NCBI GenBank assembly: GCA_015232315.1
Contig: JADFZZ010000002.1
Coordinates: 1 to 64,000, forward strand
Direction of reading: 5' to 3'
Length of the DNA stretch: 64,000 nt
Source: SAR324 cluster bacterium
Lineage (GTDB): Bacteria; SAR324; NAC60-12
In this document: piece after piece, positions 1 through 64,000 of the stretch
How positions within the stretch are numbered: position 1 is the stretch's first letter
Layout of the letters: every line of letters begins with the position of its first letter
Made by a program: the position numbers and the translations under genes
The notes under the pieces: model-generated
What the model saw: only the letters and a program-made list of their open reading frames with translations
What the model was told of the DNA's origin: nothing
Database searches by the model: none

Positions 1-51
1 TTCTGTCCTTGGAAAATAGATAAAAAACCAATGCTTTTCACCGAAATTTTC

Positions 52-361
52 CCACCTGTGCAGGTGTATTTTACGCAACCAGTTTAAACTCAAGGACATG
101 ATGCTTAAACCAGGTTGGATATTCCTGCCTATGAGATACGAAAACAGTTGGGACTACGGAATTCGAGTAATCGGGGAGAAAAGGCCAATGATCTGCTGGT
201 TGCTGATCGACAAAAAAACAATGGCATGAGCTGGTCTAAGGCAGGGAGTGTGGCCTTGGCTTCGGTGACGGCCTTAAAAAAGAATCAGGAATATCCAACC
301 TGGTTTAAGCATCATGTCCTTGAGTTTAAACTGGTTGCGTAAAATACACCTGCACAGGTGG
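52..361. repeat. Perfect 76-bp inverted repeat (arms 52-127 and 286-361), insertion sequence end
   Basis: Bases 52-127 are the exact reverse complement of 286-361. The right arm contains the last codons and stop of a transposase fragment followed by the palindrome-like acctgcacaggt, so each arm looks like the same end of one insertion sequence. The 158 bases between them hold more of that transposase reading frame. Two identical ends facing each other indicate an IS-mediated inversion or deletion, or abutting copies that were later deleted, rather than an intact element. The perfect identity suggests the event is recent or that gene conversion keeps the arms alike. Confidence 0.85.
128..342 (+). 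pseudogene. C-terminal fragment of a DDE-type transposase
   Basis: An open frame of about 70 codons ends at TAA 340-342 inside the right arm of the inverted repeat. It reads like the C-terminus of a transposase (NNGMSWSKAGSVALASVTAL, then WFKHHVLEFKLVA), and no catalytic DDE core remains. The frame is open upstream to 115, but bases up to 127 belong to the left repeat arm and are not native coding sequence. It is not expected to make a functional enzyme. The family assignment (ISLre2/ISKra4-like tails look similar) is from memory of such tails and is uncertain. Confidence 0.5.
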
Positions 362-682
362 AAACTTTTGTCTATCGGGGGAACGGCCAATCATCTTCAT
401 CTGCTACTCTCAATGTCATCGAGTCTCTCTGTTGCCAAGGCACTGCAACTGATCAAAGGGGGTTCATCCAAATGGATTCACGATACCTTTCCAGAACATC
501 AATCGTTCGCGTGGCAGGAAGGGTATGCGGCCTTCAGTGTTGGCATCTCCCAAATGCCGGATACGCTTGCCTATATTCAGAGGCAAGAAGAGCATCATCA
601 TAAAAAGACTTTTGAGGAGGAGTTTGTTGCCTTTCTCAAGAAACACAATATGGAATATGATGAACGGTATCTATGGGGATGA
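362..682 (+). pseudogene. 5'-truncated IS200/IS605-type Y1 transposase (TnpA/RAYT-like)
   Basis: The frame keeps the HUH motif (NHLHLLL) and the C-terminal segment with the nucleophilic tyrosine (LAYIQRQEEHHHKK) and the usual ending EYDERYLWG, so the family is clear. Intact Y1 transposases have about 150 residues. Here the native sequence starts abruptly at base 362, exactly where the 76-bp inverted repeat ends, so roughly the first 45 codons were lost when the other element inserted or recombined. An in-frame ATG at 314 inside the repeat could still give a 122-residue chimera. REP-like repeats follow immediately downstream, which is the context of REP-associated transposases. Confidence 0.8.
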
Positions 683-1010
683 ATATTTTTCATTCGTCCC
701 TACGGGACTAATCTTATTTGCGAAAATCCGAAATCCCCATGCTAAAGCACGGGGCTACTATCGCTTGTCCCTCACGGGACACATTCAAACCCGTTCCAAT
801 ATTGATCCCGTGAGGGATTAACGAGAATAGCCCAGCGATTGATCGCTGGGGCACTCAACCACACCCGTTCCAAGTCCCGTAGGGACCGTCGATATTGATC
901 CCGTGAGGGATTAACGAGAATAGCCCAGCGATTGATCGCTGGGGCACTCAACCACACCCGTTCCAAGTCCCGTAAGGACGGATGAAACATATTTTTGAAA
1001 AAAAACGCTT
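683..1010. other. Gene-free repeat-rich spacer
   Basis: This 328-base spacer lies between the Y1 transposase remnant and hsdS. It contains short hairpins of the form tccctacggga and cccgtgaggga, then the 93-bp tandem repeat listed separately. I see no gene. The 72-codon minus-strand frame here only translates the repeats. Confidence 0.8.
801..980. repeat. 93-bp tandem REP-like repeat, two copies
   Basis: Copy 1 is 801-893 and copy 2 is 894-980, with one substitution near the end (cgtagggac versus cgtaaggac). Each unit holds a perfect 9-bp hairpin, cccagcgat-tg-atcgctggg, and is bounded by gtcccgtagggac- and cccgtgaggga-type palindromes. This organisation, next to a Y1 transposase remnant, is typical of REP/BIME elements mobilised by RAYT proteins. 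The position just upstream of hsdS means it may affect mRNA stability or termination. Confidence 0.85.
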
Positions 1011-2675
1011 ATGAGTATTGAACGATTACTGGAAAACTTTGATGGATTGCTAGACAGCCCCCAAAACGTGGAGGAACTCAAAAAACTCATTCTGGAGTTG
1101 GCGGTGCGGGGCAAACTCGTCCCGCAAGATCCCCACGATGAACCGGCCTCCGAACTCCTGAAACGCATTCAGGCTGAAAAACAGAAGCTGATTGCTGAAA
1201 AGAAACTTCCAAAAAGCAACCCCTTGCCTCCGATTACGGATGAGGAAATGCCTTATGAGTTGCCGAAGGGGTGGGAGTTGGTGAGATTGGGACAAATCAT
1301 ACATATTTCCTCAGGCAATGCATTGCCATCTCATAAAATGAATGAAGGCAATATTCCTGTTTATGGTGGTAATGGAATTACAGGTTATCATAATTCGACT
1401 AACGTAAATGAGGAAACAGTAGTAATTGGAAGAGTTGGTTTTTATTGTGGGAGTATTCACTTAACACCAAATCAAGCATGGGTAACGGACAATGCATTTA
1501 TTACCATGTTTTCAAAATCGAATATTTATAAGGATTTTCTAGTATGGCTCTTAAAGGGAACTGATTTGCGTCAAGATGATAGTGGTACAGCACAACCTGT
1601 TATTTCTGGAAGAAAGCTATATCCAATTGTTGTATGTCTCCCCCCCCTCGCAGAACAAAAACGCATCGTAGCGAAAGTGGATGAGTTGATGAAGCAGTGT
1701 GAGGCACTGAAGCAGGATTTGGAGCAGCAGGAACAGAAACGGTTGGTGCTGAACAAAGCTACCCTGGCGAAGATCGAAGAGACTTCCACGCCCGAAGAAT
1801 TCCACAAACGCTGGAACTTCCTCTTTCAGCAGTTTGACGCACTCTATACCGTCCCTGAAAACGTCAAAGCCCTCAAACAAATGATCCTCCAGATGGCGGT
1901 TCAAGGCAAACTCGTCCCCCAGGATCCAAACGATGAACCGGCCTCCGAACTCCTCCAACGCATCCATGCTGAAAAACAGAAGCTGATTGCTGAAAAGAAA
2001 ATCAAAAAGACTGATCCCTTGCCTCCTATCACTGAAGCGGAAATGCCTTATGAGCTTCCTAAAAATTGGTGTTGGACTCAACTGAATGAAGCTGGAATTA
2101 TCAATCCACGTAATGATGTGGACGATGAGTTAGAGACTTCATTTGTGCCAATGACATTGATTCAGGCTGAATACGGTCTAAAAATTAATTCTGAGAAACG
2201 CTCTTGGAAAGAGATTAAAGCTGGGTTTACACATTTTGCAGAAAATGATGTTACTCTAGCCAAGATAACGCCTTGCTTTCAAAATGGAAAATCTGCTGTA
2301 ATGCGTAACCTCTTTAATGGAGTTGGGGCAGGAACAACAGAATTACATGTTTTTCGACCTATTTCAGGATTGGTGCTGTCTGACTATGTTTTAATCTATC
2401 TGAAATCTCCAAAGTTTATTAACGAAGGCATTCCAAAGATGACGGGAACTGCTGGTCAAAAACGTATTCCTAAAGATTATTTTGCTGGTAATGCTTTTCC
2501 CCTCCCCCCCCTCGCAGAGCAAAAACGCATCGTAGCGAAAGTCGATCAACTGCTGGCCTTGTGTGACGAACTGGCATCCCGACTGGCGCAATCCCGAATA
2601 CAGAATGAGACCTTGATGCGGTCGGTGTTGCATCAGGTGTTTAATGGAAAAGAAGGTGAACCATGTCTGATTTAA
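1011..2675 (+). CDS. hsdS: Type I restriction-modification specificity subunit (HsdS)
   Basis: This 554-residue protein has two target-recognition domains (roughly residues 80-215 and 345-505), each followed by the conserved helical signature LPPLAEQKRIVAKVD. HsdS sets the bipartite DNA sequence recognised by the HsdM methylase and HsdR translocase. The N-terminal and central conserved parts are near copies of each other (LVPQDPxDEPASELL, then AEKQKLIAEKK), giving the usual pseudo-symmetric layout. The variable domains look more AT-rich than the conserved parts, suggesting exchange by recombination. No hsdM or hsdR lies in the window. Upstream are only IS remnants and repeats, so this is an orphan or the surviving end of an operon. 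The next gene overlaps it by 13 bases. Confidence 0.93.
   Translation: MSIERLLENFDGLLDSPQNVEELKKLILELAVRGKLVPQDPHDEPASELLKRIQAEKQKLIAEKKLPKSNPLPPITDEEMPYELPKGWELVRLGQIIHISSGNALPSHKMNEGNIPVYGGNGITGYHNSTNVNEETVVIGRVGFYCGSIHLTPNQAWVTDNAFITMFSKSNIYKDFLVWLLKGTDLRQDDSGTAQPVISGRKLYPIVVCLPPLAEQKRIVAKVDELMKQCEALKQDLEQQEQKRLVLNKATLAKIEETSTPEEFHKRWNFLFQQFDALYTVPENVKALKQMILQMAVQGKLVPQDPNDEPASELLQRIHAEKQKLIAEKKIKKTDPLPPITEAEMPYELPKNWCWTQLNEAGIINPRNDVDDELETSFVPMTLIQAEYGLKINSEKRSWKEIKAGFTHFAENDVTLAKITPCFQNGKSAVMRNLFNGVGAGTTELHVFRPISGLVLSDYVLIYLKSPKFINEGIPKMTGTAGQKRIPKDYFAGNAFPLPPLAEQKRIVAKVDQLLALCDELASRLAQSRIQNETLMRSVLHQVFNGKEGEPCLI
1110..2542 (+). repeat. Near-identical direct repeats inside hsdS
   Basis: Bases 1110-1205 and 1905-2000 are nearly identical, as are 1640-1678 and 2503-2542 (a run of C followed by ctcgcagarcaaaaacgcat). 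They encode the conserved spacers on either side of the two recognition domains. Their DNA-level identity, beyond what protein conservation requires, makes them substrates for homologous exchange or deletion of a recognition domain. Confidence 0.8.
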
Positions 2676-3691
2676 TTTTAAACTCATTAGTTATTGAGAA
2701 CTTCAGAATCCTCAAGAAATTGGAGATCAACCCACTGAAACGGATCAACCTGCTGGTCGGGGAAAATAATTCAGGAAAAACCACCGTCCTGGAAGCCTTG
2801 AGATTTTATGCAACCCGAGCCGAGTTTATCTCGACGTGGCTGATGCTGAACTCCAGAGATGAAACCAGTGATGACAATTTTCTCCAGCAACAGTCCGCAA
2901 CTCCGATCCGGAATATTCAATATTTATTTCATCGGGATCTCATCGAACATGGTGCCCCTCAAAAACACCTCTCCATTGGGAGCATTGACGGTCACAAACT
3001 GCAAATGACCCTGTCACAAAATATACTTGAATTTAAGTTTGATGGAATTGCCCATTCATTCAATCTCTATGATTTTTTTCTCACCGGAATCAACCAGCGC
3101 TATCAGTGGAACATTGAACAGATTCCTGTTCAGTTTATTCCGGCTCAAGGACTGTTTCGTCAAAATACAGAAACCCTGTGGGATAACATCGCCAGTACAG
3201 AGGGAGAGGATGACATCCTGAATTGCCTGAAAATTCTGCATCCTGACATCAAGCGGATCAATTTTGGAAAAGACGCGGAATACAACACCACTTCCCGTAT
3301 CCCCATTGTGTTGCTGGAAGGGGAGTTGAAGCGTCGTCCGTTACGTAGCCTGGGAGAAGGATTAACCCGTTTGTTTGGCTTGGCCTTATCCATGGTGAAC
3401 GCCAAAAACGGCTGGTTGCTGGTGGATGAAATTGAAAGCGGACTGCATTATTCCATGCAACCGTTGTTGTGGGAATATCTGCTCACCTTGTCCAGTCGGC
3501 TGAATGTCCAGATCTTTGCGACCACCCATAGTTGGGATGCAATCCAGGGGTTACAACAGGCAATCGAAAAACAACACCAGCCCGATGCCCAACTGATCCG
3601 CCTGCGCCGGATTCAAGGAGAAATTTGTGCGGAAACCTTCACCACCGAAGAACTCCGGATCATGACCCGTGATCATCTGGAGGTACGATAA
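2663..3691 (+). CDS. AAA family ATPase (AAA_21/OLD-like)
   Basis: This 342-residue P-loop ATPase carries Walker A GENNSGKT (about residue 33), Walker B LLVDEIESGLH (about residue 251) and a C-terminal switch segment IFATTHSWDA. That pattern fits the SMC/RecF-like ATPases that pair with a separate TOPRIM or DUF3226/DUF4435 nuclease in defence islands. It overlaps hsdS by 13 bases and its stop overlaps the next start (TAATG at 3689-3693), so all three were co-translated. The downstream partner is broken, so this ATPase has probably lost its effector. Its specific role is inferred from family context only. Confidence 0.85.
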   Translation: MSDLILNSLVIENFRILKKLEINPLKRINLLVGENNSGKTTVLEALRFYATRAEFISTWLMLNSRDETSDDNFLQQQSATPIRNIQYLFHRDLIEHGAPQKHLSIGSIDGHKLQMTLSQNILEFKFDGIAHSFNLYDFFLTGINQRYQWNIEQIPVQFIPAQGLFRQNTETLWDNIASTEGEDDILNCLKILHPDIKRINFGKDAEYNTTSRIPIVLLEGELKRRPLRSLGEGLTRLFGLALSMVNAKNGWLLVDEIESGLHYSMQPLLWEYLLTLSSRLNVQIFATTHSWDAIQGLQQAIEKQHQPDAQLIRLRRIQGEICAETFTTEELRIMTRDHLEVR

Positions 3692-3807
3692 TGCGGCCCA
3701 ATATCAAATTCATAGTGGAAGGCCTGGAATCAGATCCTTCGCTAACGCTCAGGATGACAGGTGTTGTAAGTTGCAAATGGGATTTATCGATACCCTTCAG
3801 CCTGTAG
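3691..3807 (+). pseudogene. Truncated partner gene of the AAA ATPase (TOPRIM/DUF3226-like start)
   Basis: The frame starts MRPNIKFIVEG, a beginning typical of the small TOPRIM-like proteins encoded after AAA_21 ATPases, and its ATG overlaps the upstream stop by one base. After about 12 codons the sequence runs into gatccttcgctaacgctcaggatgaca (3733-3759), a phrase I recognise as a common dispersed intergenic repeat, and the frame ends after 38 codons. The 3' part runs antisense into the ABC transporter gene. I read this as a gene deleted from its 12th codon onward. The family call rests on very few residues. Confidence 0.5.
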
Positions 3808-5640
3808 GAAAAAGAGGTGGGCGTAATGTCCATTTTGGGCCATCAGGGATTGATGGTCACCGGATTCCATGATTTTTCCGGCTTGGATGACCATGATGTG
3901 ATCCGCCATGCGGACTGTGGAAAAGCGGTGAGAAATCAGGATGGCCATTTTATTGTGTGTCAAACTGCGGAAATGTTCAAAAATGGTGGCTTCCGCGCCG
4001 GCATCCATCGCCGCGGTCGGTTCATCCAGCACCAGAATATCCGCTTTGGTCCGCATGAAGGATCGGGAAAGGGCAATTTTCTGCCATTGTCCGCCTGAAA
4101 GTTCTCTGCCGTTTTTGAACCAGCGTCCAAGCTGGGTGTGATAGCCTTCAGGCAAATCCTTGATGAAGGGTGAAGCCAGCCCTTTTTCTGAAGCGGCCAG
4201 CCATTGTTCCTCATCCTGATAACGCTCAATGTCGCCCACTCCGATATTTTCCCCAACCAGAAACTGGTATCGTGAAAAATCCTGAAATATCACTCCGATT
4301 CTGGTCCGCAATGTTTCAGGGTTCCAATGACGTAAATCCAGTCCATCCAGAAGGATTCGGCCTTCGGTGGGGTCATACAAGCGGGTGAGCAATTTGATCA
4401 ATGTCGTTTTTCCTGAGCCGTTTTCTCCCACCAGTGCGAGACTGGCCCCGGGTTTCAGATGAAATGAAATGTTCTGCAATGCTGGCGCTGATGAGCCGGG
4501 ATAAGTGAAACTGACATTTTCAAAATGAACTCCGTCTCCGGGGTTAGGCCCCGCGGTTTCATGGCCTTCCTGCTCAGGAACTTCCTGCTCCAGATATTCA
4601 TACAGATTGGAAAGGTAGAGATTGTCTTCATACATGCCGCCAATGGCAGACAGACTGGCTGAAACTGCCGCTTGTCCCTGTTTGAAAATCAGCAGATACA
4701 TGGTCATTTGTCCCAAGGTGATGGTGCCGGTGATGGTGGCGTAAACAATCCAGGCGTAGGCACCATAAAAGGAGGCAGTGCCCAGAACACCAAGCCCCAG
4801 TCCCCAGATTCCACGTTTCAGGGTCAGATTACGGTCTTCCACATACAATTTGTCAAAAATATCCCGATAACGCCCCAACAGCATGGGGCCAAGTTGATAC
4901 AGTTTGACTTCCTTGGCGGAATCTTCACGGGCAATGACCGTTTCGAGATACATCTGCATGCGTGTTTCAGGGGAACGCCAACGGAACAAACGAAAGGCAT
5001 CTCCTGAAAATTTGGTTTCCGCGATGAATTCCGGAAGTCCGCCAACGATCAGGATCAGAACCGCCCACGGGGAAAACTGAATCAGCAACAGACAATAGCT
5101 GAGGAGTGAGATGGCGTTTTGAGTCAAGCCAAAGGTCCGGTTGACCAGACTCAAGGGACGACTGGAGGCTTCTCTGCGGGCGCGGGTCAGTTTGTCATAA
5201 AATTCGGAGTCCTCAAAATGCGCGATCTGGAGGGTCAAGGCCTTTTCCAGAATCATCACATTGACACGTTGCCCGAGCAAGGCCCGAAATAGCGACTGTA
5301 TGATGGAAATTCCGCGTTGCGCGCCTGACAGGGAAATCACCACCAATGCTTCCAATGCCACAAAAAACAGGACATCCTGAATTTGGATTTCTTCCTGAAG
5401 TTCCGCCACTTTCATGGCATGAACGACTCCATCGACAATCAATTGTCCGACATAGGCCACACCAGCGGGAAGAATACCAGCGGTCAAAGTCAGCAGTGCG
5501 AGGGCAACCGTGAATTGCCGGTGTGTGGTCCACACCAGTTCAAGCGCTCTCTGGCTGTAACGGAAGACACCAAAAAACCGGGTGAATACACTGACATTTT
5601 CAGCGGCAGAGGGCGTGGTGATGTTTGCATGGGGGGTCAT
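3784..5640 (-). CDS. ABC exporter, fused membrane and ATPase domains
   Basis: This 618-residue half-transporter has an N-terminal type I exporter membrane domain (about residues 30-340, several hydrophobic helices) and a C-terminal nucleotide-binding domain. All catalytic motifs are present: Walker A GENGSGKT, signature LSGGQWQKIALSR, Walker B ILVLDEPTAAMD and switch histidine in ISHRFS. It should act as a homodimer in the inner membrane and export a lipid, peptide or drug. The substrate cannot be read from the sequence. The gene stands alone, and its 3' end overlaps the broken gene on the other strand by 24 bases. Confidence 0.92.
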   Translation of the reverse strand: MTPHANITTPSAAENVSVFTRFFGVFRYSQRALELVWTTHRQFTVALALLTLTAGILPAGVAYVGQLIVDGVVHAMKVAELQEEIQIQDVLFFVALEALVVISLSGAQRGISIIQSLFRALLGQRVNVMILEKALTLQIAHFEDSEFYDKLTRARREASSRPLSLVNRTFGLTQNAISLLSYCLLLIQFSPWAVLILIVGGLPEFIAETKFSGDAFRLFRWRSPETRMQMYLETVIAREDSAKEVKLYQLGPMLLGRYRDIFDKLYVEDRNLTLKRGIWGLGLGVLGTASFYGAYAWIVYATITGTITLGQMTMYLLIFKQGQAAVSASLSAIGGMYEDNLYLSNLYEYLEQEVPEQEGHETAGPNPGDGVHFENVSFTYPGSSAPALQNISFHLKPGASLALVGENGSGKTTLIKLLTRLYDPTEGRILLDGLDLRHWNPETLRTRIGVIFQDFSRYQFLVGENIGVGDIERYQDEEQWLAASEKGLASPFIKDLPEGYHTQLGRWFKNGRELSGGQWQKIALSRSFMRTKADILVLDEPTAAMDAGAEATIFEHFRSLTHNKMAILISHRFSTVRMADHIMVIQAGKIMESGDHQSLMAQNGHYAHLFFLQAEGYR

Positions 5641-5752
5641 GGTGGCCTTTTTAGAAGCAATACAGAAAAATGCGAATCCTGAGAAACACTCAAAAAATAA
5701 TGTAAGCGTTCAGCTTTTAGTATTCAGCGTTATAGGGTGCTGATTTGATGCT

Positions 5753-6565
5753 CTACGATGTCAGCCCTCCCGATTCATGGGCTTTTTTTTCCAGCAGGGA
5801 CATGGCTTTCAAGCCTGTATCTCCAAGGTCATCGGTGTATTGATTCACATAAAGTTCAATGTGCTGTAACGCAATTTGCGGGTCTTTTTCATCAGCATGT
5901 TCCAGAATGTAATGGAGCACTTCATCGGTATGGTTTCTTGCATAATCAATACTCTGCCGGACGAGGTCCGACAATTGACGGGCCTCGGTAGCTGAAAACC
6001 GCTGGCGATTGAGGCAGATGCACCCCAGTGGCAGTGGCATTCCGGTTTGCTCCTGCCACCAGGCCCCCAGATCAACGTGCAGTCGAATCCCCTGATTTTC
6101 GTAGGTGAAGCGACTTTCATGAATGATCACTCCCGCATCCAGTTTGCCTGTTTTGAGCTGGGTCAGAATTTCACGGAAGGGTAAAAAAACGATTTCTGAA
6201 GGTTGGGAATTCCAGAGAGAAAACAACAGATGCGCTGTGGTGTGTTTTCCCGGCAGTCCCACTTTTTGAAATGGAGGTTTTCGGATCGCACCTGGCGGTG
6301 TAAGCACCACCGGACCATAACCCATTCCCAGTGCGGCACCTGATGTCAGCAAATGGTAATCTGCCTGGATTTGGAAATATTTCATGACTGAGACCTTGAG
6401 CATGTCTGTTTGCTGATTCACCACGAGATCGTTCAGGGTATGGATATCGCAATGTCTGACATCAAACAGGAAGGGGGAGGTGTCTATGTGGCCATGGGTC
6501 ATGGCGTAAAAAATGAAAGTGTCGTTGGGGCACGGAGAATAGGCTAAAGAGATCGACCTGGACAT
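5753..6565 (-). CDS. mqnD: 1,4-dihydroxy-6-naphthoate synthase (MqnD)
   Basis: MqnD converts cyclic de-hypoxanthine futalosine to 1,4-dihydroxy-6-naphthoate in the futalosine route to menaquinone. The 270-residue protein has the family signature SPCPNDTFIF near the N-terminus and the periplasmic-binding-protein-like fold pattern (DMLKVSVMKY, then ALGMGYGPVV). No other mqn gene is in the window, so the pathway genes are dispersed. It indicates that the organism makes menaquinone and does not depend on the classical MenFDHCEB route. Confidence 0.93.
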   Translation of the reverse strand: MSRSISLAYSPCPNDTFIFYAMTHGHIDTSPFLFDVRHCDIHTLNDLVVNQQTDMLKVSVMKYFQIQADYHLLTSGAALGMGYGPVVLTPPGAIRKPPFQKVGLPGKHTTAHLLFSLWNSQPSEIVFLPFREILTQLKTGKLDAGVIIHESRFTYENQGIRLHVDLGAWWQEQTGMPLPLGCICLNRQRFSATEARQLSDLVRQSIDYARNHTDEVLHYILEHADEKDPQIALQHIELYVNQYTDDLGDTGLKAMSLLEKKAHESGGLTS

Positions 6566-6667
6566 GGTTCCTGCGTAAAAAATTATGAAATGACGTCAAT
6601 GTGGGGACGTTTTAGCATGCCCGTTTTCATAAGACAAATACCAAAATACCGGATGTCGGGTATTTGG

Positions 6668-6774
6668 TGGTTACGAATCATGGGCTGGCGGGTCGCCCTT
6701 ACGAATCTTTGGCTGTACGGACGAGCGGCGGGTCGCCCCTACGAATCTTGGCTGGCGGGTCGTCCTTACGAATC
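6668..6774. repeat. Degenerate tandem repeat, three units of about 25 bp
   Basis: The phrase ggctggcgggtcgcccttac and its extension acgaatc recur at 6683-6707, 6726-6747 (partial) and 6750-6774, and ttacgaatcatg also precedes the first unit. It is GC-rich against an AT-rich surrounding and resembles dispersed gggtcgcccctacgaat elements of many bacterial genomes. It lies in the 307-base gap between mqnD and the ankyrin lipoprotein gene. I see no gene in that gap. Confidence 0.7.
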
Positions 6775-6872
6775 ATGGGGAATTAACCTATTGCGTTTAT
6801 CATACAGGAATGTTTATAACCCCAATTAGATGTTCCATATTTTTTGAAATCATTTCAATTCATGATTGCCTT

Positions 6873-7304
6873 ATGCCCTTATTCAAATGGATAGTTGCGG
6901 GAATGGTATTTCTGGTGACCGGATGTCTGGGATATTCTCCAGATGCGGCGTTGCATAGTGCCGCGAATACAGGAAATCTTGGAACGGTGATCCAGACAAT
7001 TTCGGAAGGTGCCAAAATCGATTCGGTCAACGAAAAGAGCCAGAGTGCGTTGATGCTGGCCGCACAGGGGGGATATACCGGTGTGGTGAAATATCTGGTG
7101 TCACGTGGAGCCAATATCAAACAGAAGGATGCTACCGGAAATACAGCATTGGATTTGGCGACTCAGGCAAGAAAGCGAGAAGTGGTTGATTTTCTGAGGA
7201 GCCACCTGGGCTTGCCGCCGTTGGATGATAAAGACTGGATGAATGAGATTGCCAAACCGGCTTCAGAAGACGAATCCTCCAAAGTTCGGCGCTTTTCTTA
7301 TTAA
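6873..7304 (+). CDS. Ankyrin-repeat lipoprotein
   Basis: This 143-residue protein has a lipoprotein signal (FKWIVAGMVFLVTGC, lipobox VTGC) and then about three ankyrin repeats (ALHSAANTGN, SALMLAAQGGYTGVVKYL, TALDLATQARKREVVDFL). It should be lipid-anchored and mediate protein contacts in the periplasm or outer membrane. I chose ATG 6873 because it starts the signal peptide directly. The upstream in-frame start at 6810 would put 21 extra residues before it. The gene ends tail to tail with phaC, overlapping by 4 bases. Confidence 0.85.
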   Translation: MPLFKWIVAGMVFLVTGCLGYSPDAALHSAANTGNLGTVIQTISEGAKIDSVNEKSQSALMLAAQGGYTGVVKYLVSRGANIKQKDATGNTALDLATQARKREVVDFLRSHLGLPPLDDKDWMNEIAKPASEDESSKVRRFSY

Positions 7305-8446
7305 TTGGAGCGTCTTGCCAGCCATTCAGCACTGGCTCCCCACACATAATCCACCGCTTTTCTTCCAGCAAAGACTCCGGCATGTCCGCCAGGTACTACA
7401 CGGAATTCTTTATCTTCCGCAGTGATCACATCCATGATTTTACGTGAACTTTTCAAGGAAACAATTTTGTCATCATTGCCGGCAAATGAAAGCAGACTGG
7501 CATGGATCTGCTTCAGATTCGCTTCTTTTTCGCCAACAGTCATTTTTCCTTGTGCCAACTGGTTTTCGATCCACATGTGAACCACAATGCTTTTCATGGT
7601 GGCCCCCGGGTAATCGACCATGTTATTAAACCAGTGACCCATGGAATCATGGGAAATCAGATAATCACGATCCCAGAGATGCAGGATAAAATCCCAGAAA
7701 CTGGTAAAATTACCAATGGGGTTGGTGAGCCAGAAACCAATGGTTCCAAGTTTGCCGGAAATATGGAGATATTTGGGGTTCACATTGATGAGTTTGAAAT
7801 TGAAAGCTCTCGCCAGTCGATGGGCTGGTTGATAGGTCATGGTAAAAACCTTGCCGGCCGCACCCATCTGATGCATGTCAATGGGACTGGCAACTGTCAC
7901 AATATTACGGATTGCGGCATCTTCATGAACAGCGGTGTAAATGAGAGAAAACAATCCCCCCATGCAATAGCCAAACAGGGACAGTTCCTGTTTTCCAGAA
8001 TATTCACGGATGTGCTGGATTGCTTTGGGCATCCAGTCAAGTAAATAGGTTTCAAAAGAGAGATGTGAATGATCCCGGTCAGGGTTTCCCCAGTTGATCA
8101 GGTAAACATCAAAACCCTGTGCCAGATAATAACTGACCAGACTTCGCTGGGGGTATAGATCAAAAATAAAAGCTCCCACGGCCAGTGGGGGAATCAAGAC
8201 CAGCGGAACACGATGCACCTTGTTCAGCACAGGAATGGTCTGATTGGCGATGGTCACACTTTCTCTCGTGAGTGCCGGATAATGACGCACAGACAACAGG
8301 TCTTCTTCATGGATGATGTCAAAAGGGGTTTTGTCCACCCGTTTCATGGAGCCTGAGTCCAGCGAGCGTTCAATCAGATTCACCATGGAAAGCCATGCTT
8401 TTTCCATGACAACGTTTTTGTTCAGGACTGTGGCGGATGATGCCAT
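7301..8446 (-). CDS. phaC: Class III poly(3-hydroxyalkanoate) synthase subunit PhaC
   Basis: PhaC polymerises 3-hydroxyacyl-CoA into polyhydroxyalkanoate storage granules. The 381-residue length fits class III (PhaC of PhaEC synthases). The lipase-like box is GYCMGG with the nucleophilic cysteine, and the other triad residues are visible in GNDDKIV (Asp) and GGHAGVFAG (His). Class III enzymes need PhaE, which is not encoded next to it. It may lie elsewhere, as may the phaA and phaB precursor genes. The gene is monocistronic. Confidence 0.9.
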   Translation of the reverse strand: MASSATVLNKNVVMEKAWLSMVNLIERSLDSGSMKRVDKTPFDIIHEEDLLSVRHYPALTRESVTIANQTIPVLNKVHRVPLVLIPPLAVGAFIFDLYPQRSLVSYYLAQGFDVYLINWGNPDRDHSHLSFETYLLDWMPKAIQHIREYSGKQELSLFGYCMGGLFSLIYTAVHEDAAIRNIVTVASPIDMHQMGAAGKVFTMTYQPAHRLARAFNFKLINVNPKYLHISGKLGTIGFWLTNPIGNFTSFWDFILHLWDRDYLISHDSMGHWFNNMVDYPGATMKSIVVHMWIENQLAQGKMTVGEKEANLKQIHASLLSFAGNDDKIVSLKSSRKIMDVITAEDKEFRVVPGGHAGVFAGRKAVDYVWGASAEWLARRSN

Positions 8447-8775
8447 TGGATCTCCATCAAGAGAAAATTAAATATTGTATATCATTGGCGATGGTTCTAT
8501 CCATGTTACTAACAAAGACTTTTCAACAGGTCAATCACAGGATTGTTTCAATTAATTGGTGGTCTCTGCAAACTGGTGGAGGTACTAAAAATCTAGCTTG
8601 GAACGGGCATAAGCATGATTTCTTTCCAGGTTAATCGTTGTTGGGTCAGTCCCATTTTCATGGCCGGTGTTTTTAGTTGGTACCGTTTTTTAAATCGTTG
8701 GGAACGGGGTCTTCCCGGCAAGGCGCTTCTTAAGGATTTGTGAAAGCGACAGTAATTGTAGTCCACCAAGCCGAA
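8447..8775. other. Gene-free spacer
   Basis: This 329-base region lies upstream of phaC and downstream of the PspC gene. It is AT-rich near phaC and should hold the phaC promoter. A 42-codon plus-strand frame at 8615-8743 has no ribosome-binding site and no recognisable family, so I do not call it. I see nothing else. Confidence 0.6.
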
Positions 8776-9102
8776 TTAATAATAAACGCTTTTCATTTTG
8801 GTCACTTCAGGAGGCGGGCGTGCAGCAACCGGCGGGGGTGGTGGACGGCGTTTCATGGCCCAGTAATACAGCAGATAAAACAGCAGACCCAGAATCAGCG
8901 GCGCATACAGCAAGGCATAGAGTCTGACAAGCCATAGCGGAATACCTACCCAGGCTGAAAAATCAGCGCATACTCCCAAAATCCATTTTCGGGAAACACG
9001 TCTGTGTTTTCTTCTGGAAAACAACAGACCAAACAGGGTCCACACGCCAAAAATGAGGGATAACGCTCCTAAAATTAAAAACAGGGCATTCACTGAAATC
9101 AT
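8776..9102 (-). CDS. PspC-domain membrane protein
   Basis: The 108-residue protein has an N-terminal membrane helix, the PspC-type segment ILGVCADFSAWVGIPLWLVR, a second hydrophobic helix and a proline-rich tail (RRPPPPPVAARPPPE). PspC proteins sense envelope stress at the inner membrane. No pspA, pspB or pspF is nearby, so this is a stand-alone PspC-like protein. Its ATG overlaps the stop of the upstream gene by 4 bases, implying translational coupling. Confidence 0.75.
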   Translation of the reverse strand: MISVNALFLILGALSLIFGVWTLFGLLFSRRKHRRVSRKWILGVCADFSAWVGIPLWLVRLYALLYAPLILGLLFYLLYYWAMKRRPPPPPVAARPPPEVTKMKSVYY

Positions 9103-9329
9103 ACAATTCCTTCAACCAGTTGACGATAAGCTTTACTAAAACCTTGATGAAGTAACTTTCGGGGTGCTATGTGATATTGAAGTGCCAGTTGTTCAAGCAG
9201 ATGGTTAAAATCACAACCATTATAGGAATGGGCATGGATTTGCATGAGTTGCCCCAAATCGGAGACTAATTTTTCATGGTTTTTCATGGAATCTGAAAAA
9301 TTATGTGAGTCAGGTATTGTCAAAATCAT
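9099..9329 (-). CDS. Hypothetical protein coupled to PspC
   Basis: This small soluble protein of about 76 residues matches no family I recognise. It has no signal peptide or membrane helix. It contains a His/Cys-rich stretch (MQIHAHSYNGCDFNHLL). I prefer ATG 9329 to the in-frame GTG two codons upstream. The 4-base overlap with the PspC gene is the main evidence that it is real and works with it. Confidence 0.55.
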   Translation of the reverse strand: MILTIPDSHNFSDSMKNHEKLVSDLGQLMQIHAHSYNGCDFNHLLEQLALQYHIAPRKLLHQGFSKAYRQLVEGIV

Positions 9330-9444
9330 TTCCACAGTTTATGAATAATAATATTCCCGTATATGCCTTGTTTCTGTTTGAGATACAAGCACAGACTCTG
9401 TCAAGAACCGTACATCATATTGTTTCTCATTGCCGGATCATACA

Positions 9445-11244
9445 ATGAAACAAACATTTGAGACAATTGGAATTGCTCAAAACATCAATGAATTTATCCA
9501 GAAACTGCCGTTGCCGGTAGCTGTCATCAATCTTCAAAAGGAGATTGTCGCCTACAACCGTGCCTTTTTTCTGATGGCAGGCAGAGATGTTCGGCAGGGC
9601 ACACATTATTGTCATGAGTTTTTGAATTTTCCCTTCTGCGAAGGTGCGTGTCTGGCCGATATGGCCATCAAAATGAATCGCACCATCAACTGGGATGAAT
9701 CGCATGGCCGTCGTAAAAGCGGCGAAGAACTGATAGTCCGCCCCATGGTCACACCGCTCTATACGGAAGCGGGGGAACACGACGGATTTGTGCTGTTGTT
9801 TCAGGACACAACCGATGAAGTTCAGCTTTATCGCAATTTCAGAGCCAATCTGGATCACCTGGAGCGCAAAGTCGCTTTTCTGCAAACGCTCAATGATGCG
9901 GCTGAAGAATTCCGGAAAATCACCAGCATTGATCTGCTCATGCAAAAGATCACTGATTTTATCGTGGAACATCTTTCCATGGAGTTCTGCCAGGTCATCC
10001 AGCTCAAGGAAGAAAAATATGAATCTGTCAGTGCCTCACTTTCCAGCGATCCGGAAATCACGGAAGAGCAGAAGGTCAAATTGACAGAACTCGCGATCAG
10101 CGGCATTCCGCAGATCAATGATGAAAATATGCCTTATTGTGTGGTGCATATTGAAAAAGACACGGTGGACAGCATTGACGAGGGAGAAATTGTTTTGCTA
10201 CCGATCCGCAGTGGAACCAAAAGCTATGGTTTTCTGGCAAACTATCAATTGTCTCAGGCTGGTATCCCACAGGAAAGTCTGGAATATCTGGATCTGTTCG
10301 CCAAATCCGCAGGCCCCTACATTGAAAACAGCCACATCATCACCAACTTGGAAGCGATTGTCAAGGAACGGACTCAGGCCTTGAACGCGGCACAGGCTCA
10401 ACTGGTAGAAAGCACCAAACTCGCGTCTGTCGGTGAAATGGCCGGAATGGTCGCACATGAAGTCCTCAATCCGATGACTGCGGTTCTGGCAAGAATCAGA
10501 AAACTCTATGGAGAAGAAGGCGCGCTGGAAATGATCAAAGTTGTGGCTGAAGGCTGGGAAGGTGACTACAAGGAAGGTGGTTTTGAGGCTTTGCTGGAAA
10601 CCCTCAAGGATACTCCTGAAGAAGGTGGAACCCCATTGATTGAAGAAGATCTGACGAACTTGAAAGAAAGTGTTTCTGGTGTCACCACAGATTTGAAATT
10701 CATGGAAGAACAACTCAACCGGATTGTGAGTATTGTGGATAGCCTGCGAGGCTTGTCACGTGGTCAGAAAACGACCGAACTCATTGATCTGGCAACGGTT
10801 CTGGATAAAGCCAATGACCTTCTGTCTGATGGTCTGGCCAAACGCCATATCAAACTTGAAACAAAGATTGGCCACAAATCGCAGGTCCTGTGTGATGCCA
10901 ATGAAATGCTACAGGTGTTTCATAATATATTTAAAAATTCCATGCAGGCGATTGAAAAAGACGGTTTCATCCGGGTGGTTACCACTCAGAATGAGGATCG
11001 TGTGGAAATCCGCATTACCGACTCCGGTCCTGGTATTCCCCCTGAAATTGCCCCTAAAATTTTTGAAATGCGCTTCACCACCAAATCTGAAAAAGAAGGC
11101 ACAGGCATTGGCCTGAATCTGAGCCGGCGGTTGATGCGGCAGGCCTTGGGCGATGTCGATCTGGAAAGCGGTGGCGGCAATGGCATTGGTGCCACTTTCA
11201 TTTGCTGGATTCCTCTGCCTGAAAAACGAAAAGACGCAGAATGA
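9445..11244 (+). CDS. PAS-GAF sensor histidine kinase
   Basis: This 599-residue soluble kinase has a PAS domain (about 10-130, with a CxxxxxxxFCEGAC cysteine cluster), a GAF domain (about 145-300), a short coiled coil, and a kinase core with phospho-acceptor His338 in MVAHEVLNPM. The ATPase domain has the N box NIFKNSMQAI, G1 DSGPGIP and G2 EGTGIGL. An acidic insertion of about 60 residues separates the two DHp helices. There is no transmembrane segment, so it senses a cytoplasmic signal. No response regulator is adjacent. I chose ATG 9445 over the in-frame TTG at 9430. Confidence 0.9.
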   Translation: MKQTFETIGIAQNINEFIQKLPLPVAVINLQKEIVAYNRAFFLMAGRDVRQGTHYCHEFLNFPFCEGACLADMAIKMNRTINWDESHGRRKSGEELIVRPMVTPLYTEAGEHDGFVLLFQDTTDEVQLYRNFRANLDHLERKVAFLQTLNDAAEEFRKITSIDLLMQKITDFIVEHLSMEFCQVIQLKEEKYESVSASLSSDPEITEEQKVKLTELAISGIPQINDENMPYCVVHIEKDTVDSIDEGEIVLLPIRSGTKSYGFLANYQLSQAGIPQESLEYLDLFAKSAGPYIENSHIITNLEAIVKERTQALNAAQAQLVESTKLASVGEMAGMVAHEVLNPMTAVLARIRKLYGEEGALEMIKVVAEGWEGDYKEGGFEALLETLKDTPEEGGTPLIEEDLTNLKESVSGVTTDLKFMEEQLNRIVSIVDSLRGLSRGQKTTELIDLATVLDKANDLLSDGLAKRHIKLETKIGHKSQVLCDANEMLQVFHNIFKNSMQAIEKDGFIRVVTTQNEDRVEIRITDSGPGIPPEIAPKIFEMRFTTKSEKEGTGIGLNLSRRLMRQALGDVDLESGGGNGIGATFICWIPLPEKRKDAE

Positions 11245-11266
11245 TGTTCATCAACAATAATTTTAA

Positions 11267-11296
11267 TTGACAAACCTGATTCAAATTTTTTATTAC
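11267..11296 (+). promoter_or_regulatory. Sigma70-like promoter of ytfJ
   Basis: TTGACA at 11267-11272, an 18-base spacer and TATTAC at 11291-11296 lie 65 bases before the ytfJ start. The start is preceded by a strong ggaggag ribosome-binding site. The promoter sits just past the kinase stop, so ytfJ is probably transcribed on its own. Confidence 0.55.
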
Positions 11297-11360
11297 CATT
11301 ACAGCAGGGATGAACCCTGAAGCAAAGTCATATTAAAAAACTACAATCAATGGAGGAGAA

Positions 11361-11915
11361 ATGTTAAAAAAAATATGGGGAGTCTTGCTTGTCATTACTT
11401 TGGTTCCAGCATGGTGTTTTGCCGCGAAAATTACGGTAGGAGAGCCTTTGCCGAAAGTTTCAGTCAGTGATGCCGGCAAACTGGTTTTGACAGGTGATAA
11501 TATTGATTACGCCAAATGGTCCAGCGCGGAACTCTCAGGAAAAGTACGCACGGTGTATCACCTTGCGGGAAGCATGGGTGCGTCCAAAATCAATGAAGCC
11601 TATATTGAGGCTGTCAAGACTGCGGATTTATCACATGAAATTTATCAGACTGTGACCGTCTTGAATCTGGATGACGCTCTTTGGGGCACAACAGGAATTG
11701 TCAAAGGTAAAATCAATGACAAGAAAAAAGAGTTTCCTACCTCTGAATTTGTGCTCGATGCGGATGCCACGGTTCGCAAGGCCTGGGGACTGGAAAAAGA
11801 CAGTTCTGCGGTGATTGTGCTCGACAAGGAAGGAAAAGTCCTGAAATTCAAGGACGGAAAACTTTCTGATGCGGAAATCAAGGACTTTGTGCAAACGATC
11901 AAAGACAACCTGTGA
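11361..11915 (+). CDS. ytfJ: YtfJ-family periplasmic protein
   Basis: The 184-residue protein has an N-terminal signal peptide (ending near CFAAK) and a thioredoxin-like fold as in the YtfJ/HI0045 family (VRTVYHLAGSMGASKIN, later SSAVIVLDKEGKVLKFKDG). It lacks the CxxC pair of redox-active thioredoxins, so a disulfide role is not expected. The function of the family is poorly known. It is flanked by its own promoter and a strong terminator. Confidence 0.85.
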   Translation: MLKKIWGVLLVITLVPAWCFAAKITVGEPLPKVSVSDAGKLVLTGDNIDYAKWSSAELSGKVRTVYHLAGSMGASKINEAYIEAVKTADLSHEIYQTVTVLNLDDALWGTTGIVKGKINDKKKEFPTSEFVLDADATVRKAWGLEKDSSAVIVLDKEGKVLKFKDGKLSDAEIKDFVQTIKDNL

Positions 11916-11941
11916 TTCTACTCATCTGATTTGATGCGAAA

Positions 11942-11971
11942 AGAGGACTCTGACGAGTCCTCTTTTTTTTT
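11942..11971 (+). terminator. Rho-independent terminator of ytfJ
   Basis: A 9-bp perfect stem (agaggactc 11942-11950 with gagtcctct 11955-11963), a 4-base loop and a run of eight T follow the ytfJ stop by 27 bases. It overlaps the very end of asd, which converges from the other side. A shorter T run on the minus strand may give weak termination for asd. Confidence 0.92.
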
Positions 11972-12977
11972 ATTTGCTTTTCTGATTCAACAATTCCGCG
12001 ATCTGAATCGCATTGAGTGCGGCCCCTTTGTAGAGTTGATCCGCAACCACCCACAGTGCCAATCCGTTTGGAACAGAAATATCCTCCCGAATCCTGCCAA
12101 CCCAGGTGTCGTAGCTTTCAGTCACTTCCCACGGTGTCGGGTACCCTCCCGGTCCCTGAATATCTTTGACCACGATTCCCGGTGATTTCTCCAGCAATTT
12201 ACGTGCGTCTTCCGCGCTTAATTTTGTTTCTGTTTCGATATTGATGCTTTCAGAATGCGCTCTCAACACTGGCACACGGACACAAGTCGCTGAAATTCGC
12301 ATGTTGGGCGCAGACATGATTTTTTGTGTTTCCAGCACCATTTTCATCTCTTCTTTGGTGTAGCCATTGTCCTGAAACACATCAATGTGAGGAAAAAGGT
12401 TAAAGGCGATCTGTACCGGAAATTTATTCACCTCCATGGGCTGACCATTGGCAAAGGCCTTGATTTGATCAATCAGTTCCTGCATGGTAGCGGCACCGCC
12501 CCCGGAAACAGCCTGATAGGTAGAAACCACTACCCGTTTGATGCCCACGGCCTTGTGAATGGGATTGAGCGCGACCACCATCTGAATGGTCGAACAATTA
12601 GGATTGGCGATGATTCCGTTGTGCTGAAATGCCGCCTCCGGATTCACTTCCGGAACCACCAGCGGAATTTCAGGCATCATCCTGAACGCACTGCTGTTAT
12701 CAATCACAATCGCCCCGGCTTTGGCCGCATGAGGAGCGAATTCAAGACTTCGGGATGCGCCTGCGGAAAAGAATGCGACATCGACATCCTTGAAAGAATC
12801 GGTTTTCAATTCCTCAACGGGAAGTGCTTCGCCCTTAAACATAAGGGTCTTGCCAGCGGAACGGGATGAGGCCAGCAATTTTAAGTTTTTAATCGGATAA
12901 TTCCGCGCCTCCAGTAACTTTAAAAATTCAGTACCAACCGCGCCTGTTGCTCCGGCGATCGCAACGTTTTGGCTCAT
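11970..12977 (-). CDS. asd: Aspartate-semialdehyde dehydrogenase
   Basis: Asd reduces aspartyl-4-phosphate to aspartate semialdehyde for lysine, diaminopimelate, methionine and threonine synthesis. The 335-residue protein has the NADP-binding start VAIAGATGAVG, the catalytic cysteine in NPNCSTIQ and the active-site region GGGAATMQELI, and length matches the family. The start is supported by an agaggagt ribosome-binding site. It is transcribed divergently from rlmB from a 95-base intergenic region. Confidence 0.96.
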   Translation of the reverse strand: MSQNVAIAGATGAVGTEFLKLLEARNYPIKNLKLLASSRSAGKTLMFKGEALPVEELKTDSFKDVDVAFFSAGASRSLEFAPHAAKAGAIVIDNSSAFRMMPEIPLVVPEVNPEAAFQHNGIIANPNCSTIQMVVALNPIHKAVGIKRVVVSTYQAVSGGGAATMQELIDQIKAFANGQPMEVNKFPVQIAFNLFPHIDVFQDNGYTKEEMKMVLETQKIMSAPNMRISATCVRVPVLRAHSESINIETETKLSAEDARKLLEKSPGIVVKDIQGPGGYPTPWEVTESYDTWVGRIREDISVPNGLALWVVADQLYKGAALNAIQIAELLNQKSK

Positions 12978-13072
12978 AACTCCTCTGAAAAAGATGTGAT
13001 TGAATTTTATAAAATGAAAAAATTGTTAGAATTTTTCGCAAAAAAACCATTTCATGTCCAGCTAATAAAACT

Positions 13073-13885
13073 ATGAAAAAACATCACAATCCCAGACAAT
13101 CCCGTCCTTCAAAGCCGTCCTTTTCTCAGGGTTCAACACCCCGTAATGGACTGGAAATGCTTTATGGAGTGATTCCGGTTTGTCAGGCGCTGAAAATAAA
13201 AAGACGAAAAATAGTACGTTTGATTGTCAAAACAGAGCAATCGCCTTCGCCCAGAATTCTGGAAATCATCCACTTGGCCAAAGAGCACTCTGTTCCTGTG
13301 GAATTTCTGGAAAAATCAGGCATCGACAGCTTGTGCCCTGAGGGGGTGCATCAAGGTATTTTACTGGAATGTGGCCCCTTGCCTTATGTTCCCTATGAAG
13401 CGCTCGCACCGGAAGACGGCTTGCCTAATCCGGTCATTGTCGCCCTGGATCAGGTCGAAGACCCGCACAATCTGGGTGCCATTATCCGCAGTTGCGGTTT
13501 TTTCAATGTCCTGTGTGTGGTTGTTCCTGCCTCTCATTCCTCAGGGATCACCGCTGTGGTTTCCAAAACATCGGCAGGCGTCGCGGAATCATTCCCCATC
13601 GTGCAGGTGCCGAATCTCAACCGCTTTCTGGAGATGCAAAAAACAAAAAATTTCTGGATCGCGGGACTCGATGGTGCTGCCGAACAGGATATCTCAACTC
13701 TGCCGGGCGATGTACCGCTGGTGCTTGTTCTGGGAAATGAAGGGCAGGGACTTCGTCAACTGGTGAAAAGCAAATGTGACTGGCTCGTTAAAATTCCGGG
13801 AAACCCGGATATTGCGGCCCTGAATGTGAGCAACGCGGCGGCTATCGCGCTGTATCAGTTGCGGCAGTTGAAGAAGAGATCGTGA
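13073..13885 (+). CDS. rlmB: 23S rRNA 2'-O-methyltransferase of the RlmB/SpoU type
   Basis: This 270-residue protein has an N-terminal substrate-binding domain (residues 20-95, LEMLYGVIPVCQAL) and a C-terminal SPOUT trefoil-knot domain with the three SpoU motifs: DQVEDPHNLGAIIRS, LVLGNEGQGL and IPGNPDIAALNVSNAAAI. It should methylate the 2'-OH of a guanosine in 23S rRNA (G2251 in E. coli). Its 3' end overlaps the convergent CARDB gene by 44 bases. Confidence 0.9.
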   Translation: MKKHHNPRQSRPSKPSFSQGSTPRNGLEMLYGVIPVCQALKIKRRKIVRLIVKTEQSPSPRILEIIHLAKEHSVPVEFLEKSGIDSLCPEGVHQGILLECGPLPYVPYEALAPEDGLPNPVIVALDQVEDPHNLGAIIRSCGFFNVLCVVVPASHSSGITAVVSKTSAGVAESFPIVQVPNLNRFLEMQKTKNFWIAGLDGAAEQDISTLPGDVPLVLVLGNEGQGLRQLVKSKCDWLVKIPGNPDIAALNVSNAAAIALYQLRQLKKRS

Positions 13886-15131
13886 AACTGCGTACATCAG
13901 AAAAGGATTGGCGGCCATCCGTTTTTCTGCCAATCACCCGCCAGTATAATGTGGATTTGTTGAACGTTTTGCTCAGACCCAAAGCCATTTGGGGCAATTC
14001 GCCTGAAAGCGGAACCATTTCCTTATCAGCGATCCAGCGGTCGCCCTGAGGCAAATCAAAAAATGTTCCGGGATCTTCAAACTTCTCATCAATTCCCACC
14101 TGGAGCTTGAATTCGCTGAAAACCAGGCTATCCCACTGAAACAAAAACAATCCTTTTTCCTCAAAGGTGAATTTGTCTGGAGGTAGCAGTTGCTTGATGT
14201 CACTCAGCCTGATCATGTCTGAAATAGCCTGATTGTTGTCTTCTTTCGCTTCGTTGATTTTATTGTTCGGATCAACCAACGCCACTAACTGATATTCTCC
14301 CAGCAATTGATCATCCGGCAGTGTGTATTCCAGTTCAAACGTAATGGTTTCCCCGGGAGCCATGATTTCAGCCTTGGGAACGGCAATAGCTGTTTTACGC
14401 AATGGTAACCGGACATTGTAATACTCAACCTGCGTTTCCACATTCCGGACAATGTCTCCGCCGACATTGACCAGATCAAGGCGTACTTTGAATTTTTCTC
14501 CTCTCAACACATGTTTGGGAACCACATACACAGTTTCCCAGCGGAGATCCGGCAAATCAAATTCCAGTTTTTTGGGATTATTGATGGCCTCTATTTTCTG
14601 CTGGGATTTTTCCATTTCTTCCTTGATGCGTTTGATTTCGACCGTACCCGGAACAAAGAAAAACCGTTCAACACCGGAATCAGCACGAGATAAAACTTTT
14701 TTATAAGAACTGTCCCAGACGACAGCACTCACCAGATATTTCCCACCATCTTCAGGAATGGTATAACTGTGCAATACACGGGTTTCGTCAAGAGGAGCGA
14801 TCGTCCGTGCTTCTTTGGGAAAAGCGTTTTCAACCACTTCTCCATTTTTTTTCAGCACGACCTCCACCCCGACTTTCTGTTGATATTTGGAAAAATTAGC
14901 GATTGTCACCTGAATCAGTTGCGTATTTCCAGGATGTGGACATTCAGGATTTTCCAAAGATTGCAGGAGGGTTTCAGGACTGCTTGTGTCAGAACAATTT
15001 TTTGAAATCACAATTGCTGAAACCGTTATATCAGCAGCCTGGAGAGAAACTCCATTCAGGAGTCCGCCAAACAAGGCCGCAACCAGCAGAAGTTGTGTTC
15101 TTCCAATACGAAAAAGCCCGAAACAATTCAT
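13842..15131 (-). CDS. Secreted CARDB-domain protein
   Basis: The 429-residue protein has a signal peptide (LLLVAALFGGLL, cleavage near LQAAD), Ig-like beta-rich segments and a CARDB signature (LVNVGGDIVRNVETQVEY, then DPNNKINEAKEDNN). A predicted short coiled coil lies near IKRIKEEMEKSQQKIEAIN. CARDB domains are extracellular adhesion or scaffold modules, and the exact role here is unknown. I used ATG 15131, which opens the signal peptide, although the frame is open to 15206. Confidence 0.75.
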   Translation of the reverse strand: MNCFGLFRIGRTQLLLVAALFGGLLNGVSLQAADITVSAIVISKNCSDTSSPETLLQSLENPECPHPGNTQLIQVTIANFSKYQQKVGVEVVLKKNGEVVENAFPKEARTIAPLDETRVLHSYTIPEDGGKYLVSAVVWDSSYKKVLSRADSGVERFFFVPGTVEIKRIKEEMEKSQQKIEAINNPKKLEFDLPDLRWETVYVVPKHVLRGEKFKVRLDLVNVGGDIVRNVETQVEYYNVRLPLRKTAIAVPKAEIMAPGETITFELEYTLPDDQLLGEYQLVALVDPNNKINEAKEDNNQAISDMIRLSDIKQLLPPDKFTFEEKGLFLFQWDSLVFSEFKLQVGIDEKFEDPGTFFDLPQGDRWIADKEMVPLSGELPQMALGLSKTFNKSTLYWRVIGRKTDGRQSFSDVRSFTISSSTAATDTAR

Positions 15132-15211
15132 AGTTGTGTTCAATACGAAAAAAGATTGCTTGCAAAATGAGATGACAGAACAGACCTGTATGCATGATGC
15201 GTACAAAATAT

Positions 15212-16024
15212 TCAGCGAAGTTTTTTATATTGTGCTGACAGGTTGCTGGGCTTCTTCAGGTCAAGCTTGCTCAGTTCAAACAACTTGGCTTCCTTGAGGA
15301 ATGTGGAGTACGAAGAACTGACCGCAATGACAAATCCCTGAAAACCATCAAGAAAGCCGCGTTTAATCAGAAATATTTCCAGAAACTTGCTCACAGGCTT
15401 GAACAGGAGCTTGAAATAGGACGGCGATTTCCCTTTGTTGTACCTTGCCAGGGCGGCAATGCTGGAAAAATTATTGATGGTTTTCACCTGATCAGACAAA
15501 TCCTTGAAACTCAAATGAATCAAATCTCCCCGCAGTTTCATCCCATTCCCGCGCAATTCAAGGGTGTCATGCGGATTTTCACCGGCCCATGTTCCCATGC
15601 CTTTGCGGATCAACCGATAGCGATAGTGAGGATACCATCCGCCATGTCGAATATCACGATTCATGTGGCGGGTAAGTCGTGGAACTTTGGCGCCAACGAT
15701 TCCTTCAGGAGGGTTCTGTAACAGATCCAGGATCGATTCTTTCAGCAGGGGACTGACCCGTTCATCAGCATCTATGGATAAAATCCATTCCCCGGAACAC
15801 ATCGCCATTGCCCGGTTTTTTTGCTGGACATGCCCGTCAAACGGATGCTGGGAAAATTGAACTTTGGGGAATTTTGTACAAATCTGCGCGGTTCGATCAG
15901 AACTGAATGAATCCAGCACAATGATTTCATCAGCCCAATCCTTGACCGAATTAAGGCAATCTTGAATATTTTCTTCTTCATTGTATGTAATGATGGCCAC
16001 TGATAACGTGGGGTGTGAAGTCAT
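15212..16024 (-). CDS. Family 2 glycosyltransferase, LPS core type (WaaE/KdtX-like)
   Basis: This 270-residue GT-A enzyme starts LSVAIITYNEEENIQDCL and carries the DxD region SIDADERVS. The segments SFSSDRT, GGWYPHYRYRLIRKG and GENPHDTLEL are typical of the WaaE/KdtX family, which adds glucose to heptose in the LPS inner core. It acts at the cytoplasmic face of the inner membrane. No other LPS gene is adjacent. The CARDB gene follows on the same strand after an 80-base gap. Confidence 0.85.
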   Translation of the reverse strand: MTSHPTLSVAIITYNEEENIQDCLNSVKDWADEIIVLDSFSSDRTAQICTKFPKVQFSQHPFDGHVQQKNRAMAMCSGEWILSIDADERVSPLLKESILDLLQNPPEGIVGAKVPRLTRHMNRDIRHGGWYPHYRYRLIRKGMGTWAGENPHDTLELRGNGMKLRGDLIHLSFKDLSDQVKTINNFSSIAALARYNKGKSPSYFKLLFKPVSKFLEIFLIKRGFLDGFQGFVIAVSSSYSTFLKEAKLFELSKLDLKKPSNLSAQYKKLR

Positions 16025-16247
16025 AGGGCTACGCTCCAGTAATTTTGTGTTACAACTCAGGCCAGAGGATGAAGATGCTATTCTGAGTTGTTATATTGTA
16101 ACTCTCAAAAATTTCCTGCATCTTTTGATTCAATCCGGATTACCGCATTATCTGTCAGGCACGACATAGTTGTCAAAATGCCGCAAAACTACCAGAGAAA
16201 AGCGTGTCAACCGCATTGCTGAATTAACCTGTTTCCCGAATCATTCC

Positions 16248-17333
16248 ATGAAACCGCAACGAATTGTGATAAAAGTAGGAACAAATGTACTTCAACGAGC
16301 AAACGGCAAATTGGACTATAACATCATCAATGATCTGGGAGAGCAGATTGCGGCCATTCATAAAATGGGCGTTGAAGTCCTGTTTGTCACATCCGGAGCC
16401 GTTGGCGCAGGCCGGGAGATTTGCGAATTTGAAGATCAAAAGCGAACCCTGATTCGCAAGCAGATTCTGGCATCTGTCGGACAGGTCCGGCTGATGCAGA
16501 TATATTCCGATTTTTTTCTGGAACACCAGATCATTATCGCGCAAATTCTGCTGACCCGTTCGCATTTTGGCGATCGCTCCTCTTATCTGAACATACGCAA
16601 CACTCTGGATGGACTGCTGGATGCGGGAATATTGCCCGTCATCAATGAAAATGATGTTGTCGCCACTGAAGAACTTGCACTTAATTTTGGTGACAATGAT
16701 CAACTGGCCGTCTATGTGGCGGCACTGGCCGGGGCAGACCATCTGTTTTTTCTGACCACGGCTCCCGGATTATTGAAATTCAACGATGCGGGAGAAGGCG
16801 AACTGGTCCCTGAAGTTCAGGAATATTCTGACGCACTGCTCAAGTTATGCAAGCCCACTAAATCTTCTGGTGGAACCGGTGGCATGGACAGTAAAATCAA
16901 ATCTGCGGGGTTAGGTGCCTCATTCGGTATTGAAACCCACATTGTTGATGGGAAAGCACCCAACGTGGTGTTGAAAATTCTGAAGGGGGAAAAACAGGGG
17001 ACAAGATTTATTCCCAACGGCAAAAAAATCAAAAGCTATCAAAAATGGCTGGCGGCCGGAGCTATGAGCAAAGGCAAACTGGTCATTGATGCTGGTGCGG
17101 AACAGGCCTTACGCAATAATAAAAGTTTGCTGATTCGTGGTATCAGACAGATTGAGGGAAGTTTTGAACTCAAGGATCTGGTCACGATTTATAATCTTGA
17201 CGGGAAAAAAATCGGAGTGGGACAAGCAAAAATGTCACACAAGGAACTGAAGGACTATTTGAACACAACCACAGCAGACAACACTTCAGCCGGTAAAATT
17301 GCCATTCACTGTGACCAACTGTTCCTGGAATAA
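16248..17333 (+). CDS. proB: Glutamate 5-kinase
   Basis: ProB phosphorylates glutamate in the first step of proline synthesis. The 361-residue protein has an amino-acid-kinase domain (IVIKVGTNVL, VTSGAVGAGRE, SGGTGGMDSKI) and a C-terminal PUA domain (about 275-355, KGKLVIDAGAEQAL). The start at 16248 begins the conserved domain after one residue, so the 26 extra upstream codons are unlikely to be native. proA is not adjacent. Confidence 0.93.
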   Translation: MKPQRIVIKVGTNVLQRANGKLDYNIINDLGEQIAAIHKMGVEVLFVTSGAVGAGREICEFEDQKRTLIRKQILASVGQVRLMQIYSDFFLEHQIIIAQILLTRSHFGDRSSYLNIRNTLDGLLDAGILPVINENDVVATEELALNFGDNDQLAVYVAALAGADHLFFLTTAPGLLKFNDAGEGELVPEVQEYSDALLKLCKPTKSSGGTGGMDSKIKSAGLGASFGIETHIVDGKAPNVVLKILKGEKQGTRFIPNGKKIKSYQKWLAAGAMSKGKLVIDAGAEQALRNNKSLLIRGIRQIEGSFELKDLVTIYNLDGKKIGVGQAKMSHKELKDYLNTTTADNTSAGKIAIHCDQLFLE

Positions 17334-17397
17334 AATTAAGGAACGTTCAAAAAATAAAATAGATAACTTTTCAAAGATACATTTCCTGCTGGGCACC

Positions 17398-17425
17398 GTA
17401 GAGACGCACTATAGCACGTCTCTAC
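17398..17425. repeat. Dispersed hairpin repeat (gtagagacg...cgtctctac)
   Basis: A perfect 9-bp stem with a 10-base loop lies in the 255-base gap between proB and the HEAT gene. The same stem occurs at 25648-25676 with a different loop, so it is a dispersed element. It has no T run, so it is not a standard terminator. Confidence 0.75.
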
Positions 17426-17588
17426 AGACTAGAGAAGGTGCGACTGGATGGGAAAATGTTTACAACTTATTATTTATCAATTCCTAAAATTTCGATGACA
17501 GGAAGATAGTTATTGAAAATACACGGTTGTATGGAGTAAAGATGATACAGAAACACACAAATGGATTAAAAACTATAGGGAGAAATTT

Positions 17589-18107
17589 ATGAAAAACATC
17601 ATACTGACGTTGAGTTGTCTCTTGCTGTGCGGAACCGTCCTTTGGGCCGCGCCAAATCGGGAGGATGTAAAAAAACTGCTTGAAGGTTATGAATGGCAAA
17701 TTGATCCCGTTCAATTTGGGGAATTAGGCGCGGATACAGACCTGGTTCTGATGGAAATCATCACAGATCCTGCGCCGATGCTGAATTATTACCGTTTTCG
17801 GGCGCTTGAAGCACTGCGTTTGTTTCCCAATGACCGGGTCGCAACCTTTCTGGAAAAATATCTGGGGAATGAATCTGATACTTCACGTGTATACCGGGCC
17901 TTTGATTCATACACACGGAATTTTAGTAAATCACGACCTCAGGCAGTCCAAAAAATCGCTGAAAAACTACTGGTAAATTCCAAACCGGATTTACGCATCG
18001 CGGCAGTCGAGGCTCTCAAAAAAATCAAATCATCAGACGCGCTAAAACTGGTGGAGAAACAGCTCGAAAAAGAATCTGAAGAATGGATCCGGTCACGGAT
18101 GCGTTAG
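17589..18107 (+). CDS. Secreted HEAT-repeat protein
   Basis: The 172-residue protein has a signal peptide (LTLSCLLLCGTVLWAAP) followed by alpha-helical HEAT-like repeats (YYRFRALEALRLFPNDRVATFL, PDLRIAAVEALKKIKSSDAL). HEAT repeats bind proteins. The location should be periplasmic. There is no catalytic motif and I recognise no specific family. Confidence 0.75.
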   Translation: MKNIILTLSCLLLCGTVLWAAPNREDVKKLLEGYEWQIDPVQFGELGADTDLVLMEIITDPAPMLNYYRFRALEALRLFPNDRVATFLEKYLGNESDTSRVYRAFDSYTRNFSKSRPQAVQKIAEKLLVNSKPDLRIAAVEALKKIKSSDALKLVEKQLEKESEEWIRSRMR

Positions 18108-18114
18108 ATTAAAT

Positions 18115-18174
18115 GTTGGGGCACGGCATGTGTCCCAACGAATAAAGCAGAAGGGCTTTCTTCGGAAGCCCTTC
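18115..18174. terminator. Two hairpins between convergent genes
   Basis: A first hairpin at 18115-18139 (gttggg...cccaac) resembles a dispersed ggggcacggcatg element. A second at 18150-18174 pairs gaagggctt with aagcccttc around tcttcgg. Together they separate the HEAT gene from the convergent CBS-Hpt kinase gene. There is no strong T run on either strand, so termination efficiency is uncertain. Confidence 0.55.
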
Positions 18175-18184
18175 AAAGTTATAT

Positions 18185-20350
18185 TCACACTGAAACCAAC
18201 CGAACCGCATTGACACGTGGCAATATCAGAATCAGTTCAAAGGGAACAAATTCCGAATGTTCCACAGGTTCCAGCAACCGGATGGTCACATCGCCTTTTT
18301 CGCGCTGAAACAGATTTTTTACAGCGTCCATGCCAACGCCTCGTCCTGAGACTTCTGTCACTTGACTGGCGGTCGAAAGTCCTGAATGAAAAATAAGTTG
18401 GGCAATCTGCGTTGTTGAATACGTTTCGTTTTCCTGAAGAATGTTGGCCGCCAACGCTTTTTGATGGATTCTTTCCAGATTGAGCCCCCGGCCATCATCT
18501 CTGTAGGAAAACTCAAGATTGCTCTCATCCAGTTTAACATCGATCGATATATGCCCTTCTGGTGATTTTCCCTTCATGACACGTTCTTCTGGCGTTTCAA
18601 TTCCGTGATCCATGGAGTTTCGCAAGACATGCCCGAAAGCGTTTCGAACCAGCCCCGCCACCTGATTTTTGATCAGGATTCCATGATCCCGGATGTGCAC
18701 TTCAGGTTGTCGTTTATTCAGGTCACGAGACAGGGATTCCAGAGCTTCCATGTTTCCCTCCAATATTTCGGCAATGGAGGTACTGCCAATGGGTTTTATC
18801 AGGTTTTGGAGCTGGATGATGTCTCTGGTGGTTTGTTCAAGCGCGTTCAATAACGGTTCATGTTCCGGGTTGCTGGATTGAAGATAGGTGAAATATAGAC
18901 CTAAATTTGCCGCGCATTTTTGCTCAAGCAACTGAAGCTGATGGGCAAGATCGTTGATTTTTTCTTTTTCAACCATAAAAAACCGATCCACATTTCCACG
19001 GCGTCCCGGACCTTTACGCATGAGTTTTTGTTCACTGATGTCCGCGTATTCCCTGATAATCTTCCAGGTCGCGTCAAGCTGACTCCTCAGTAAGGGCATA
19101 TCCCATTCCAGGGACGCGGCCTTACGCATTCCGTCATAAGTATTCTCGGCTTCATGCACCTGATTGGTGATATACTGCAAACCATAGGTGCGGGCATTGC
19201 CCTTGATGGTATGCATGTTGCGGAAGAGGGTGTTGAGCACCTCCAGATCATGCGTCATGCCCTGCTCAAGAATGTCACGGTTCGCCTTGATCAGTTGCTC
19301 GGCGTTTTGCACAAATTCATAAAAATTTTCCTGGGAGGTTTTCAGGATTTGACCAATGATTTCGAGTTCCCGTTTCTGCTGACTGGATTCGGACTGCAAC
19401 TCCCGTAATCGGGTGACATCCCGGACCACAACCAGAATTTTTTCTACTTCATCCAGATCATTCAGGATCGGATTCCAATCCAGTTCAATCACTTTTTGGG
19501 TATAATTCAGATTCAGACAGAACTCAGATAGCAGAACATGTCGGTTGCAGTCAAAAAACATTTGGTCCTGCCCTAAAATACAGCCCAATGCCACCTCAAC
19601 CTGATTGAGTTGGTCACACCCCAGGTTGCTTTGCGCAAACAACACAGCCATCACAGATTGATCCGCGATGTCTGACATTTCCAGGATCTGCTCCAGATGT
19701 CGTGAATATTCCGGATGAATGATATTTCCTTCCAGAATCGTGAAGATTCCCTGCTGCATGTTCTGCAACATTGACTGAATGTCCCGATTTTTCTGGTCCA
19801 GTAATTTGTTTTTCCAGGCCAATACCTGATTGTGTTCTTCAACCAGTTTCATCTGATATTCATGAAACAGATCCAGCAGGGAATTAGCGGTCAAAAACCC
19901 GACATACTTGCCATATTGGGTAATCACGATGCCTTCGTCACAATTCCGGATGTATTCATCTTTAAGGATATCTCCGGTCGCGATGCCAATATCCGCGTTC
20001 ATGCATGGTGACACAAACCGTTCCACATGTTTTTTCCGAATCGGGTTTTCCAGTACATTTCGGCCAAACTGGGAATAAACATATTCTTTCAGATGATATT
20101 CTCTCACCAGACCGACCGGTTCCTCACTGTCATTCACAATGGGAAAAAACGTATTGTCCTGGTTTTCATAAAACATATCCATAATCTGAAGCATGTCCAC
20201 CGAGTCAGAAATCGCGGGAATATACACAATTTTCCGGGCGATATCCGGGTTCGAATGTGAATCCTGAACGATAGCCGACATGACGCCCGTTTGTATTTTG
20301 GGAAACTCGGAAATTTTACTCAGTACAAATTCAGAATTCAGATTTTCCAT
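18185..20350 (-). CDS. CBS-pair, Hpt and CheA-like ATPase signalling protein
   Basis: This 721-residue hybrid has an N-terminal CBS pair (about 30-175), a coiled coil, a PAS-like region (MQQGIFTILEG onward), a histidine phosphotransfer domain with His380 in MHTIKGNARTYG, and a CheA-type ATPase domain (LRNSMDHGIETPEE, DDGRGLNLERI, SGRGVGMDAVK). It lacks the CheA P2 and CheW-like domains, so it is not a chemotaxis kinase in the strict sense. CBS pairs usually bind adenosyl nucleotides, which suggests energy-state sensing. Start 20350 is fixed by an aggaggt ribosome-binding site. No receiver protein is adjacent. Confidence 0.85.
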   Translation of the reverse strand: MENLNSEFVLSKISEFPKIQTGVMSAIVQDSHSNPDIARKIVYIPAISDSVDMLQIMDMFYENQDNTFFPIVNDSEEPVGLVREYHLKEYVYSQFGRNVLENPIRKKHVERFVSPCMNADIGIATGDILKDEYIRNCDEGIVITQYGKYVGFLTANSLLDLFHEYQMKLVEEHNQVLAWKNKLLDQKNRDIQSMLQNMQQGIFTILEGNIIHPEYSRHLEQILEMSDIADQSVMAVLFAQSNLGCDQLNQVEVALGCILGQDQMFFDCNRHVLLSEFCLNLNYTQKVIELDWNPILNDLDEVEKILVVVRDVTRLRELQSESSQQKRELEIIGQILKTSQENFYEFVQNAEQLIKANRDILEQGMTHDLEVLNTLFRNMHTIKGNARTYGLQYITNQVHEAENTYDGMRKAASLEWDMPLLRSQLDATWKIIREYADISEQKLMRKGPGRRGNVDRFFMVEKEKINDLAHQLQLLEQKCAANLGLYFTYLQSSNPEHEPLLNALEQTTRDIIQLQNLIKPIGSTSIAEILEGNMEALESLSRDLNKRQPEVHIRDHGILIKNQVAGLVRNAFGHVLRNSMDHGIETPEERVMKGKSPEGHISIDVKLDESNLEFSYRDDGRGLNLERIHQKALAANILQENETYSTTQIAQLIFHSGLSTASQVTEVSGRGVGMDAVKNLFQREKGDVTIRLLEPVEHSEFVPFELILILPRVNAVRLVSV

Positions 20351-20654
20351 GCAGACCTCCTGGAATGTTGTGTTGACAAGCCGCATAATTATTGCGATTG
20401 CAGCAAGCCTACCCGAGGTTCATTAGGCGGGTATTACGAGATTGTTAAATATGGGGAGAGTATTTCAACATGACGGCTATCAGGAAATATTCATTATCAT
20501 CCAAATAGGCCTTGAGCCATCTTGAAGACCCGTGATTGTTAGATTTTGGTTAGGCCAATTGCCTTCCATCAAAAAGGAGTGTAATTGGGAAGATAGCATC
20601 TTATTTTCAGTATTATTCTCATTAAAAGAGAAGATTCTTCAGCAGGAGGTATTT

Positions 20655-22544
20655 GTGTCTGATAATGTAGTACAGTCTCATTTTTTTCAAGAGCATGAAC
20701 TTCAGGAATTACAGCAGTTGTATGACAAACTGACTGCAACATGGCAGCGTATGGAGGCTCTCGAAACGCGGTTTGAAACAGAAATTCAGGCAGTCAGCAA
20801 AAATTATGAAAAAAGCATCCGCAATCTTCTGCATTACATGGCGTTGAGACAGGAAGACATCCGCGAGTTTCAGAATCAATTGAGTTCCTATGGCTTGTCA
20901 TCGCTCGGCAGAGTTGAATCTCATGTTCAACATTCCATGATCAAGGTCATGAATATGATTGACTATATTCTCGGAAGAATTCCGGAATTTGCCCGCAAAA
21001 CGCCCCCGGTCGATTACAAGGGCGGAAAAGATTACCTGGAACTGCACACCCGAAATTTACTTGGAAAATCAGAGCATCGTCCCGTCTCAATCATGGTGAC
21101 CATGCCCAGTCAAGCCGCTGATCATTATCAACTGGTGCGGGAACTGGTCGCCTCAGGCATGGATGTCATGCGGATTAACTGTGCCCATGATGATCCGGCT
21201 GTCTGGGAGAAAATGATTGAGAACCTGCGAAAAGCTGAACGGGAATTGAGCCGATCCTGCAAAGTATTTATGGATCTGGGTGGTCCCAAGATCCGCACTG
21301 GCGCCATCGGACCCGGACCGCAGGTGGTTAAAATCAGACCTGTCCGCGATGAAAAAGGAAAAACAATAACTCCCGCAACCGTATATCTGGTCGCTGATAA
21401 AACAGAAAATTTCATCACGGATATTTCAATTCCTCAACTTCCAGTCTCCAAAAAATTTTTGAAGAAACTCTCCACAGACGTTGTGTTGGAATGCAAGGAT
21501 CTGCGTGGTAAAAAAAGAAAACTGAAAGTGGTCAAAGTGGAATACAATCATTGTTTGCTTGAAACCAGCCAGACCTGCTACGTTGGTCCGGGAACTGAAC
21601 TGTTTTCCATTTCAAAAAAACATTCACAGCTTTCCGTTGATTCAGCAAAAATCAGAAATCTACCTGCCAAAGAACAGAGTTTGATGTTGAAAGACGGAGA
21701 TACCTTGTTCCTGCTGGCTGAACCTGTTCCGGGCAAAAACGCGGAATATGATGACGCGGGAAAACTGATTGAGCCTGCTCAAATTTCCTGTACCATGCCA
21801 GAGGTGTTTCAGAACTTGAAAAAAGAGGAACGTGTGTATTTCGATGATGGAAAAATCGCCGGAGTTATTCAATCCATCAGCAAAAAACAGATCAAGGTAG
21901 AAATCACATCCGCAGAGGTGTCCAAGCTTTCAGCGGACAAAGGCATCAACTTTCCTGACAGCGAACTGAACATGCATTCTCTGACGGAAAAGGATCTTCA
22001 GGATCTGGACTTTGTGACTAAAAATGCCGATGTCATTGGCTATTCATTTGTTCAGCGGCCGGAAGATATTCTGAAATTGCATGAGGAATTGGCCAAACGC
22101 AACGCGGACAAAGTCGGCATCGTCCTTAAAATTGAAACACGGAAAGCCTTTGAAAATCTGCCCAGACTTCTGCTCACAGGAATGCGGCGTGCGCCGTTGG
22201 GTGTCATGATTGCCCGTGGAGATTTAGCCATTGAATGCGGCTTTGAACGAATGGCTGAAGTTCAGGAAGAAATCCTGTGGATTTGTGAAGCGGCTCATGT
22301 TCCGGTCATCTGGGCCACACAGGTGCTGGAAAATCTCGCGAAAACCGGAAAACCCTCCCGTGCTGAAATCACGGACGCGTCCATGAGCGTGCGTGCGGAA
22401 TGTGTCATGCTCAATAAAGGGCCATACATTGTCAATGCTCTGGAAGCACTGGATAATATCCTGCGCAGGATGAGCGGTCATCAGAGCAAGAAGAAAAGCA
22501 TGTTGCGCAAATTGCGGCTGTCACTCATGGAAGAAAGCAGATAG
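20655..22544 (+). CDS. Atypical pyruvate kinase-like protein
   Basis: A GTG start behind a perfect aggagg site gives 629 residues. The first ~120 residues are a coiled-coil helical extension. The barrel keeps pyruvate kinase motifs: Arg173 in RINCAHD, DLGGPKIRTG (206-215), catalytic Lys492 in LKIETRK and ARGDL (520-524). A long insertion replaces the usual B domain. The normal MLSGETA is MLNKG and the C-terminal allosteric domain is absent. It may be a genuine phosphoenolpyruvate-ADP enzyme or a relative with another phosphoryl substrate. The gene is monocistronic. Confidence 0.8.
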   Translation: MSDNVVQSHFFQEHELQELQQLYDKLTATWQRMEALETRFETEIQAVSKNYEKSIRNLLHYMALRQEDIREFQNQLSSYGLSSLGRVESHVQHSMIKVMNMIDYILGRIPEFARKTPPVDYKGGKDYLELHTRNLLGKSEHRPVSIMVTMPSQAADHYQLVRELVASGMDVMRINCAHDDPAVWEKMIENLRKAERELSRSCKVFMDLGGPKIRTGAIGPGPQVVKIRPVRDEKGKTITPATVYLVADKTENFITDISIPQLPVSKKFLKKLSTDVVLECKDLRGKKRKLKVVKVEYNHCLLETSQTCYVGPGTELFSISKKHSQLSVDSAKIRNLPAKEQSLMLKDGDTLFLLAEPVPGKNAEYDDAGKLIEPAQISCTMPEVFQNLKKEERVYFDDGKIAGVIQSISKKQIKVEITSAEVSKLSADKGINFPDSELNMHSLTEKDLQDLDFVTKNADVIGYSFVQRPEDILKLHEELAKRNADKVGIVLKIETRKAFENLPRLLLTGMRRAPLGVMIARGDLAIECGFERMAEVQEEILWICEAAHVPVIWATQVLENLAKTGKPSRAEITDASMSVRAECVMLNKGPYIVNALEALDNILRRMSGHQSKKKSMLRKLRLSLMEESR

Positions 22545-22881
22545 TTCCCCCTGATCCCAATGTCATCAACTTCAGCATTATGAATGGTGCTGAGTATTAA
22601 TTCCCCCTTGGTTCAAGGGGGTTAGGGGGATGTAATTCTGAGCATTAAATTCCCCATGTACCCGACCATAATCTTTCTGGTTCCCTACCTCTGGTGGGGA
22701 ACCCTCCTTATCCCACCTCCGGTGGCGTGCCAAGGAGCCGTGGAAGGGCACCAGAGGTGCCTTTTTGCCCTTCAATGTCATACCTGCCTGCGCGGGAACG
22801 ACTATAATTTCTAAAATGCTCAACGCCAACTGATGGTCAAAAACCGATAACTTACAGATGTCTGGTAAAAGGAAGAAAGCT
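22545..22881. other. Repeat-containing spacer
   Basis: The gap contains a ccccttg...caaggggg hairpin (about 22605-22621), phrases such as gtcatacctgcctgcgcggg that I recognise as dispersed repeats, and the terminator-like stem at 22747-22766. No gene is visible. Confidence 0.65.
22747..22766 (+). terminator. Candidate terminator
   Basis: ggcacc-aga-ggtgcc followed by five T. It lies 200 bases beyond the pyruvate kinase-like gene and before the GNAT-amidase gene. The stem is short but GC-rich. Confidence 0.5.
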
Positions 22882-24501
22882 ATGCCTAAAAAAACAAAAC
22901 AAATGAAAAAATCCGCCAATAAAAAAATTAGTTCCAAAAAAGAACAAGTACCTGGCCATAAAAGCCACAAGCACCAAACTCGCCATAAACTCCTGTTGCG
23001 GAACATCCAGCATGGTGACTACAACGATCTTCGCGAAATCATGGAACGTGTTTATAGCCACATCACCACGCCATGGGAAAAAGAGCAGTATGAGGCACAA
23101 CTGGCCAAATTTCCGGAAGGGCAGATCTGTATTGAAGACAACGGGAAAGTGGTTGCCGCGGCCTTGAGCCTGATTGTGGATTATGAACAGTTTGGTGACA
23201 AACATACCTATGTCCAGATCACCGGCAATGGCTACTTGACAACCCACAACCCCAAAGGTGATACCCTGTATGGAATGGACATCATGGTCCATCCCGGTTA
23301 TCAGGGCTTGAGACTGGGACGACGCCTGTATGACGCCCGCAAGGAACTGTGTGAAAAACTCAATTTGCGTCGGATCATTGCCGGAGGCCGGATTCCGGGA
23401 TACAAACGCCATGCGGAGGAAATGTCGCCTCAAACCTATATCCGTCAGGTGAAAAACAAGGAAATTTATGATCCTGTTTTGAGTTTTCAGTTATCCAACG
23501 AGTTTCATGTGCGCAAGTTGATGCAGAATTACTGGTTTGAAGATACAGATTCACACACCTATGCCACCTTGCTGGAATGGATCAATATCTATTATGAAAG
23601 TACCGCGCCATTATTTGGCGGACAAAAAACGGTGGTGCGTGTGGGAATTGTTCAGTGGCAGATGCGCACCGTCAACAGCGTGGAGGAACTGGTAAAGCAG
23701 ATTGAGTTTTTTGTGGACACGCTCTCGGATTACCAGTGTGATTTTATCCTGTTTCCTGAATATATCAGCGCGCCCTTGATGTCACAGTTTGAATCAACTT
23801 CCGCGTCAGACGCCTTGCGTGCGCTGTCACAGTTCACGGACCGGATGAAGCTGGTATTCAGCGAATTCGCGGTTTCCTACAACGTCAATATTATCGCTGG
23901 AAGTATGCCGGAATATGATCAGCAGAAATTGCGAAATGTGGCGTTTCTGTTCAAACGGGATGGCAGTTCAGGATTTCAGCATAAAATCCATGTGACTCCG
24001 GATGAAGCCATGGATCTGGGAATGCGTGGCGGAGACGCACTGCATATTTTTGACACAGATGTCGGCAAAATTGGAATTCTGGTTTGTTACGATGTCGAAT
24101 TTCCTGAATTGTCGCGGTTTCTGGCGGAACAGGGAATGAATATTTTGTTTGTGCCCACCTGGACCGACACTAAAAACGCCTATTTGCGTGTTCGTCGCTG
24201 TGCTCAGGCACGGGCAATTGAAAATGAATGTTACGTCGCGCTTGCTGGAAGTGTGGGGAATCTTCCCAATCTGGCCAATATGGATATCCAGTATTCCCAA
24301 TCCGCTGTGTTCTGTCCGTCAGATTTTGCGTTTCCGCATGACGCGATTGTCGCGGAAGCCACGCCCAACACGGAGATGACCCTGATTGCCGATCTGGATC
24401 TGGAATTGCTCAAAGAGCTTCGTCTCAAAGGATCAGTGCAGAATTTTAAAGATCGAAGACTTGATCTCTATCGTTTGCAATGGATCAAAGCGCAGGAATG
24501 A
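22882..24501 (+). CDS. GNAT acetyltransferase / carbon-nitrogen hydrolase fusion
   Basis: This 539-residue two-domain protein has a lysine-rich N-terminus, a GNAT domain (about 35-210, motif A at MDIMVHPGYQGLRLGRRL) and a nitrilase-superfamily amidase domain (about 240-515). The amidase triad is visible: Glu293 in FPEY, Lys368 in HKIHV and Cys402 in VCYDVEFPE. Such fusions are widespread and may couple acyl transfer with amide hydrolysis, but substrates are unknown. I prefer ATG 22882, which has a ggaagaaag site. ATG 22858 is possible. Confidence 0.88.
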   Translation: MPKKTKQMKKSANKKISSKKEQVPGHKSHKHQTRHKLLLRNIQHGDYNDLREIMERVYSHITTPWEKEQYEAQLAKFPEGQICIEDNGKVVAAALSLIVDYEQFGDKHTYVQITGNGYLTTHNPKGDTLYGMDIMVHPGYQGLRLGRRLYDARKELCEKLNLRRIIAGGRIPGYKRHAEEMSPQTYIRQVKNKEIYDPVLSFQLSNEFHVRKLMQNYWFEDTDSHTYATLLEWINIYYESTAPLFGGQKTVVRVGIVQWQMRTVNSVEELVKQIEFFVDTLSDYQCDFILFPEYISAPLMSQFESTSASDALRALSQFTDRMKLVFSEFAVSYNVNIIAGSMPEYDQQKLRNVAFLFKRDGSSGFQHKIHVTPDEAMDLGMRGGDALHIFDTDVGKIGILVCYDVEFPELSRFLAEQGMNILFVPTWTDTKNAYLRVRRCAQARAIENECYVALAGSVGNLPNLANMDIQYSQSAVFCPSDFAFPHDAIVAEATPNTEMTLIADLDLELLKELRLKGSVQNFKDRRLDLYRLQWIKAQE

Positions 24502-24531
24502 TTGCCCCGAAGTTCATGAGGCTCGCAAAAA

Positions 24532-25617
24532 CTATGAAGCTTTCTGTTGGGACTCGAAAGGCAGGGAAACAAAGATGCCAGAATGATAGGCTTGTTTGAT
24601 TTCATTCAAATACAAGAGCAACGGCGCATGGTTCCGTGCCAGGAAATATCCCAGAGACAACATCCGGTAAAGATGCTGGGGTTTTCGAGTCAAAGAACGG
24701 AGTTTGGTGGATTTTAACGGGGCAATGACAATCGCTTTTTCCGCCTGAACTTCATGACGAATCAAGGCCATGTTGCGGAAATACAACTGATTGTACTCTT
24801 CAAACAGGCGATGGTATCCCGGCGGAAACAAACCGGCTTCGTCAATACCGCGCCATTCTTTGGGAATCCATTGCATGGTTTTCGCGATTTTTTTATCAAT
24901 GTTCGCAAATAACGGATACGTTTTGCTGGGCATACGATCCAGTGACTCCGTCAGTAGATAGATTTTCCGCACAGATTCTTCTGGTTCATGTCCTCTTTTC
25001 AAGCGAAGATCCAACGCTTCTGCGGACAAAGCAAACGGAGAGCCGAATTGTCCATCCGCAAACCGCTCCTTATCCGCCTCCAGTTTGAGTTTTACAGGGT
25101 TGGACAAAATGGGCGGAGACATGGCCGCCTGCATCGATTTCCACGGAAACTTCGCCGACTGGAACATATACGTTTCAGTCCGTTCATGCTCCTGATTGCT
25201 GATGATGTGCGTGTCGCCTGTCTGCGTGTTCACCACCGGATAATAAAACTCCGGTGTCCCGGTTTTCAGAGTATCCAGATCATGGCACAGAATCTTGTGC
25301 ATCATTTTCACAATAGCCTTTGTGTTCAGATAGCCTTTGTGAGGACGATTCCTTTTCAGCTTGAGCACATGGGGATCTGTCAGAATATCAAATATGGTAT
25401 GTGTCTGATCCATGTGATCAAACAGAAAGAACAATCCGACAGGAATTCCCGCTGAAGAAGCTCTGATCCGGCTCACAAACTCACGTGCCGGTAAATTACC
25501 CAGGTATTCACGGATAAACATCAACGCCCCGACCGAAAAGGCGACCTGATACGCGCCACCTTCCAAAACCAACTCTATTTTTGGCAGGGACTCCCTGCCT
25601 GAACTATATTTTTTCAT
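24532..25617 (-). CDS. Patatin-like phospholipase with altered motifs
   Basis: This 361-residue protein has the patatin layout: glycine-rich loop LVLEGGAYQVAFSVGAL, nucleophile elbow RASSAGIP (Ser55 in ASSAG instead of GxSxG) and the dyad aspartate Asp188 in FADGQ. These residues would form the Ser-Asp dyad of a lipid acyl hydrolase. The first elbow glycine is replaced by alanine and the oxyanion loop by GGAYQ, so activity could be altered. It lies just downstream of, and on the same strand as, the OlsF-like lipid synthase gene, across a hairpin repeat. Confidence 0.75.
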   Translation of the reverse strand: MKKYSSGRESLPKIELVLEGGAYQVAFSVGALMFIREYLGNLPAREFVSRIRASSAGIPVGLFFLFDHMDQTHTIFDILTDPHVLKLKRNRPHKGYLNTKAIVKMMHKILCHDLDTLKTGTPEFYYPVVNTQTGDTHIISNQEHERTETYMFQSAKFPWKSMQAAMSPPILSNPVKLKLEADKERFADGQFGSPFALSAEALDLRLKRGHEPEESVRKIYLLTESLDRMPSKTYPLFANIDKKIAKTMQWIPKEWRGIDEAGLFPPGYHRLFEEYNQLYFRNMALIRHEVQAEKAIVIAPLKSTKLRSLTRKPQHLYRMLSLGYFLARNHAPLLLYLNEIKQAYHSGIFVSLPFESQQKAS

Positions 25618-25647
25618 AAGCACTTTCTGATCCCCATTCTCAGGTCT

Positions 25648-25676
25648 GTAGAGACGTGCGAATCATGCGTCTCTAC
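25648..25676. repeat. Dispersed hairpin repeat, second copy
   Basis: gtagagacg and cgtctctac form a 9-bp stem with an 11-base loop. The stem is identical to that at 17398-17425. It sits between the OlsF-like and patatin genes. Confidence 0.75.
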
Positions 25677-25733
25677 GCGTGCCTGACAAAGAAGGTTTTT
25701 AAAAAATTTTACAGGTTATTCTTTTCACTTTCA

Positions 25734-27611
25734 TTATCCGGCTTTTTCGTTGGAATCAGGATACATTCCATGTTGTGCGGCATAGTGATAGTAGCCCTCC
25801 GCACCCATGAATTTTCTGAGCAGAGCAAGATCCGCATTCAGCAGATCCACAACAATCAACCCATCAATGACATTCGAAAAATCCTTATCCACATTGAAAC
25901 TGACAAAGCGGGCGTTGAATTTGAGATAGTGCCTGATCAACACCGGAATCCCCTTGCCGTCATTTTCCATTTCAGACACCAGCACAGACATGTCTTCCAG
26001 ATCATTGGCGATATGTTTCATCACGGGCTTGTCCTTCATTCTGGCCAGTCCACCCATCCGGTAAGGATTGCGTGGTTTGACCCCCGAAGACAGACTGGAG
26101 TCCTTGAGATTTTTCTGGAAAAACCGCACCATCAAACGCTTGGAAATGGCATGGTAATTCTGACTGATGCTGACAGGCCCAAACAATTGGGTGTATTGCG
26201 GATGTCGGACAATGAATTCGCCAATCCCTTTCCAGAGCAGGGCCAGACTGTTGGGTTTGCGTTGATATTCTGAACGGATGAACGAACGGCCCAATTCGAT
26301 GGAATTCTTCAATTGGCCAACAAACTGCGGTTTGAATCGGAACAGGGTGTTGGTGTACAATCCACGTATGCCGTATTGACGACAAATCGCGTCTGTCAAG
26401 CCAAGACGGTAGGCACCCACCAGCTCAGAAGTTTTATGATTCCACATGAACAGATGCATGTAATAGGCATCAAATTCATCCAGATCCAGTTTCCGGCCTG
26501 TGCCTTCACCCACTTCCCGAAACGTCACTTCCCGCAACCGGCCAATTTCTGTCAGGATGTCTTTGATCTGATAGGCCCAGGCATAATAAACCGTGAATTC
26601 TCCATGTTGCAGCAGTTTTTGTGTCACTGGCAGATGTTCCAGTTCCAACACCATCTTGTGGGTTTCAACCGCGGAAATTACAGATTCAGGCGTCAGCTCT
26701 TTTGCTTTGGGCATGGTAAAAAACGCTTTTTTTGCTGAAGGCTCCTGAATTCGGTTTTTCAGGAAGTAGGTTTTGGCTCGTAGATAAAGCGTCATTTCAG
26801 CATCATCCTTGTCCACCAGTTTTTTCCATGGAATAGGATGTCCGGCAAAAACAGGCAGGGTTTTTCCAGCTTTGTTCAGAAGTTCCCGGGGCAACAGCAT
26901 GGTTCTCAGCCAGGGATGAATTTTTCCCAGAACTTGAAACAACAAACTGTTTTTTCCTGAAAAAAACACGGGCAGCACGGTTGCTTCCGAACGTCGAACC
27001 AGGGAGGCAATGTGTTGATGCCACTCCGCATCTTCCAGTTTGCCGGTATTCCATTGAAAATGAGATACTTCCCCGGCCGGGAACGTGATCAACGCACCAC
27101 CCTGACGAAGCCATTTGATCGAATCTTTGAGACCCGCGATATTTTTAAAGGAGGTATTTTTTCCGCCAAAGGGGTTCACTGGAATAACTTGTGCGGAAAG
27201 TTCCGGAATGCCCTGAAGAATGGAATTGGCCAATATCTTCACATCGGGGCGGACCATCTGAAGAATTCTTCCCAGAATAATGCCATCCACTCCGCCAAAC
27301 GGATGATTGGCCACAATCACCAGGGGACCACTGGCCGGAATTTTCTGCAGATCTTCTTTGGAAAAGGAATAATCAATCATGAGACGATCCAGGCAAACCT
27401 GAAAAAAGTTTTCCTGATTGATATGATGAAACACTTCCTGATAGGCTTGATTGACTCTGTCCAGTGACAACCATTTTTCCAGGCGTCCACTGAGCCAGGT
27501 CAGCCATGAGTTTTTTTGAAAAACAGGTTGCATCTCACCGAGATCAATCAATTTCGCAATTGATTTTTCCTGGTCAAGAACCTGGGTTAATTCGTATGCG
27601 GGGTAACTCAT
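25734..27611 (-). CDS. Bifunctional acyltransferase, OlsF-type aminolipid synthase
   Basis: The 625-residue protein fuses an N-terminal PlsC-like lysophospholipid acyltransferase domain (about 60-290, His103 in NHPFGGVDG, FPAGEVS) to a C-terminal GNAT-like N-acyltransferase domain of the OlsB/hemolysin type (about 340-560, YYMHLFMWNHKTSELVGAYR, IELGRSFI). OlsF proteins with this order make ornithine lipids from ornithine, and relatives make other aminolipids. The product would be a phosphorus-free membrane lipid. ATG 27611 follows a tggaga site and is preferred over 27635. Call: olsF-like, substrate unproven. Confidence 0.8.
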   Translation of the reverse strand: MSYPAYELTQVLDQEKSIAKLIDLGEMQPVFQKNSWLTWLSGRLEKWLSLDRVNQAYQEVFHHINQENFFQVCLDRLMIDYSFSKEDLQKIPASGPLVIVANHPFGGVDGIILGRILQMVRPDVKILANSILQGIPELSAQVIPVNPFGGKNTSFKNIAGLKDSIKWLRQGGALITFPAGEVSHFQWNTGKLEDAEWHQHIASLVRRSEATVLPVFFSGKNSLLFQVLGKIHPWLRTMLLPRELLNKAGKTLPVFAGHPIPWKKLVDKDDAEMTLYLRAKTYFLKNRIQEPSAKKAFFTMPKAKELTPESVISAVETHKMVLELEHLPVTQKLLQHGEFTVYYAWAYQIKDILTEIGRLREVTFREVGEGTGRKLDLDEFDAYYMHLFMWNHKTSELVGAYRLGLTDAICRQYGIRGLYTNTLFRFKPQFVGQLKNSIELGRSFIRSEYQRKPNSLALLWKGIGEFIVRHPQYTQLFGPVSISQNYHAISKRLMVRFFQKNLKDSSLSSGVKPRNPYRMGGLARMKDKPVMKHIANDLEDMSVLVSEMENDGKGIPVLIRHYLKFNARFVSFNVDKDFSNVIDGLIVVDLLNADLALLRKFMGAEGYYHYAAQHGMYPDSNEKAG

Positions 27612-27769
27612 ACACTCTCCAGATAAGGGGATCAAGCATCATGACAAACCGATGTATGTCCTGATCATAGGGTGAGAGTGTCATAGTTCTATGATGAGAC
27701 TGTTAAACTTCTGTCAGAAAGAGAGGAGAGAAACGCGGGCAACCTGCCACAAGCCATGGCAGGTTGAAA

Positions 27770-29266
27770 TCAAAAGGAAACTTTGAGTTCCATTTTTCCT
27801 GAAACAAACGTGGTTTCTTTCAGGGCAACATAGGTGGGACTGACGACCGATTCCAGGCCATCCGCGATTTTCCATTTGAGGACTGGCGCGAAAATTTGCC
27901 GGAGGGTTTCTCCGTCACTGTTCTGATAGGAGGCAAACAGGATGGTTGTCCCCAGAGCATCGCCGGGGAAAAAGGACGCGCTCACATGCCCGGACACAAA
28001 ATTGGTCACTTCCTCAGACTGCCCCATCAACGCATTGGTTTGAAGAAAAAGAGGGGTTGAATCATTCCAGTCGCTCACCAGCAATTGGCCGACATACAGA
28101 TTAACAATCGCGGAGGAAATATAAAATTCAGCGCCGGTCACAACCTTCTGCCAGTTGTTTTTGATGAACGGATCATCCCCGTTTTCGTCTTCTGTCTGAT
28201 TGTTCACATACGCCAGTTTGAGCAACGCGCTGCCGCTATTGTACTGCACGTCCAATCCCGGACTTTTCAGAGAGTGCCAGGTTCGTTGACTGGCCTCATT
28301 GTCATCCACCATCACATCCGCAACAGGATCAAGCCCTTGAACATAGCTCAAGGCCATGTCCAGATTTCCCTGTGTGAATGAATAACGCAGGGCAACCTGC
28401 TGTCGATCGGAGTGAGCTTCGGGCAATTGATCGGGTAACAGATAGTAATAGTCCGCATAAGCCGGATCAATATTGACTTTGGCCATCGGAATGTAGAGGA
28501 CGTCCAGAAAGCTGAAATCACCAACATACTGTTTTAGTAAAATACCGGTGCTCGCCATTTTGCTATCTTCAAATTCAGTGCTACTGAATGCCATGTTCCT
28601 GGAATTGATGCGGTCGGTGGGCACTTCAAGTCCTTCCATGAAGCCCCAGGTGATCAGTTGATTTCCGATTTTCCAGGTCCGACTGCCGTCAAACACTTCT
28701 ATGAAGGCCTCAACCATCCGGATTGCTGTCCGGGATGCGTCATCATCGGTGACATCATTGTATTCCACATTGACTGCCGTAAACAAACGGGCGGTATCGC
28801 CCAGAAAACCTTCCAGCTTAAGCTGCATGCGGGCACCAACATCGGTGAACTGATTCTCATCCTGATGAGCCGGAGCATTCAGTCCCTGAACTTTCATGGC
28901 CTGAAACCTGGCCCAAAGATCATCCGCATAATGGGTGCTGTTCCAATACATCAAGGGTTTCAGATAGCCATTGACCATGAGAGAATGGTTATCCTCTTCC
29001 AGGGAGGCACCTGTCTCAGTGGCGGCCTCCGAACTCAGGGAATCACTTTGAGGCGCGGAACTGTCAGACAGGTCTTCCAGTCCTCCATTTTCTGGACTGT
29101 CGGCAAGCCCTGACAAATCGTCCAGTATCCCGGCCTCTGTTGTCGCGGATTGCACTGCGTCGTCACTGTTTTCTGCCAGACCGGATAACTCCTCAAGATC
29201 CGCGGCCAGTGGATGATAAATCCACACCACGAACAGGAATGCCACCATCATAATTTTGCGAATCAT
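27770..29266 (-). CDS. Outer-membrane beta-barrel protein with N-terminal acidic motif repeats
   Basis: This 498-residue protein has a signal peptide (cleavage after HPLAA), an acidic, serine-rich mature N-terminus with three related motifs (LEELSGLAENS 24-34, LDDLSGLADS 48-57, LEDLSDSS 63-70), and a C-terminal region of alternating beta strands ending in phenylalanine (MELKVSF), as in DUF1302-like porins. It should be the outer-membrane component of the RND/LolA-like operon. It is the last gene of the set, 41 bases after the LolA-like gene. The N-terminal motif also occurs in the RND protein. Confidence 0.75.
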   Translation of the reverse strand: MIRKIMMVAFLFVVWIYHPLAADLEELSGLAENSDDAVQSATTEAGILDDLSGLADSPENGGLEDLSDSSAPQSDSLSSEAATETGASLEEDNHSLMVNGYLKPLMYWNSTHYADDLWARFQAMKVQGLNAPAHQDENQFTDVGARMQLKLEGFLGDTARLFTAVNVEYNDVTDDDASRTAIRMVEAFIEVFDGSRTWKIGNQLITWGFMEGLEVPTDRINSRNMAFSSTEFEDSKMASTGILLKQYVGDFSFLDVLYIPMAKVNIDPAYADYYYLLPDQLPEAHSDRQQVALRYSFTQGNLDMALSYVQGLDPVADVMVDDNEASQRTWHSLKSPGLDVQYNSGSALLKLAYVNNQTEDENGDDPFIKNNWQKVVTGAEFYISSAIVNLYVGQLLVSDWNDSTPLFLQTNALMGQSEEVTNFVSGHVSASFFPGDALGTTILFASYQNSDGETLRQIFAPVLKWKIADGLESVVSPTYVALKETTFVSGKMELKVSF

Positions 29267-29307
29267 CGTTCCTCATGAATTGAGAGTGGGAAAGGAATCA
29301 GTGAAAC

Positions 29308-30168
29308 TTACCACCATTTTCGGGTCAGATACTGAAGATTGAAAATGGACGGATCAACCTTGTCCGCTTCCTGTTCCACATCAAAGCGGTCAATTTCCAT
29401 AACGGTTTTGGTGCCCTTGATCACGTTTTTCATTTCAAAGCCGCCCGGTACAAAAATTTTCTGGTCATCGCGGTTTTTCTTGACCAGGAATGACAGCAAC
29501 TGCATCTGCTTGTATAATTGTCCTTGCAGATTATAGATTTCGCCCTTGAACACCAGTCCGGAGCGAGGATCCATCCAGATGATGGTTTTGCTGTAGCCGT
29601 AATCGTCCTTGTTCTGCTGACTTTTGAATTCGCTCTGGATTTTTTCAACTTGCAGGGATTTGCCTTTGAAATTCACAGTGTCGGTTCCAAGCCATGTATA
29701 GTTGTAATCATTGATATCCCGTGCGGCCATATCTCCATTGGAAAAATCAGAACCCATGAAGGAGGAGCTTTTGTCAGAACCAATGACCCGTTTGGGTTTG
29801 CGGAGTCCTTTGAGATAGATCCACTGATCATCGTCAGCACCTTCCTGTTCAATCATGAGTGCGCTGTTGCCCTGATCATCAGCCGGAAAATAGAAGTAAC
29901 TGATAGCACGACTCAAGCGTTTTTGCGGGTCCTTATAATTTTCATGGAAATTGGCGGATCGGGCTTTTTTGGTGAAAATCAACTGTTCCTGGGAATCATA
30001 GATCTTGAACACATTTTCACTGAGTGTTTTTTCAAAAGCCGGAAGTTTGTCCACGGCTTCCATAATGGCCCGGCCTTTTTCTTCTGGTGTTTCTGCCCTC
30101 ACAGGGTTCAGGCTGGTTCCCAAAAACAGAATACAGGCAATGCTTCCCAACAATAATTTTTGTTTCAT
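29308..30168 (-). CDS. LolA-like outer-membrane lipoprotein-sorting family protein
   Basis: The 286-residue protein has a signal peptide (LLLGSIACILFLGTSL) and a LolA/LolB-like half-barrel pattern (GRAIMEAVD at the start, later WIYLKGLRKPKRVIG, GSDFSNGD, DPRSGLVFKGEIYN). Proteins of this family sit next to MMPL-type RND exporters and are thought to carry lipids across the periplasm. ATG 30168 follows an aaggag site, so the upstream 28 codons of open frame are not used. Confidence 0.85.
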   Translation of the reverse strand: MKQKLLLGSIACILFLGTSLNPVRAETPEEKGRAIMEAVDKLPAFEKTLSENVFKIYDSQEQLIFTKKARSANFHENYKDPQKRLSRAISYFYFPADDQGNSALMIEQEGADDDQWIYLKGLRKPKRVIGSDKSSSFMGSDFSNGDMAARDINDYNYTWLGTDTVNFKGKSLQVEKIQSEFKSQQNKDDYGYSKTIIWMDPRSGLVFKGEIYNLQGQLYKQMQLLSFLVKKNRDDQKIFVPGGFEMKNVIKGTKTVMEIDRFDVEQEADKVDPSIFNLQYLTRKWW

Positions 30169-30258
30169 GGTGTGCTCCTTGGATGATTGGTTGTTCCCGA
30201 TTTGAATCACAGAAATGACGGTCAGGTATCGGGCCCGGTCCTGACCGGTCATGCCTCT

Positions 30259-33200
30259 TTAATGCTTTGTTTTGTTGTCAATCTGATTTTTTTCCATTTC
30301 AAAAAACCTGGGTTTTAACACCAGAATCAACGCTGGCAACAGCGTCATCGCCCCCAGAGAACTGTAAATCATGGTTCCAGCCATCAGGGCTCCCATGGCG
30401 ATATTGGCCACAAACGCTGAAGCGATCAACACCAGAAACCCCACAGCCACAGACACCGCATTGATCAGAATCGCCTTGCCCGAAGAGTGAATGGTGTTGA
30501 AATAGGCGTGTTCCAGATCATCCCCCTGACGCAACTGGGTCTTGAATCGTTCCAGAAAATGGATGGTGTAATCCACACCAATCCCAATGGAGATGGAAGC
30601 CACCATCATGGTTCCCGTATTGATTTTCCAGCCCAGCAAATAAATCATGCCGAAATTCGCCAGAACTGTAAAAAAGAGGGGAATGATGGCAAATAGCCCA
30701 CCGACCAGCGACCGGAAAATAAAAAATGTGACCGCGAAAACAAACACAAAAGACCATGCGATACTTTTTGCCTGGGAAGTGCTGATCACGTTGGTGACTT
30801 CGGTAATGGTTGGCGCATAGCCGGCCACACGGACATCGGCAATATAAGGATCATTGGCTGGAAACAGTTTTTTAAGACCTTCCCGGATCTGTGTTTCATA
30901 ATCCATGATAAACGCGCTGCTGCCATCCCGTGTGAGAATCGACATCTGGAATTCTTTCAGATCCGGTGTGACCATGCCTTCAAACGTATCCCGATTGGCA
31001 TTCAAGGCCTGATTCAGCAACACACCGGTAATTCCCCGATCGGTCAAGGTTGGATCCGCGATGTTGTCTGTTTCCACATTGGGCAGACGTTCATAAGTGG
31101 GGTCATCGTCATGGTAAAACACCCGATAGAATTTTCTGACCAGATCCACCGGACTCACCACAAAACCTGTGGGTTGCATGACGTGTCCCTCGATTGTGAT
31201 GGAAGGAGAGGTCATGGCTTCAGCAAATTCCTGCATTTTCTGAATCTTATGCAGCACCTGAGTCTGGGTCAGATCCGCTACAAAAAAATCATGCAACTGA
31301 TTGAACGCCCGTTGTAATTTGAGGGCTGATTCTTCCTGTTTGTGTTGTCGAAGCTGAATCACAGCGGAGGCGGTGCTTTCCCATGTTTCCTGAGTCAGCC
31401 CCAACTGTTGATGAATCTCCTTCAATCCGGCAAGCTGTTCCGACGAAAGATCTTCATAAGGTCCTTTTTCCACCGTTGCGCTTGTTTCAGTGGAATCAGC
31501 CAACCCCATCAGATCGTCCAGACCGCCGCCGCTGTTTGTAGCCGTATTTTCCTCAGAAGAAACGCCCATCAGTTCATCCAGTGCATTGGCTTCTTCCGAG
31601 GTCAGCTCCTTCTGCTGTTTTTCCTTGGTGGTTCCAGTTTCTTCAGGAGTGACCGCAACAGCATATTCTTCGTTAAGCACATGTCCGGTGACTTCCATAA
31701 TCTGTTTGATCCCGGCCTGGTTTTTTACGGGGTCCTTCACCAGTTCAGTCAGCGAATGTATCTGGTCATTCAGCGGGGAATAATTGCTTTCAGGAGTTGC
31801 CTTCACAAAGGCGTCCCATGCGGAATTCAACCGCTGAACCGCGACCGTGAGTGACTCGATCGCCTCAGGATGATCAATGAGAACTTCCGGACGAAACCGG
31901 AACAGAAGATTGACCAGTCCGGTTCCACTCAATTTACGATTGATGAAGACATCACTTTGCTTGATGGGGTTGTCGTCCTTGAAATTGGACATCTGTCCGC
32001 CTTCATATTTCAGTTGGGGCATCACAAGTGCGGAGGCGATCATGAGCACTACGAAACCCGCAATGAACGCTTTGGGATGTTTGACGACCAGTGCCGCCCA
32101 GGCATGCATCAGCTTGTCAATGGCGTGGCCTTCCGCATGAACGTTGTCCCGTTTCAAGGCTTTTGTTTTCTGTGGGATTTTCCACCATGTCAAAATGGCG
32201 GGACTGAATGTGAGCGACAGGAATAGCGCACCCGCAACGCCCACCGCCGCAAAAATCCCGAACTGTTGAATAAGGGTCAGATCGGACGAAACAAGAGAGA
32301 GAAATCCGGCAACAGTGGTGGCTCCTGCCATAAGGATCGCAACACCCACATGCTCAACGGTGATCTGCAGAACTTTTTTACGGTCTTTGGAATAGTGAAT
32401 ATCTTCATAATAGCGGTTGAGCAGGTGAATCCCATAGGCGGTGCCCGTCGCCAGCAGCACAATGGGCAACATCGAAGATATGGCGGTGACTGGCACATGA
32501 GCCATCGCCATACAGCCCAAGGCCCAGATCATGGAAATGATCACCGTTATCATGGGAATGAATACCCCGACCGCTGTCCGGAAACTCAGCAGAAGAATGA
32601 AAAAGATGAGCACAATGGCCACGGGCATCAACATTCCCATATCCTTGCCGATCATGTGGGCAAAAATCGCGGTCACGACGGGTGCTCCGGCTATATGAAA
32701 TTTTAGGCCCGGAACCGCATGTTTCCTGATAATTTCCTGTGTCTGTTCATAAATCAGATTCAGATCATAAATATCCTTGACGTTGTATAACTTGAACTCC
32801 AGATTTTCACGACTCAACGCGTCAATGTTTTCCAGTGAAAATTCATACAGATTGGTGGTGAAATTCTCCCAGGTATACATCTCAGGATGCAGGAAGAAAT
32901 TCCGGCTTTCCACATAACTCATGAGGTCATCAAATTTTTCCAGAGTGAGTTCGCCGGATAACAGTTCCTGAAGACGTGGATGTTCCTCGAACGTGCTGGA
33001 TAAATAGCCGGTCAGGTGCTTTTTCAGAATACGCCGCATGGTTTGTGTATGCTCTGAGATAAAAGCATCATCATAGGTGGTCAGGCCATATTTTTTACCA
33101 TACACGTCAAAGGGAAACACACTGTCCCGGCCCATGTAGCGGTTTTTCAGTTTTTCCGCGTCAATGGCGGTTTCCAGTTCCAGCAGGGCAAAACGCCGTT

Positions 33201-33852
33201 TGTAATCCCACTTGCGCAGCATCTGGACCTGAATGGACGTGGCGGTCAGGTCTTCGGAAATCAAACTTCCCCGGGTGGTGCGGTCATTCAGCAAATGGGC
33301 CTGCAACCCGGGAATGATTTTTTTCAGATCCTCCTCCGACTCAGGCAACAGTTCTTCCGTTTGATCCGTAAAGGGAATGCCCAGTTCTTTTTTCAGTTTT
33401 GTGATCACACTGCCTGAAATGACAGAACCGGTTTCCTTGTCCAGAATGGCATCTTCAAGATTGGCGATGCTCCGGATATTTTCCTGATCAATTCCCATCG
33501 GCAGGGTGAGGGTTTCAGTTTTTCCGGTGAGCAGGCTCTGAATGGTTTTGGTGCCCTTGAGCCCCTTGATATCCTCAATAATTGCTTCCATCGCCCGTAG
33601 CACGTCAGGTTGCATGACGGTTCCACCAGGCATTTCAAGACCAATCATCAGGGCTTCCTGATAATTGAAATTCTTTTTGTAATAATCATTGGCTTTGGTC
33701 GTGGGCATGCTCTTGGGCAGGAATTTGGTCATATCCGCTTCCATATACAACCGGGTTTTGATCTGATACATCATGAACGCGGTGATGCCAATCACGACCA
33801 CCACCACCAGGCCCGGAAACCTGGTACTGAAACGACCTAAATATTTCATCAT
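30259..33852 (-). CDS. MMPL/RND superfamily exporter with motif-bearing periplasmic loop
   Basis: This 1197-residue protein has the two-fold RND layout: helix 1, a large periplasmic loop, five helices with MMPL motifs (LLSFRTAVGVFIPMI, ATGTAYGIHLLNRYYE), then a second half with another large loop and IGIGVDYTIHFLERF. It resembles HpnN/MmpL lipid exporters but is longer. The second loop (about residues 650-1010) includes an acidic stretch with LDELMGV (758-764) and LDDLMGLADS (778-787), matching motifs in the barrel protein. It is the first structural gene after tetR and is likely repressed by it. Confidence 0.88.
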   Translation of the reverse strand: MMKYLGRFSTRFPGLVVVVVIGITAFMMYQIKTRLYMEADMTKFLPKSMPTTKANDYYKKNFNYQEALMIGLEMPGGTVMQPDVLRAMEAIIEDIKGLKGTKTIQSLLTGKTETLTLPMGIDQENIRSIANLEDAILDKETGSVISGSVITKLKKELGIPFTDQTEELLPESEEDLKKIIPGLQAHLLNDRTTRGSLISEDLTATSIQVQMLRKWDYKRRFALLELETAIDAEKLKNRYMGRDSVFPFDVYGKKYGLTTYDDAFISEHTQTMRRILKKHLTGYLSSTFEEHPRLQELLSGELTLEKFDDLMSYVESRNFFLHPEMYTWENFTTNLYEFSLENIDALSRENLEFKLYNVKDIYDLNLIYEQTQEIIRKHAVPGLKFHIAGAPVVTAIFAHMIGKDMGMLMPVAIVLIFFILLLSFRTAVGVFIPMITVIISMIWALGCMAMAHVPVTAISSMLPIVLLATGTAYGIHLLNRYYEDIHYSKDRKKVLQITVEHVGVAILMAGATTVAGFLSLVSSDLTLIQQFGIFAAVGVAGALFLSLTFSPAILTWWKIPQKTKALKRDNVHAEGHAIDKLMHAWAALVVKHPKAFIAGFVVLMIASALVMPQLKYEGGQMSNFKDDNPIKQSDVFINRKLSGTGLVNLLFRFRPEVLIDHPEAIESLTVAVQRLNSAWDAFVKATPESNYSPLNDQIHSLTELVKDPVKNQAGIKQIMEVTGHVLNEEYAVAVTPEETGTTKEKQQKELTSEEANALDELMGVSSEENTATNSGGGLDDLMGLADSTETSATVEKGPYEDLSSEQLAGLKEIHQQLGLTQETWESTASAVIQLRQHKQEESALKLQRAFNQLHDFFVADLTQTQVLHKIQKMQEFAEAMTSPSITIEGHVMQPTGFVVSPVDLVRKFYRVFYHDDDPTYERLPNVETDNIADPTLTDRGITGVLLNQALNANRDTFEGMVTPDLKEFQMSILTRDGSSAFIMDYETQIREGLKKLFPANDPYIADVRVAGYAPTITEVTNVISTSQAKSIAWSFVFVFAVTFFIFRSLVGGLFAIIPLFFTVLANFGMIYLLGWKINTGTMMVASISIGIGVDYTIHFLERFKTQLRQGDDLEHAYFNTIHSSGKAILINAVSVAVGFLVLIASAFVANIAMGALMAGTMIYSSLGAMTLLPALILVLKPRFFEMEKNQIDNKTKH

Positions 33853-33884
33853 AAGCTGTCCTTCCTTAAAACATGAATGACTGT

Positions 33885-33909
33885 CTGACTACTTTTGAAT
33901 ATGAGTCAG
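33885..33909. promoter_or_regulatory. Candidate TetR operator upstream of the RND gene
   Basis: The site is CTGACT-N13-AGTCAG, a perfect 6-bp inverted repeat, 33 bases before the RND start. The same arms with the same spacer occur once more, upstream of tetR at 34541-34565. Confidence 0.65.
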
Positions 33910-33943
33910 AGGTGGATAAAAAAAATCATGAATAGTTCATGAT

Positions 33944-34507
33944 TTACTGGCGCAGCCCGCCGAAAATCAGTTCAAACAAATCCCTCACTTCCTGTTCAAT
34001 TTCCGCAGAATCCATTTCCAGCCAGCGCAAAATAAACTGAAACTGAATTTTTTCAATCATCACAGCGTTTTTATGGTGATCTGCCTTACGAAAAAGCCCT
34101 TCAGTTTCCCCCTCCTCCAGCAGTTGTTGAATGTCATGGATCGCTTCCTGTTTTTTGTTTGAAAGTTTGACGTGGGTGTCAATCATTTCCTCAAAGACGA
34201 CCCGGGACATGGAGTATTGCAGGATCAACCCCTTGATGTGTCCAAGTTTACAGAGCAAAAGCCGAATCAATTTCTGTTCAGCGTTTTTCTCAGCTTTCAG
34301 AACTTTTTTCAATTGTTCACGAATGCTTTGATAATCCTGTTCCGCACAGCGGATAAACAGAGCTTCCTTGTTATCAAAATAATTATAGACGGTGCCTTTA
34401 CCAACGCCTGCGTCATGAGCGATTTCCTCAACATTGGCTTTTTTAAAACCATATCTGAAAAAATGCTCCCGCGCCGCATTCAGTATCTGTGTTTCTTTCG
34501 GTAACAC
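33944..34507 (-). CDS. TetR-family transcriptional regulator
   Basis: The 187-residue protein has a clear TetR helix-turn-helix near the N-terminus (ILNAAREHFFRYGFKKANVEEI, GVGKGTVYNYFDNKEALF) and an all-helical ligand domain. I set the start at GTG 34507, which a gaaggag site precedes by 8 bases. A longer frame to 34537 has no such site. It sits 91 bases upstream of the RND gene on the same strand. Matching inverted repeats before both genes suggest that it represses itself and the exporter operon. Confidence 0.88.
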   Translation of the reverse strand: MLPKETQILNAAREHFFRYGFKKANVEEIAHDAGVGKGTVYNYFDNKEALFIRCAEQDYQSIREQLKKVLKAEKNAEQKLIRLLLCKLGHIKGLILQYSMSRVVFEEMIDTHVKLSNKKQEAIHDIQQLLEEGETEGLFRKADHHKNAVMIEKIQFQFILRWLEMDSAEIEQEVRDLFELIFGGLRQ

Positions 34508-34540
34508 CAGAAAAACTCCTTCAAAAACATGCACCAAAAA

Positions 34541-34565
34541 CTGACTGAACTCCAGATACAGTCAG
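34541..34565. promoter_or_regulatory. Candidate TetR operator upstream of tetR
   Basis: CTGACT-N13-AGTCAG, extended to 7 bp per arm (ctgactg/cagtcag). It lies 33 bases upstream of the tetR GTG start, where it would overlap the promoter and give autoregulation. Confidence 0.65.
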
Positions 34566-34856
34566 CTATACGTAATTGTCAACACCGAAAAACTGTTGCT
34601 GGAATTTATTTCTATTTTTGAATCTCAAGAACTTCGTCCCGGACCTGCGCAATCAAGGGCATTTCACAGGAGAGCACCTTACTGGTAAGTATTTGTGAGG
34701 AGGCAAACCGGACATGTCGGGAAAGATAAGCGTTCATCCCATTGCGTTTTTTTTCAGGAGGCCTTATCAAACTTTAACCATTCCGCATCATCTTCACCCG
34801 GACGCACCATGAACCGCGCATAATGATTCCGGGGTCAAACCGCATAAAGGCGTTGT
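34566..34856. other. Spacer with possible decayed coding remnant
   Basis: No clear gene lies in this 291-base region between the divergent tetR and peptidase genes. On the minus strand a 41-codon frame (34612-34737) has no convincing ribosome-binding site, and another short frame precedes it. They could be remnants of a small decayed gene. Confidence 0.4.
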
Positions 34857-35900
34857 ATGCACACAATGAAAGCTAGATATTTTCAGTCCCTTCAAATTCC
34901 TGAATTGATTGAACTGGAAGACCTCATCCGCAATAACAGTGATTATCTGGAGGCGGATATTGTCACCAGAATCCGTATCTCCGAACAGATCATATTGCCT
35001 GTTTATTGTCTCCGGCTGGGATCAACCGCGGAGGATTGCCCGAAGATTGGATTTTTCGGGGGATTTCATGGCTTGGAACGCATCGGAATCCAGATTTTGC
35101 TGGTACTGATCAGCAGTCTGTTGGAACGAATGCGCTGGGATGTTTCGTTGAATGACCGGTTATCCCGCATACAACTGATTTTTATGCCGCTGGTCAATCC
35201 GGGAGGCCTATGGAATCACACTCGCAGCAATCCCAATGGCATTGATCTGATGCGGAATTCACCCGTCATCGCCCATGATAATGTGCCCTGGCTGGCTGGA
35301 GGACACCAGGTCAGTCGAAGGTTGCCCTGGTTTCGGGGAGAATCGTCCATGATGGAACCTGAAGCGCAGGCGGTTTGTGATGTGGTTGAAAAATATCTGT
35401 TTGCGGCGCCATTCAGTTTTTCCCTCGATTGCCATTCCGGTTTCGGTTTCCGGGATCGGGTATGGTTTCCCTATGCAAAAACCAAAGAACCATTTTATCA
35501 TCTTCCCGAAATGCTGGCACTCAAGCAATTGTTCAACCGATCCTATCCCTACCATAAAAACTACCTGATGGAACCCCAATCCCGAAGTTACACCACGCAT
35601 GGAGATATATGGGATCACCTGTATGACCAATCCCTCAAACAAGGAAACAGAACTTTTTTACCCCTCACCCTGGAAATGGGATCATGGGCCTGGATACGCA
35701 GCAATCCGTTGCAGTTATTCCGGTTGTCCGGACTGTTCAATCCCCTGCTAAACCACAGAAAAAACGCTACCTTGCGTCAACACCTCATTCTGATGGAATT
35801 CCTGATCAACGCTGCTTGTTCCTGGACCTACTGGATGCCGCACAGTGATGCCCGAGAAGCACTGGAGCGTGACGCTCTCAAATTGTGGTATTATCGTTAA
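34857..35900 (+). CDS. M14-like zinc carboxypeptidase / deacylase family protein
   Basis: The 347-residue protein has the M14 zinc site HxxE in FGGFHGLERIG, the third ligand in LDCHSGFG and a candidate catalytic glutamate in LTLEMGSW. The segment NPGGLWNHTRSNPNGIDLMRN is also typical. M14 enzymes cut C-terminal residues from peptides or deacylate amino acids. There is no signal peptide, so it should be cytoplasmic. The gene is monocistronic, and I cannot name a substrate. Confidence 0.82.
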   Translation: MHTMKARYFQSLQIPELIELEDLIRNNSDYLEADIVTRIRISEQIILPVYCLRLGSTAEDCPKIGFFGGFHGLERIGIQILLVLISSLLERMRWDVSLNDRLSRIQLIFMPLVNPGGLWNHTRSNPNGIDLMRNSPVIAHDNVPWLAGGHQVSRRLPWFRGESSMMEPEAQAVCDVVEKYLFAAPFSFSLDCHSGFGFRDRVWFPYAKTKEPFYHLPEMLALKQLFNRSYPYHKNYLMEPQSRSYTTHGDIWDHLYDQSLKQGNRTFLPLTLEMGSWAWIRSNPLQLFRLSGLFNPLLNHRKNATLRQHLILMEFLINAACSWTYWMPHSDAREALERDALKLWYYR

Positions 35901-36101
35901 ACACTTGCCAAACCATAAACAGAACAACATATTTTTCTCACTAATTCTTAACAAAACTGTTCTAGGTTCTTTTTGAATCCATTGATTCAGATTGATGGCG
36001 TTGCTCATAAATTGGGTCCTGTATCAAAACCGGGGCGTTGATTTGTTTCCCGATTTTTGTTTTGTCCTGTAGGGTCAGCCCCTTGGGTCTGACTGTGAAC
36101 C

Positions 36102-36124
36102 GGGCGAACACACGGGTTCGTCCC
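36102..36124. repeat. Dispersed hairpin (gggcgaac...gttcgtccc)
   Basis: An imperfect 8-9 bp stem lies in the gap before the response regulator, in a phrase ending ttcgtccctacgg that is typical of dispersed intergenic elements. Confidence 0.55.
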
Positions 36125-36183
36125 TACGGTTTGTGGCCGAAACTATGATCATGTCCAGATGTATTAACTTTAAAGGAGGCGTT

Positions 36184-36606
36184 ATGAAATTGATGATTGT
36201 TGATGATGAGCCATCAATACAGGAGTTGTTTGCGGTTGTTCTGGGAGACGAACACAAACTGGTTTTTGCGGATGATGGCGAAAAGGCCTGGGAAATTTTT
36301 TTGGAGTCACCCTTCAGTTTTGACGGGATTATCACCGATGTGAATATGCCCAATATGGATGGATGCCAACTGGTCGAATGCATCAGGAAACATCGCTATG
36401 ACATTCCAGTCGTGGCCATGAGTTCTGGCACAACACTGATCCAGCAGACCTTTCTTTCAGGCTGGGATGTTTTGAAGTTGTTGCCCAAACCGTTTCATTA
36501 TGGAGATCTGGAGATTGCCCTGTCGCTGATTGCGGAAAAATCCAGCAGAGATTTGTGGAGAACCTGGGGCGTGATCGAAGGGGAATATGAGTATGAACAA
36601 TCCTGA
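36184..36606 (+). CDS. Single-domain response regulator
   Basis: The 140-residue receiver has the acidic pair in IVDDEP, phospho-acceptor Asp in IITDVNMPNMDG, the Ser/Thr switch in AMSSGT and the conserved lysine in LPKPF. There is no output domain, so it acts through protein contacts. The start at 36184 follows aaaggaggc; the upstream in-frame ATG at 36133 is not needed. It converges on the CBS-PP2C phosphatase gene, which may be its partner. Confidence 0.9.
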   Translation: MKLMIVDDEPSIQELFAVVLGDEHKLVFADDGEKAWEIFLESPFSFDGIITDVNMPNMDGCQLVECIRKHRYDIPVVAMSSGTTLIQQTFLSGWDVLKLLPKPFHYGDLEIALSLIAEKSSRDLWRTWGVIEGEYEYEQS

Positions 36607-36622
36607 AACATCCCTGAACAAG

Positions 36623-36661
36623 GAAATTTGTGGTAAGGCTCAGGCCTCATCCACAAATTTC
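36623..36661. terminator. Candidate bidirectional terminator hairpin
   Basis: An 11-bp perfect stem (gaaatttgtgg with ccacaaatttc) with a 17-base inner segment lies between the convergent response regulator and phosphatase genes and includes the last codons of the phosphatase. It has no long T run, so it may act mainly as an mRNA 3'-end stabiliser. Confidence 0.5.
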
Positions 36662-37993
36662 AACCCCGACCAGACACACATCATCATCGAACACACCTGA
36701 TGAAAAAAAACTGATCTGCTCCATCAATGTTTTGAACAATTGTGGAATAGGCAAGGTTCCATGTTTTTCCAGTAAATTGATCAGACGATTCTTTCCAAAT
36801 TGCTGTTCTTCATGATTGAAGACTTCAATCAGACCATCGGTAAACGCAATCAGCACATCCCCTTCAAACACAGGAAAACTCAGGTTTTCATACGCCGCGT
36901 CTTTGACAATCCCCACGGGTGGACCGGCTACTTGGCCAAAACGCAAGGTTTCTACCTTACAAGTGTGACGATTCATCATGACAGGCGGATGATGCCCGGC
37001 ACAGGCGGCCCTGAGCTGATGCGATTCCACATCCACAATCATATACGCCGCAGTGGCAAACATCTGCTGTTTACTGCCCAACATGGCCAGCAAACGTTCA
37101 TTGATATCTGTCAACAAATCAGAGGGTTCATGTTTTACTGTCCTGTAACGCTCAATCAGCGCACGGATCATGGAAGTCACCAGCGCGGCGCTCACACCAT
37201 GCCCCATGACATCACAAATGAAGACACCAGCCTCGTGATCTGATAACTGGGAAACGTGAAAAAAATCACCACCCAGCAAATCCGCGCTCTGATAAAAATG
37301 ACTGAATTTGAGCAGACTGTTTTCTGCCTGAACATCAGGAGGAAAACAGGGATAACTCTGTGGCATAATGGCCTGTTGCAGTTGATTGGCCAGACGGAGA
37401 TTTTCTTCCATCTGCTTGTTCTTTTGATCAATTTCAGATCGTTGTTGTTCCAGTTGCGCAATATTTTTTATAAAAAAATGATTTTGTAATTGCACCAGTG
37501 TTTTCATATGAATCATACCCAGATAATTTCCCATGGGATCGACCAGGATCACGTCGTCATAAAAGCGTTCTTCAATACGGCTGGAAGCCCATCTCAACAC
37601 TTCAGGCAGAGGATCAGAAGTTCGTACCGCAAGATGGGGCGTGACCATATAATCCCTGACCTGACGTTTGGAAAACAGTGATCGTCCATACAGGGAGCCT
37701 AATAACATGGCAATGCCGCTCCGGGAGCACATACCTATCAGTTTTCCCTCATCAATAACCGCGATAAACTCTACATTGTAGTCTTCTGAAAAATGCTGAT
37801 ACACATCACCCAGGATGCACGAGGCTTCTGTCCAGTGACTGTGCGCGATCAAATCATGCAGATAAAATTTGGAGACTTCCGTTTGTTCGGAAGAACCGTT
37901 CCAGGTGGGTTTCATAAAAACCTTGTTCTGGAGATAGTGCGTGGAAACAACAGTCATATCCCTCGCTATCTGGAAAGACGTTACAATCCACAT
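36647..37993 (-). CDS. CBS-pair PP2C phosphatase (RsbU/SpoIIE-like)
   Basis: This protein of up to 448 residues has a CBS pair (about 55-180), a coiled coil (about 185-215) and a PP2C/SpoIIE domain (about 230-445) with the metal-binding segments LLGGDFFHV, ICDVMGHGVSAA and LIAFTDGLIEVFN. It should dephosphorylate a STAS-type anti-anti-sigma factor in a partner-switching pathway, with the CBS pair sensing nucleotides. Possible starts are 37993, 37957 and 37915 (ATG with an aagg site). The domains begin after all three. It is the third gene of a minus-strand set with the next phosphatase and the STAS gene. Confidence 0.85.
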   Translation of the reverse strand: MWIVTSFQIARDMTVVSTHYLQNKVFMKPTWNGSSEQTEVSKFYLHDLIAHSHWTEASCILGDVYQHFSEDYNVEFIAVIDEGKLIGMCSRSGIAMLLGSLYGRSLFSKRQVRDYMVTPHLAVRTSDPLPEVLRWASSRIEERFYDDVILVDPMGNYLGMIHMKTLVQLQNHFFIKNIAQLEQQRSEIDQKNKQMEENLRLANQLQQAIMPQSYPCFPPDVQAENSLLKFSHFYQSADLLGGDFFHVSQLSDHEAGVFICDVMGHGVSAALVTSMIRALIERYRTVKHEPSDLLTDINERLLAMLGSKQQMFATAAYMIVDVESHQLRAACAGHHPPVMMNRHTCKVETLRFGQVAGPPVGIVKDAAYENLSFPVFEGDVLIAFTDGLIEVFNHEEQQFGKNRLINLLEKHGTLPIPQLFKTLMEQISFFSSGVFDDDVCLVGVEICG

Positions 37994-38121
37994 CAGCCCC
38001 TTCGGACTATGAATGTGTGTTTGCGGATCAAAAGATGAGATGCTTCAACCATAGATCCAAAGTGTTAGGCAAATATTACGGAAATGTTATGAATGGTCCG
38101 TCCCTCACAGAGGTTCCATGC

Positions 38122-39822
38122 TCACTGGTTTTCTGTGATTGTGCCTAACAACTCAAACCCCATCAGTGTGAGATCATCCTGGTATCCCCGTTGTGCTGAA
38201 TATTGCAGTCCATACTCATACAACTCCTGGATCAATTTCTCCATCGGAAGGTGATGATGCAATTCCAGTTGCGTCAGTATTCCATTCATTCCGGGCATAT
38301 TGTTTTGAGGATCCTGCACTTCCACAATGGCATCCGTGTAGAACAATATTTTATCACCTGCCGTCAGTTCAATCGTTTCCTCCATATAATGCGCTTCACG
38401 AAAAATTCCAATAGGCAGTCCAAACTGGGTTAACTGCTGAATGGAGCCAGTTGATCCCTGAATTCGAATCACAGGATAATGTCCCCCATTGCTGTAAGTG
38501 AAGGTGTGATGAACGGCATCGTAAATGGCGTACACAACGGTTACAAATTTTCCTTCCTCCAGTTTATTCACGAGAAAATCATTCATCGTTTTCAGAACAT
38601 GGCGGGTGTTGCCTGCCTCAACAGCATTGCGAAACACTGTTGAAACCATAAAGGCGATCAATGCGGCAGAGATGCCATGTCCGGTCACATCCGCGATGAC
38701 GAATCCATATTTTCCTGATCCCAGATCGAGGATATTGTAATAATCACCGCCAATCTTGGAAAAGGGTACAAATCGACAGGCAACATTGACCTCTGGAATT
38801 TCAGGGAGTGTGGCTGGAAAAATACTTTTTTGAGTTTGCCGGGCTTGCTCCAGTTCCTCTGCAAAACGTTGTTCTTCAAGCTTACGGGCGGTGATATCCT
38901 CCACAGTGCCCTCATAATACAAAACCTGCCCCTGCAAATCATGGATCACGCGGGCGTTTTCCTTGATCCAAATGATGGAACCGTCCTTACGATAAATCCG
39001 GGATTCAAAATCTGTCAGTACATTATTTTTTTCCATTGCCTGGACAAACTGAGTACGACGCTGTGGCTCAACATACAGTTGCATTGAAATATCATTGAGA
39101 GAGGCCATCAATTCATGCTTGTCCTCATACCCATACATGGTGACCAGGGACTGATTGACATTCAGATATTTGCCTCCGGGACTGGTCTGGAAAATGCCTT
39201 CGATCGCATTATCAAAAATGCTTTTATACCGAATCTGGTGCCATTGCAGATCCTCTTCCAGATTTTTACATTTATGCACGTTGTCCATGAGCACATTGTT
39301 CAGATTTTCAATCTGCAAGGTGTTGATCATCATTTGAGCTTCAAGCCTGATTTTTTCTTCCACCACGGCAGACAAGGTCTCATCCTGCTCATTGAGTTTC
39401 TGCGCCAGAAACATAGTCCGCTTTGTGAGATTCTGCTGAAACTCATACTGATAACAGGCGGTTTCGATTTTGCTGAGCAACACATCCCAGGGAACAGGTT
39501 GTACCAGAACCTCATTGGCTCCGGCCTGATATTTTTGAAAAATACTGTCTGCCGGTGTCCCTTCCCGAAGCAACAGGAAAATGAAGAAATGTTGAGTTCT
39601 GTTGAGTTTACGTAATTCCGCAATCACTGAAAGCAGATCGTCATCACCATCACTTCCCTGCAACAGCAACAAAGCCAGGTTTGCTTCACAGGCGGTAATC
39701 TCAAGGAGATCGCGTGGAGACTTTGCTTCAAGCAATTCATGAGAACTGCTTTTGAGCGAAGAGCTCAGGAATTCGCGAAAACCTGATGATTTGGAATATA
39801 AAAGAATGGAACCTGTAGTCAT
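38122..39822 (-). CDS. Receiver-PAS-PP2C phosphatase
   Basis: The 566-residue protein has an N-terminal receiver-like domain (1-125) whose usual phospho-acceptor position reads LALLLLQGSDG, so it is probably degenerate, a coiled coil, a PAS domain with PAC segment (about 215-335; YKSIFDNAIEGIFQTSPGG) and a SpoIIE-type PP2C domain (about 350-560; KIGGDYYNIL, IADVTGHGISAA, LFYTDAIVEVQ). It is an RsbU-like phosphatase with two sensory modules. It follows the STAS gene on the same strand after 102 bases, which suggests that protein as its substrate. Confidence 0.88.
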   Translation of the reverse strand: MTTGSILLYSKSSGFREFLSSSLKSSSHELLEAKSPRDLLEITACEANLALLLLQGSDGDDDLLSVIAELRKLNRTQHFFIFLLLREGTPADSIFQKYQAGANEVLVQPVPWDVLLSKIETACYQYEFQQNLTKRTMFLAQKLNEQDETLSAVVEEKIRLEAQMMINTLQIENLNNVLMDNVHKCKNLEEDLQWHQIRYKSIFDNAIEGIFQTSPGGKYLNVNQSLVTMYGYEDKHELMASLNDISMQLYVEPQRRTQFVQAMEKNNVLTDFESRIYRKDGSIIWIKENARVIHDLQGQVLYYEGTVEDITARKLEEQRFAEELEQARQTQKSIFPATLPEIPEVNVACRFVPFSKIGGDYYNILDLGSGKYGFVIADVTGHGISAALIAFMVSTVFRNAVEAGNTRHVLKTMNDFLVNKLEEGKFVTVVYAIYDAVHHTFTYSNGGHYPVIRIQGSTGSIQQLTQFGLPIGIFREAHYMEETIELTAGDKILFYTDAIVEVQDPQNNMPGMNGILTQLELHHHLPMEKLIQELYEYGLQYSAQRGYQDDLTLMGFELLGTITENQ

Positions 39823-39924
39823 AGAGATATCCGTTGTTTGATGTTTCAAGATCCAGAACCTGACTGAACACATTAACCGTTCAAAGTCTACAACACCAAA
39901 CTGTCACTCGATCAGCGTCTATGC

Positions 39925-40248
39925 CTAACAGGCATGATCGAGTGAAGACAAAGTGGGAACACTCTTATCCATATCGAGCAAGGATATCAGCCAATTGAAG
40001 GCTGGATTCAAGTGATAAAAATAGAGTGCTTTTTCAGCATGATCACACTGATTGCATAATTGCGCCAACACCATTAAATCCGAGGATGAGATCTCAGGAA
40101 TTTGTTCCATATTCAAGATCATGGAATTGATTTCAGGATGTTGGATCAACTCAGACCATTTTTTTTTATAAATGATAGGAGTGTGTGAATTGAGGTCAGC
40201 CAATTGAACAATGGCAACATTTTTTTGGATATAGTAAGAGAACCGCAT
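39925..40248 (-). CDS. STAS-domain anti-anti-sigma factor-like protein
   Basis: The 107-residue protein fits a SpoIIAA/RsbV fold: VAIVQLADLN near the start, and ILNMEQIPEISSSDLMVLAQL where the phosphorylatable serine lies in the SSS group. Phosphorylation would normally be by an HPK-like anti-sigma kinase, which is not encoded here. ATG 40248 is set by a gaaggag site. With the two downstream PP2C genes it forms a partial partner-switching module. Confidence 0.8.
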   Translation of the reverse strand: MRFSYYIQKNVAIVQLADLNSHTPIIYKKKWSELIQHPEINSMILNMEQIPEISSSDLMVLAQLCNQCDHAEKALYFYHLNPAFNWLISLLDMDKSVPTLSSLDHAC

Positions 40249-40766
40249 AGACACTCCTTCTGAAAACTCCACGATTTCTCGTCTTTGATTTGAAATGACA
40301 CACTTTGAGATTTGATCTAATGGCCCTCGTTATGATCAACCCCAAAGATACAACCGGAAGGTGTAATTTGTCACCCTCTGAGTCAGATCAGTGACCCCTC
40401 AGATGTTGGTCTCCCCCGCACCGTATATTTCACGGAACGTGCCTTCATTAAAATACTTTATATTTCAGCATGTTGATCAAACCAAAGTTCAATCTCGATA
40501 AAATAAATGAAACATTTTTATGCAGATTCTGAGAAGACTGGTGAATTTTTATGCAGGATTGTTGAGATTTTTTCAAAAGACTTTGTGATAAATTCGACTC
40601 AAATTAACGGCTAAATCAATATTGGAATATTCAAGAAAGTCCTTCACTCAACGTGTCTTTCATCTTGCGAAATCCCCTGTTCCTGAATAGGTTCTGGCCT
40701 TTATCAATCCATGTATGCCTGTTTTTACAGGCGGAATTTTTCAAAACAACCCTTTTCTGTGATCTC
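40249..40766. other. AT-rich spacer between divergent genes
   Basis: This 518-base gap contains promoters for the STAS operon and the glycosyltransferase gene, which I cannot place with confidence. tttttatgcag appears twice (about 40518 and 40546). The glycosyltransferase frame is open up to a GTG at 40653, but the conserved sequence starts at 40767. No gene is evident. Confidence 0.5.
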
Positions 40767-41699
40767 ATGAAACTGGCTGTCATTATTCCCTGTTACCGGG
40801 TGAAAGCGCATATTCTGCAAGTTCTTCAATCTATTCCAGAGAATGTGGATCATATTTTTGTGGTGGATGACGCCTGCCCTGAACAATCGGGAAAACTGGC
40901 TGAAACCTACAATGATCCACGGGTAGAGGTCATTTTTCACTCGCAGAACCAGGGAGTGGGAGGTGCCATGATTACCGGCTATCGTCGCATGCTGGAAACA
41001 GAGTGTGACGTCGCGGTTAAAATGGATGGGGACGGTCAAATGGATGCCCGGTTTATTCCGCAACTCATTGACCCGATTGTGAAAGGACAGGCGGATTACA
41101 CCAAAGGCAACCGGTTTTTCCATTTCCGGGAACTGCGGCAAATGCCCAGAATCAGGTTGTTTGGCAACAGTGCCCTGTCGTTTGTGCTCAAACTGGTTTC
41201 GGGCTACTGGAACATGATGGACCCCACCAACGGCTTCACCGCAATCCATAGGGAAACAATCCGTCAATTGGAACTGGACAAATTGGATCAGCGCTATTTT
41301 TTTGAATCAGACATGCTGGTTCAGTTGAACATCACCAATGCGGTGGTGCAGGATGTTCCCATGCCGGCCAAGTATGAGGATGAGAAAAGTTCCATGCAGA
41401 TTTCCCGTATCCTTCTGCAATTTCCCGCCAAACTGCTCAGACGGTTTTGCAAGAGAATCTTTTTGAAATACTTTATTTATGATTTCAATATGGCCTCGGT
41501 CTATCTGCTGCTCGGAATACCATTGTTTGTATGGGGTACCGGATTTGGACTGATGGAATGGATGAGTTCCCATCTGGAAAACACACCCCGTTCTGCAGGA
41601 ACTATCATGCTGTCGGCACTGCCGTTGATTGTTTCCTCGCAAATGTTGTTGCAGGCCATTCAGATTGACATCAATAACGTTCCCAAAAAGAAACCCTGA
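40767..41699 (+). CDS. Family 2 glycosyltransferase with C-terminal membrane helices
   Basis: The 310-residue protein starts MKLAVIIPCYRVKAHIL, carries the DxD in KMDGDGQMD and MMDPTNGFTA, and ends with two hydrophobic helices (VYLLLGIPLFVWG, IMLSALPLIVSSQMLL). This resembles DPM1/GtrB-type enzymes that load sugar onto undecaprenyl phosphate at the inner membrane. sbcD starts 15 bases downstream, so the genes are probably co-transcribed, though their roles look unrelated. Confidence 0.85.
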   Translation: MKLAVIIPCYRVKAHILQVLQSIPENVDHIFVVDDACPEQSGKLAETYNDPRVEVIFHSQNQGVGGAMITGYRRMLETECDVAVKMDGDGQMDARFIPQLIDPIVKGQADYTKGNRFFHFRELRQMPRIRLFGNSALSFVLKLVSGYWNMMDPTNGFTAIHRETIRQLELDKLDQRYFFESDMLVQLNITNAVVQDVPMPAKYEDEKSSMQISRILLQFPAKLLRRFCKRIFLKYFIYDFNMASVYLLLGIPLFVWGTGFGLMEWMSSHLENTPRSAGTIMLSALPLIVSSQMLLQAIQIDINNVPKKKP

Positions 41700-41714
41700 G
41701 CCTGGTGAATGCCC

Positions 41715-42959
41715 ATGAAGATCCTGCACACTTCCGACTGGCATATTGGCCGAACCCTCTACGGCAGAAAACGTTATGAGGAGTTTGAAGCGTTTCTTTC
41801 ATGGTTGACGGACACGATCAGCAACGAAGGCGTGGATGTGTTGCTGGTGGCAGGCGATGTGTTTGACAACACCACTCCGGGAACCCGTGCTCAGGAACTG
41901 TATTATCGTTTTTTGTGCGGTGTCGCGTCTTCATCGTGTCGGCATGTGGTGTTGATTGCCGGAAATCACGATTCGCCCGCCTTCCTCAACGCACCCCGTG
42001 AGTTGCTCCGATTTCTCAATGTTTATGTCGTTGGTTCTGCCACAGATTCTCCCACCGATGAAGTTCTGGTTCTGAAAAATCCGGAAGGTCTCGAAGAATT
42101 GATTGTTTGCGCTGTTCCCCATCTCAGGGATCGTGATATCCGTCAGGTGGAAGCCGGTGAAAGTCTGGAAGACAAGGAACGCAAACTGGTAGAAGGCATT
42201 CGTTCCCATTATGTGCAAGTGTGTGAGCTGGCCCGAAATCAACAGCAAAAATCAGGTCGTGCCATTCCGATTGTGGTCATGGGACATCTGTTCACAGCCG
42301 GTGGTCAGACGGTAGAAGGCGATGGTGTCAGAGAACTGTATGTCGGCTCACTGGCACATGTGACGTCAGGGATTTTTCCGGAATGGATTGATTATCTGGC
42401 CCTGGGGCATCTCCATGTGCCGCAGAAAGTCAATGGCAGTGAAATCATGCGCTACAGCGGTTCGCCGTTGCCCATGGGATTTGGTGAGGCAAAACAGGAA
42501 AAAAGTGTTTGTCTGGTTGAATTTTCAGAAGCTGTTCCGCAGGTAAAACTCCACAAAGTTCCAGTGTTTCAGGCTCTGGAACGCCTCAAGGGAACATGGG
42601 AGGAAATTACCGCAACAATCCAGATCCTGTCTGAAGCAAACAGTTCCGTATGGCTCGAAATTGTGTATGACGGCTCAGACATCATCGGTGATTTGAGGGA
42701 ACGGCTTGATGCCGCAATTGAAGGAACCCGCATGGAAATTCTCAGGGTCCGCAACAACCGGGTCATGGCCAGAGCACTGAACCGCCAGCACACAGACGAA
42801 ACCCTGGACCACCTGAATCCTGGTGATGTTTTTGAACGCTGTTTGCGGGCACACGAAGTCACGGAAGAGCAATGCCGGGAATTGCGGATTGCCTATGAGG
42901 AAACCCTTCTTTCACTTGAATCGGAAGACCACCATGAAGATTCTGCAAGTCCGCTTTAA
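41715..42959 (+). CDS. sbcD: Exonuclease subunit SbcD (Mre11-like)
   Basis: SbcD is the nuclease of the SbcCD complex, which opens hairpins and trims blocked DNA ends. The 414-residue protein shows all metallophosphoesterase motifs: HTSDWHIGR, VAGDVFDN, GNHDSPAF, MGHLF and LGHLHVPQ. ATG 41715 starts the conserved domain with ggtga upstream; ATG 41709 is possible. Its end overlaps sbcC by 26 bases. Confidence 0.96.
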   Translation: MKILHTSDWHIGRTLYGRKRYEEFEAFLSWLTDTISNEGVDVLLVAGDVFDNTTPGTRAQELYYRFLCGVASSSCRHVVLIAGNHDSPAFLNAPRELLRFLNVYVVGSATDSPTDEVLVLKNPEGLEELIVCAVPHLRDRDIRQVEAGESLEDKERKLVEGIRSHYVQVCELARNQQQKSGRAIPIVVMGHLFTAGGQTVEGDGVRELYVGSLAHVTSGIFPEWIDYLALGHLHVPQKVNGSEIMRYSGSPLPMGFGEAKQEKSVCLVEFSEAVPQVKLHKVPVFQALERLKGTWEEITATIQILSEANSSVWLEIVYDGSDIIGDLRERLDAAIEGTRMEILRVRNNRVMARALNRQHTDETLDHLNPGDVFERCLRAHEVTEEQCRELRIAYEETLLSLESEDHHEDSASPL

Positions 42960-45900
42960 AAATCTGAATTCCCTGCTGGGGGAATGGGAAATTGATCTCT
43001 CGCATCCAGCTTTTGTTTCAGAAGGAATTTTTGCGATTACCGGGCCGACCGGTGCAGGAAAAACCACGATCCTGGATGCCATCTGCCTGGCGTTGTACGG
43101 CAAAACTCCCCGCCTCAACAAAGTGACCCAGAATAGCAACGAAATCATGTCCCGTCGTGCCGGTGAATGTTTTGCGGAAGTGACTTTTGAAACAAAGCTG
43201 GGCCGGTTCCGCTGTCACTGGAGCCAGCATCGTTCCAGAAAAAAAGCGGGTGGATCGTTGCAAACACCCAAACATGAGATTGCAGACGCGGTTACAGGAA
43301 AAGTCGTTGAAGCAAAAATCAGGGGTGTCGCAGAACAGATCGAAAATACAACAGGAATGGATTTTGATCAATTTTCCCGATCCATGTTGCTGGCTCAGGG
43401 AAGTTTTGCCGCGTTTCTTCAGGCCTCCGCGGATGAACGATCCCCCATCCTGGAACAAATCACCGGCACTGAAATTTATAGCAAAATCTCGATCAGGGTT
43501 CATGAAAAACGCACCGAAGAACGCAAAAAACTGGAAGTGCTGATGGCAGAATTTTCCGGCATTCAGTTACTCGGCGATGAAGCCATGCTTGAACTGAAAC
43601 AGACACTGGCTCAAAAAAATCTTCAGGAAACAGATCTGGAAAAACAAATTGTGCAATTGCAACAAACCATCAACTGGCTGGATGGACTGATACTGCTGGA
43701 AAAGGATCTGGCGCAGTTGGAAGAACAAAAACAAGACCTTGCAAAACGAAAAGAAGCCTTTGTTCCTGAACGCCAAAAACTGGAAAAGGCGGTGAAAGCG
43801 CTGGAATTGTCAGGAGAACATGCCCGGTTGGTTTCCATGAGAGAAGAACAGGAAACCGAACAAAAGACTCTTCGGGAGTCTCAACAAAAACTGCCAGCCC
43901 TTGAAACCAATATCAAACAGACAGATGAGGCTTTAAAACTCGCGGCAGATGCTCTGGCTATAAAAAAATCGGAACAAAAAAATCTGGTTGAATTGACCCG
44001 CAAAGTTCGGGAACTTGATTTTCAACTCAAGGAAAAAGACCAGACGATGAAGGCTGAAAGCAAGATCATTTCCACCTTGAAAACGGAAATGGCATCCCTT
44101 CGTGAGAAATATTCCAATGACCGCAATGTCCTGAAAAAGAATCGCGAACAACTGGAAGCTACCAATATGTTTCTCCATGAAAACCATACAGACGCGGCTT
44201 TGGCTGAACATCTTGCAGGGCTTCGTGAACGGTTTGCCTCTCTGCGAGAACTCGACGCGAGTAAGCAAGGTTTGACCACGCAACAAAAATCACAACAAAG
44301 CCAATTTGATCTTGCTGACCAGTTGCACAGCAGACAACTGGCACTTCAGGAAACAATCAATCAAAAAATATCCGACCAGAAAGCAGTTCTTTTAAAACAA
44401 CAGCAGACACTAGAAAACACCTTGTCAGGACAGGAGATTGCTGTCTGGCGAAATGCGATTCTGCAACTCAAAGACCGGAAAAATCTGCTGGAACAAATGG
44501 TAGAAAACTCTTTGCGGGCGATTGACACTCAAAAGGGTATGGGTGAGTTGCAACTCAAAGAAACCAGCCTCTCCACAGAAAAAGACCTGCTGAACCGGAA
44601 CCTTCCTGAACAGCAGGAAAAACAAGCGGGACTGGAACGGGAAGTCCTGTTGCTGGAAACCCAACTGTTGCTCCTTAAAAAAATTCAGGATTTTGACGAG
44701 GCCCGGCATCAGTTGCAGGATGGACAGCCATGCCCCCTGTGCGGTGCACTGGAACATCCCTTTGCGCAAGGCAATATTCCAAGGCCTGATGAAACCAGAG
44801 AAACATTGAACAGAGTGCGGGGAGACCTGAAAAAATCGGAGAAATTGATTTCCGGTCTAAAAATCAGGGAAGCCGCGATTCTCAAAGATCTGGAGATGAT
44901 TGCGGTCCAGCGCAAAAAACTGTCAGAGCAACAGGACACTGACAATACCAGACTGGAAGAAGGTTGTTCCATACTGAAAATCACCCGGTCAGAAACAGAC
45001 CCGCAGGTTTTAAGGCAATTGATAGCCGACACTGATAATTCATTACAAAAAACAGTGGTCGTTGTTGAAACCGTTGATCAGCTTGAAAAAGACATGCTCA
45101 AATCACGGAAAGCTCTGGAAAAATTCCAAGAGGAACTTTCACAATCCGAAAAGAAGTTACAGACCGTGGTTCTTGAAAAAGCCGCCGCCGGGCAGGACTT
45201 AAAACGGATCAGCCATCAACTTGTGACGCTTGAAGAACAGTTTAAAAAAGCGCAGGAAGAAACATTGCAGGAATTGACCTCCTATGGCATCGACCAACTG
45301 ACTGTGGAAAAACTGGATCAAATCTTTAAAACGCTCACAAAACGCCGTGATCGGTGGCAGGAACAACAAATTCAGAAAAACGATCTTGAGAAAAAAATCG
45401 GGACGCTTGAACTGCAAAGCCAGCATCAGCAAGAACAAATTTCCAAACTGGAATCAGAACTGGCTGGCAAGCAGGAAACGTTGAACGCACTCGCCCAACA
45501 GCAGAATAATTTGCTAAGTGAACGTAAGCAATTGTTTGGTGATAAAAACCCTGACAGTGAAGAAGCCCGAGTGTCAGCAGAAGTGGATAATGCGGAGAAT
45601 CTATTGGAACGCCGGCGTGAAGAACTCAACAGGTTCACTCAGGAACACAGCCAACTCAAAGCCAGAATTGAATCCGTTGAGAAGTCCTTTCTCACCCGGA
45701 ATGATCTGCTGAAAACATCAACGGAGTCCTTTGCCTCAAATCTTGTCCGTCATGGTTTTCAGGATGAGCTGGATTACCAAAATGCCTGTCTGCCTGAAGA
45801 AAATCGAAAAAATATGCAAGAAATGGTGGAACGCCTCAACACCGAACAAACCATGCTGGAGGCACGGCAACGGGATAAAACCGGACAACTGGATGCTGAA

Positions 45901-46617
45901 CGAAAAAAACAGATCACCGCAAAACCTCGGGAACAGATCCTTCAGGAAACAGGCGCACTTCAGGAAACACTCAAAACGTTACGGCAGGAAATCGGCGGGA
46001 TTCAGCAAAAACTGAAAGATAATGAAGATTTGCGGATGAAACAGCAGGAGCGCATCACCATCATCAATGCTCAGCAACGGGAATGCGCTCGCTGGGACTT
46101 GCTACATGAACTGATTGGTTCCGCGGATGGCAAGAAATATCGTAACTTTGCCCAGGGACTGACGTTTGAGATGATGATTGGTCATGCAAACCAGCAACTA
46201 CAAAAAATGACAGACCGCTACCTGTTGCTCAGAGATGACAAGCAACCGCTGGAATTGAATGTGATTGACAACTATCAGGCTGGCGAAATCCGTTCCACAA
46301 AAAATTTGTCTGGTGGAGAGAGTTTCATTGTCAGTTTGTCGCTGGCGTTGGGCCTGTCCCAAATGGCCAGCAGAAATGTCCGGGTGGATTCGCTGTTTCT
46401 GGATGAGGGGTTTGGAACACTGGATGAGGAAGCACTGGACACCGCCCTGGAAACGCTTGCGGGCTTACGGGCTGATGGCAAATTGATCGGCGTGATTTCA
46501 CATGTTCCCGCCCTCAAGGAACGAATCAACACTCAAATCCAGGTGATTCCACAAACAGGAGGGCGAAGCATGATCATGGGGCCGGGGTGTGAAAAGATTC
46601 AAAACTCCAGCCTCTGA
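42934..46617 (+). CDS. sbcC: Exonuclease subunit SbcC (Rad50-like)
   Basis: This 1227-residue SMC-like ATPase has Walker A GPTGAGKTT near the N-terminus, very long coiled coils (about 180-1040), a zinc-hook CPLCG with Cys600 and Cys603, a C-terminal signature NLSGGESF and Walker B LFLDEGFGTLD. It partners SbcD to process DNA hairpins and palindromes. The start at ATG 42934 gives the standard MKILQVRFKNLNSL beginning. Confidence 0.96.
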   Translation: MKILQVRFKNLNSLLGEWEIDLSHPAFVSEGIFAITGPTGAGKTTILDAICLALYGKTPRLNKVTQNSNEIMSRRAGECFAEVTFETKLGRFRCHWSQHRSRKKAGGSLQTPKHEIADAVTGKVVEAKIRGVAEQIENTTGMDFDQFSRSMLLAQGSFAAFLQASADERSPILEQITGTEIYSKISIRVHEKRTEERKKLEVLMAEFSGIQLLGDEAMLELKQTLAQKNLQETDLEKQIVQLQQTINWLDGLILLEKDLAQLEEQKQDLAKRKEAFVPERQKLEKAVKALELSGEHARLVSMREEQETEQKTLRESQQKLPALETNIKQTDEALKLAADALAIKKSEQKNLVELTRKVRELDFQLKEKDQTMKAESKIISTLKTEMASLREKYSNDRNVLKKNREQLEATNMFLHENHTDAALAEHLAGLRERFASLRELDASKQGLTTQQKSQQSQFDLADQLHSRQLALQETINQKISDQKAVLLKQQQTLENTLSGQEIAVWRNAILQLKDRKNLLEQMVENSLRAIDTQKGMGELQLKETSLSTEKDLLNRNLPEQQEKQAGLEREVLLLETQLLLLKKIQDFDEARHQLQDGQPCPLCGALEHPFAQGNIPRPDETRETLNRVRGDLKKSEKLISGLKIREAAILKDLEMIAVQRKKLSEQQDTDNTRLEEGCSILKITRSETDPQVLRQLIADTDNSLQKTVVVVETVDQLEKDMLKSRKALEKFQEELSQSEKKLQTVVLEKAAAGQDLKRISHQLVTLEEQFKKAQEETLQELTSYGIDQLTVEKLDQIFKTLTKRRDRWQEQQIQKNDLEKKIGTLELQSQHQQEQISKLESELAGKQETLNALAQQQNNLLSERKQLFGDKNPDSEEARVSAEVDNAENLLERRREELNRFTQEHSQLKARIESVEKSFLTRNDLLKTSTESFASNLVRHGFQDELDYQNACLPEENRKNMQEMVERLNTEQTMLEARQRDKTGQLDAERKKQITAKPREQILQETGALQETLKTLRQEIGGIQQKLKDNEDLRMKQQERITIINAQQRECARWDLLHELIGSADGKKYRNFAQGLTFEMMIGHANQQLQKMTDRYLLLRDDKQPLELNVIDNYQAGEIRSTKNLSGGESFIVSLSLALGLSQMASRNVRVDSLFLDEGFGTLDEEALDTALETLAGLRADGKLIGVISHVPALKERINTQIQVIPQTGGRSMIMGPGCEKIQNSSL

Positions 46618-46662
46618 CAGAAAAAGGATTTCCTGATTCTGCCAAGTTCAATGAAATAACGG

Positions 46663-47082
46663 TTACATCCCCTTGGAGTCACTTCCATGATCCATAGCAC
46701 CCATCATTTCTGTTTTACAGACTGCTGGCAATCCCATGGTGTTGCTGACCCAGGTCAGGCTTTGTGGACCATTATATTCCCATGATTCCAACAGAGTGCC
46801 ATCCGCCTGCTGAGTGAAGGAAAAACTCATCATATCCAGCGTGAACGCACCATTTTCCAGCGCATAGCTTTTGGAACTACAGGTGTCGCCATACAGGGAA
46901 TAAATGCTCACCATCCCGGCGGAGGCTTCCAGAAAGACACCACTGCCTTCAATGTTGGTACTTCCGGCCCAACTGCCATTGATGTTTTTCCCTGCCATAT
47001 CCATGGTGGGCTTGGTCTGTGAACATCCAGCAAAAATCAGCATGCTGGCAACTACCAAAATAAGAGAATTCAATCGGTTCAT
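46663..47082 (-). CDS. Small lipoprotein of unknown function
   Basis: The 139-residue protein has a signal peptide with lipobox IFAGC and a mature domain that looks like a small beta-rich fold (INGSWAGSTNIEGSG, ENGAFTLDMMSFSF, LLESWEYNGPQSL). Two cysteines (in GDTCSS and AVCKTE) could form a disulfide. The C-terminus is methionine- and histidine-rich (MMGAMDHGSDSKGM), which could bind metal. It starts after a good aaggagt site. I do not recognise the family. Confidence 0.7.
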   Translation of the reverse strand: MNRLNSLILVVASMLIFAGCSQTKPTMDMAGKNINGSWAGSTNIEGSGVFLEASAGMVSIYSLYGDTCSSKSYALENGAFTLDMMSFSFTQQADGTLLESWEYNGPQSLTWVSNTMGLPAVCKTEMMGAMDHGSDSKGM

Positions 47083-47212
47083 TGTGACTCCTTACAAAAT
47101 TAAAAATAATGCGAACAGGTTCATGCATTCCGAACATATCCACAGGGGATTACGTAGAATGCGTGTTTTAACATACATGAACCGAATGTCCAGAATTTAT
47201 TCGGAATGGGGA

Positions 47213-47809
47213 CTAAAGGAGGGAAAAAGTTTTCATAATCTCAGCCAGTTTTGGGTCTGTTTTGGACAAAGATCGTAGCGTTTCAAGAAATTGATGCAGT
47301 TGTTGTCCATTGGCCGCAATATCCTGCTCCATCCTGGGAATTCTTTCCAATTGTTTTTCCATGGCGGCCACTTTGGTTTCAAAAGGTCGAATCATGGTGC
47401 GACGATCCCAAAGCGCAAAACTGATGGTGGCAATCATCATCGCGCTAAACGTCGCCAAAAGGCCGATGGTCAGATTGATGAGCTGATCAAACCGTTGGTC
47501 CACTGTTTCAAACCGCCGGTTCATGTCTTCAAACCGTTTATCCTGATTTTCAAACCGTTGGTCGACGGCTTCAAACCGCTGGTCAACGGCTTCAAACCGT
47601 TGGTCGACAGCTTTAAACCGCTGATCCATTTCACGGAGAATGAATTCCTGATGTTCCCGGAGTCCCTTCAATTCAGCTTTGATATCCGTCAACGCTTCAA
47701 TGATTTCCCTGTCACTGATCCGGGGTGCCGTTTCCACAGCCATGACGGGTCCCCCCTGAAGCAGGCTCCAGAAGAGGGTCAGTCCAATGATTTGAGTTGT
47801 CACACGCAT
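47213..47809 (-). CDS. Membrane-anchored coiled-coil protein with 7-residue repeats
   Basis: The 198-residue protein has a signal-like N-terminus, a coiled coil with six to seven copies of the heptad VDQRFEA (about 60-115), a hydrophobic helix (LTIGLLATFSAMMIATISFAL), the motif WDRRTMIRPFE and a short helical tail. Similar small proteins occur in many bacteria, with no known role. The repeat is also near-perfect in DNA with a 21-base period, so copy number could change by slippage. Confidence 0.75.
   Translation of the reverse strand: MRVTTQIIGLTLFWSLLQGGPVMAVETAPRISDREIIEALTDIKAELKGLREHQEFILREMDQRFKAVDQRFEAVDQRFEAVDQRFENQDKRFEDMNRRFETVDQRFDQLINLTIGLLATFSAMMIATISFALWDRRTMIRPFETKVAAMEKQLERIPRMEQDIAANGQQLHQFLETLRSLSKTDPKLAEIMKTFSLL
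47486..47632. repeat. 21-bp tandem repeat encoding heptads
   Basis: ttcaaaccg recurs every 21 bases (47507, 47528, 47549, 47570, 47591, 47612 with one change), and a related gatcaaaccg starts at 47485. On the minus strand it encodes the QRFEAVD heptads of the coiled-coil protein. Confidence 0.85.
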
Positions 47810-47969
47810 GTTTTCTCCTGAAAAAAATCATCATTTTAAAAAAAATATAGACGATCTCGCCACCACTGACAAGTCTCTGCCGTGTTTTTTTGCAGTAACC
47901 CTGTTTGTTTCTGTTTGGGATATGTTCTCCCTGAAAAGAGACAGGGAGACTCAGATAATGACGTTTTTT

Positions 47970-48767
47970 TCAGCGTTTGCGTTTCATGAAATTGAGTGGT
48001 TTTTCAGAAACATTCTTGCTGACAGCGGCCATTTGATTCCAGCGTCCCAGCAACTGTTTCTGCAGTTTTGTTTCCCAATCCAGTGCGGTTTTATCATCAG
48101 CGGTCCAGGTGTTCTGAAACAGTTTTTTGGCATTGGCCACCGAATCCGGAGAGCGCGTCGCGATTTCCCGGGCCAGTTTCATGGCATCCTCAAAGGGCGT
48201 TTCTGTGACATAGGACACCAGACCATATTCCTTGGCTTTGACCCCATCAAACACTCGTCCGGTCATGGTCAATTCCTTGGCCAGATCCATCGGAATCAAT
48301 TCCCGGAGTGTGATGCTGCCGCTCATATCGGGGATCAATCCCCATTTGGCTTCCATGATGGAAAACTCGCAGTCCGGAGTGCTGAACCGGAAATCAGCGC
48401 CCAGGGCAATCTGAAATCCTCCGCCATAACAGCGGCCATGCACAACAGCCAGCACCGGTACTGAAAGTTGTCGCCACGCATAGCCCACATCCTGGGCAAT
48501 GTTGGAAATCTTGGTTCCGGGTTTGATCAGTAATTTGCCAATGGCCAGTGGATTTTTAATGATTCGCATCACATCCAGTCCTGAGCTGAATACCTTTCCT
48601 TCGCCTTGGATGATGACGGCCCGGAGATCACGATTCTTGCCTATTTTTTTAGCGGTAGCAACCAACGCCTCAAACATGGGCATGTCCAAAGCATTGTATT
48701 TATCAGGGCGGTTCAGCGTGACAATGGCAATGTTATCTTCAATCCGCATTAAAACACGTTCTTCCAT
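47970..48767 (-). CDS. Enoyl-CoA hydratase/isomerase (crotonase) family protein
   Basis: The 265-residue crotonase has VTLNRPDKYNALD, the first oxyanion loop (FSSGLDV) and the second (HGRCYGGGFQIAL). The hydratase glutamate normally in GGGCE is Gln here, while the second acidic residue is kept (SIMEAKWGLIPDMSG) together with a nearby Asp, as in dienoyl-CoA isomerases. It may therefore be an isomerase. Start ATG 48767 follows gaagg. It has no lipid-metabolism neighbours. Confidence 0.85.
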   Translation of the reverse strand: MEERVLMRIEDNIAIVTLNRPDKYNALDMPMFEALVATAKKIGKNRDLRAVIIQGEGKVFSSGLDVMRIIKNPLAIGKLLIKPGTKISNIAQDVGYAWRQLSVPVLAVVHGRCYGGGFQIALGADFRFSTPDCEFSIMEAKWGLIPDMSGSITLRELIPMDLAKELTMTGRVFDGVKAKEYGLVSYVTETPFEDAMKLAREIATRSPDSVANAKKLFQNTWTADDKTALDWETKLQKQLLGRWNQMAAVSKNVSEKPLNFMKRKR

Positions 48768-48794
48768 GTTCAACCTTCAATGAGAGTTAGAGAG

Positions 48795-48901
48795 ACAGTG
48801 AGCATTATTTTTTAGTTACAGCGATGTTCCTTGTGATCCGCAAAAGGAGAAGCTCACCCAATTGGAACTGATGATGGGGAAATTTTCTGGTCAACGCAAG
48901 C
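48795..48901 (+). repeat. 107-bp direct repeat, copy 1
   Basis: This copy matches 50040-50146 with three substitutions and no gaps. It contains a gtgagc...gctcac inverted repeat and is open in one plus-strand frame (SYSDVPCDPQKEKLTQLEL), as is copy 2, so it could be a fragment of a lost gene. The copies bracket about 1.1 kb. Confidence 0.85.
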
Positions 48902-48980
48902 CAGAGCTTGGCCGAAGAGGTTTTTTTCAGTAAAAATGTGTTTAAATTTCACAAATCGGATGTGATGCTCGCTGTTTGTC

Positions 48981-49001
48981 ATTCCGTGTTTGACACGGAA
49001 T
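48981..49001. repeat. Hairpin attccgtgt-ttg-acacggaat
   Basis: A perfect 9-bp stem lies within a phrase (cattccgtgtttgacacgga) that I recognise as a dispersed intergenic repeat in many genomes. Confidence 0.65.
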
Positions 49002-49191
49002 CCAGGGGCACCGGGCGTTTGGTGGAATCTGGATACCGGATCAGGTCAAGTATGACACGGTGCCGAAAAAGAAAAGTGTACCATTTATTTCTTGGCGGAC
49101 CCTAAGGGCTTCGGAAAAAATGAGGAACACTAAAGCGATCGCCGGAAATCAACATACCAGCATTGTCGCTGAAAAATATTATTCCGAAGAT

Positions 49192-49263
49192 GGTAGCATC
49201 GGGTTACGTCCCGATGTAATTCCACGGTTTGTCGCCCTCCCCGAGACGTAACCCGGGGCTACC
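49192..49263. repeat. 72-bp imperfect inverted repeat
   Basis: ggtagc and gggttacgtc on the left pair with gacgtaaccc and gctacc on the right. A T-rich stretch (attcttttttctttc) follows, so on the plus strand it could act as a terminator or be a mobile hairpin element. Confidence 0.65.
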
Positions 49264-49278
49264 ATTCTTTTTTCTTTC

Positions 49279-49527
49279 GTGTTTCTGATGTTTTTCGTGG
49301 TTAAAAAAGTACCTGCACAGGTAGAAAAGTTTGAATACCCCTTGTCTGTCACTCTGACTGGCATCCTGGAAGACATTGCTCAAACAGGAACTTCCACCCG
49401 TCTGGCGGATATCTCCAAAACGATCAGGGACCAACTGGATCAGCGCATCTCCAAACCTCTGGGACTGCGCAAATTGATCAGGGAGGAAGAAAAACAATAC
49501 CGGATTGTTATCCCGCGACACGGATAG
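49279..49527 (+). CDS. Doubtful short ORF or gene fragment
   Basis: The 82-codon frame opens with GTG and has no ribosome-binding site. The part from VEKFEYPLSVTLTGIL onward looks protein-like and soluble. It may be the 3' fragment of a larger gene. It begins next to acctgcacaggt, the same 12 bases that end the IS remnant near base 350, so a transposition scar may have cut its 5' end. I recognise no family. Confidence 0.3.
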   Translation: MFLMFFVVKKVPAQVEKFEYPLSVTLTGILEDIAQTGTSTRLADISKTIRDQLDQRISKPLGLRKLIREEEKQYRIVIPRHG

Positions 49528-49606
49528 CTTTTCTCGTTCCACCGTTTCACGGTGGAACGCCGGATGAAACGCTTTGCGCCAAGGATAAAGGAAGGTCTTA
49601 CGGGAT

Positions 49607-49714
49607 TCAGGATTTGTGGGGAGGCGTTCCTGATTTATGGGTGGCCGCATCATAGGCGCAATAGAGTAAAGTCCCTAAAAACGCGACAATAGTGATGTAA
49701 GCGATTATTTCCAT
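49607..49714 (-). CDS. Tiny membrane protein (35 residues)
   Basis: The frame starts MEIIAYITIVAFLGTLLYCA and ends in a short polar tail (HKSGTPPHKS). It is one hydrophobic helix with a cytoplasmic-type tail. Its ATG overlaps the stop of the upstream gene by one base (TGATG), which argues for coupled translation and makes it a believable gene despite its size. Single-helix proteins like this include KdpF and type I toxin peptides. Nothing more specific can be said. Confidence 0.5.
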   Translation of the reverse strand: MEIIAYITIVAFLGTLLYCAYDAATHKSGTPPHKS

Positions 49715-49965
49715 CAGAGCCTCCGGAGTTCATCAATTTTTTGTTCAATTTTGGAGTGAAGCAGAATGATCGAAACCAGCACCCCAAACAGGAAAATCAC
49801 AGCTAAAATAAATTTAAAATCATTGACGTGATCAAGATGATTCACAATCCAGGTAATGTCTGCCATTCCAGAGGCAGCCAGGATGCCCATCCAAAATTTA
49901 GCGTATCCAATTTGTTCTTTTAACTGATCTGTTTCAGGCATAAACCTTTCTTGTCTGTTATTCAT
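49714..49965 (-). CDS. Small two-helix membrane protein
   Basis: The 83-residue protein has a polar start, two hydrophobic helices (FWMGILAASGMADITWIV and FILAVIFLFGVLVSIILL) and a charged C-terminal helix (HSKIEQKIDELRRL). Similar two-gene cassettes of a two-helix protein plus a tiny one-helix protein are familiar to me from other genomes but have no known function. ATG 49941 (MPETDQLKEQ) is an alternative start. It lies inside the segment bracketed by the 107-bp repeats. Confidence 0.6.
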   Translation of the reverse strand: MNNRQERFMPETDQLKEQIGYAKFWMGILAASGMADITWIVNHLDHVNDFKFILAVIFLFGVLVSIILLHSKIEQKIDELRRL

Positions 49966-50039
49966 GTTTTTTATAGTGTTTTAAATATCAGTGGCTAGGG
50001 GAAAGGTCAACCCCGTTTGTCGTTGCCGATCTTCTCTTA

Positions 50040-50146
50040 ACAGTGAGCATTATTTTTTAGTTACAGCGACGTTCCTTGTGATCCGCAAAAGGAGAAGCTC
50101 ACCCACTTGGAACTGATGATGGGGAATTTTTCTGGTCAACGCAAGC
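50040..50146 (+). repeat. 107-bp direct repeat, copy 2
   Basis: This copy differs from 48795-48901 by three substitutions. The distance between copies is 1245 bases. It ends just before the 3' end of the small gene coupled to the LytTR-like regulator. Confidence 0.85.
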
Positions 50147-50165
50147 TATAGAATATTCAGCCAAA

Positions 50166-50381
50166 TCAAGATTTGATCAAATGTTTCAAAGCCCGATGCA
50201 CCCGGATGCGGTCCCACAGTGGAAATTCCATATATTCTGGTTTTTCCACATGACATCCGAGGAACCCGCTACCCATCCAGATCTGCAAGCCCCCCTTGTG
50301 TTTGGCCCAGAAACGGTCTACGGCCCAGGCGTCTGGATTTCTTTGAATATCATGAATAAGGACATCAGTGCTTTTCTTCAT
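50166..50381 (-). CDS. Small protein coupled to the two-component pair
   Basis: The 71-residue soluble protein is rich in Trp and His (NPDAWAVDRFWAKHKGGLQI, FPLWDRIRVHRALKHL) and has no known family. Its ATG overlaps the regulator stop by 4 bases (ATGA), so it is the third member of a fully overlapping kinase-regulator-small protein operon. It could be an accessory or target of the pathway. Confidence 0.6.
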   Translation of the reverse strand: MKKSTDVLIHDIQRNPDAWAVDRFWAKHKGGLQIWMGSGFLGCHVEKPEYMEFPLWDRIRVHRALKHLIKS

Positions 50382-51205
50382 ACAGGCGCAAACCAATGCG
50401 GATTTTTTTCTCTCAGAGCCGCTAAAAAATTTCTTCCCACAGGAAGTATTTGCGGTGGATCCGTATGTTCCCTAAGCCATAATTCTGAATCACGGATATT
50501 TTTCTTTTTGATATACAGCCCTCGAGCGGGATGAATCACATAAGACCGATGAATCTGCAACAACACCTGTGGAACATACAATTGCTTGATCCACTGAAAA
50601 CTGACCGTTTGTTCAACCACTGGATTCTGGGAGCGGTCCCAGTGGATTTCAATATGAGGCCCATTGGCCTTCACATACAGAAGGCGTTCCAGATCACTGG
50701 CGATGAGTTCAGCCGTCTGTTCCAATTGTTGTTTGAGGGCACCTGCGCCAAAGAGTTCAATTTTTTGAGACACCTGCGCCATCACATCCTCAACTATATC
50801 CGGTGGTTCACTGGTGGATGGTAGGACTTCGAGCTTTTGTGCCTTGAACAGTGAAATCTCAATCATGGTGTACACATCTTTTTCCTTGAAGGGCTTGACC
50901 AGATAGCCATAAGGTTCAGTCAACTTGGCTCGCTCCAGTGTTTTTTTATCGGTGTAGGCTGTCAGATAAATGACTGGAATCTGGTAATGCGTATTCAGAT
51001 AGTGCGCCAGATCAATGCCATCCAGTTCTCCCTGAATCATGATATCCATCAGCACCAGATCCGGTCGATTCCGGCCAATGGATTGAATCGCTTTTTCTCC
51101 GGAAGCGGCAGTATCCGCAGAATAACCAGACATGGTCAGGATCATCTGGAGTTCTTTGGCGACTACAAATTCATCTTCAACAATCAGGATTCTGGGTTGA
51201 GTCAT
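50378..51205 (-). CDS. Response regulator with LytTR-like output domain
   Basis: The 275-residue protein has a receiver (1-125; VEDEF, phospho-acceptor Asp in VLMDIMIQGELDG, conserved Lys in LVKPFKEKD), a linker, and a C-terminal LytTR-like DNA-binding domain (about 170-270; RLLYVKANGPHIEIHW, LQIHRSYVIHP, LPVGRNFL). It should bind DNA repeats and control transcription. It overlaps the kinase gene by 4 bases on one side and the small gene by 4 on the other. Confidence 0.88.
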   Translation of the reverse strand: MTQPRILIVEDEFVVAKELQMILTMSGYSADTAASGEKAIQSIGRNRPDLVLMDIMIQGELDGIDLAHYLNTHYQIPVIYLTAYTDKKTLERAKLTEPYGYLVKPFKEKDVYTMIEISLFKAQKLEVLPSTSEPPDIVEDVMAQVSQKIELFGAGALKQQLEQTAELIASDLERLLYVKANGPHIEIHWDRSQNPVVEQTVSFQWIKQLYVPQVLLQIHRSYVIHPARGLYIKKKNIRDSELWLREHTDPPQILPVGRNFLAALREKNPHWFAPV

Positions 51206-52362
51206 CGTGTTCCTGGTGATTCCGGAATAGTGATTAAAAACCGCGTGCCATGCTCACGCTGAAGTTCGATGGTTCCATTCAGTTGTTCTTCGACAATCCC
51301 TGTGACCAATTGAAGTCCCAGCGAAGAGGTCTTTCTAAAATCCAGATGCTCCGGAAAACCTGCGCCATCGTCCTGAATGATCAACAATCGACGCGGATGC
51401 TCCTCATTGAATTCAATTTGAATTGTTCCGCTCTTTTTACCGGGAAAAGCATGTTTGATGGCGTTGGACACCAGTTCATTGAGAATCAGACCAATCGGAA
51501 TGGATTCGTCCAGATGCAGAGTGACATCATGGATTTTTATTTCAAACACAATTTTATTCGGATCCAGTTGGTAACCGGAGGACAAGCCATGGATCAGTTT
51601 TTGTACATAAGATTCCAGATCAATGGTGGAAAGGGATTCGGAACTGTAAAGCCGTTCATGAACCAGCGCCATGGCACTGATTCGGTCCTGACTGGCCTGA
51701 AGCACCTTGACGTAGTCCGGATCTTTCAGGGACATGGCTTGCAAACGAATGAGACTGGAAACCACCTGAAGATTGTTTTTCACACGATGATGCACTTCCT
51801 GCAACAACACTTCTTTTTCGCGCAGAGACACTGTCAATTGATGATTGATCTGTTCCAGTTCTGTTTTGGTGTGTTCCAACGTGCGGTTGGTTTCTTCGTA
51901 TTGTTTGGCCTTGTCAGTGGTAAGGGTCAGTTTTTCTGTCAAAATCACAGAAAAGAGCCGATAAAAAAGCTGCTCCATGCTTTCTGTGTGTGATAACTGC
52001 AAATGGAGATCTTTGGCCGAGAGACTCAAAACCTCCACGGGTGTTTCGGTGACAACCGCCGCTGAGGTTGGATTGGAACTGATAACACTCATTTCGCCAA
52101 AGATATCCCCGGTGCGATGCAATTCCAGAATCCGTTCGCCATGGGTGTAAACACCGACTTTCCCATGAATAAGCAGAAATACACGGTCATTGAACTGACC
52201 TTCCTGCAGGATGGTTTCATCCTGATTGTATTCATGGACCGTTGTCAGTTGAAGCAATTGTTCCAGCGAAGAATCCGGCAGTGTTTTGAAAAACGGAGAA
52301 GCTTTCAAATATTGAATGATCTGCCGGTTTTCTTCAAAAATAGGTTGATTTCGGGTTGTCAT
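51202..52362 (-). CDS. Histidine kinase with cyclic-nucleotide-binding domain
   Basis: The 386-residue cytoplasmic kinase has a cNMP-binding/Crp-like domain (about 20-140; DRVFLLIHGKVGVYTHGE, GDIFGEMSVIS), a coiled coil, a HisKA_2 domain with the H box EVHHRVKNNLQVVSSL and an ATPase domain (LNELVSNAIKHAFPG, DDGAGFP, SSLGLQLV). The kinase class is that of light- and stress-sensing HWE/HisKA_2 enzymes. ATG 52362 is preferred to an upstream TTG. gpsA lies 13 bases upstream on the same strand, so the whole set may be one transcript. Confidence 0.9.
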   Translation of the reverse strand: MTTRNQPIFEENRQIIQYLKASPFFKTLPDSSLEQLLQLTTVHEYNQDETILQEGQFNDRVFLLIHGKVGVYTHGERILELHRTGDIFGEMSVISSNPTSAAVVTETPVEVLSLSAKDLHLQLSHTESMEQLFYRLFSVILTEKLTLTTDKAKQYEETNRTLEHTKTELEQINHQLTVSLREKEVLLQEVHHRVKNNLQVVSSLIRLQAMSLKDPDYVKVLQASQDRISAMALVHERLYSSESLSTIDLESYVQKLIHGLSSGYQLDPNKIVFEIKIHDVTLHLDESIPIGLILNELVSNAIKHAFPGKKSGTIQIEFNEEHPRRLLIIQDDGAGFPEHLDFRKTSSLGLQLVTGIVEEQLNGTIELQREHGTRFLITIPESPGTR

Positions 52363-52375
52363 GAGCAAGGGTCTG

Positions 52376-53395
52376 TCACGAATTTATCTGTTCAAATTCA
52401 CGTGAAGGCAATTCACGTTCCAGCAGTCGTTGGAGCGCATGCCGGGGAGTGAGGCCTTCATACAAAATATCATACACGGCTGACGATATGGGCATATCCA
52501 CCTGATATTTTTCAGCAAGCCCCTTGATGGATTTGGCATTCACCACCCCTTCGGCCACCGACCTTTTTTTTGACATATATTCTTCCAGCGATTGTCCACT
52601 GCCAAGAGCGTGGCCCAGCGAATAATTTCTGGAAAGGGTTCCGGTAGCGGTTAGCACCAGATCTCCCAGTCCGGACATGCCCGCAAAGGTTTCCAGCTTT
52701 CCACCAAGCACAAGTCCCAGACGATTCATTTCAGCCAAGCCACGACAGATCATGGCAGAACGGGCACTCAATCCGAGTCCCATGCCATCTGAAATTCCAG
52801 TAGCAATGGCAATCACGTTTTTAACGGTTCCGCCAATTTGAACGCCAGCCAGATCGTCGCTCAGATACACCCGGAAATGAGGTACTTTGAGGATCTGCTG
52901 GAGACTTTTGGCGATTTCCTCATTTTTACAGGCCAGCACCGCACCAGTCGGCATCCCCCTGGCGACATCCTCCGCAAAAGTCGGGCCTGACAACACTGAA
53001 ACCGTGGGAATATGTTCCAACTCCTGAGCATACACATCACTCATCAACGACAGCGTTGAAAGTTCCACGCCTTTGCTGACAATGATGATGACATGATCCT
53101 TCCTGATTTGAGGACGCAACTGCCGGGCAATGGTCCGTGCCACATGGGAAGGTGGCGATGAAATAAGGAATTGATGATTTTTAACCACATGAGCCATGTC
53201 ATTGGAGGCTTTGAGCGATTCCGGTAAAGGAATTCCCGGTAAAAAAACAGTATTTTCATGTTTCTGGTTGATGGCATCAACGGTTTCTTTTTCATAGGCC
53301 CACAAGGTGACATCATACCCTTTGTTTGCCATGAGAGAGGCCAGTGCGGTTCCCCATGCGCCACCGCCAATCACGCCTATTTTTTCAATATCCAT
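52376..53395 (-). CDS. gpsA: NAD(P)-dependent glycerol-3-phosphate dehydrogenase
   Basis: GpsA reduces dihydroxyacetone phosphate to sn-glycerol-3-phosphate for phospholipid synthesis. The 339-residue protein has the dinucleotide motif IGGGAWGTALA, the catalytic lysine region GGTVKNVIAIATGI and the conserved segment GLGDLVLTATGTLSRN. Length and spacing are normal. It is the first gene of a minus-strand run with the two-component system. Confidence 0.96.
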   Translation of the reverse strand: MDIEKIGVIGGGAWGTALASLMANKGYDVTLWAYEKETVDAINQKHENTVFLPGIPLPESLKASNDMAHVVKNHQFLISSPPSHVARTIARQLRPQIRKDHVIIIVSKGVELSTLSLMSDVYAQELEHIPTVSVLSGPTFAEDVARGMPTGAVLACKNEEIAKSLQQILKVPHFRVYLSDDLAGVQIGGTVKNVIAIATGISDGMGLGLSARSAMICRGLAEMNRLGLVLGGKLETFAGMSGLGDLVLTATGTLSRNYSLGHALGSGQSLEEYMSKKRSVAEGVVNAKSIKGLAEKYQVDMPISSAVYDILYEGLTPRHALQRLLERELPSREFEQINS

Positions 53396-53439
53396 ATATT
53401 TCTCCTGTTTGAGATTCCGGAAACTTGTACTGTTTCATC

Positions 53440-53630
53440 ACCTATACTCAAGAGTGATAAGTTTTCAGTTATCAGCCGTCAGCTTTTAGTAAGTCATTGA
53501 AATTAAAAGTTTCCTGAATATCAAATTTTCAAAGAAACTTTTAGGCTTATACAAAAATTATAATAATTTCAATCGGTTCAAAAAAAACTGAAAACTGAAA
53601 GCTGAGAACTTACCACTGTCGAGACCTATA
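53440..53630. repeat. Scattered inverted repeats of the ctgaaaactgaaagctga type
   Basis: Left side: agttttcagttatcag and cagcttttag (53458-53490). Right side: ctgaaaactgaaagctgagaac (53588-53609). They are roughly inverted across about 100 bases. A related phrase (cagcttttagtattcagcg) occurs near 5710. They lie in the 382-base gap between gpsA and the GTPase gene, where I see no gene. Confidence 0.55.
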
Positions 53631-53777
53631 GAGCATATTTCATGAATGATTTTCAAAAACAAGAGAGCATGACCGTTATAAGAGATTTCTTATTGAGTTA
53701 GAGCGACTCAGGAAGACGAATCATTTAATTTAGAAGTGGTGTCATCTCGACCAAATGGAGAAATATAGACAAATATT

Positions 53778-54656
53778 TCATGAAGGAAGATCAAAAGTAA
53801 CACGTCCCAGGCGGCCTTCACGGAAATCTCTCAACAGTAATTGGCAGATCCTTTGGGTGTCCACGCCCCCTCCGGCAGTGAGGCATCCGCGTTTTTGCGC
53901 GATCATCAGCAAGGACTGTTCGAACGAGGTGCCTTTGAGTTTTTCGGGAAGTTCATAGGAGGTTTCCAGTCGTTCAGGCAGGTGCTCCAGATAATAATTG
54001 AGCAGATACCGGGTTATTTTCTCAATCCCCACCACGTCATCCTTGATGGAACCTGTGACTGCCAGCCTGAAGCCTTCTTCTTCCGTATCAAATTTGGGCC
54101 AGAGGATTCCGGGTGTATCAAGCAACTCAATGTTTTCATCGATTTTTACCCATTGCTGCTGTCTTGTCACACCGGGCATGGGGCCGGTGCCTGCCGCTTT
54201 TTTTCTGACCAGTTTATTGATCAGGCTCGATTTTCCTACATTTGGAATGCCAATCACCATCAACCGCATCATCGGCGGACGAATGCCCTTGCTCCGGTAA
54301 CGATCCCATTTGGCCTTGACCAGTTGACGAGCGAGAGGAATTATTTTTTTGACATTGAGATTGTCTTTGACATCAATAAACAGGTGGAATACCTGTTCAC
54401 TGTCAAATATCTGTTTCCATTGTTCTGTGACTTCAGGATCAGCCAGTCCGGTTTTATTAAACAGCACAATCCTGTTTTTCTGATGAAGGGCCTGGGCAAA
54501 TTCGGGATTGACAGAGCATCTGGGAATTCTGGCATCGCGCACTTCCAGAACCACATCCACCAGTCGGATTTTTGCCATGAATTCTTTTTTGGCTTTGACC
54601 ATGTGGCCTGGATACCATTGAATGTCATGCGATTGCTCAGGGGACGATGTTTGCAT
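53778..54656 (-). CDS. rbgA: Ribosome biogenesis GTPase RbgA/YlqF
   Basis: The 292-residue circularly permuted GTPase acts in late 50S assembly. Motif order is G4 then G1 then G3: FNKTGLADPE, GIPNVGKSSL and DTPGILWPK. The C-terminal RNA-binding region has GCLTAGGGVDTQR. The G4 motif reads NKTG rather than the usual NKxD, which removes the aspartate that normally reads guanine. The next residues (LADPEV) match the family well, so this is a point-level oddity. The gene stands alone. Confidence 0.9.
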   Translation of the reverse strand: MQTSSPEQSHDIQWYPGHMVKAKKEFMAKIRLVDVVLEVRDARIPRCSVNPEFAQALHQKNRIVLFNKTGLADPEVTEQWKQIFDSEQVFHLFIDVKDNLNVKKIIPLARQLVKAKWDRYRSKGIRPPMMRLMVIGIPNVGKSSLINKLVRKKAAGTGPMPGVTRQQQWVKIDENIELLDTPGILWPKFDTEEEGFRLAVTGSIKDDVVGIEKITRYLLNYYLEHLPERLETSYELPEKLKGTSFEQSLLMIAQKRGCLTAGGGVDTQRICQLLLRDFREGRLGRVTFDLPS

Positions 54657-54786
54657 ATTGTTCTCAAAATGAAGGTTCCGGGAATTCTTCCGAAAATGCG
54701 TATCCGCGTCATTTTCGGGAGCATTCCCTATAATCAGTCTGGATTAAAACCTCAAACCTCTTTTGAATCACTATCCGAGACAAGGA

Positions 54787-55410
54787 ATGCCTGAAACCTA
54801 TATTTCACGAATCCGCAAGGAAGATATTGAACAGTTTCCGTTAGCCGAGTATCAGGGCAACATTGAGTTGGTAGACTCGTATGAAAAACTTGAGGCAGCC
54901 CTTGAGGATTGCTTCAAAACACCAGTGCTGGGCTTTGACACTGAAACACGACCGGCCTTTCAGAAAGGGGTGCAATATCCTGTATCGCTCATCCAGTTGG
55001 CCACCGAAAACACGGTCTATTTGATCCGCCTCAATATGATTGAAATCACAGAAGCACTGAGTCAACTCCTGTCGGATGAAAATATTGTGAAAGCCGGCGT
55101 CGCTTTGCACCAGGACCTTCAGGGATTGAATGCCCTGAAACCGTTTCGCCCCGGAGGCTTCGCGGATCTAAGTCACATGGCTCGTGAGCGCCAGATTGAA
55201 ACGTTGGGCTTGCGCAGTCTGGCGGCAATTGTATTGGGGGTCCGTATTTCCAAACGAGCCAAGCTTTCAAATTGGGCCAAACCGGAACTTACAGAGGAAC
55301 AAATTGTTTATGCGGCGACCGATGCCTGGATCAGTCGTGAAATATATCTTGGTTTTATCGGAAATCCGGAGGATCCGGTTTCAGTCGCCAAAGAAACGTT
55401 GAAATCCTGA
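54787..55410 (+). CDS. RNase D-like 3'-5' exonuclease
   Basis: The 207-residue protein is a single DEDDy exonuclease domain: FDTETRPAF (Exo I), ALHQDLQGL (Exo II) and YAATDAWISREIY (Exo III with Tyr and Asp). It lacks the HRDC domains of full RNase D, so it resembles the short Rrp6/WRN-exonuclease type. ATG 54787 is my start. An in-frame TTG lies 24 bases upstream. Substrate is probably structured RNA. Confidence 0.88.
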   Translation: MPETYISRIRKEDIEQFPLAEYQGNIELVDSYEKLEAALEDCFKTPVLGFDTETRPAFQKGVQYPVSLIQLATENTVYLIRLNMIEITEALSQLLSDENIVKAGVALHQDLQGLNALKPFRPGGFADLSHMARERQIETLGLRSLAAIVLGVRISKRAKLSNWAKPELTEEQIVYAATDAWISREIYLGFIGNPEDPVSVAKETLKS

Positions 55411-55636
55411 GTGAGCCTTAAATAACTCAGGAATTTTGCGGAAATTTTTTGTTTTCCTTCATATCTCGATGATTTATTCCATTTGTAATTATAGTCACTT
55501 GGGTTTCTTTCATCCCCGATTTCTCACAACGCGTCACGCTTGCGTTAAAATGATATTTGAAAAACACAGAGTCCATGTGTTATGGAACTAGCAGAATGAT
55601 GTTTGATCCACTTGAATTTTTATCAGGAGAACTGTT

Positions 55637-56977
55637 GTGAACGTAATTTTGTGTGGGTGCGGCGCTGTCGGCATGTATCTTCTGTCCGAGTTGACCAAGA
55701 TCAATGCGCAGATTCTGGTGATTGAATCCGATCCGGCTGTTGGTGAAGAGGTCCGGGACAATTTTGATGTCATGGTGATCAATGAATCCGCACTATCCTG
55801 TCATGCCTATGAAATGGCCAGCACCATTGCCAATGACCTGTTTATCGCGGTGCTCGGTAACGACGCGGAAAATCTGGTAGCCTGCATGATGGCAAAAAAA
55901 TATGGCATCAAGCGGACCATTGCCCGGATCGGATCCAACAAATTTTTCAAAACCCAGGAAGGCTCCTACGATAATTTTCTGGGAGTCGATATGGTGATTT
56001 CTCCCGAAAGTCTCACCGCTCAGGAAATCAACCGGCTCATCCGCAGTTACGGTGCCCTTTCGGTCTATCAGTTTGCCGGTGGAAAAGTGGAAGCCGCACG
56101 CATGAAACTGTCGGCCGGGTCTTCATGGATCGGTTATGCCATTCAGGATATCAAACTGCCGAAAGACATCATGATCGGCGCCGTCATCGAAAAAGGCGCT
56201 TTTCAAATGGCACGGGGTGGAACCATGATCCGCCAGGACAGTGAGCTCATGCTGATTGGTTTGTCTGAAAGCATCCACAAGCATGTGATGGAACACGGTC
56301 ATCTGGTCAAGGAACATCGGGACAAAATCTTTTTTGGCGGACTGAGCCCCAGTAGTCGGATGACCTTGGGACTCATGGAGAACCTGCATTCAAAAATTCA
56401 GATCATCGAGCAGTCACGATCTGTCTGTGAAAGCCTGGCTGAGGAATTCCCCCAGATTTCTGTCATCCAGGGAGACAGCACCAATTCCAGAAAACTTCAG
56501 GAGGAAAACATTGATCTATGCCGCACTTTTCTGGCGTGCAGTCCCGATGATTCGCTCAACCTGACCATGTCGCTGGTCGCCAAACAACAGCATATAGACC
56601 ATATCATCGCGTTGGTGCGTGATGTGAACCGACTCTCAATTTTTGAACAACTGGAAATCAATCGTCTGATTTGTCCCAACAAGTTGACTGGTGATGAAAT
56701 CATGCGTTTTGTTCAGGGAGAACTTTATAAGGGCTTACGGATTCTGGAGAATGGCGCCGCGGAATTATTTGAGGTCGTTTTGCCTGAAAACGCGCCTATT
56801 ACCCAATCGCCTCTACGTGAAATCATCATGCCGGTAGGGGCCTTGATTGGCGGCGTGAAACGCGATGATCAGGTGTTCATGCCTCATGGTGACAATCAGT
56901 TACGCGCAGGCGATCATGTCGTGGTCATGGTCACGACCCGTGTTAAAAAAGCAATGCAACGATTATTGGGATTATGA
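55637..56977 (+). CDS. trkA: Trk potassium uptake regulatory subunit TrkA
   Basis: This 446-residue protein is a cytoplasmic ring subunit that gates TrkH through NAD(H) and ATP binding. It has two RCK-N/RCK-C units: VILCGCGAVGMYLLSEL with AxVG...VVIESD-type ending near residue 30, and a second, weaker Rossmann start at FGGLSPSSRMTLGL. The RCK-C parts are visible at SWIGYAIQDIKLP and SPLREIIMPVGALIGG. The start is GTG 55637 behind caggaga. The stop overlaps trkH by 4 bases. Confidence 0.93.
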   Translation: MNVILCGCGAVGMYLLSELTKINAQILVIESDPAVGEEVRDNFDVMVINESALSCHAYEMASTIANDLFIAVLGNDAENLVACMMAKKYGIKRTIARIGSNKFFKTQEGSYDNFLGVDMVISPESLTAQEINRLIRSYGALSVYQFAGGKVEAARMKLSAGSSWIGYAIQDIKLPKDIMIGAVIEKGAFQMARGGTMIRQDSELMLIGLSESIHKHVMEHGHLVKEHRDKIFFGGLSPSSRMTLGLMENLHSKIQIIEQSRSVCESLAEEFPQISVIQGDSTNSRKLQEENIDLCRTFLACSPDDSLNLTMSLVAKQQHIDHIIALVRDVNRLSIFEQLEINRLICPNKLTGDEIMRFVQGELYKGLRILENGAAELFEVVLPENAPITQSPLREIIMPVGALIGGVKRDDQVFMPHGDNQLRAGDHVVVMVTTRVKKAMQRLLGL

Positions 56978-58413
56978 CATTTAAAGTATTTTTTAGTATT
57001 TGTGGCACATTACACTTGTTGCTGGCCCTTCTGTTATTACCGCCATTGATCTGGTGCTGGGATCAACAACTGGGCAAACACTTTATCTTTACCTCCATCG
57101 CAACAGCCTTGATTGGCATAGTTTTCCGCAGAATTGGCAAAGGCGCTCCCAAAATTCTGATGCCCCGAGACGCCCTGGCGATTGTCGCTTATTCGTGGTT
57201 TGCTCTTTCCATGGTTGGCGCCCTCCCTTATTGGGAAAGCCATGCCATCCCCAGTTTTGCTGATGCATGGTTCGAATCCGTGTCAGGCTTCACGACCACC
57301 GGTTCCACTATTTTGTCTGACATCGAAGGTCTACCGCAAGGATTGCATTTCTGGCGAACCTTGACTCACTGGATTGGCGGGTTGGGTGTTGTTGTGTTGT
57401 TCGTGAGCGTTTTTCCTGCCTTGGGCGTTGGTGGAAAAAACCTGTTCAAAATGGAAGTTCCGGGGCCAATCACTGAATCTGTAACCCCCAAAATCAAGGA
57501 TACCTCACGTAATTTGTGGTACACGTATCTTTTGTTGACCGCTGTGGAAGCCCTTCTGTTGTGGTTCAGCGGCATGTCCTGGTTTGATGCGCTCACCCAT
57601 AGTTTTGCGACCATGGCGACTGGAGGATTTTCCACAAAAAATGCCAGTATCGCCTATTTCAACTCTCCCACCATTGAATGGATTATTATTGTGTTCATGT
57701 TTCTGGCTGGAGCCAATTTCGGTTTATACTACATGCTCACAAAAAAGCAGTGGCGTAGTGTGTTGAAAGACGCTGAGCTTAGGTTTTACGCGATTCTGAC
57801 ACTGCTGTCCGCCGGGTTCATCGCGTTGATGCTGTTTCTGGAAAAAGGCTATGATGCCCATCGAGCCATTCGATCAGCTCTTTTTCAGGTCATCGCACTG
57901 ATCACAACCACTGGGTTTGCCTCCGATGATTATGAGTTATACCCGATCGCGACTCATCTGGTGCTGTTTTTTCTGTTATTCACTGGAGGGTGTGCCGGTT
58001 CAACAGCAGGCGGCATCAAACTGTTCCGTATCGTTCTGATTGGAAAAACTCTGTTTCATGAACTGGAACTCAGTTTCCGCCCATCCCTGGTGAGCAAAAT
58101 ACGCGTGGGTAACACCATTATTTCCAATGACCTGATTCGTACTGTTCTGGCGTTTGTCGGTGTTTATTTCGCGTTTATCACGTTCGGAGCCTTATGCCTC
58201 GGGCTGGAAGGACACGACATGCTGACATCCATGACAGCCGCCATGACCGCAGTCGGTAATGTCGGGCCGGGATTTGGAACCATTGGTCCGACAGAAAATT
58301 TTGCCCATTTCAGTTCACCTGCCAAAATTTTACTTGCGTTTCTTATGCTACTGGGACGTCTTGAATTTTTTACTCTTCTGGGATTGCTCCACTGGAAGTT
58401 TTGGAAACGTTAA
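56974..58413 (+). CDS. trkH: Trk potassium uptake channel subunit TrkH
   Basis: The 479-residue membrane protein has four pore loops with the filter residues SGFTTTGST, MATGGFST, ITTTGFASDD and GNVGPGFG. TrkH moves potassium into the cell driven by the membrane potential and is gated by TrkA. It overlaps trkA by 4 bases, and the next gene starts after 23 bases, pointing to an operon that extends beyond the usual trkAH pair. Confidence 0.95.
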   Translation: MTFKVFFSICGTLHLLLALLLLPPLIWCWDQQLGKHFIFTSIATALIGIVFRRIGKGAPKILMPRDALAIVAYSWFALSMVGALPYWESHAIPSFADAWFESVSGFTTTGSTILSDIEGLPQGLHFWRTLTHWIGGLGVVVLFVSVFPALGVGGKNLFKMEVPGPITESVTPKIKDTSRNLWYTYLLLTAVEALLLWFSGMSWFDALTHSFATMATGGFSTKNASIAYFNSPTIEWIIIVFMFLAGANFGLYYMLTKKQWRSVLKDAELRFYAILTLLSAGFIALMLFLEKGYDAHRAIRSALFQVIALITTTGFASDDYELYPIATHLVLFFLLFTGGCAGSTAGGIKLFRIVLIGKTLFHELELSFRPSLVSKIRVGNTIISNDLIRTVLAFVGVYFAFITFGALCLGLEGHDMLTSMTAAMTAVGNVGPGFGTIGPTENFAHFSSPAKILLAFLMLLGRLEFFTLLGLLHWKFWKR

Positions 58414-58436
58414 TTCTTAAGCCTCAGTGAGGAATC

Positions 58437-59237
58437 ATGGCCCTGAGTGCCGCCAATTTAATCAATAGCATTTATAACGACCGTGTGCTTCTGCTCGAAG
58501 GCAATGAAGTCATGCGACGTTTTTATGAAGAACATCTTGAATTTTCAGGCTTTGAGGTTCACTGCGCGACCACGCAAGAGGAGGCTTATAATATTCTGGA
58601 GTATGTGCCAGTCAACCTGATTGTATGCAACGAATATCTGGAATCACGCAATAACATTCCATTTATTGTCCGATTGAGAAAAAAACATAATTCCAGCAAT
58701 ATTCTGATTTTAACCAGCAATGAAGACCGTGTCTGGGAACTCCTTCCTGAGGACCCCTATATCCAGACGTTTCCTGTTCCGGAAAATATTGATGAATTTC
58801 TTAAAGGCGATATCAACCAGTTCGTGTCGCTGGTCGCCATGTCACTGGTGGAACGAACAGGTATTCTGCTGGTAAACGACAATAGCAATGAACGAATGGA
58901 AATAGAAAACATTCTGATCAGTAATAATTACAGGATTTGTAGTGTGAACAGTGGCCAGGAAGGCTTATCCATGATTCAGCGGGCTTTGCGGACGCGATAT
59001 CAGATTCATCTGACGATTCTGGACATTTTTAATCGGTATTATCCCGGATTGAGGTTTCTGGAAGACCTTTCACGGGATTATCCTGAGTTGCCTATTATCC
59101 TGCTGACTTCTGTCGAAGTTTCACAAGAAAAACTGGACCGGATTCATCAGCATAACAATGTCAAAGTTCTTCTGAAAAAAGACATTTCAGCAATGTTGCT
59201 TCCGCATATCCGAACACTGCTGTCCGGGTCCGTATGA
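58437..59237 (+). CDS. Tandem degenerate receiver-domain protein
   Basis: The 266-residue protein has two CheY-like domains (about 12-130 and 138-262). The first has lost the acidic pair (LLLEGNEVM) and has Asn at the phospho-acceptor position (LIVCNEYL). The second keeps part of the acidic pocket (LVNDNSNERM) and an Asp in TILDIFNRYYPG, but its lysine end is KVLLKKDI. It may bind partners constitutively, or only domain 2 may be phosphorylated. It starts after a good gaggaatc site, 23 bases past trkH. Confidence 0.75.
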   Translation: MALSAANLINSIYNDRVLLLEGNEVMRRFYEEHLEFSGFEVHCATTQEEAYNILEYVPVNLIVCNEYLESRNNIPFIVRLRKKHNSSNILILTSNEDRVWELLPEDPYIQTFPVPENIDEFLKGDINQFVSLVAMSLVERTGILLVNDNSNERMEIENILISNNYRICSVNSGQEGLSMIQRALRTRYQIHLTILDIFNRYYPGLRFLEDLSRDYPELPIILLTSVEVSQEKLDRIHQHNNVKVLLKKDISAMLLPHIRTLLSGSV

Positions 59238-59272
59238 CCCATAGATACCATTTCACAAGGGGAGAATAATCC

Positions 59273-62200
59273 ATGAGTCCGGAATCATCCAATTCAGGAT
59301 TCGATCCACAAGCTGATTTGATGCGAGAACTGCTGAGGGAAACCTCCGCTACGGACCAGGATCAGACACAATCTGATCTGATAAGCGATTTGCTGGCTGA
59401 AATGTCACCGGTCACAAATGAGGGCCTTCTCTCAGAGATCATGCAATCCGCAGGAAATGTTCCAGCTATGGCTTCAGCCGCGTCTGGACAAGCCCCCTCG
59501 AAACCGGTTCCCATCTATGTCCGTCCTGCTGAATTTGTAATGGCAGACTGGAACATGGACCGCATGTACCGTTCTTTTGAAACCGTTTTCAAAACGATAC
59601 TGGAGGCCTCGCAACAGGCGGATCAGTGGATTGACCATACAAAAAAAGAATTATTGCGAATTATTGAGGAACTTCCGGATGTTTGGCCTCAACAGGACAG
59701 TCACAACATCACATCACGGTTACTGGGACATTTTTATGCCATCACCCAGCAAAATCCTGTAGCACAATACCTTGAATGTTTTGCGCCTATCCAGCAGTTA
59801 CCCGGTTCGTTTCCTGTTCTGTTCGATTTAAAATCGCCTGAAGAAATCATCCGCCGTCATTTTGATCAGGCGCCCCGATTTGCCCATTTATGGATGTTCT
59901 GGAAAGGTGGTATGCCGGAACAATATCTGAAAAACCGGTTGGGGACTGGTTCATGGTGGCAAAAACGAATCTGGCAATGGTATCGGCACAATCAGGAGTT
60001 GCTCAGGAAAAATATCCGTCAATTGCGTAAAAATGTGAGATTCAGAGCCATTGGCATCTACTGGCTCCGCTATGAAAACGCCTTGCAAATGCAGGGAACA
60101 CTTCGAGATGCCGGTGACTTCTATTTCATTTTTCTCAAATCCTTTCAGCGCCTTTTCAGTGTCCAACCGGGGGAGGATCTGACCTACATCCGTGAGGAAA
60201 TGACTGGTGATGTCCAGGAACTTGCGGACCATTTGAAATCAGTGCACCGCGGGCATCTGCTGTATATTTATTCAGGGTTTGAGCAAGAGCTTCAAAAAGC
60301 GGTTTTGCCATGGACTTCTTCTCGAAGCATTAGAACCGTCAAACTTCTTAGGGGACTGGACAAACTCCTGAATGAAAATCAGGAAAGCCTGGAACAATAT
60401 TCCAGAGCTCTTGAATACGCTCTCGAGGATTTTTATATCCGGTTACAATTTGTTCAGATTCAACGTGATGCCTATAAACTGATTGAAGACGATCTGGTTC
60501 TGGTTCAACGGCAATATGAACGCCTGATCAAACAACTGGATGATTCGAGCCTGAAAGTACAGAAATGCATTCCTGATCGTGAAACAGAATGGGAAAAGAT
60601 GAACAAGCATATGTTCTCTTATTCCATGAACAAGGTTCAGACCACCTGTTATGCCTCAGTGGAACGTCTGCGCAATGTTTTTTCCCAGATAGACGCCAAC
60701 ACACGAACCAATAATCTGGTCGATCTGGTGCTGGGAAAATATGCCAAGATCTCACAGAAACTGCCGGAACACGCCAACATTGTCCATCTGGACAAACTTT
60801 GGTCCTGGACCAATAAAAAAATTGAAATTGATGAAGGTTTTCCGCTCCGATACACCGTTGAAAATTATCTTTACACCAATCTGTATGACTCGCTGAATCA
60901 GTTTCATCAGCGCTGGTTGGGATATATCAAGGCCTGGTCCAATCAGGCCGACCAGCAGGAACAATTCATTCAGTTCAGTTTTTATTCCTTGAGACATGAG
61001 CATTCTGATCCTGTTACAGACTGGCAAGAGTCAAACAGGAACAAACTGTATAAAGAATTGACGGATGTCATCACGCCAACCCTGGAACATTTTCAAAATA
61101 TTCATCAGGAACTGGAAAAAGAATTTCCATTATTTCAAAAAAACACGCTTCGCTGTGTGCAGGAAAGCCTGATCAATCTGGAAAACGTCATTTTTGATCC
61201 TGGATTACGCGAAAAACTGACACGTATCGCCAACGAAGGCGAAGGCTTTCTGGCCAATGCTCTTAGAACCCTGATCAAACTGAAACAAGTCAACTTTTTA
61301 TTGAAACTTCCGAGGATCCGACAATTTTCAAGTGTCCTGGAACAGGCAAAAACACATCTGGATGAGATATTCTTTTATTTCCGGAAAAAGGAAAAACCGC
61401 TGGAATCCGCCGCGCCAGTTTACTATTCACGCGTGTTTATGATTGAGCCTCTGGAAGTGCCCAGTTTGTTCATAGAGCGTGAGGAACTGCATCAACTCAT
61501 GCGAATATGGCATGGTCAGAATAAAGCGGAACGCACTGTGACTGCGGTGGTAGGCCAACCGGGCTTTGGACGGCGCAGCATGATCCAGTACTTTCTCTAT
61601 GAAAAAACAAACCGGTCTCACATCAGGGTACAACTCACCCTCACGGATGAAGGCATCATGGCCATGATGAACAACCAGTCTTTTTCCCTGGATAAAATGT
61701 TGCACAAAGTCCAGATTGACCGCTTTGAAATTGTTGTTCTGGAAGGTATTGAATCGTGTTACATCGAAAGCGCGGGTGGTGCGGAACATCTTAAACGGTT
61801 TTTTTCATGGCTTCAGCAGGTCACCGGAAAAATATTCTGGCTAGTTTCCATCAATGAACTCACATGGAAGACCATTTCTTTACTGGAACAGATCAGTGGC
61901 GCATTCACGCATGTGATCCGGCTCACGCCGATGGATCAGAAAAATATCCATGATATGCTGCAACGGCGTCATAATGTGGTAGGATTGCAACTCAAATACA
62001 AACCTCCGGAAACGATCCCCTATTATTGGTTCAATCGTCTGCGGCCCGTAGATTGTCAAAAATGGCTGATGTGGCGTTTTATCAATGAACTTGAACACCG
62101 ATCAGGTGGAAATCCCGCATTGGCAATTCAGTTATGGATGCAACAGATTCGCATGGTTGATTCAGGAACCATGTTGCTCCTGCCATTTCAAAAACAGCTT

Positions 62201-62449
62201 GTGCTGCCCGAACTTGAAGAAGATGAACTGTTGATTTTAAGAATTATTTTAACCCAGGGACCTGTCGGAGCTTATCATCTGCGGCCTGCCGTAGTTTCAT
62301 CCAAATATCTCAGAATATGTCTGGATAAACTTAAAATGATGGGTTTGATCATTATTCGTAAATACAATCATGTCACTGTGTTCAGCGCGAACCCCAATGC
62401 GTACCAGATGATTTATCAACTATTGCATGAGGCCATGCTGTTGACATGA
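59273..62449 (+). CDS. Large helical protein with altered P-loop and winged-helix-like C-terminus
   Basis: I do not recognise this 1058-residue protein as a whole. Residues 15-62 hold three short amphipathic repeats (DLMRELLRETS, DLISDLLAEMS, GLLSEIMQSAG). Residues 95-720 are almost entirely helical. An AAA/STAND-like module follows: FIEREEL (about 740), P-loop GQPGFGRRS (761-769, Arg where Lys is expected), Walker-B-like VVLEGIE (Glu824), NELTWKT, and GNPALAIQLW as in STAND/Orc-type ATPases. The end (about 985-1050) fits a winged helix. It has no membrane helix. It follows the receiver gene by 35 bases, and its stop overlaps the MscS-like start. Its role is likely signal transduction for this operon. 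Confidence 0.7.
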   Translation: MSPESSNSGFDPQADLMRELLRETSATDQDQTQSDLISDLLAEMSPVTNEGLLSEIMQSAGNVPAMASAASGQAPSKPVPIYVRPAEFVMADWNMDRMYRSFETVFKTILEASQQADQWIDHTKKELLRIIEELPDVWPQQDSHNITSRLLGHFYAITQQNPVAQYLECFAPIQQLPGSFPVLFDLKSPEEIIRRHFDQAPRFAHLWMFWKGGMPEQYLKNRLGTGSWWQKRIWQWYRHNQELLRKNIRQLRKNVRFRAIGIYWLRYENALQMQGTLRDAGDFYFIFLKSFQRLFSVQPGEDLTYIREEMTGDVQELADHLKSVHRGHLLYIYSGFEQELQKAVLPWTSSRSIRTVKLLRGLDKLLNENQESLEQYSRALEYALEDFYIRLQFVQIQRDAYKLIEDDLVLVQRQYERLIKQLDDSSLKVQKCIPDRETEWEKMNKHMFSYSMNKVQTTCYASVERLRNVFSQIDANTRTNNLVDLVLGKYAKISQKLPEHANIVHLDKLWSWTNKKIEIDEGFPLRYTVENYLYTNLYDSLNQFHQRWLGYIKAWSNQADQQEQFIQFSFYSLRHEHSDPVTDWQESNRNKLYKELTDVITPTLEHFQNIHQELEKEFPLFQKNTLRCVQESLINLENVIFDPGLREKLTRIANEGEGFLANALRTLIKLKQVNFLLKLPRIRQFSSVLEQAKTHLDEIFFYFRKKEKPLESAAPVYYSRVFMIEPLEVPSLFIEREELHQLMRIWHGQNKAERTVTAVVGQPGFGRRSMIQYFLYEKTNRSHIRVQLTLTDEGIMAMMNNQSFSLDKMLHKVQIDRFEIVVLEGIESCYIESAGGAEHLKRFFSWLQQVTGKIFWLVSINELTWKTISLLEQISGAFTHVIRLTPMDQKNIHDMLQRRHNVVGLQLKYKPPETIPYYWFNRLRPVDCQKWLMWRFINELEHRSGGNPALAIQLWMQQIRMVDSGTMLLLPFQKQLVLPELEEDELLILRIILTQGPVGAYHLRPAVVSSKYLRICLDKLKMMGLIIIRKYNHVTVFSANPNAYQMIYQLLHEAMLLT

Positions 62450-64000
62450 ATGAGCTTTCGTTTTCAACCAATGAACCATTTATGAATCAATTATCCGGAA
62501 TTTTTGAAGAATTGTTTGACACAGCATGGTTCGACAATTTATTGCAAATGCTACTCATCTGTGGTGGCGTCGCGATTTTGGTGATTGTGGTCCGGTGGTG
62601 GCATCGACGACTGACCCTGTTTTTGCCGGGATATGCCCGCTGGTATCCTGATTATAGCCGTTTTCTGGAACGCAGTGGCATTCTTCTGGTGATTCTGACA
62701 GTCATCCTGGGCTTTCTTGAAACGCACTGGATCATGGTTTTTGTGTTTGGCGGAGCACTGCTGATCAGCCTTGGTCTCGCTTTTCATGAGATCCTGGTCA
62801 ATATACTGTCCTATCCTTCGGTCCAGCGTTCCATGAAAGTAGAACTGGGAGATGATGTGGATGTTCTGGGGCAACAGGGCACCATCATAAAAAAAGGAAT
62901 GACCCATCTGGTACTGCGCGGAATTCATGGTGAAAAAATTGTGATTCCCAACCGGAAAATATTCTCTGATGTGTTCGCGCATCATGAAAAAGACCATACA
63001 CTGTATCACTTCATGATTGATTTTCCGGTTTTGACCAAACTCAATCTGGGTGCATTGCTGGATTACTGTCAGGAAATCGCACTGCTTTCCGCCTATCGCT
63101 CTCTTGAACACCCCCCCAAAGTCAGTGCTGATTTGAAAGAGGGGAAGGTTTGGATACGCTGTGATTGCTACACAACACGAAAACAGTATGTTGCCCCCTA
63201 TCGCACCTTTATTCTCAAGGAATTATCAGAAAAAACCAGCCTCCTCAGCACGATCTCTCAACAACAAACAGAAGATCAGAACATTAGCTGGAAGCCCATA
63301 AAACTCAATCCATCGTGGGGACCTGACCAAGGTGGATTTTCAGAAAAAGCCCCGTCATTCCAGACCTCCGAAGGATACGATGAAGCAGAAATGACTCAAC
63401 AAGAAGATCAGGAAGCCTCCACAATTGAGTTTTTTAACGATGACGAAGATCCCCCTGAAACCATAATGCTTAAACTACCAACACAGGAAGAAGTTGACGC
63501 GATGGATCTGGATCAACTCAACGAACTCTCCATGTCGGGAAATGAAACGATCATCAACCTGGTGATGGTCGCCTTGGAAAAAAGAAAGAACATGGTTAGT
63601 CCGCAGGCCTCTGACCGCCCACCTTCAACAAAAGAATCCCTGCCCACAGGAAAATTATCGCAGGAATTGATAGATGAGATGAATATTGACCAGTTGAATG
63701 AGTTGATCATGTCCGGTGATGAGCAGGTGCTTTCCATGGCAATGCTTGCTCTGGAAAAATTACAGACAAAAATGCTCAACCAGCCAAATGAAATACTTCC
63801 CTCAACAGAAACCACACTGGTTCCACACCAACCAGCTATGGATTCAGCAAAGAACGCGGACGATTTTTCCGTTCCTGAAGACTCATCATCCCGGGAACCC
63901 ATCCCCGCCTCCCGGGAACAGCCCCATGAAGCAACGGATATTCAAGATCTCAGTGATGTTTTGTCAGACCCGGTTGATTCTACCGCACAGTTTGAGACAT
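62446..64000 (+). CDS. MscS-like mechanosensitive channel with repeat-bearing tail (runs off the window)
   Basis: At least 518 residues, with no stop before the window end. Three hydrophobic helices (LLQMLLICGGVAILVIVV, GILLVILTVILGFL, MVFVFGGALLISLGLAF) lead into an MscS-type pore-end and beta domain (VELGDDVDVLGQQGTI, GEKIVIPNRKIFSDVF) and an alpha-beta cytoplasmic part. A long acidic tail from about residue 280 carries two copies of DQLNELxMSGxE...ALEK (353-382 and 412-441). MscS channels release solutes on hypo-osmotic stress. The ATG overlaps the upstream stop by 4 bases. Confidence 0.75.
   Translation, partial: MNELSFSTNEPFMNQLSGIFEELFDTAWFDNLLQMLLICGGVAILVIVVRWWHRRLTLFLPGYARWYPDYSRFLERSGILLVILTVILGFLETHWIMVFVFGGALLISLGLAFHEILVNILSYPSVQRSMKVELGDDVDVLGQQGTIIKKGMTHLVLRGIHGEKIVIPNRKIFSDVFAHHEKDHTLYHFMIDFPVLTKLNLGALLDYCQEIALLSAYRSLEHPPKVSADLKEGKVWIRCDCYTTRKQYVAPYRTFILKELSEKTSLLSTISQQQTEDQNISWKPIKLNPSWGPDQGGFSEKAPSFQTSEGYDEAEMTQQEDQEASTIEFFNDDEDPPETIMLKLPTQEEVDAMDLDQLNELSMSGNETIINLVMVALEKRKNMVSPQASDRPPSTKESLPTGKLSQELIDEMNIDQLNELIMSGDEQVLSMAMLALEKLQTKMLNQPNEILPSTETTLVPHQPAMDSAKNADDFSVPEDSSSREPIPASREQPHEATDIQDLSDVLSDPVDSTAQFET

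Follow-up and report, generated by a model that had tools for sequence, protein, structure and literature searches.

Without a TolC-type conduit, how do MMPL/HAE3-type RND pumps of Gram-negative bacteria move hydrophobic cargo through the periplasm and on to the outer membrane? The question is raised by a gene cluster in the window analyzed here, a stretch of 64,000 nucleotides from a SAR324 cluster bacterium (contig JADFZZ010000002.1), in which four genes follow one another on the minus strand:

33944..34537, minus strand: TetR-family regulator (PF00440), upstream of the pump gene
30259..33852, minus strand: MMPL/HAE3-type RND pump, 1197 aa (PF03176 MMPL, 190 bits)
29308..30252, minus strand: LolA_like periplasmic protein, 314 aa, with a signal peptide (PF17131, 138 bits)
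27770..29266, minus strand: outer-membrane barrel protein, 498 aa (profile homology to barrels of a second phylum)

The pump matches the MMPL model PF03176 with 190.4 bits against a gathering score of 20.5, and the HAE3 model TIGR00921 is its top NCBIfam model despite a score (237.9 bits) that lies under the curated cut-off of 351.9 bits. The LolA_like protein scores 138.1 bits with PF17131 (gathering score 30) and has solved relatives in PDB 9tp6, 3bk5, and 4z48; the first of these, titled “Outer membrane lipoprotein-sorting protein,” is the solved structure that the LolA-like proteins match most closely (E 1.4e-66). For the window barrel, Pfam yields no match even at E 1, and hence none to DUF1302 (PF06980), a family that does match the barrels of related operons in genomes G005 and G086. 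AlphaFold models from a two-row alignment reached pLDDT values of 28 and 32 for the mature barrel and the LolA-like protein, too low for use. Several of the homologous second-phylum operons, as read by eye, likewise have TetR-like genes upstream. Downstream of the barrel on the same strand (24532-27635), lie genes for an acyltransferase/GNAT fusion of 633 aa and, as a weak match, a patatin-like protein, neighbors that hint at lipid metabolism.

The sequence-only reading of this stretch had drawn attention to a short motif common to the pump and the barrel, and the five copies that it named are all present in the two proteins. The motif can be written as L[DE][DE]LxGLA[DE], with two full copies and one degenerate copy in the barrel:

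29165..29197, minus strand: barrel tag 1, LEELSGLAENS, residues 24-34, at the mature N-terminus; conserved in 12 of 12 orthologues
29096..29125, minus strand: barrel tag 2, LDDLSGLADS, residues 48-57; from the sequence and a genome pattern search
29057..29080, minus strand: degenerate barrel tag 3, LEDLSDSS, residues 63-70; from the sequence
31561..31581, minus strand: degenerate pump tag, LDELMGV, residues 758-764; from the sequence
31492..31521, minus strand: pump tag, LDDLMGLADS, residues 778-787; from the sequence and a genome pattern search
31395..31665 (approximate ends), minus strand: disordered acidic insert in periplasmic loop 2 of the pump; from the orthologue alignment

The pump motifs follow TM7 (about residues 596-614) and precede the next segment of strong hydrophobicity (about residue 1049), which by RND architecture places them in periplasmic loop 2. 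The window cluster thus displays what we term matched tags, namely, the same tag at the mature N-terminus of the barrel and in a periplasmic insert of the pump.

Members of the barrel family, some of them distant, are found in 10 of the 52 genomes of the class (E below 1e-20). The motif recurs in the orthologous SAR324 operons, in barrels and pump inserts alike, so that the check on orthologues proposed in the sequence-only reading speaks in favor of the shared motif. In all 12 close SAR324 barrels, it directly follows the signal peptide, at about mature position +1 (DLEELSGLAEN, DDFDDLAGLAD, DSLDDLSGLSD, and DDLDELSELSD, among others), and across these orthologues two leucines are invariant in the tag, followed by a nonconserved linker. 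Two more distant barrels of the same family, encoded beside ABC-transporter-like genes and not an RND pump, are without the tag. The orthologous pumps carry in loop 2 a variable acidic insert with versions such as DDLGGLSDD, FSDLGDLADS, and LDDLGDLGDD. A position-specific matrix built from the barrel N-termini alone, when run on 13 such inserts, beat composition-preserving shuffles in every one of them (p 0.00005-0.018 each). In genome G032, where the pump gene lies on a different contig from the LolA and barrel genes, both tags are kept (DDDLSVLDELAE and GGLDDLDDLDILAED), though the pump is only 39% identical. Two further SAR324 pumps, L106 (G051:C18) and L051 (G050:C338), have an acidic tag-like insert with no adjoining barrel and, in the case of L106, no adjoining LolA gene; their partners would have to be encoded elsewhere.

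Outside these operons the tags are close to absent. A degenerate DNA pattern for [LF][DE][DE][LF]x[GDE][LF][AS][DE] has three matches in the whole 5.25-Mb genome (G000), two of them at the N-terminus of the barrel and the third in the pump insert, as opposed to none for a reversed control pattern. With a looser pattern across the 52 genomes of the class, 19 matches were obtained in the nine system-carrying genomes, 14 of them (by our own count) in the barrel or pump genes of the operon; of the remaining five, the four that were looked at belong to reading frames unrelated to it. Genomes without the system mostly have one match or none, with a maximum of three.

A second phylum, which is probably Spirochaetota, also has homologous tagged RND-LolA-barrel operons. 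Profile comparison shows its barrels to be homologous to those of SAR324 (hhalign, 98.9%), and the loop-2 insert occupies the homologous site in the pumps of both phyla, between the end of a conserved helix and a YEIP/ERLP ((Y)xxLP) segment. The tags of the second phylum are of other types (SFFEE, DSFFDD, DDWGS, DFGxF, and PPLGF[DE], with LLGDF in pump loop 1), and they occupy the same two places and are matched within the operon. Given with the barrel first and the pump second, the pairs include QELSFFEEG and PFSFFEEEG; SLGDFGFDDEE and DFGDFGNFEEE; QDSFFDDSN and VDSFFDDED; QDFDDWGSF and WDDWGSDFG; and DDFGSDFG and DDFGSDDFG. In two larger sets, the barrel version QEDFSFFDT is matched by SLSFFSDD and SLFFFDSS in the pump, and QQPPPLGFD is matched by two copies of PPLGFE. 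The tag of one pump (G396) resides in periplasmic loop 1, not loop 2, yet it is matched (DDLLGDFGS / SELLGDFDT, DVLGDFDT); in this pump (L161, G396:C43), the loop-1 tag, at residues about 118-165, stands ahead of an apparent extra inserted domain. Tags differ even between the operons of one genome. The idea that the inner- and outer-membrane partners have a motif in common is therefore strongly supported, with the amendment that what they share is a lineage-specific matched sequence and not one conserved motif.

For one of these tags a genome-wide count gave the same picture: in the 2.2-Mb genome G471, PPLGF[DE] has three matches, always in the pump insert or the barrel N-terminus. A longer DDWGS-type pattern has its sole exact match in G461 at the barrel N-terminus and did not reach the pump copies, so that it carries no information on matching, and in a two-mismatch search for unlinked DFGxF-tagged barrels the matches were swamped by background. 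A complete 1.1-Mb genome (G429) encodes an RND pump with a DDFGVF tag in loop 2 (L151, G429:C1) beside a LolA-like gene, with no barrel adjoining the two. This genome is presumably that of Treponema pallidum or a near relative. In the literature, TP0790 has been modeled as an AcrB orthologue (PMC8407342). If TP0790 is the L151 pump, its MMPL/LolA context suggests a role other than an AcrB-like one.

Within-operon matching was also assessed across lineages. For nine lineage representatives, four of which come from one family by our reading and are hence not fully independent, the summed tag-to-insert score is higher for the true pairing than for any other of the 362,880 that are possible, the test being restricted to the pump insert and 14-residue tags. 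An earlier version with the whole pump sequence and 24-residue tags was too weak to resolve the matching, and the pairing score discriminates weakly between two tag types that co-occur in G501 and G388. Shuffle tests on single operons gave moderate results (p 0.0015-0.4).

The arrangement is not a general property of such cassettes. RND-LolA-barrel operons sampled in other phyla are mostly devoid of both the insert and the tag: the pumps have about 770-830 aa and no insert, and no more than about ten residues separate the signal peptide from the start of the barrel. Four operons (L155, L157, L203, and one in G005) have an acidic barrel tail with no matching pump tag, which argues for a receptor of the tail that is distinct from the pump copy. 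In G005, locus L055:3430-5067 (G005:C70) encodes a DUF1302 barrel with about four tandem DxDLLDDGSSED-type repeats at its mature N-terminus; the accompanying pump lacks a matching insert. At another locus of this genome (L245:5144-8488, G005:C14), a single 1115-aa ORF joins an RND pump (about 59-829) to a LolA-like domain (868-1114) and is followed by a barrel-like gene; no tag was seen in the pump part. One operon (L045) has no LolA gene beside its pump and barrel.

Between lineages the tag sequence changes, yet within the operon it stays matched, so that a single site most likely binds both copies; selection by one shared binding site would make two copies in different proteins drift in parallel in this way. 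We propose that one docking peptide, displayed by pump and barrel alike, is recognized by a shared receptor cognate to the operon, for which the LolA-like shuttle is the best candidate, a reading of the sequence evidence to which we give a probability of about one-half. Each export system would carry one short docking tag twice, in the periplasmic insert of the pump and on the flexible N-terminus of the barrel, and both copies would bind one site on the same receptor. As to the order of hand-over, which like the receptor and the cargo we infer, the LolA-like shuttle might take up a lipid or another hydrophobic cargo while docked on the pump tag and release it once docked on the barrel tag. General periplasmic factors such as BAM, SurA, and Lol are unlikely to read the tag, as in the genomes tested it does not occur outside the operon, and one genome can have operons with different tags. 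In contrast, the LolA-like protein is encoded in the operon with a tag that is unique genome-wide, is fused to RND pumps elsewhere, and has a fold that shuttles hydrophobic cargo. We also considered its charge as a sign of an acidic-tag receptor and dropped this line, as its pI is not clearly more basic in tagged operons (medians of 9.0 and 9.4 versus 8.7 in others). Where paralogous lipid-export routes coexist in one cell, the duplicated, operon-specific tags might even constitute a general addressing code of the periplasm that is read by the cognate LolA-like shuttle and drifts together, thereby insulating one route from another; we offer this extension only tentatively.

The most durable alternative places the common receptor in the pump itself: the porter domain would bind the tag, its site being occupied by the pump's own copy until the two proteins meet and the barrel tag displaces that copy. 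This would account both for the location of the pump copy beside the porter domain and for the barrels that keep their tail where the pump has no copy. It nevertheless appears unlikely, given that the RND-LolA fusions indicate LolA as a direct partner of the pump. Of the two explanations offered in the sequence-only reading, a common binding partner or homotypic assembly, we find the former to be better. In homotypic assembly the pump tag would pair with the barrel tag, like with like, and bridge the membranes directly, and the identity of the two copies is the simplest demand of such pairing; several tags are, moreover, aromatic low-complexity repeats (DFGDFG and SFFEE). However, the tags are short, almost every tag segment is acidic, so that two of them would repel each other, and the four operons whose barrels retain the tail while the pump has no copy do not fit tag-to-tag assembly, making it distinctly improbable and favoring a common partner.

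A chance origin fares worse still. Acidic, disordered linkers under the same compositional bias could come to match without any function, both segments are indeed acidic and of low complexity, and the single-operon shuffles are only moderate. Against this stand the genome-wide uniqueness of the tags in G000 and G471, their fixed N-terminal position across the 12 orthologues, the 1-in-362,880 pairing, and the 13 of 13 inserts below p 0.02, by which this very improbable explanation is already largely refuted. Recent gene conversion of the linker between neighboring genes, conceivable where the genes adjoin, as they do in most operons, was rejected as scarcely credible because the codons agree at only about half of the positions where the tag residues are identical, which argues that the match is held at the protein level, and because the tags also match across contigs in G032.

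With a shared receptor such as the LolA-like shuttle as the preferred reading, matched tags on the pump and the barrel suggest an unrecognized way to link export machinery across the periplasm. From sequence, they would allow a pump to be assigned to its shuttle and barrel and unlinked partners to be predicted, and short peptides would suffice for a direct test of the docking step. We found no description of matched tags of this kind in the open-access literature searched.

The nearest described cassette is AmeABCD of Castellaniella defragrans, with the HAE3-type RND protein AmeD, the LolA-superfamily protein AmeB, and the DUF1302 outer-membrane protein AmeA (PMC6394551). It is of the same kind, i.e., an HAE3/MMPL pump with a periplasmic LolA-superfamily protein and an outer-membrane barrel, and the passages on it considered here make no mention of matched tags. 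AmeD has 787 aa versus 1197 aa in the window pump, and the window cluster departs from an AmeABCD-type cassette in two features: its barrel lacks any Pfam match in place of DUF1302, and no AmeC-like gene was seen between the pump, LolA, and barrel genes. The HpnN and MmpL exporters, which are solved RND relatives, share the subfamily architecture of the window pump; unlike it, they have no long tagged insert evident from the matches. To our knowledge, they also have no tagged barrel partner. In Thalassolituus, the MMPL protein TOL_3187 is fused to a LolA-like domain and has been linked to growth on long-chain alkanes (PMC6304351). It resembles the window system in its direct pump-LolA linkage and differs in being a fusion, whereas the window encodes separate proteins.

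In the Lol pathway (LolCDE-LolA-LolB), a periplasmic shuttle with the LolA fold connects a donor in the inner membrane with an acceptor in the outer membrane. The window system is akin to it in having a LolA-fold shuttle that would link such a donor to such an acceptor. Unlike in Lol, the donor is a proton-driven RND pump and the acceptor is a barrel, and recognition would be achieved by the matched tags that the two present.

Follow-up and report, generated by a model that had tools for sequence, protein, structure and literature searches.

Among the described repressors closest to the system studied here, QacR, CgmR, CprB and Ms6564 bind as pairs of dimers to operators of 22–32 bp, according to the available portions of the published accounts (PMC4150764, PMC9210681). 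The present locus resembles QacR, CprB and CgmR, as far as these portions describe them, in that a TetR-family repressor is located beside an efflux gene and a long inverted-repeat operator, with arms too distant for one dimer, lies over promoter elements, presumed ones in our case. It differs from them, within the same portions, in its TGACY arms, its N13 spacer and its overlapping palindromes, offset by 8 bp, and the pairing of dimers proposed here is deduced from spacing. A further parallel is MAB_4384, the MmpS5/MmpL5 repressor of Mycobacterium abscessus, for which the accessible part of the report (PMC5895659) likewise describes a TetR repressor acting on an MMPL-type exporter via an intergenic palindrome, but with divergent gene order, a 27-bp operator of other make-up and a mycobacterial pump without an outer-membrane partner. 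With respect to the pump, AmeABCD from Castellaniella defragrans, in the accessible part of its description (PMC6394551), also combines an HAE3-type pump of the inner membrane with a LolA-like (DUF1329) protein of the periplasm and a protein of the outer membrane, while its exporter measures 787 aa compared to 1197 aa here. Unlike AmeABCD as described there, no AmeC-like gene is listed in the window, i.e. the entire 64,000-nucleotide stretch of DNA analysed, and the outer-membrane protein lacks a Pfam match.

By sequence, the solved structures nearest to the TetR protein are those of FadR from Bacillus halodurans and B. subtilis (5gpa, 5gp9, 3whb), which are also TetR-family repressors. The score against Bacillus-type FadR (NF053878) amounts to 64.5 bits, below the NCBIfam cut-off of 200, and unlike for FadR the neighbours of tetR are pump genes instead of fatty-acid genes. 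The FadR operator is also shorter than the TGACY-N13-RGTCA operator considered here.

The locus and its pair of inverted repeats

On the minus strand tetR is followed by the exporter gene, a LolA-like protein gene and the gene of a presumed outer-membrane protein. The features to which we refer are:

27770..29266, minus strand: presumed outer-membrane protein completing the operon; same neighbour in relatives, name putative
29308..30252, minus strand: LolA-like outer-membrane lipoprotein-sorting protein (Pfam PF17131 3.5e-40, DUF1329 1.4e-8)
30259..33852, minus strand: MMPL-family, HAE3-like RND exporter, 1197 aa (Pfam MMPL, PF03176, 5.4e-56)
33878..33882, plus strand: additional TGACT half-site flanking operator 1, 8 bp outward from its left arm
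33885..33909, no strand assigned: operator 1, CTGACT-N13-AGTCAG, in the gap separating tetR from the exporter gene; exact pattern match
33923..33945, minus strand: AT-rich hairpin and T run between tetR and operator 1, possible terminator of tetR; -8 kcal/mol, z -2.79
33944..34507, minus strand: tetR, 187 aa (Pfam TetR_N 7.5e-15); start GTG 34507, listed ORF starting at TTG 34537
34541..34565, no strand assigned: operator 2, CTGACT-N13-AGTCAG, upstream of tetR; exact match, core conserved in the clade
34553..34558, minus strand: TATCTG, presumed -10 box of tetR at a spacer of 18, located within operator 2; read from sequence
34577..34582, minus strand: presumed -35 box TTGACA of tetR; read from sequence, with TTGAC at a similar distance in loci L033–L036

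The TetR_N helix-turn-helix domain scores 54.9 bits, above the Pfam cut-off of 24, and the start of tetR is best placed at GTG 34507, since a GGAG motif and the match of the N-terminus to relatives support it. For the exporter, PF03176 reaches 190.4 bits (cut-off 20.5), while its best NCBIfam model, HAE3 (TIGR00921), remains with 237.9 bits below the cut-off of 351.9; we therefore name it HAE3-like only. An internal ATG may be the true start of the LolA-like gene, and the presumed outer-membrane protein returned no match in Pfam or NCBIfam. A divergent gene for an M14 zinc carboxypeptidase-like protein (window positions 34857–35900), whose start is about 290 bp away from operator 2, has no site close to that start.

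The preliminary description had reported the pair CTGACT-N13-AGTCAG at 33885–33909 and 34541–34565 and its absence from the rest of the window. Both copies are exact at these coordinates, and at 0 mismatches a third copy does not occur in the window. Allowing up to 2 mismatches adds just two matches, at 5740 and 8353, and the resulting total of 4, compared to a shuffle mean of 1.69 and reached by 10 of 100 shuffles, places these two near chance level. A genome-wide scan for CTGACTN13AGTCAG of the kind the preliminary description had proposed yielded 2 exact copies in 5,251,075 bases on 88 contigs, both at the tetR locus, with 0 for the control pattern, and thus not many random hits. Pairs of 6-bp inverted repeats that share arm sequence and spacer length and lie at most 1 kb apart occur on average 0.15 times per shuffled window, with a maximum of 2 in 40 shuffles, so that the pair on its own is suggestive and not decisive, while the comparative data make it strong. 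The same distance of 33 to both start codons, also put forward originally, is nearly but not exactly equal, with 33 for tetR (GTG 34507) and 32 for the exporter gene (ATG 33852); since this distance varies among relatives, its equality is uninformative and was dropped as a meaningful feature. The core common to the clade, TGACY-N13-RGTCA, refines the pattern with 6-bp arms and corresponds at operator 2 to TGACT-N13-AGTCA at 34542–34564.

Conservation of the site with the regulator, not with the pump

We searched 58 genomes with the 187-aa TetR as query, with class and phylum represented by 52 genomes. The best relatives of this TetR are found in G010, G047, G050 (two copies) and six genomes of genus g2, and together with them it forms a clade of 11 with support 100/99, all 11 of which carry the core within 300 bp upstream of tetR. 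Loci L033–L036 retain the order tetR–exporter in all four cases and the core upstream of tetR in 4/4, where the G010 exporter gene is cut by the contig end and L036 is without a LolA-like match. At the G010 locus (L033:172-194 and 227-249), two operators 55 bp apart occupy the gap between tetR and exporter, each with an extra half-site. Two sites are present at all six g2 loci. Among 20 more distant TetRs (L144–L163) the site was found at L148 alone, as two overlapping sites, and it was found at none of the three unrelated TetRs adjoining homologous exporters (L110, L113, L115). In these counts L150 and L013 are one gene, L164 and L168, found via the motif, are left out, and 38 distant TetR loci from a contig search of named relatives lie outside the site scan.

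For spacer and shuffle controls we used six representative loci, namely our own, L033–L036 and L038, the latter standing for the six g2 genomes. A spacer of 13 occurs in 6/6, spacers of 5, 17 and 21 in one each, and a spacer of 29 in three, where the right arm pairs with the TTGAC from the presumed -35 box. After shuffling, the upstream regions gave 1–3 matches per 2000 per locus (chance about 0.001), and more than one locus matched in 0 of 2000 rounds. With a pairwise identity of about 35–52% the aligned upstream regions have diverged, so that the site stands out from its flanks.

Homologues of the exporter are present in 9 of 52 genomes (E up to 1e-60); a partial homologue, G051:C482, starts at a contig end and was dropped. 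Exporter loci without this TetR (L108–L115, L117) carry the core upstream of the exporter gene in none of nine cases, and the one core site at L112 lies inside the exporter gene. The g2 loci read gene by gene (L038, L041) place TolC-like, adaptor and RND pump genes after tetR, with pump families assigned by profile at L038 as the one g2 locus so treated. Since all nine TetR-less exporter operons are without the upstream site, the site goes with the TetR and not with the pump, and the comparison shows, as judged from sequence, that regulator and putative site travel together while the pump changes. At four of the nine TetR-less exporter loci (L108, L109, L111, L114) a divergent gene of 512–534 aa adjoins the exporter, and the three of these genes that were tested (L108, L109, L114) are sigma-54 activators. 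The regulator of this exporter type seems to be exchanged between loci.

TetR autoregulation combined with repression of the exporter operon, as first proposed, emerges as the best reading: the strict pair is unique, the core accompanies the whole clade, and it is absent upstream of the exporter operons without the TetR. We assign a probability of roughly 85% to TetR binding both sites and repressing both tetR and the exporter operon. In the absence of inducer, TetR would occupy both operators: at operator 2 it would overlie the presumed -10 box of the tetR promoter, and at operator 1 it would be positioned directly ahead of the MMPL/HAE3-like exporter gene, whereby tetR and the operon of exporter, LolA-like protein and outer-membrane protein would both be held down. 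A hydrophobic pump substrate would presumably release TetR. A point against this reading is that TetR proteins can also act as activators.

Half-sites and the number of dimers

The arms of the operator are 18 bp apart, corresponding to about 61 Å at 3.4 Å per bp. In the available parts of the reports on solved TetR-family complexes, recognition helices are 30–42 Å apart, and 45 Å for one complex by one measure (PMC4150764, PMC5895659, PMC8053128), so that the operator appears longer than the span of a single dimer in these complexes. In addition, the pattern TGACYNNNTGACYN13RGTCA, which includes the extra half-site, matches 33878–33908 and altogether 4 places in 52 genomes, namely operator 1 and three G010 sites. 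Counted over 14 sites, which include 3 of the 6 g2 genomes, exact extra TGACY half-sites occur at offset -8 in four, +8 in three, -16 in three (there identical to the -35 box) and -4 in one, the remaining offsets up to 30 being empty; these counts are not independent, since the sites are related. From the arm spacing and the extra half-sites at 8-bp offsets, our analysis moderately favours two TetR dimers per operator.

One dimer per operator, with half-sites longer than TGACY and extra half-sites that arise by chance or as promoter parts, would agree with operator 2, L035 and L036, which display no exact extra half-site at 8 bp. We nevertheless consider it rather doubtful, in view of the 61 Å between the arms compared to the 30–45 Å in the portions of the structural reports cited above (PMC4150764, PMC5895659, PMC8053128), of the clustering of exact extra half-sites at -8 and +8, and of the position of the full four-half-site forms, which precede tetR-like frames at 5/5 places. 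This full form, TGACY-N3-TGACY-N5-RGTCA-N3-RGTCA, was found with at most 1 mismatch in 4 of 383 genomes (G010, G014, G103, G339). Within the G103 phylum, two of 398 genomes carry it, G103 itself and its congener G574, and within the G339 phylum it is G339 out of two genomes; control counts were 0 among the matches listed. Each of the five distinct places is located just upstream of a tetR-like frame, which in G014 is a fragment where the contig ends. In the tree, the G339 and G103 TetRs, from genomes of different phyla, group together (98/94), a join that is unsure since L164 is a long branch.

At L164:1501-1531 and at L168, from two genomes of a single genus in another phylum, a tetR-like gene follows the four-half-site operator. 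The next gene in L164 presumably encodes a protein resembling YhgE/Pip-type membrane proteins.

Building on the two-dimer reading, we tentatively propose, at somewhat under even odds, a modular operator in which a pair of TGACY-N13-RGTCA palindromes, overlapping with an 8-bp offset, would accommodate two dimers and in which versions with two, three or four half-sites would tune strength. This grammar would persist across phyla and stay with the regulator while the pump, MMPL/HAE3-like or TolC–adaptor–RND, is exchanged.

Promoters, specificity and significance

In our own locus and in L033–L036 a TTGAC box lies 11–12 nt ahead of TGACT. The box inside the spacer reads TATTAT or TATCAT in these relatives and TATCTG here, which is poor with just 3 of 6 consensus positions, and the consensus promoter scanner did not report the presumed -35 box of tetR. 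Since operator 2 covers the presumed -10 box of tetR, autorepression is the simplest reading. At operator 1 the scanner finds no promoter, and the -35 is poor. The hairpin and T run between tetR and operator 1, at 33923..33945 not listed by the terminator scanner, imply that the exporter may need its own promoter there. We consider it likely that operator 1 marks a second promoter and is not a roadblock. A reading of the repeats as RNA hairpins was set aside, since the sites overlie promoter boxes.

Operator 2 alone could control a real promoter, with operator 1 acting as a roadblock on transcription from the tetR promoter or as a tuner of the tetR/exporter ratio, and with no second promoter. 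The missing consensus promoter at operator 1 would fit, as would the absence of any exporter operator from three of the five MMPL-linked loci. A separate one is found at our own locus (one site) and in the same-family relative G010 (two sites), while L034–L036 have no site in front of the exporter gene, which seems to depend there on the tetR promoter alone. We judge such a single-promoter arrangement unlikely for our locus, since the hairpin and T run would leave read-through from tetR weak and G010 retains two sites in the same gap.

A two-box inverted repeat does not by itself identify its protein, and the sites could in principle belong to another, more global regulator acting here. This we hold to be very improbable, as the site tracks the TetR clade and not homologous exporter operons without the TetR, accompanies the TetR also where the pump operon is another one, and has just two strict copies in the genome. 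The relaxed core occurs there at 17 places, below the 47 of the control, so that the core alone is without genome-wide predictive power. A wider regulon is not claimed: 12 of the 15 relaxed-core places outside the pair fall within ORFs of 280 aa or longer, one lies in a 108-aa frame and two lie in no ORF of at least 80 aa, one of these beyond a gene's 3' end and the other 54 bp before a gene. The latter, TGACTCGCAATGAATGTGAGTCA at L173:1524-1546 (G000:C4:95423-95445), is intergenic and precedes the gene of a 343-aa protein whose N-terminus resembles a signal peptide and for which no Pfam family scores above the cut-off. It is possibly a further target, and chance is possible as well. That operators 1 and 2 are a chance pair of inverted repeats we regard as practically negligible and reject on conservation: identical 6-bp inverted repeat pairs anywhere in the window have a shuffle mean of 4.6, but within 1 kb of just 0.15, and the core is conserved in all 10 clade relatives.

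Keyword searches of the literature returned no published TGACY/N13-type operator of the TetR family with overlapping palindromes. The regulation itself, a pump repressor that would also repress itself, is familiar; what appears new is the binding motif, a candidate operator of a previously uncharacterised clade of TetRs, in a phylum sampled here by 52 genomes. The operator could be used to find such pump operons and to pick probes and reporters for an inducer search.
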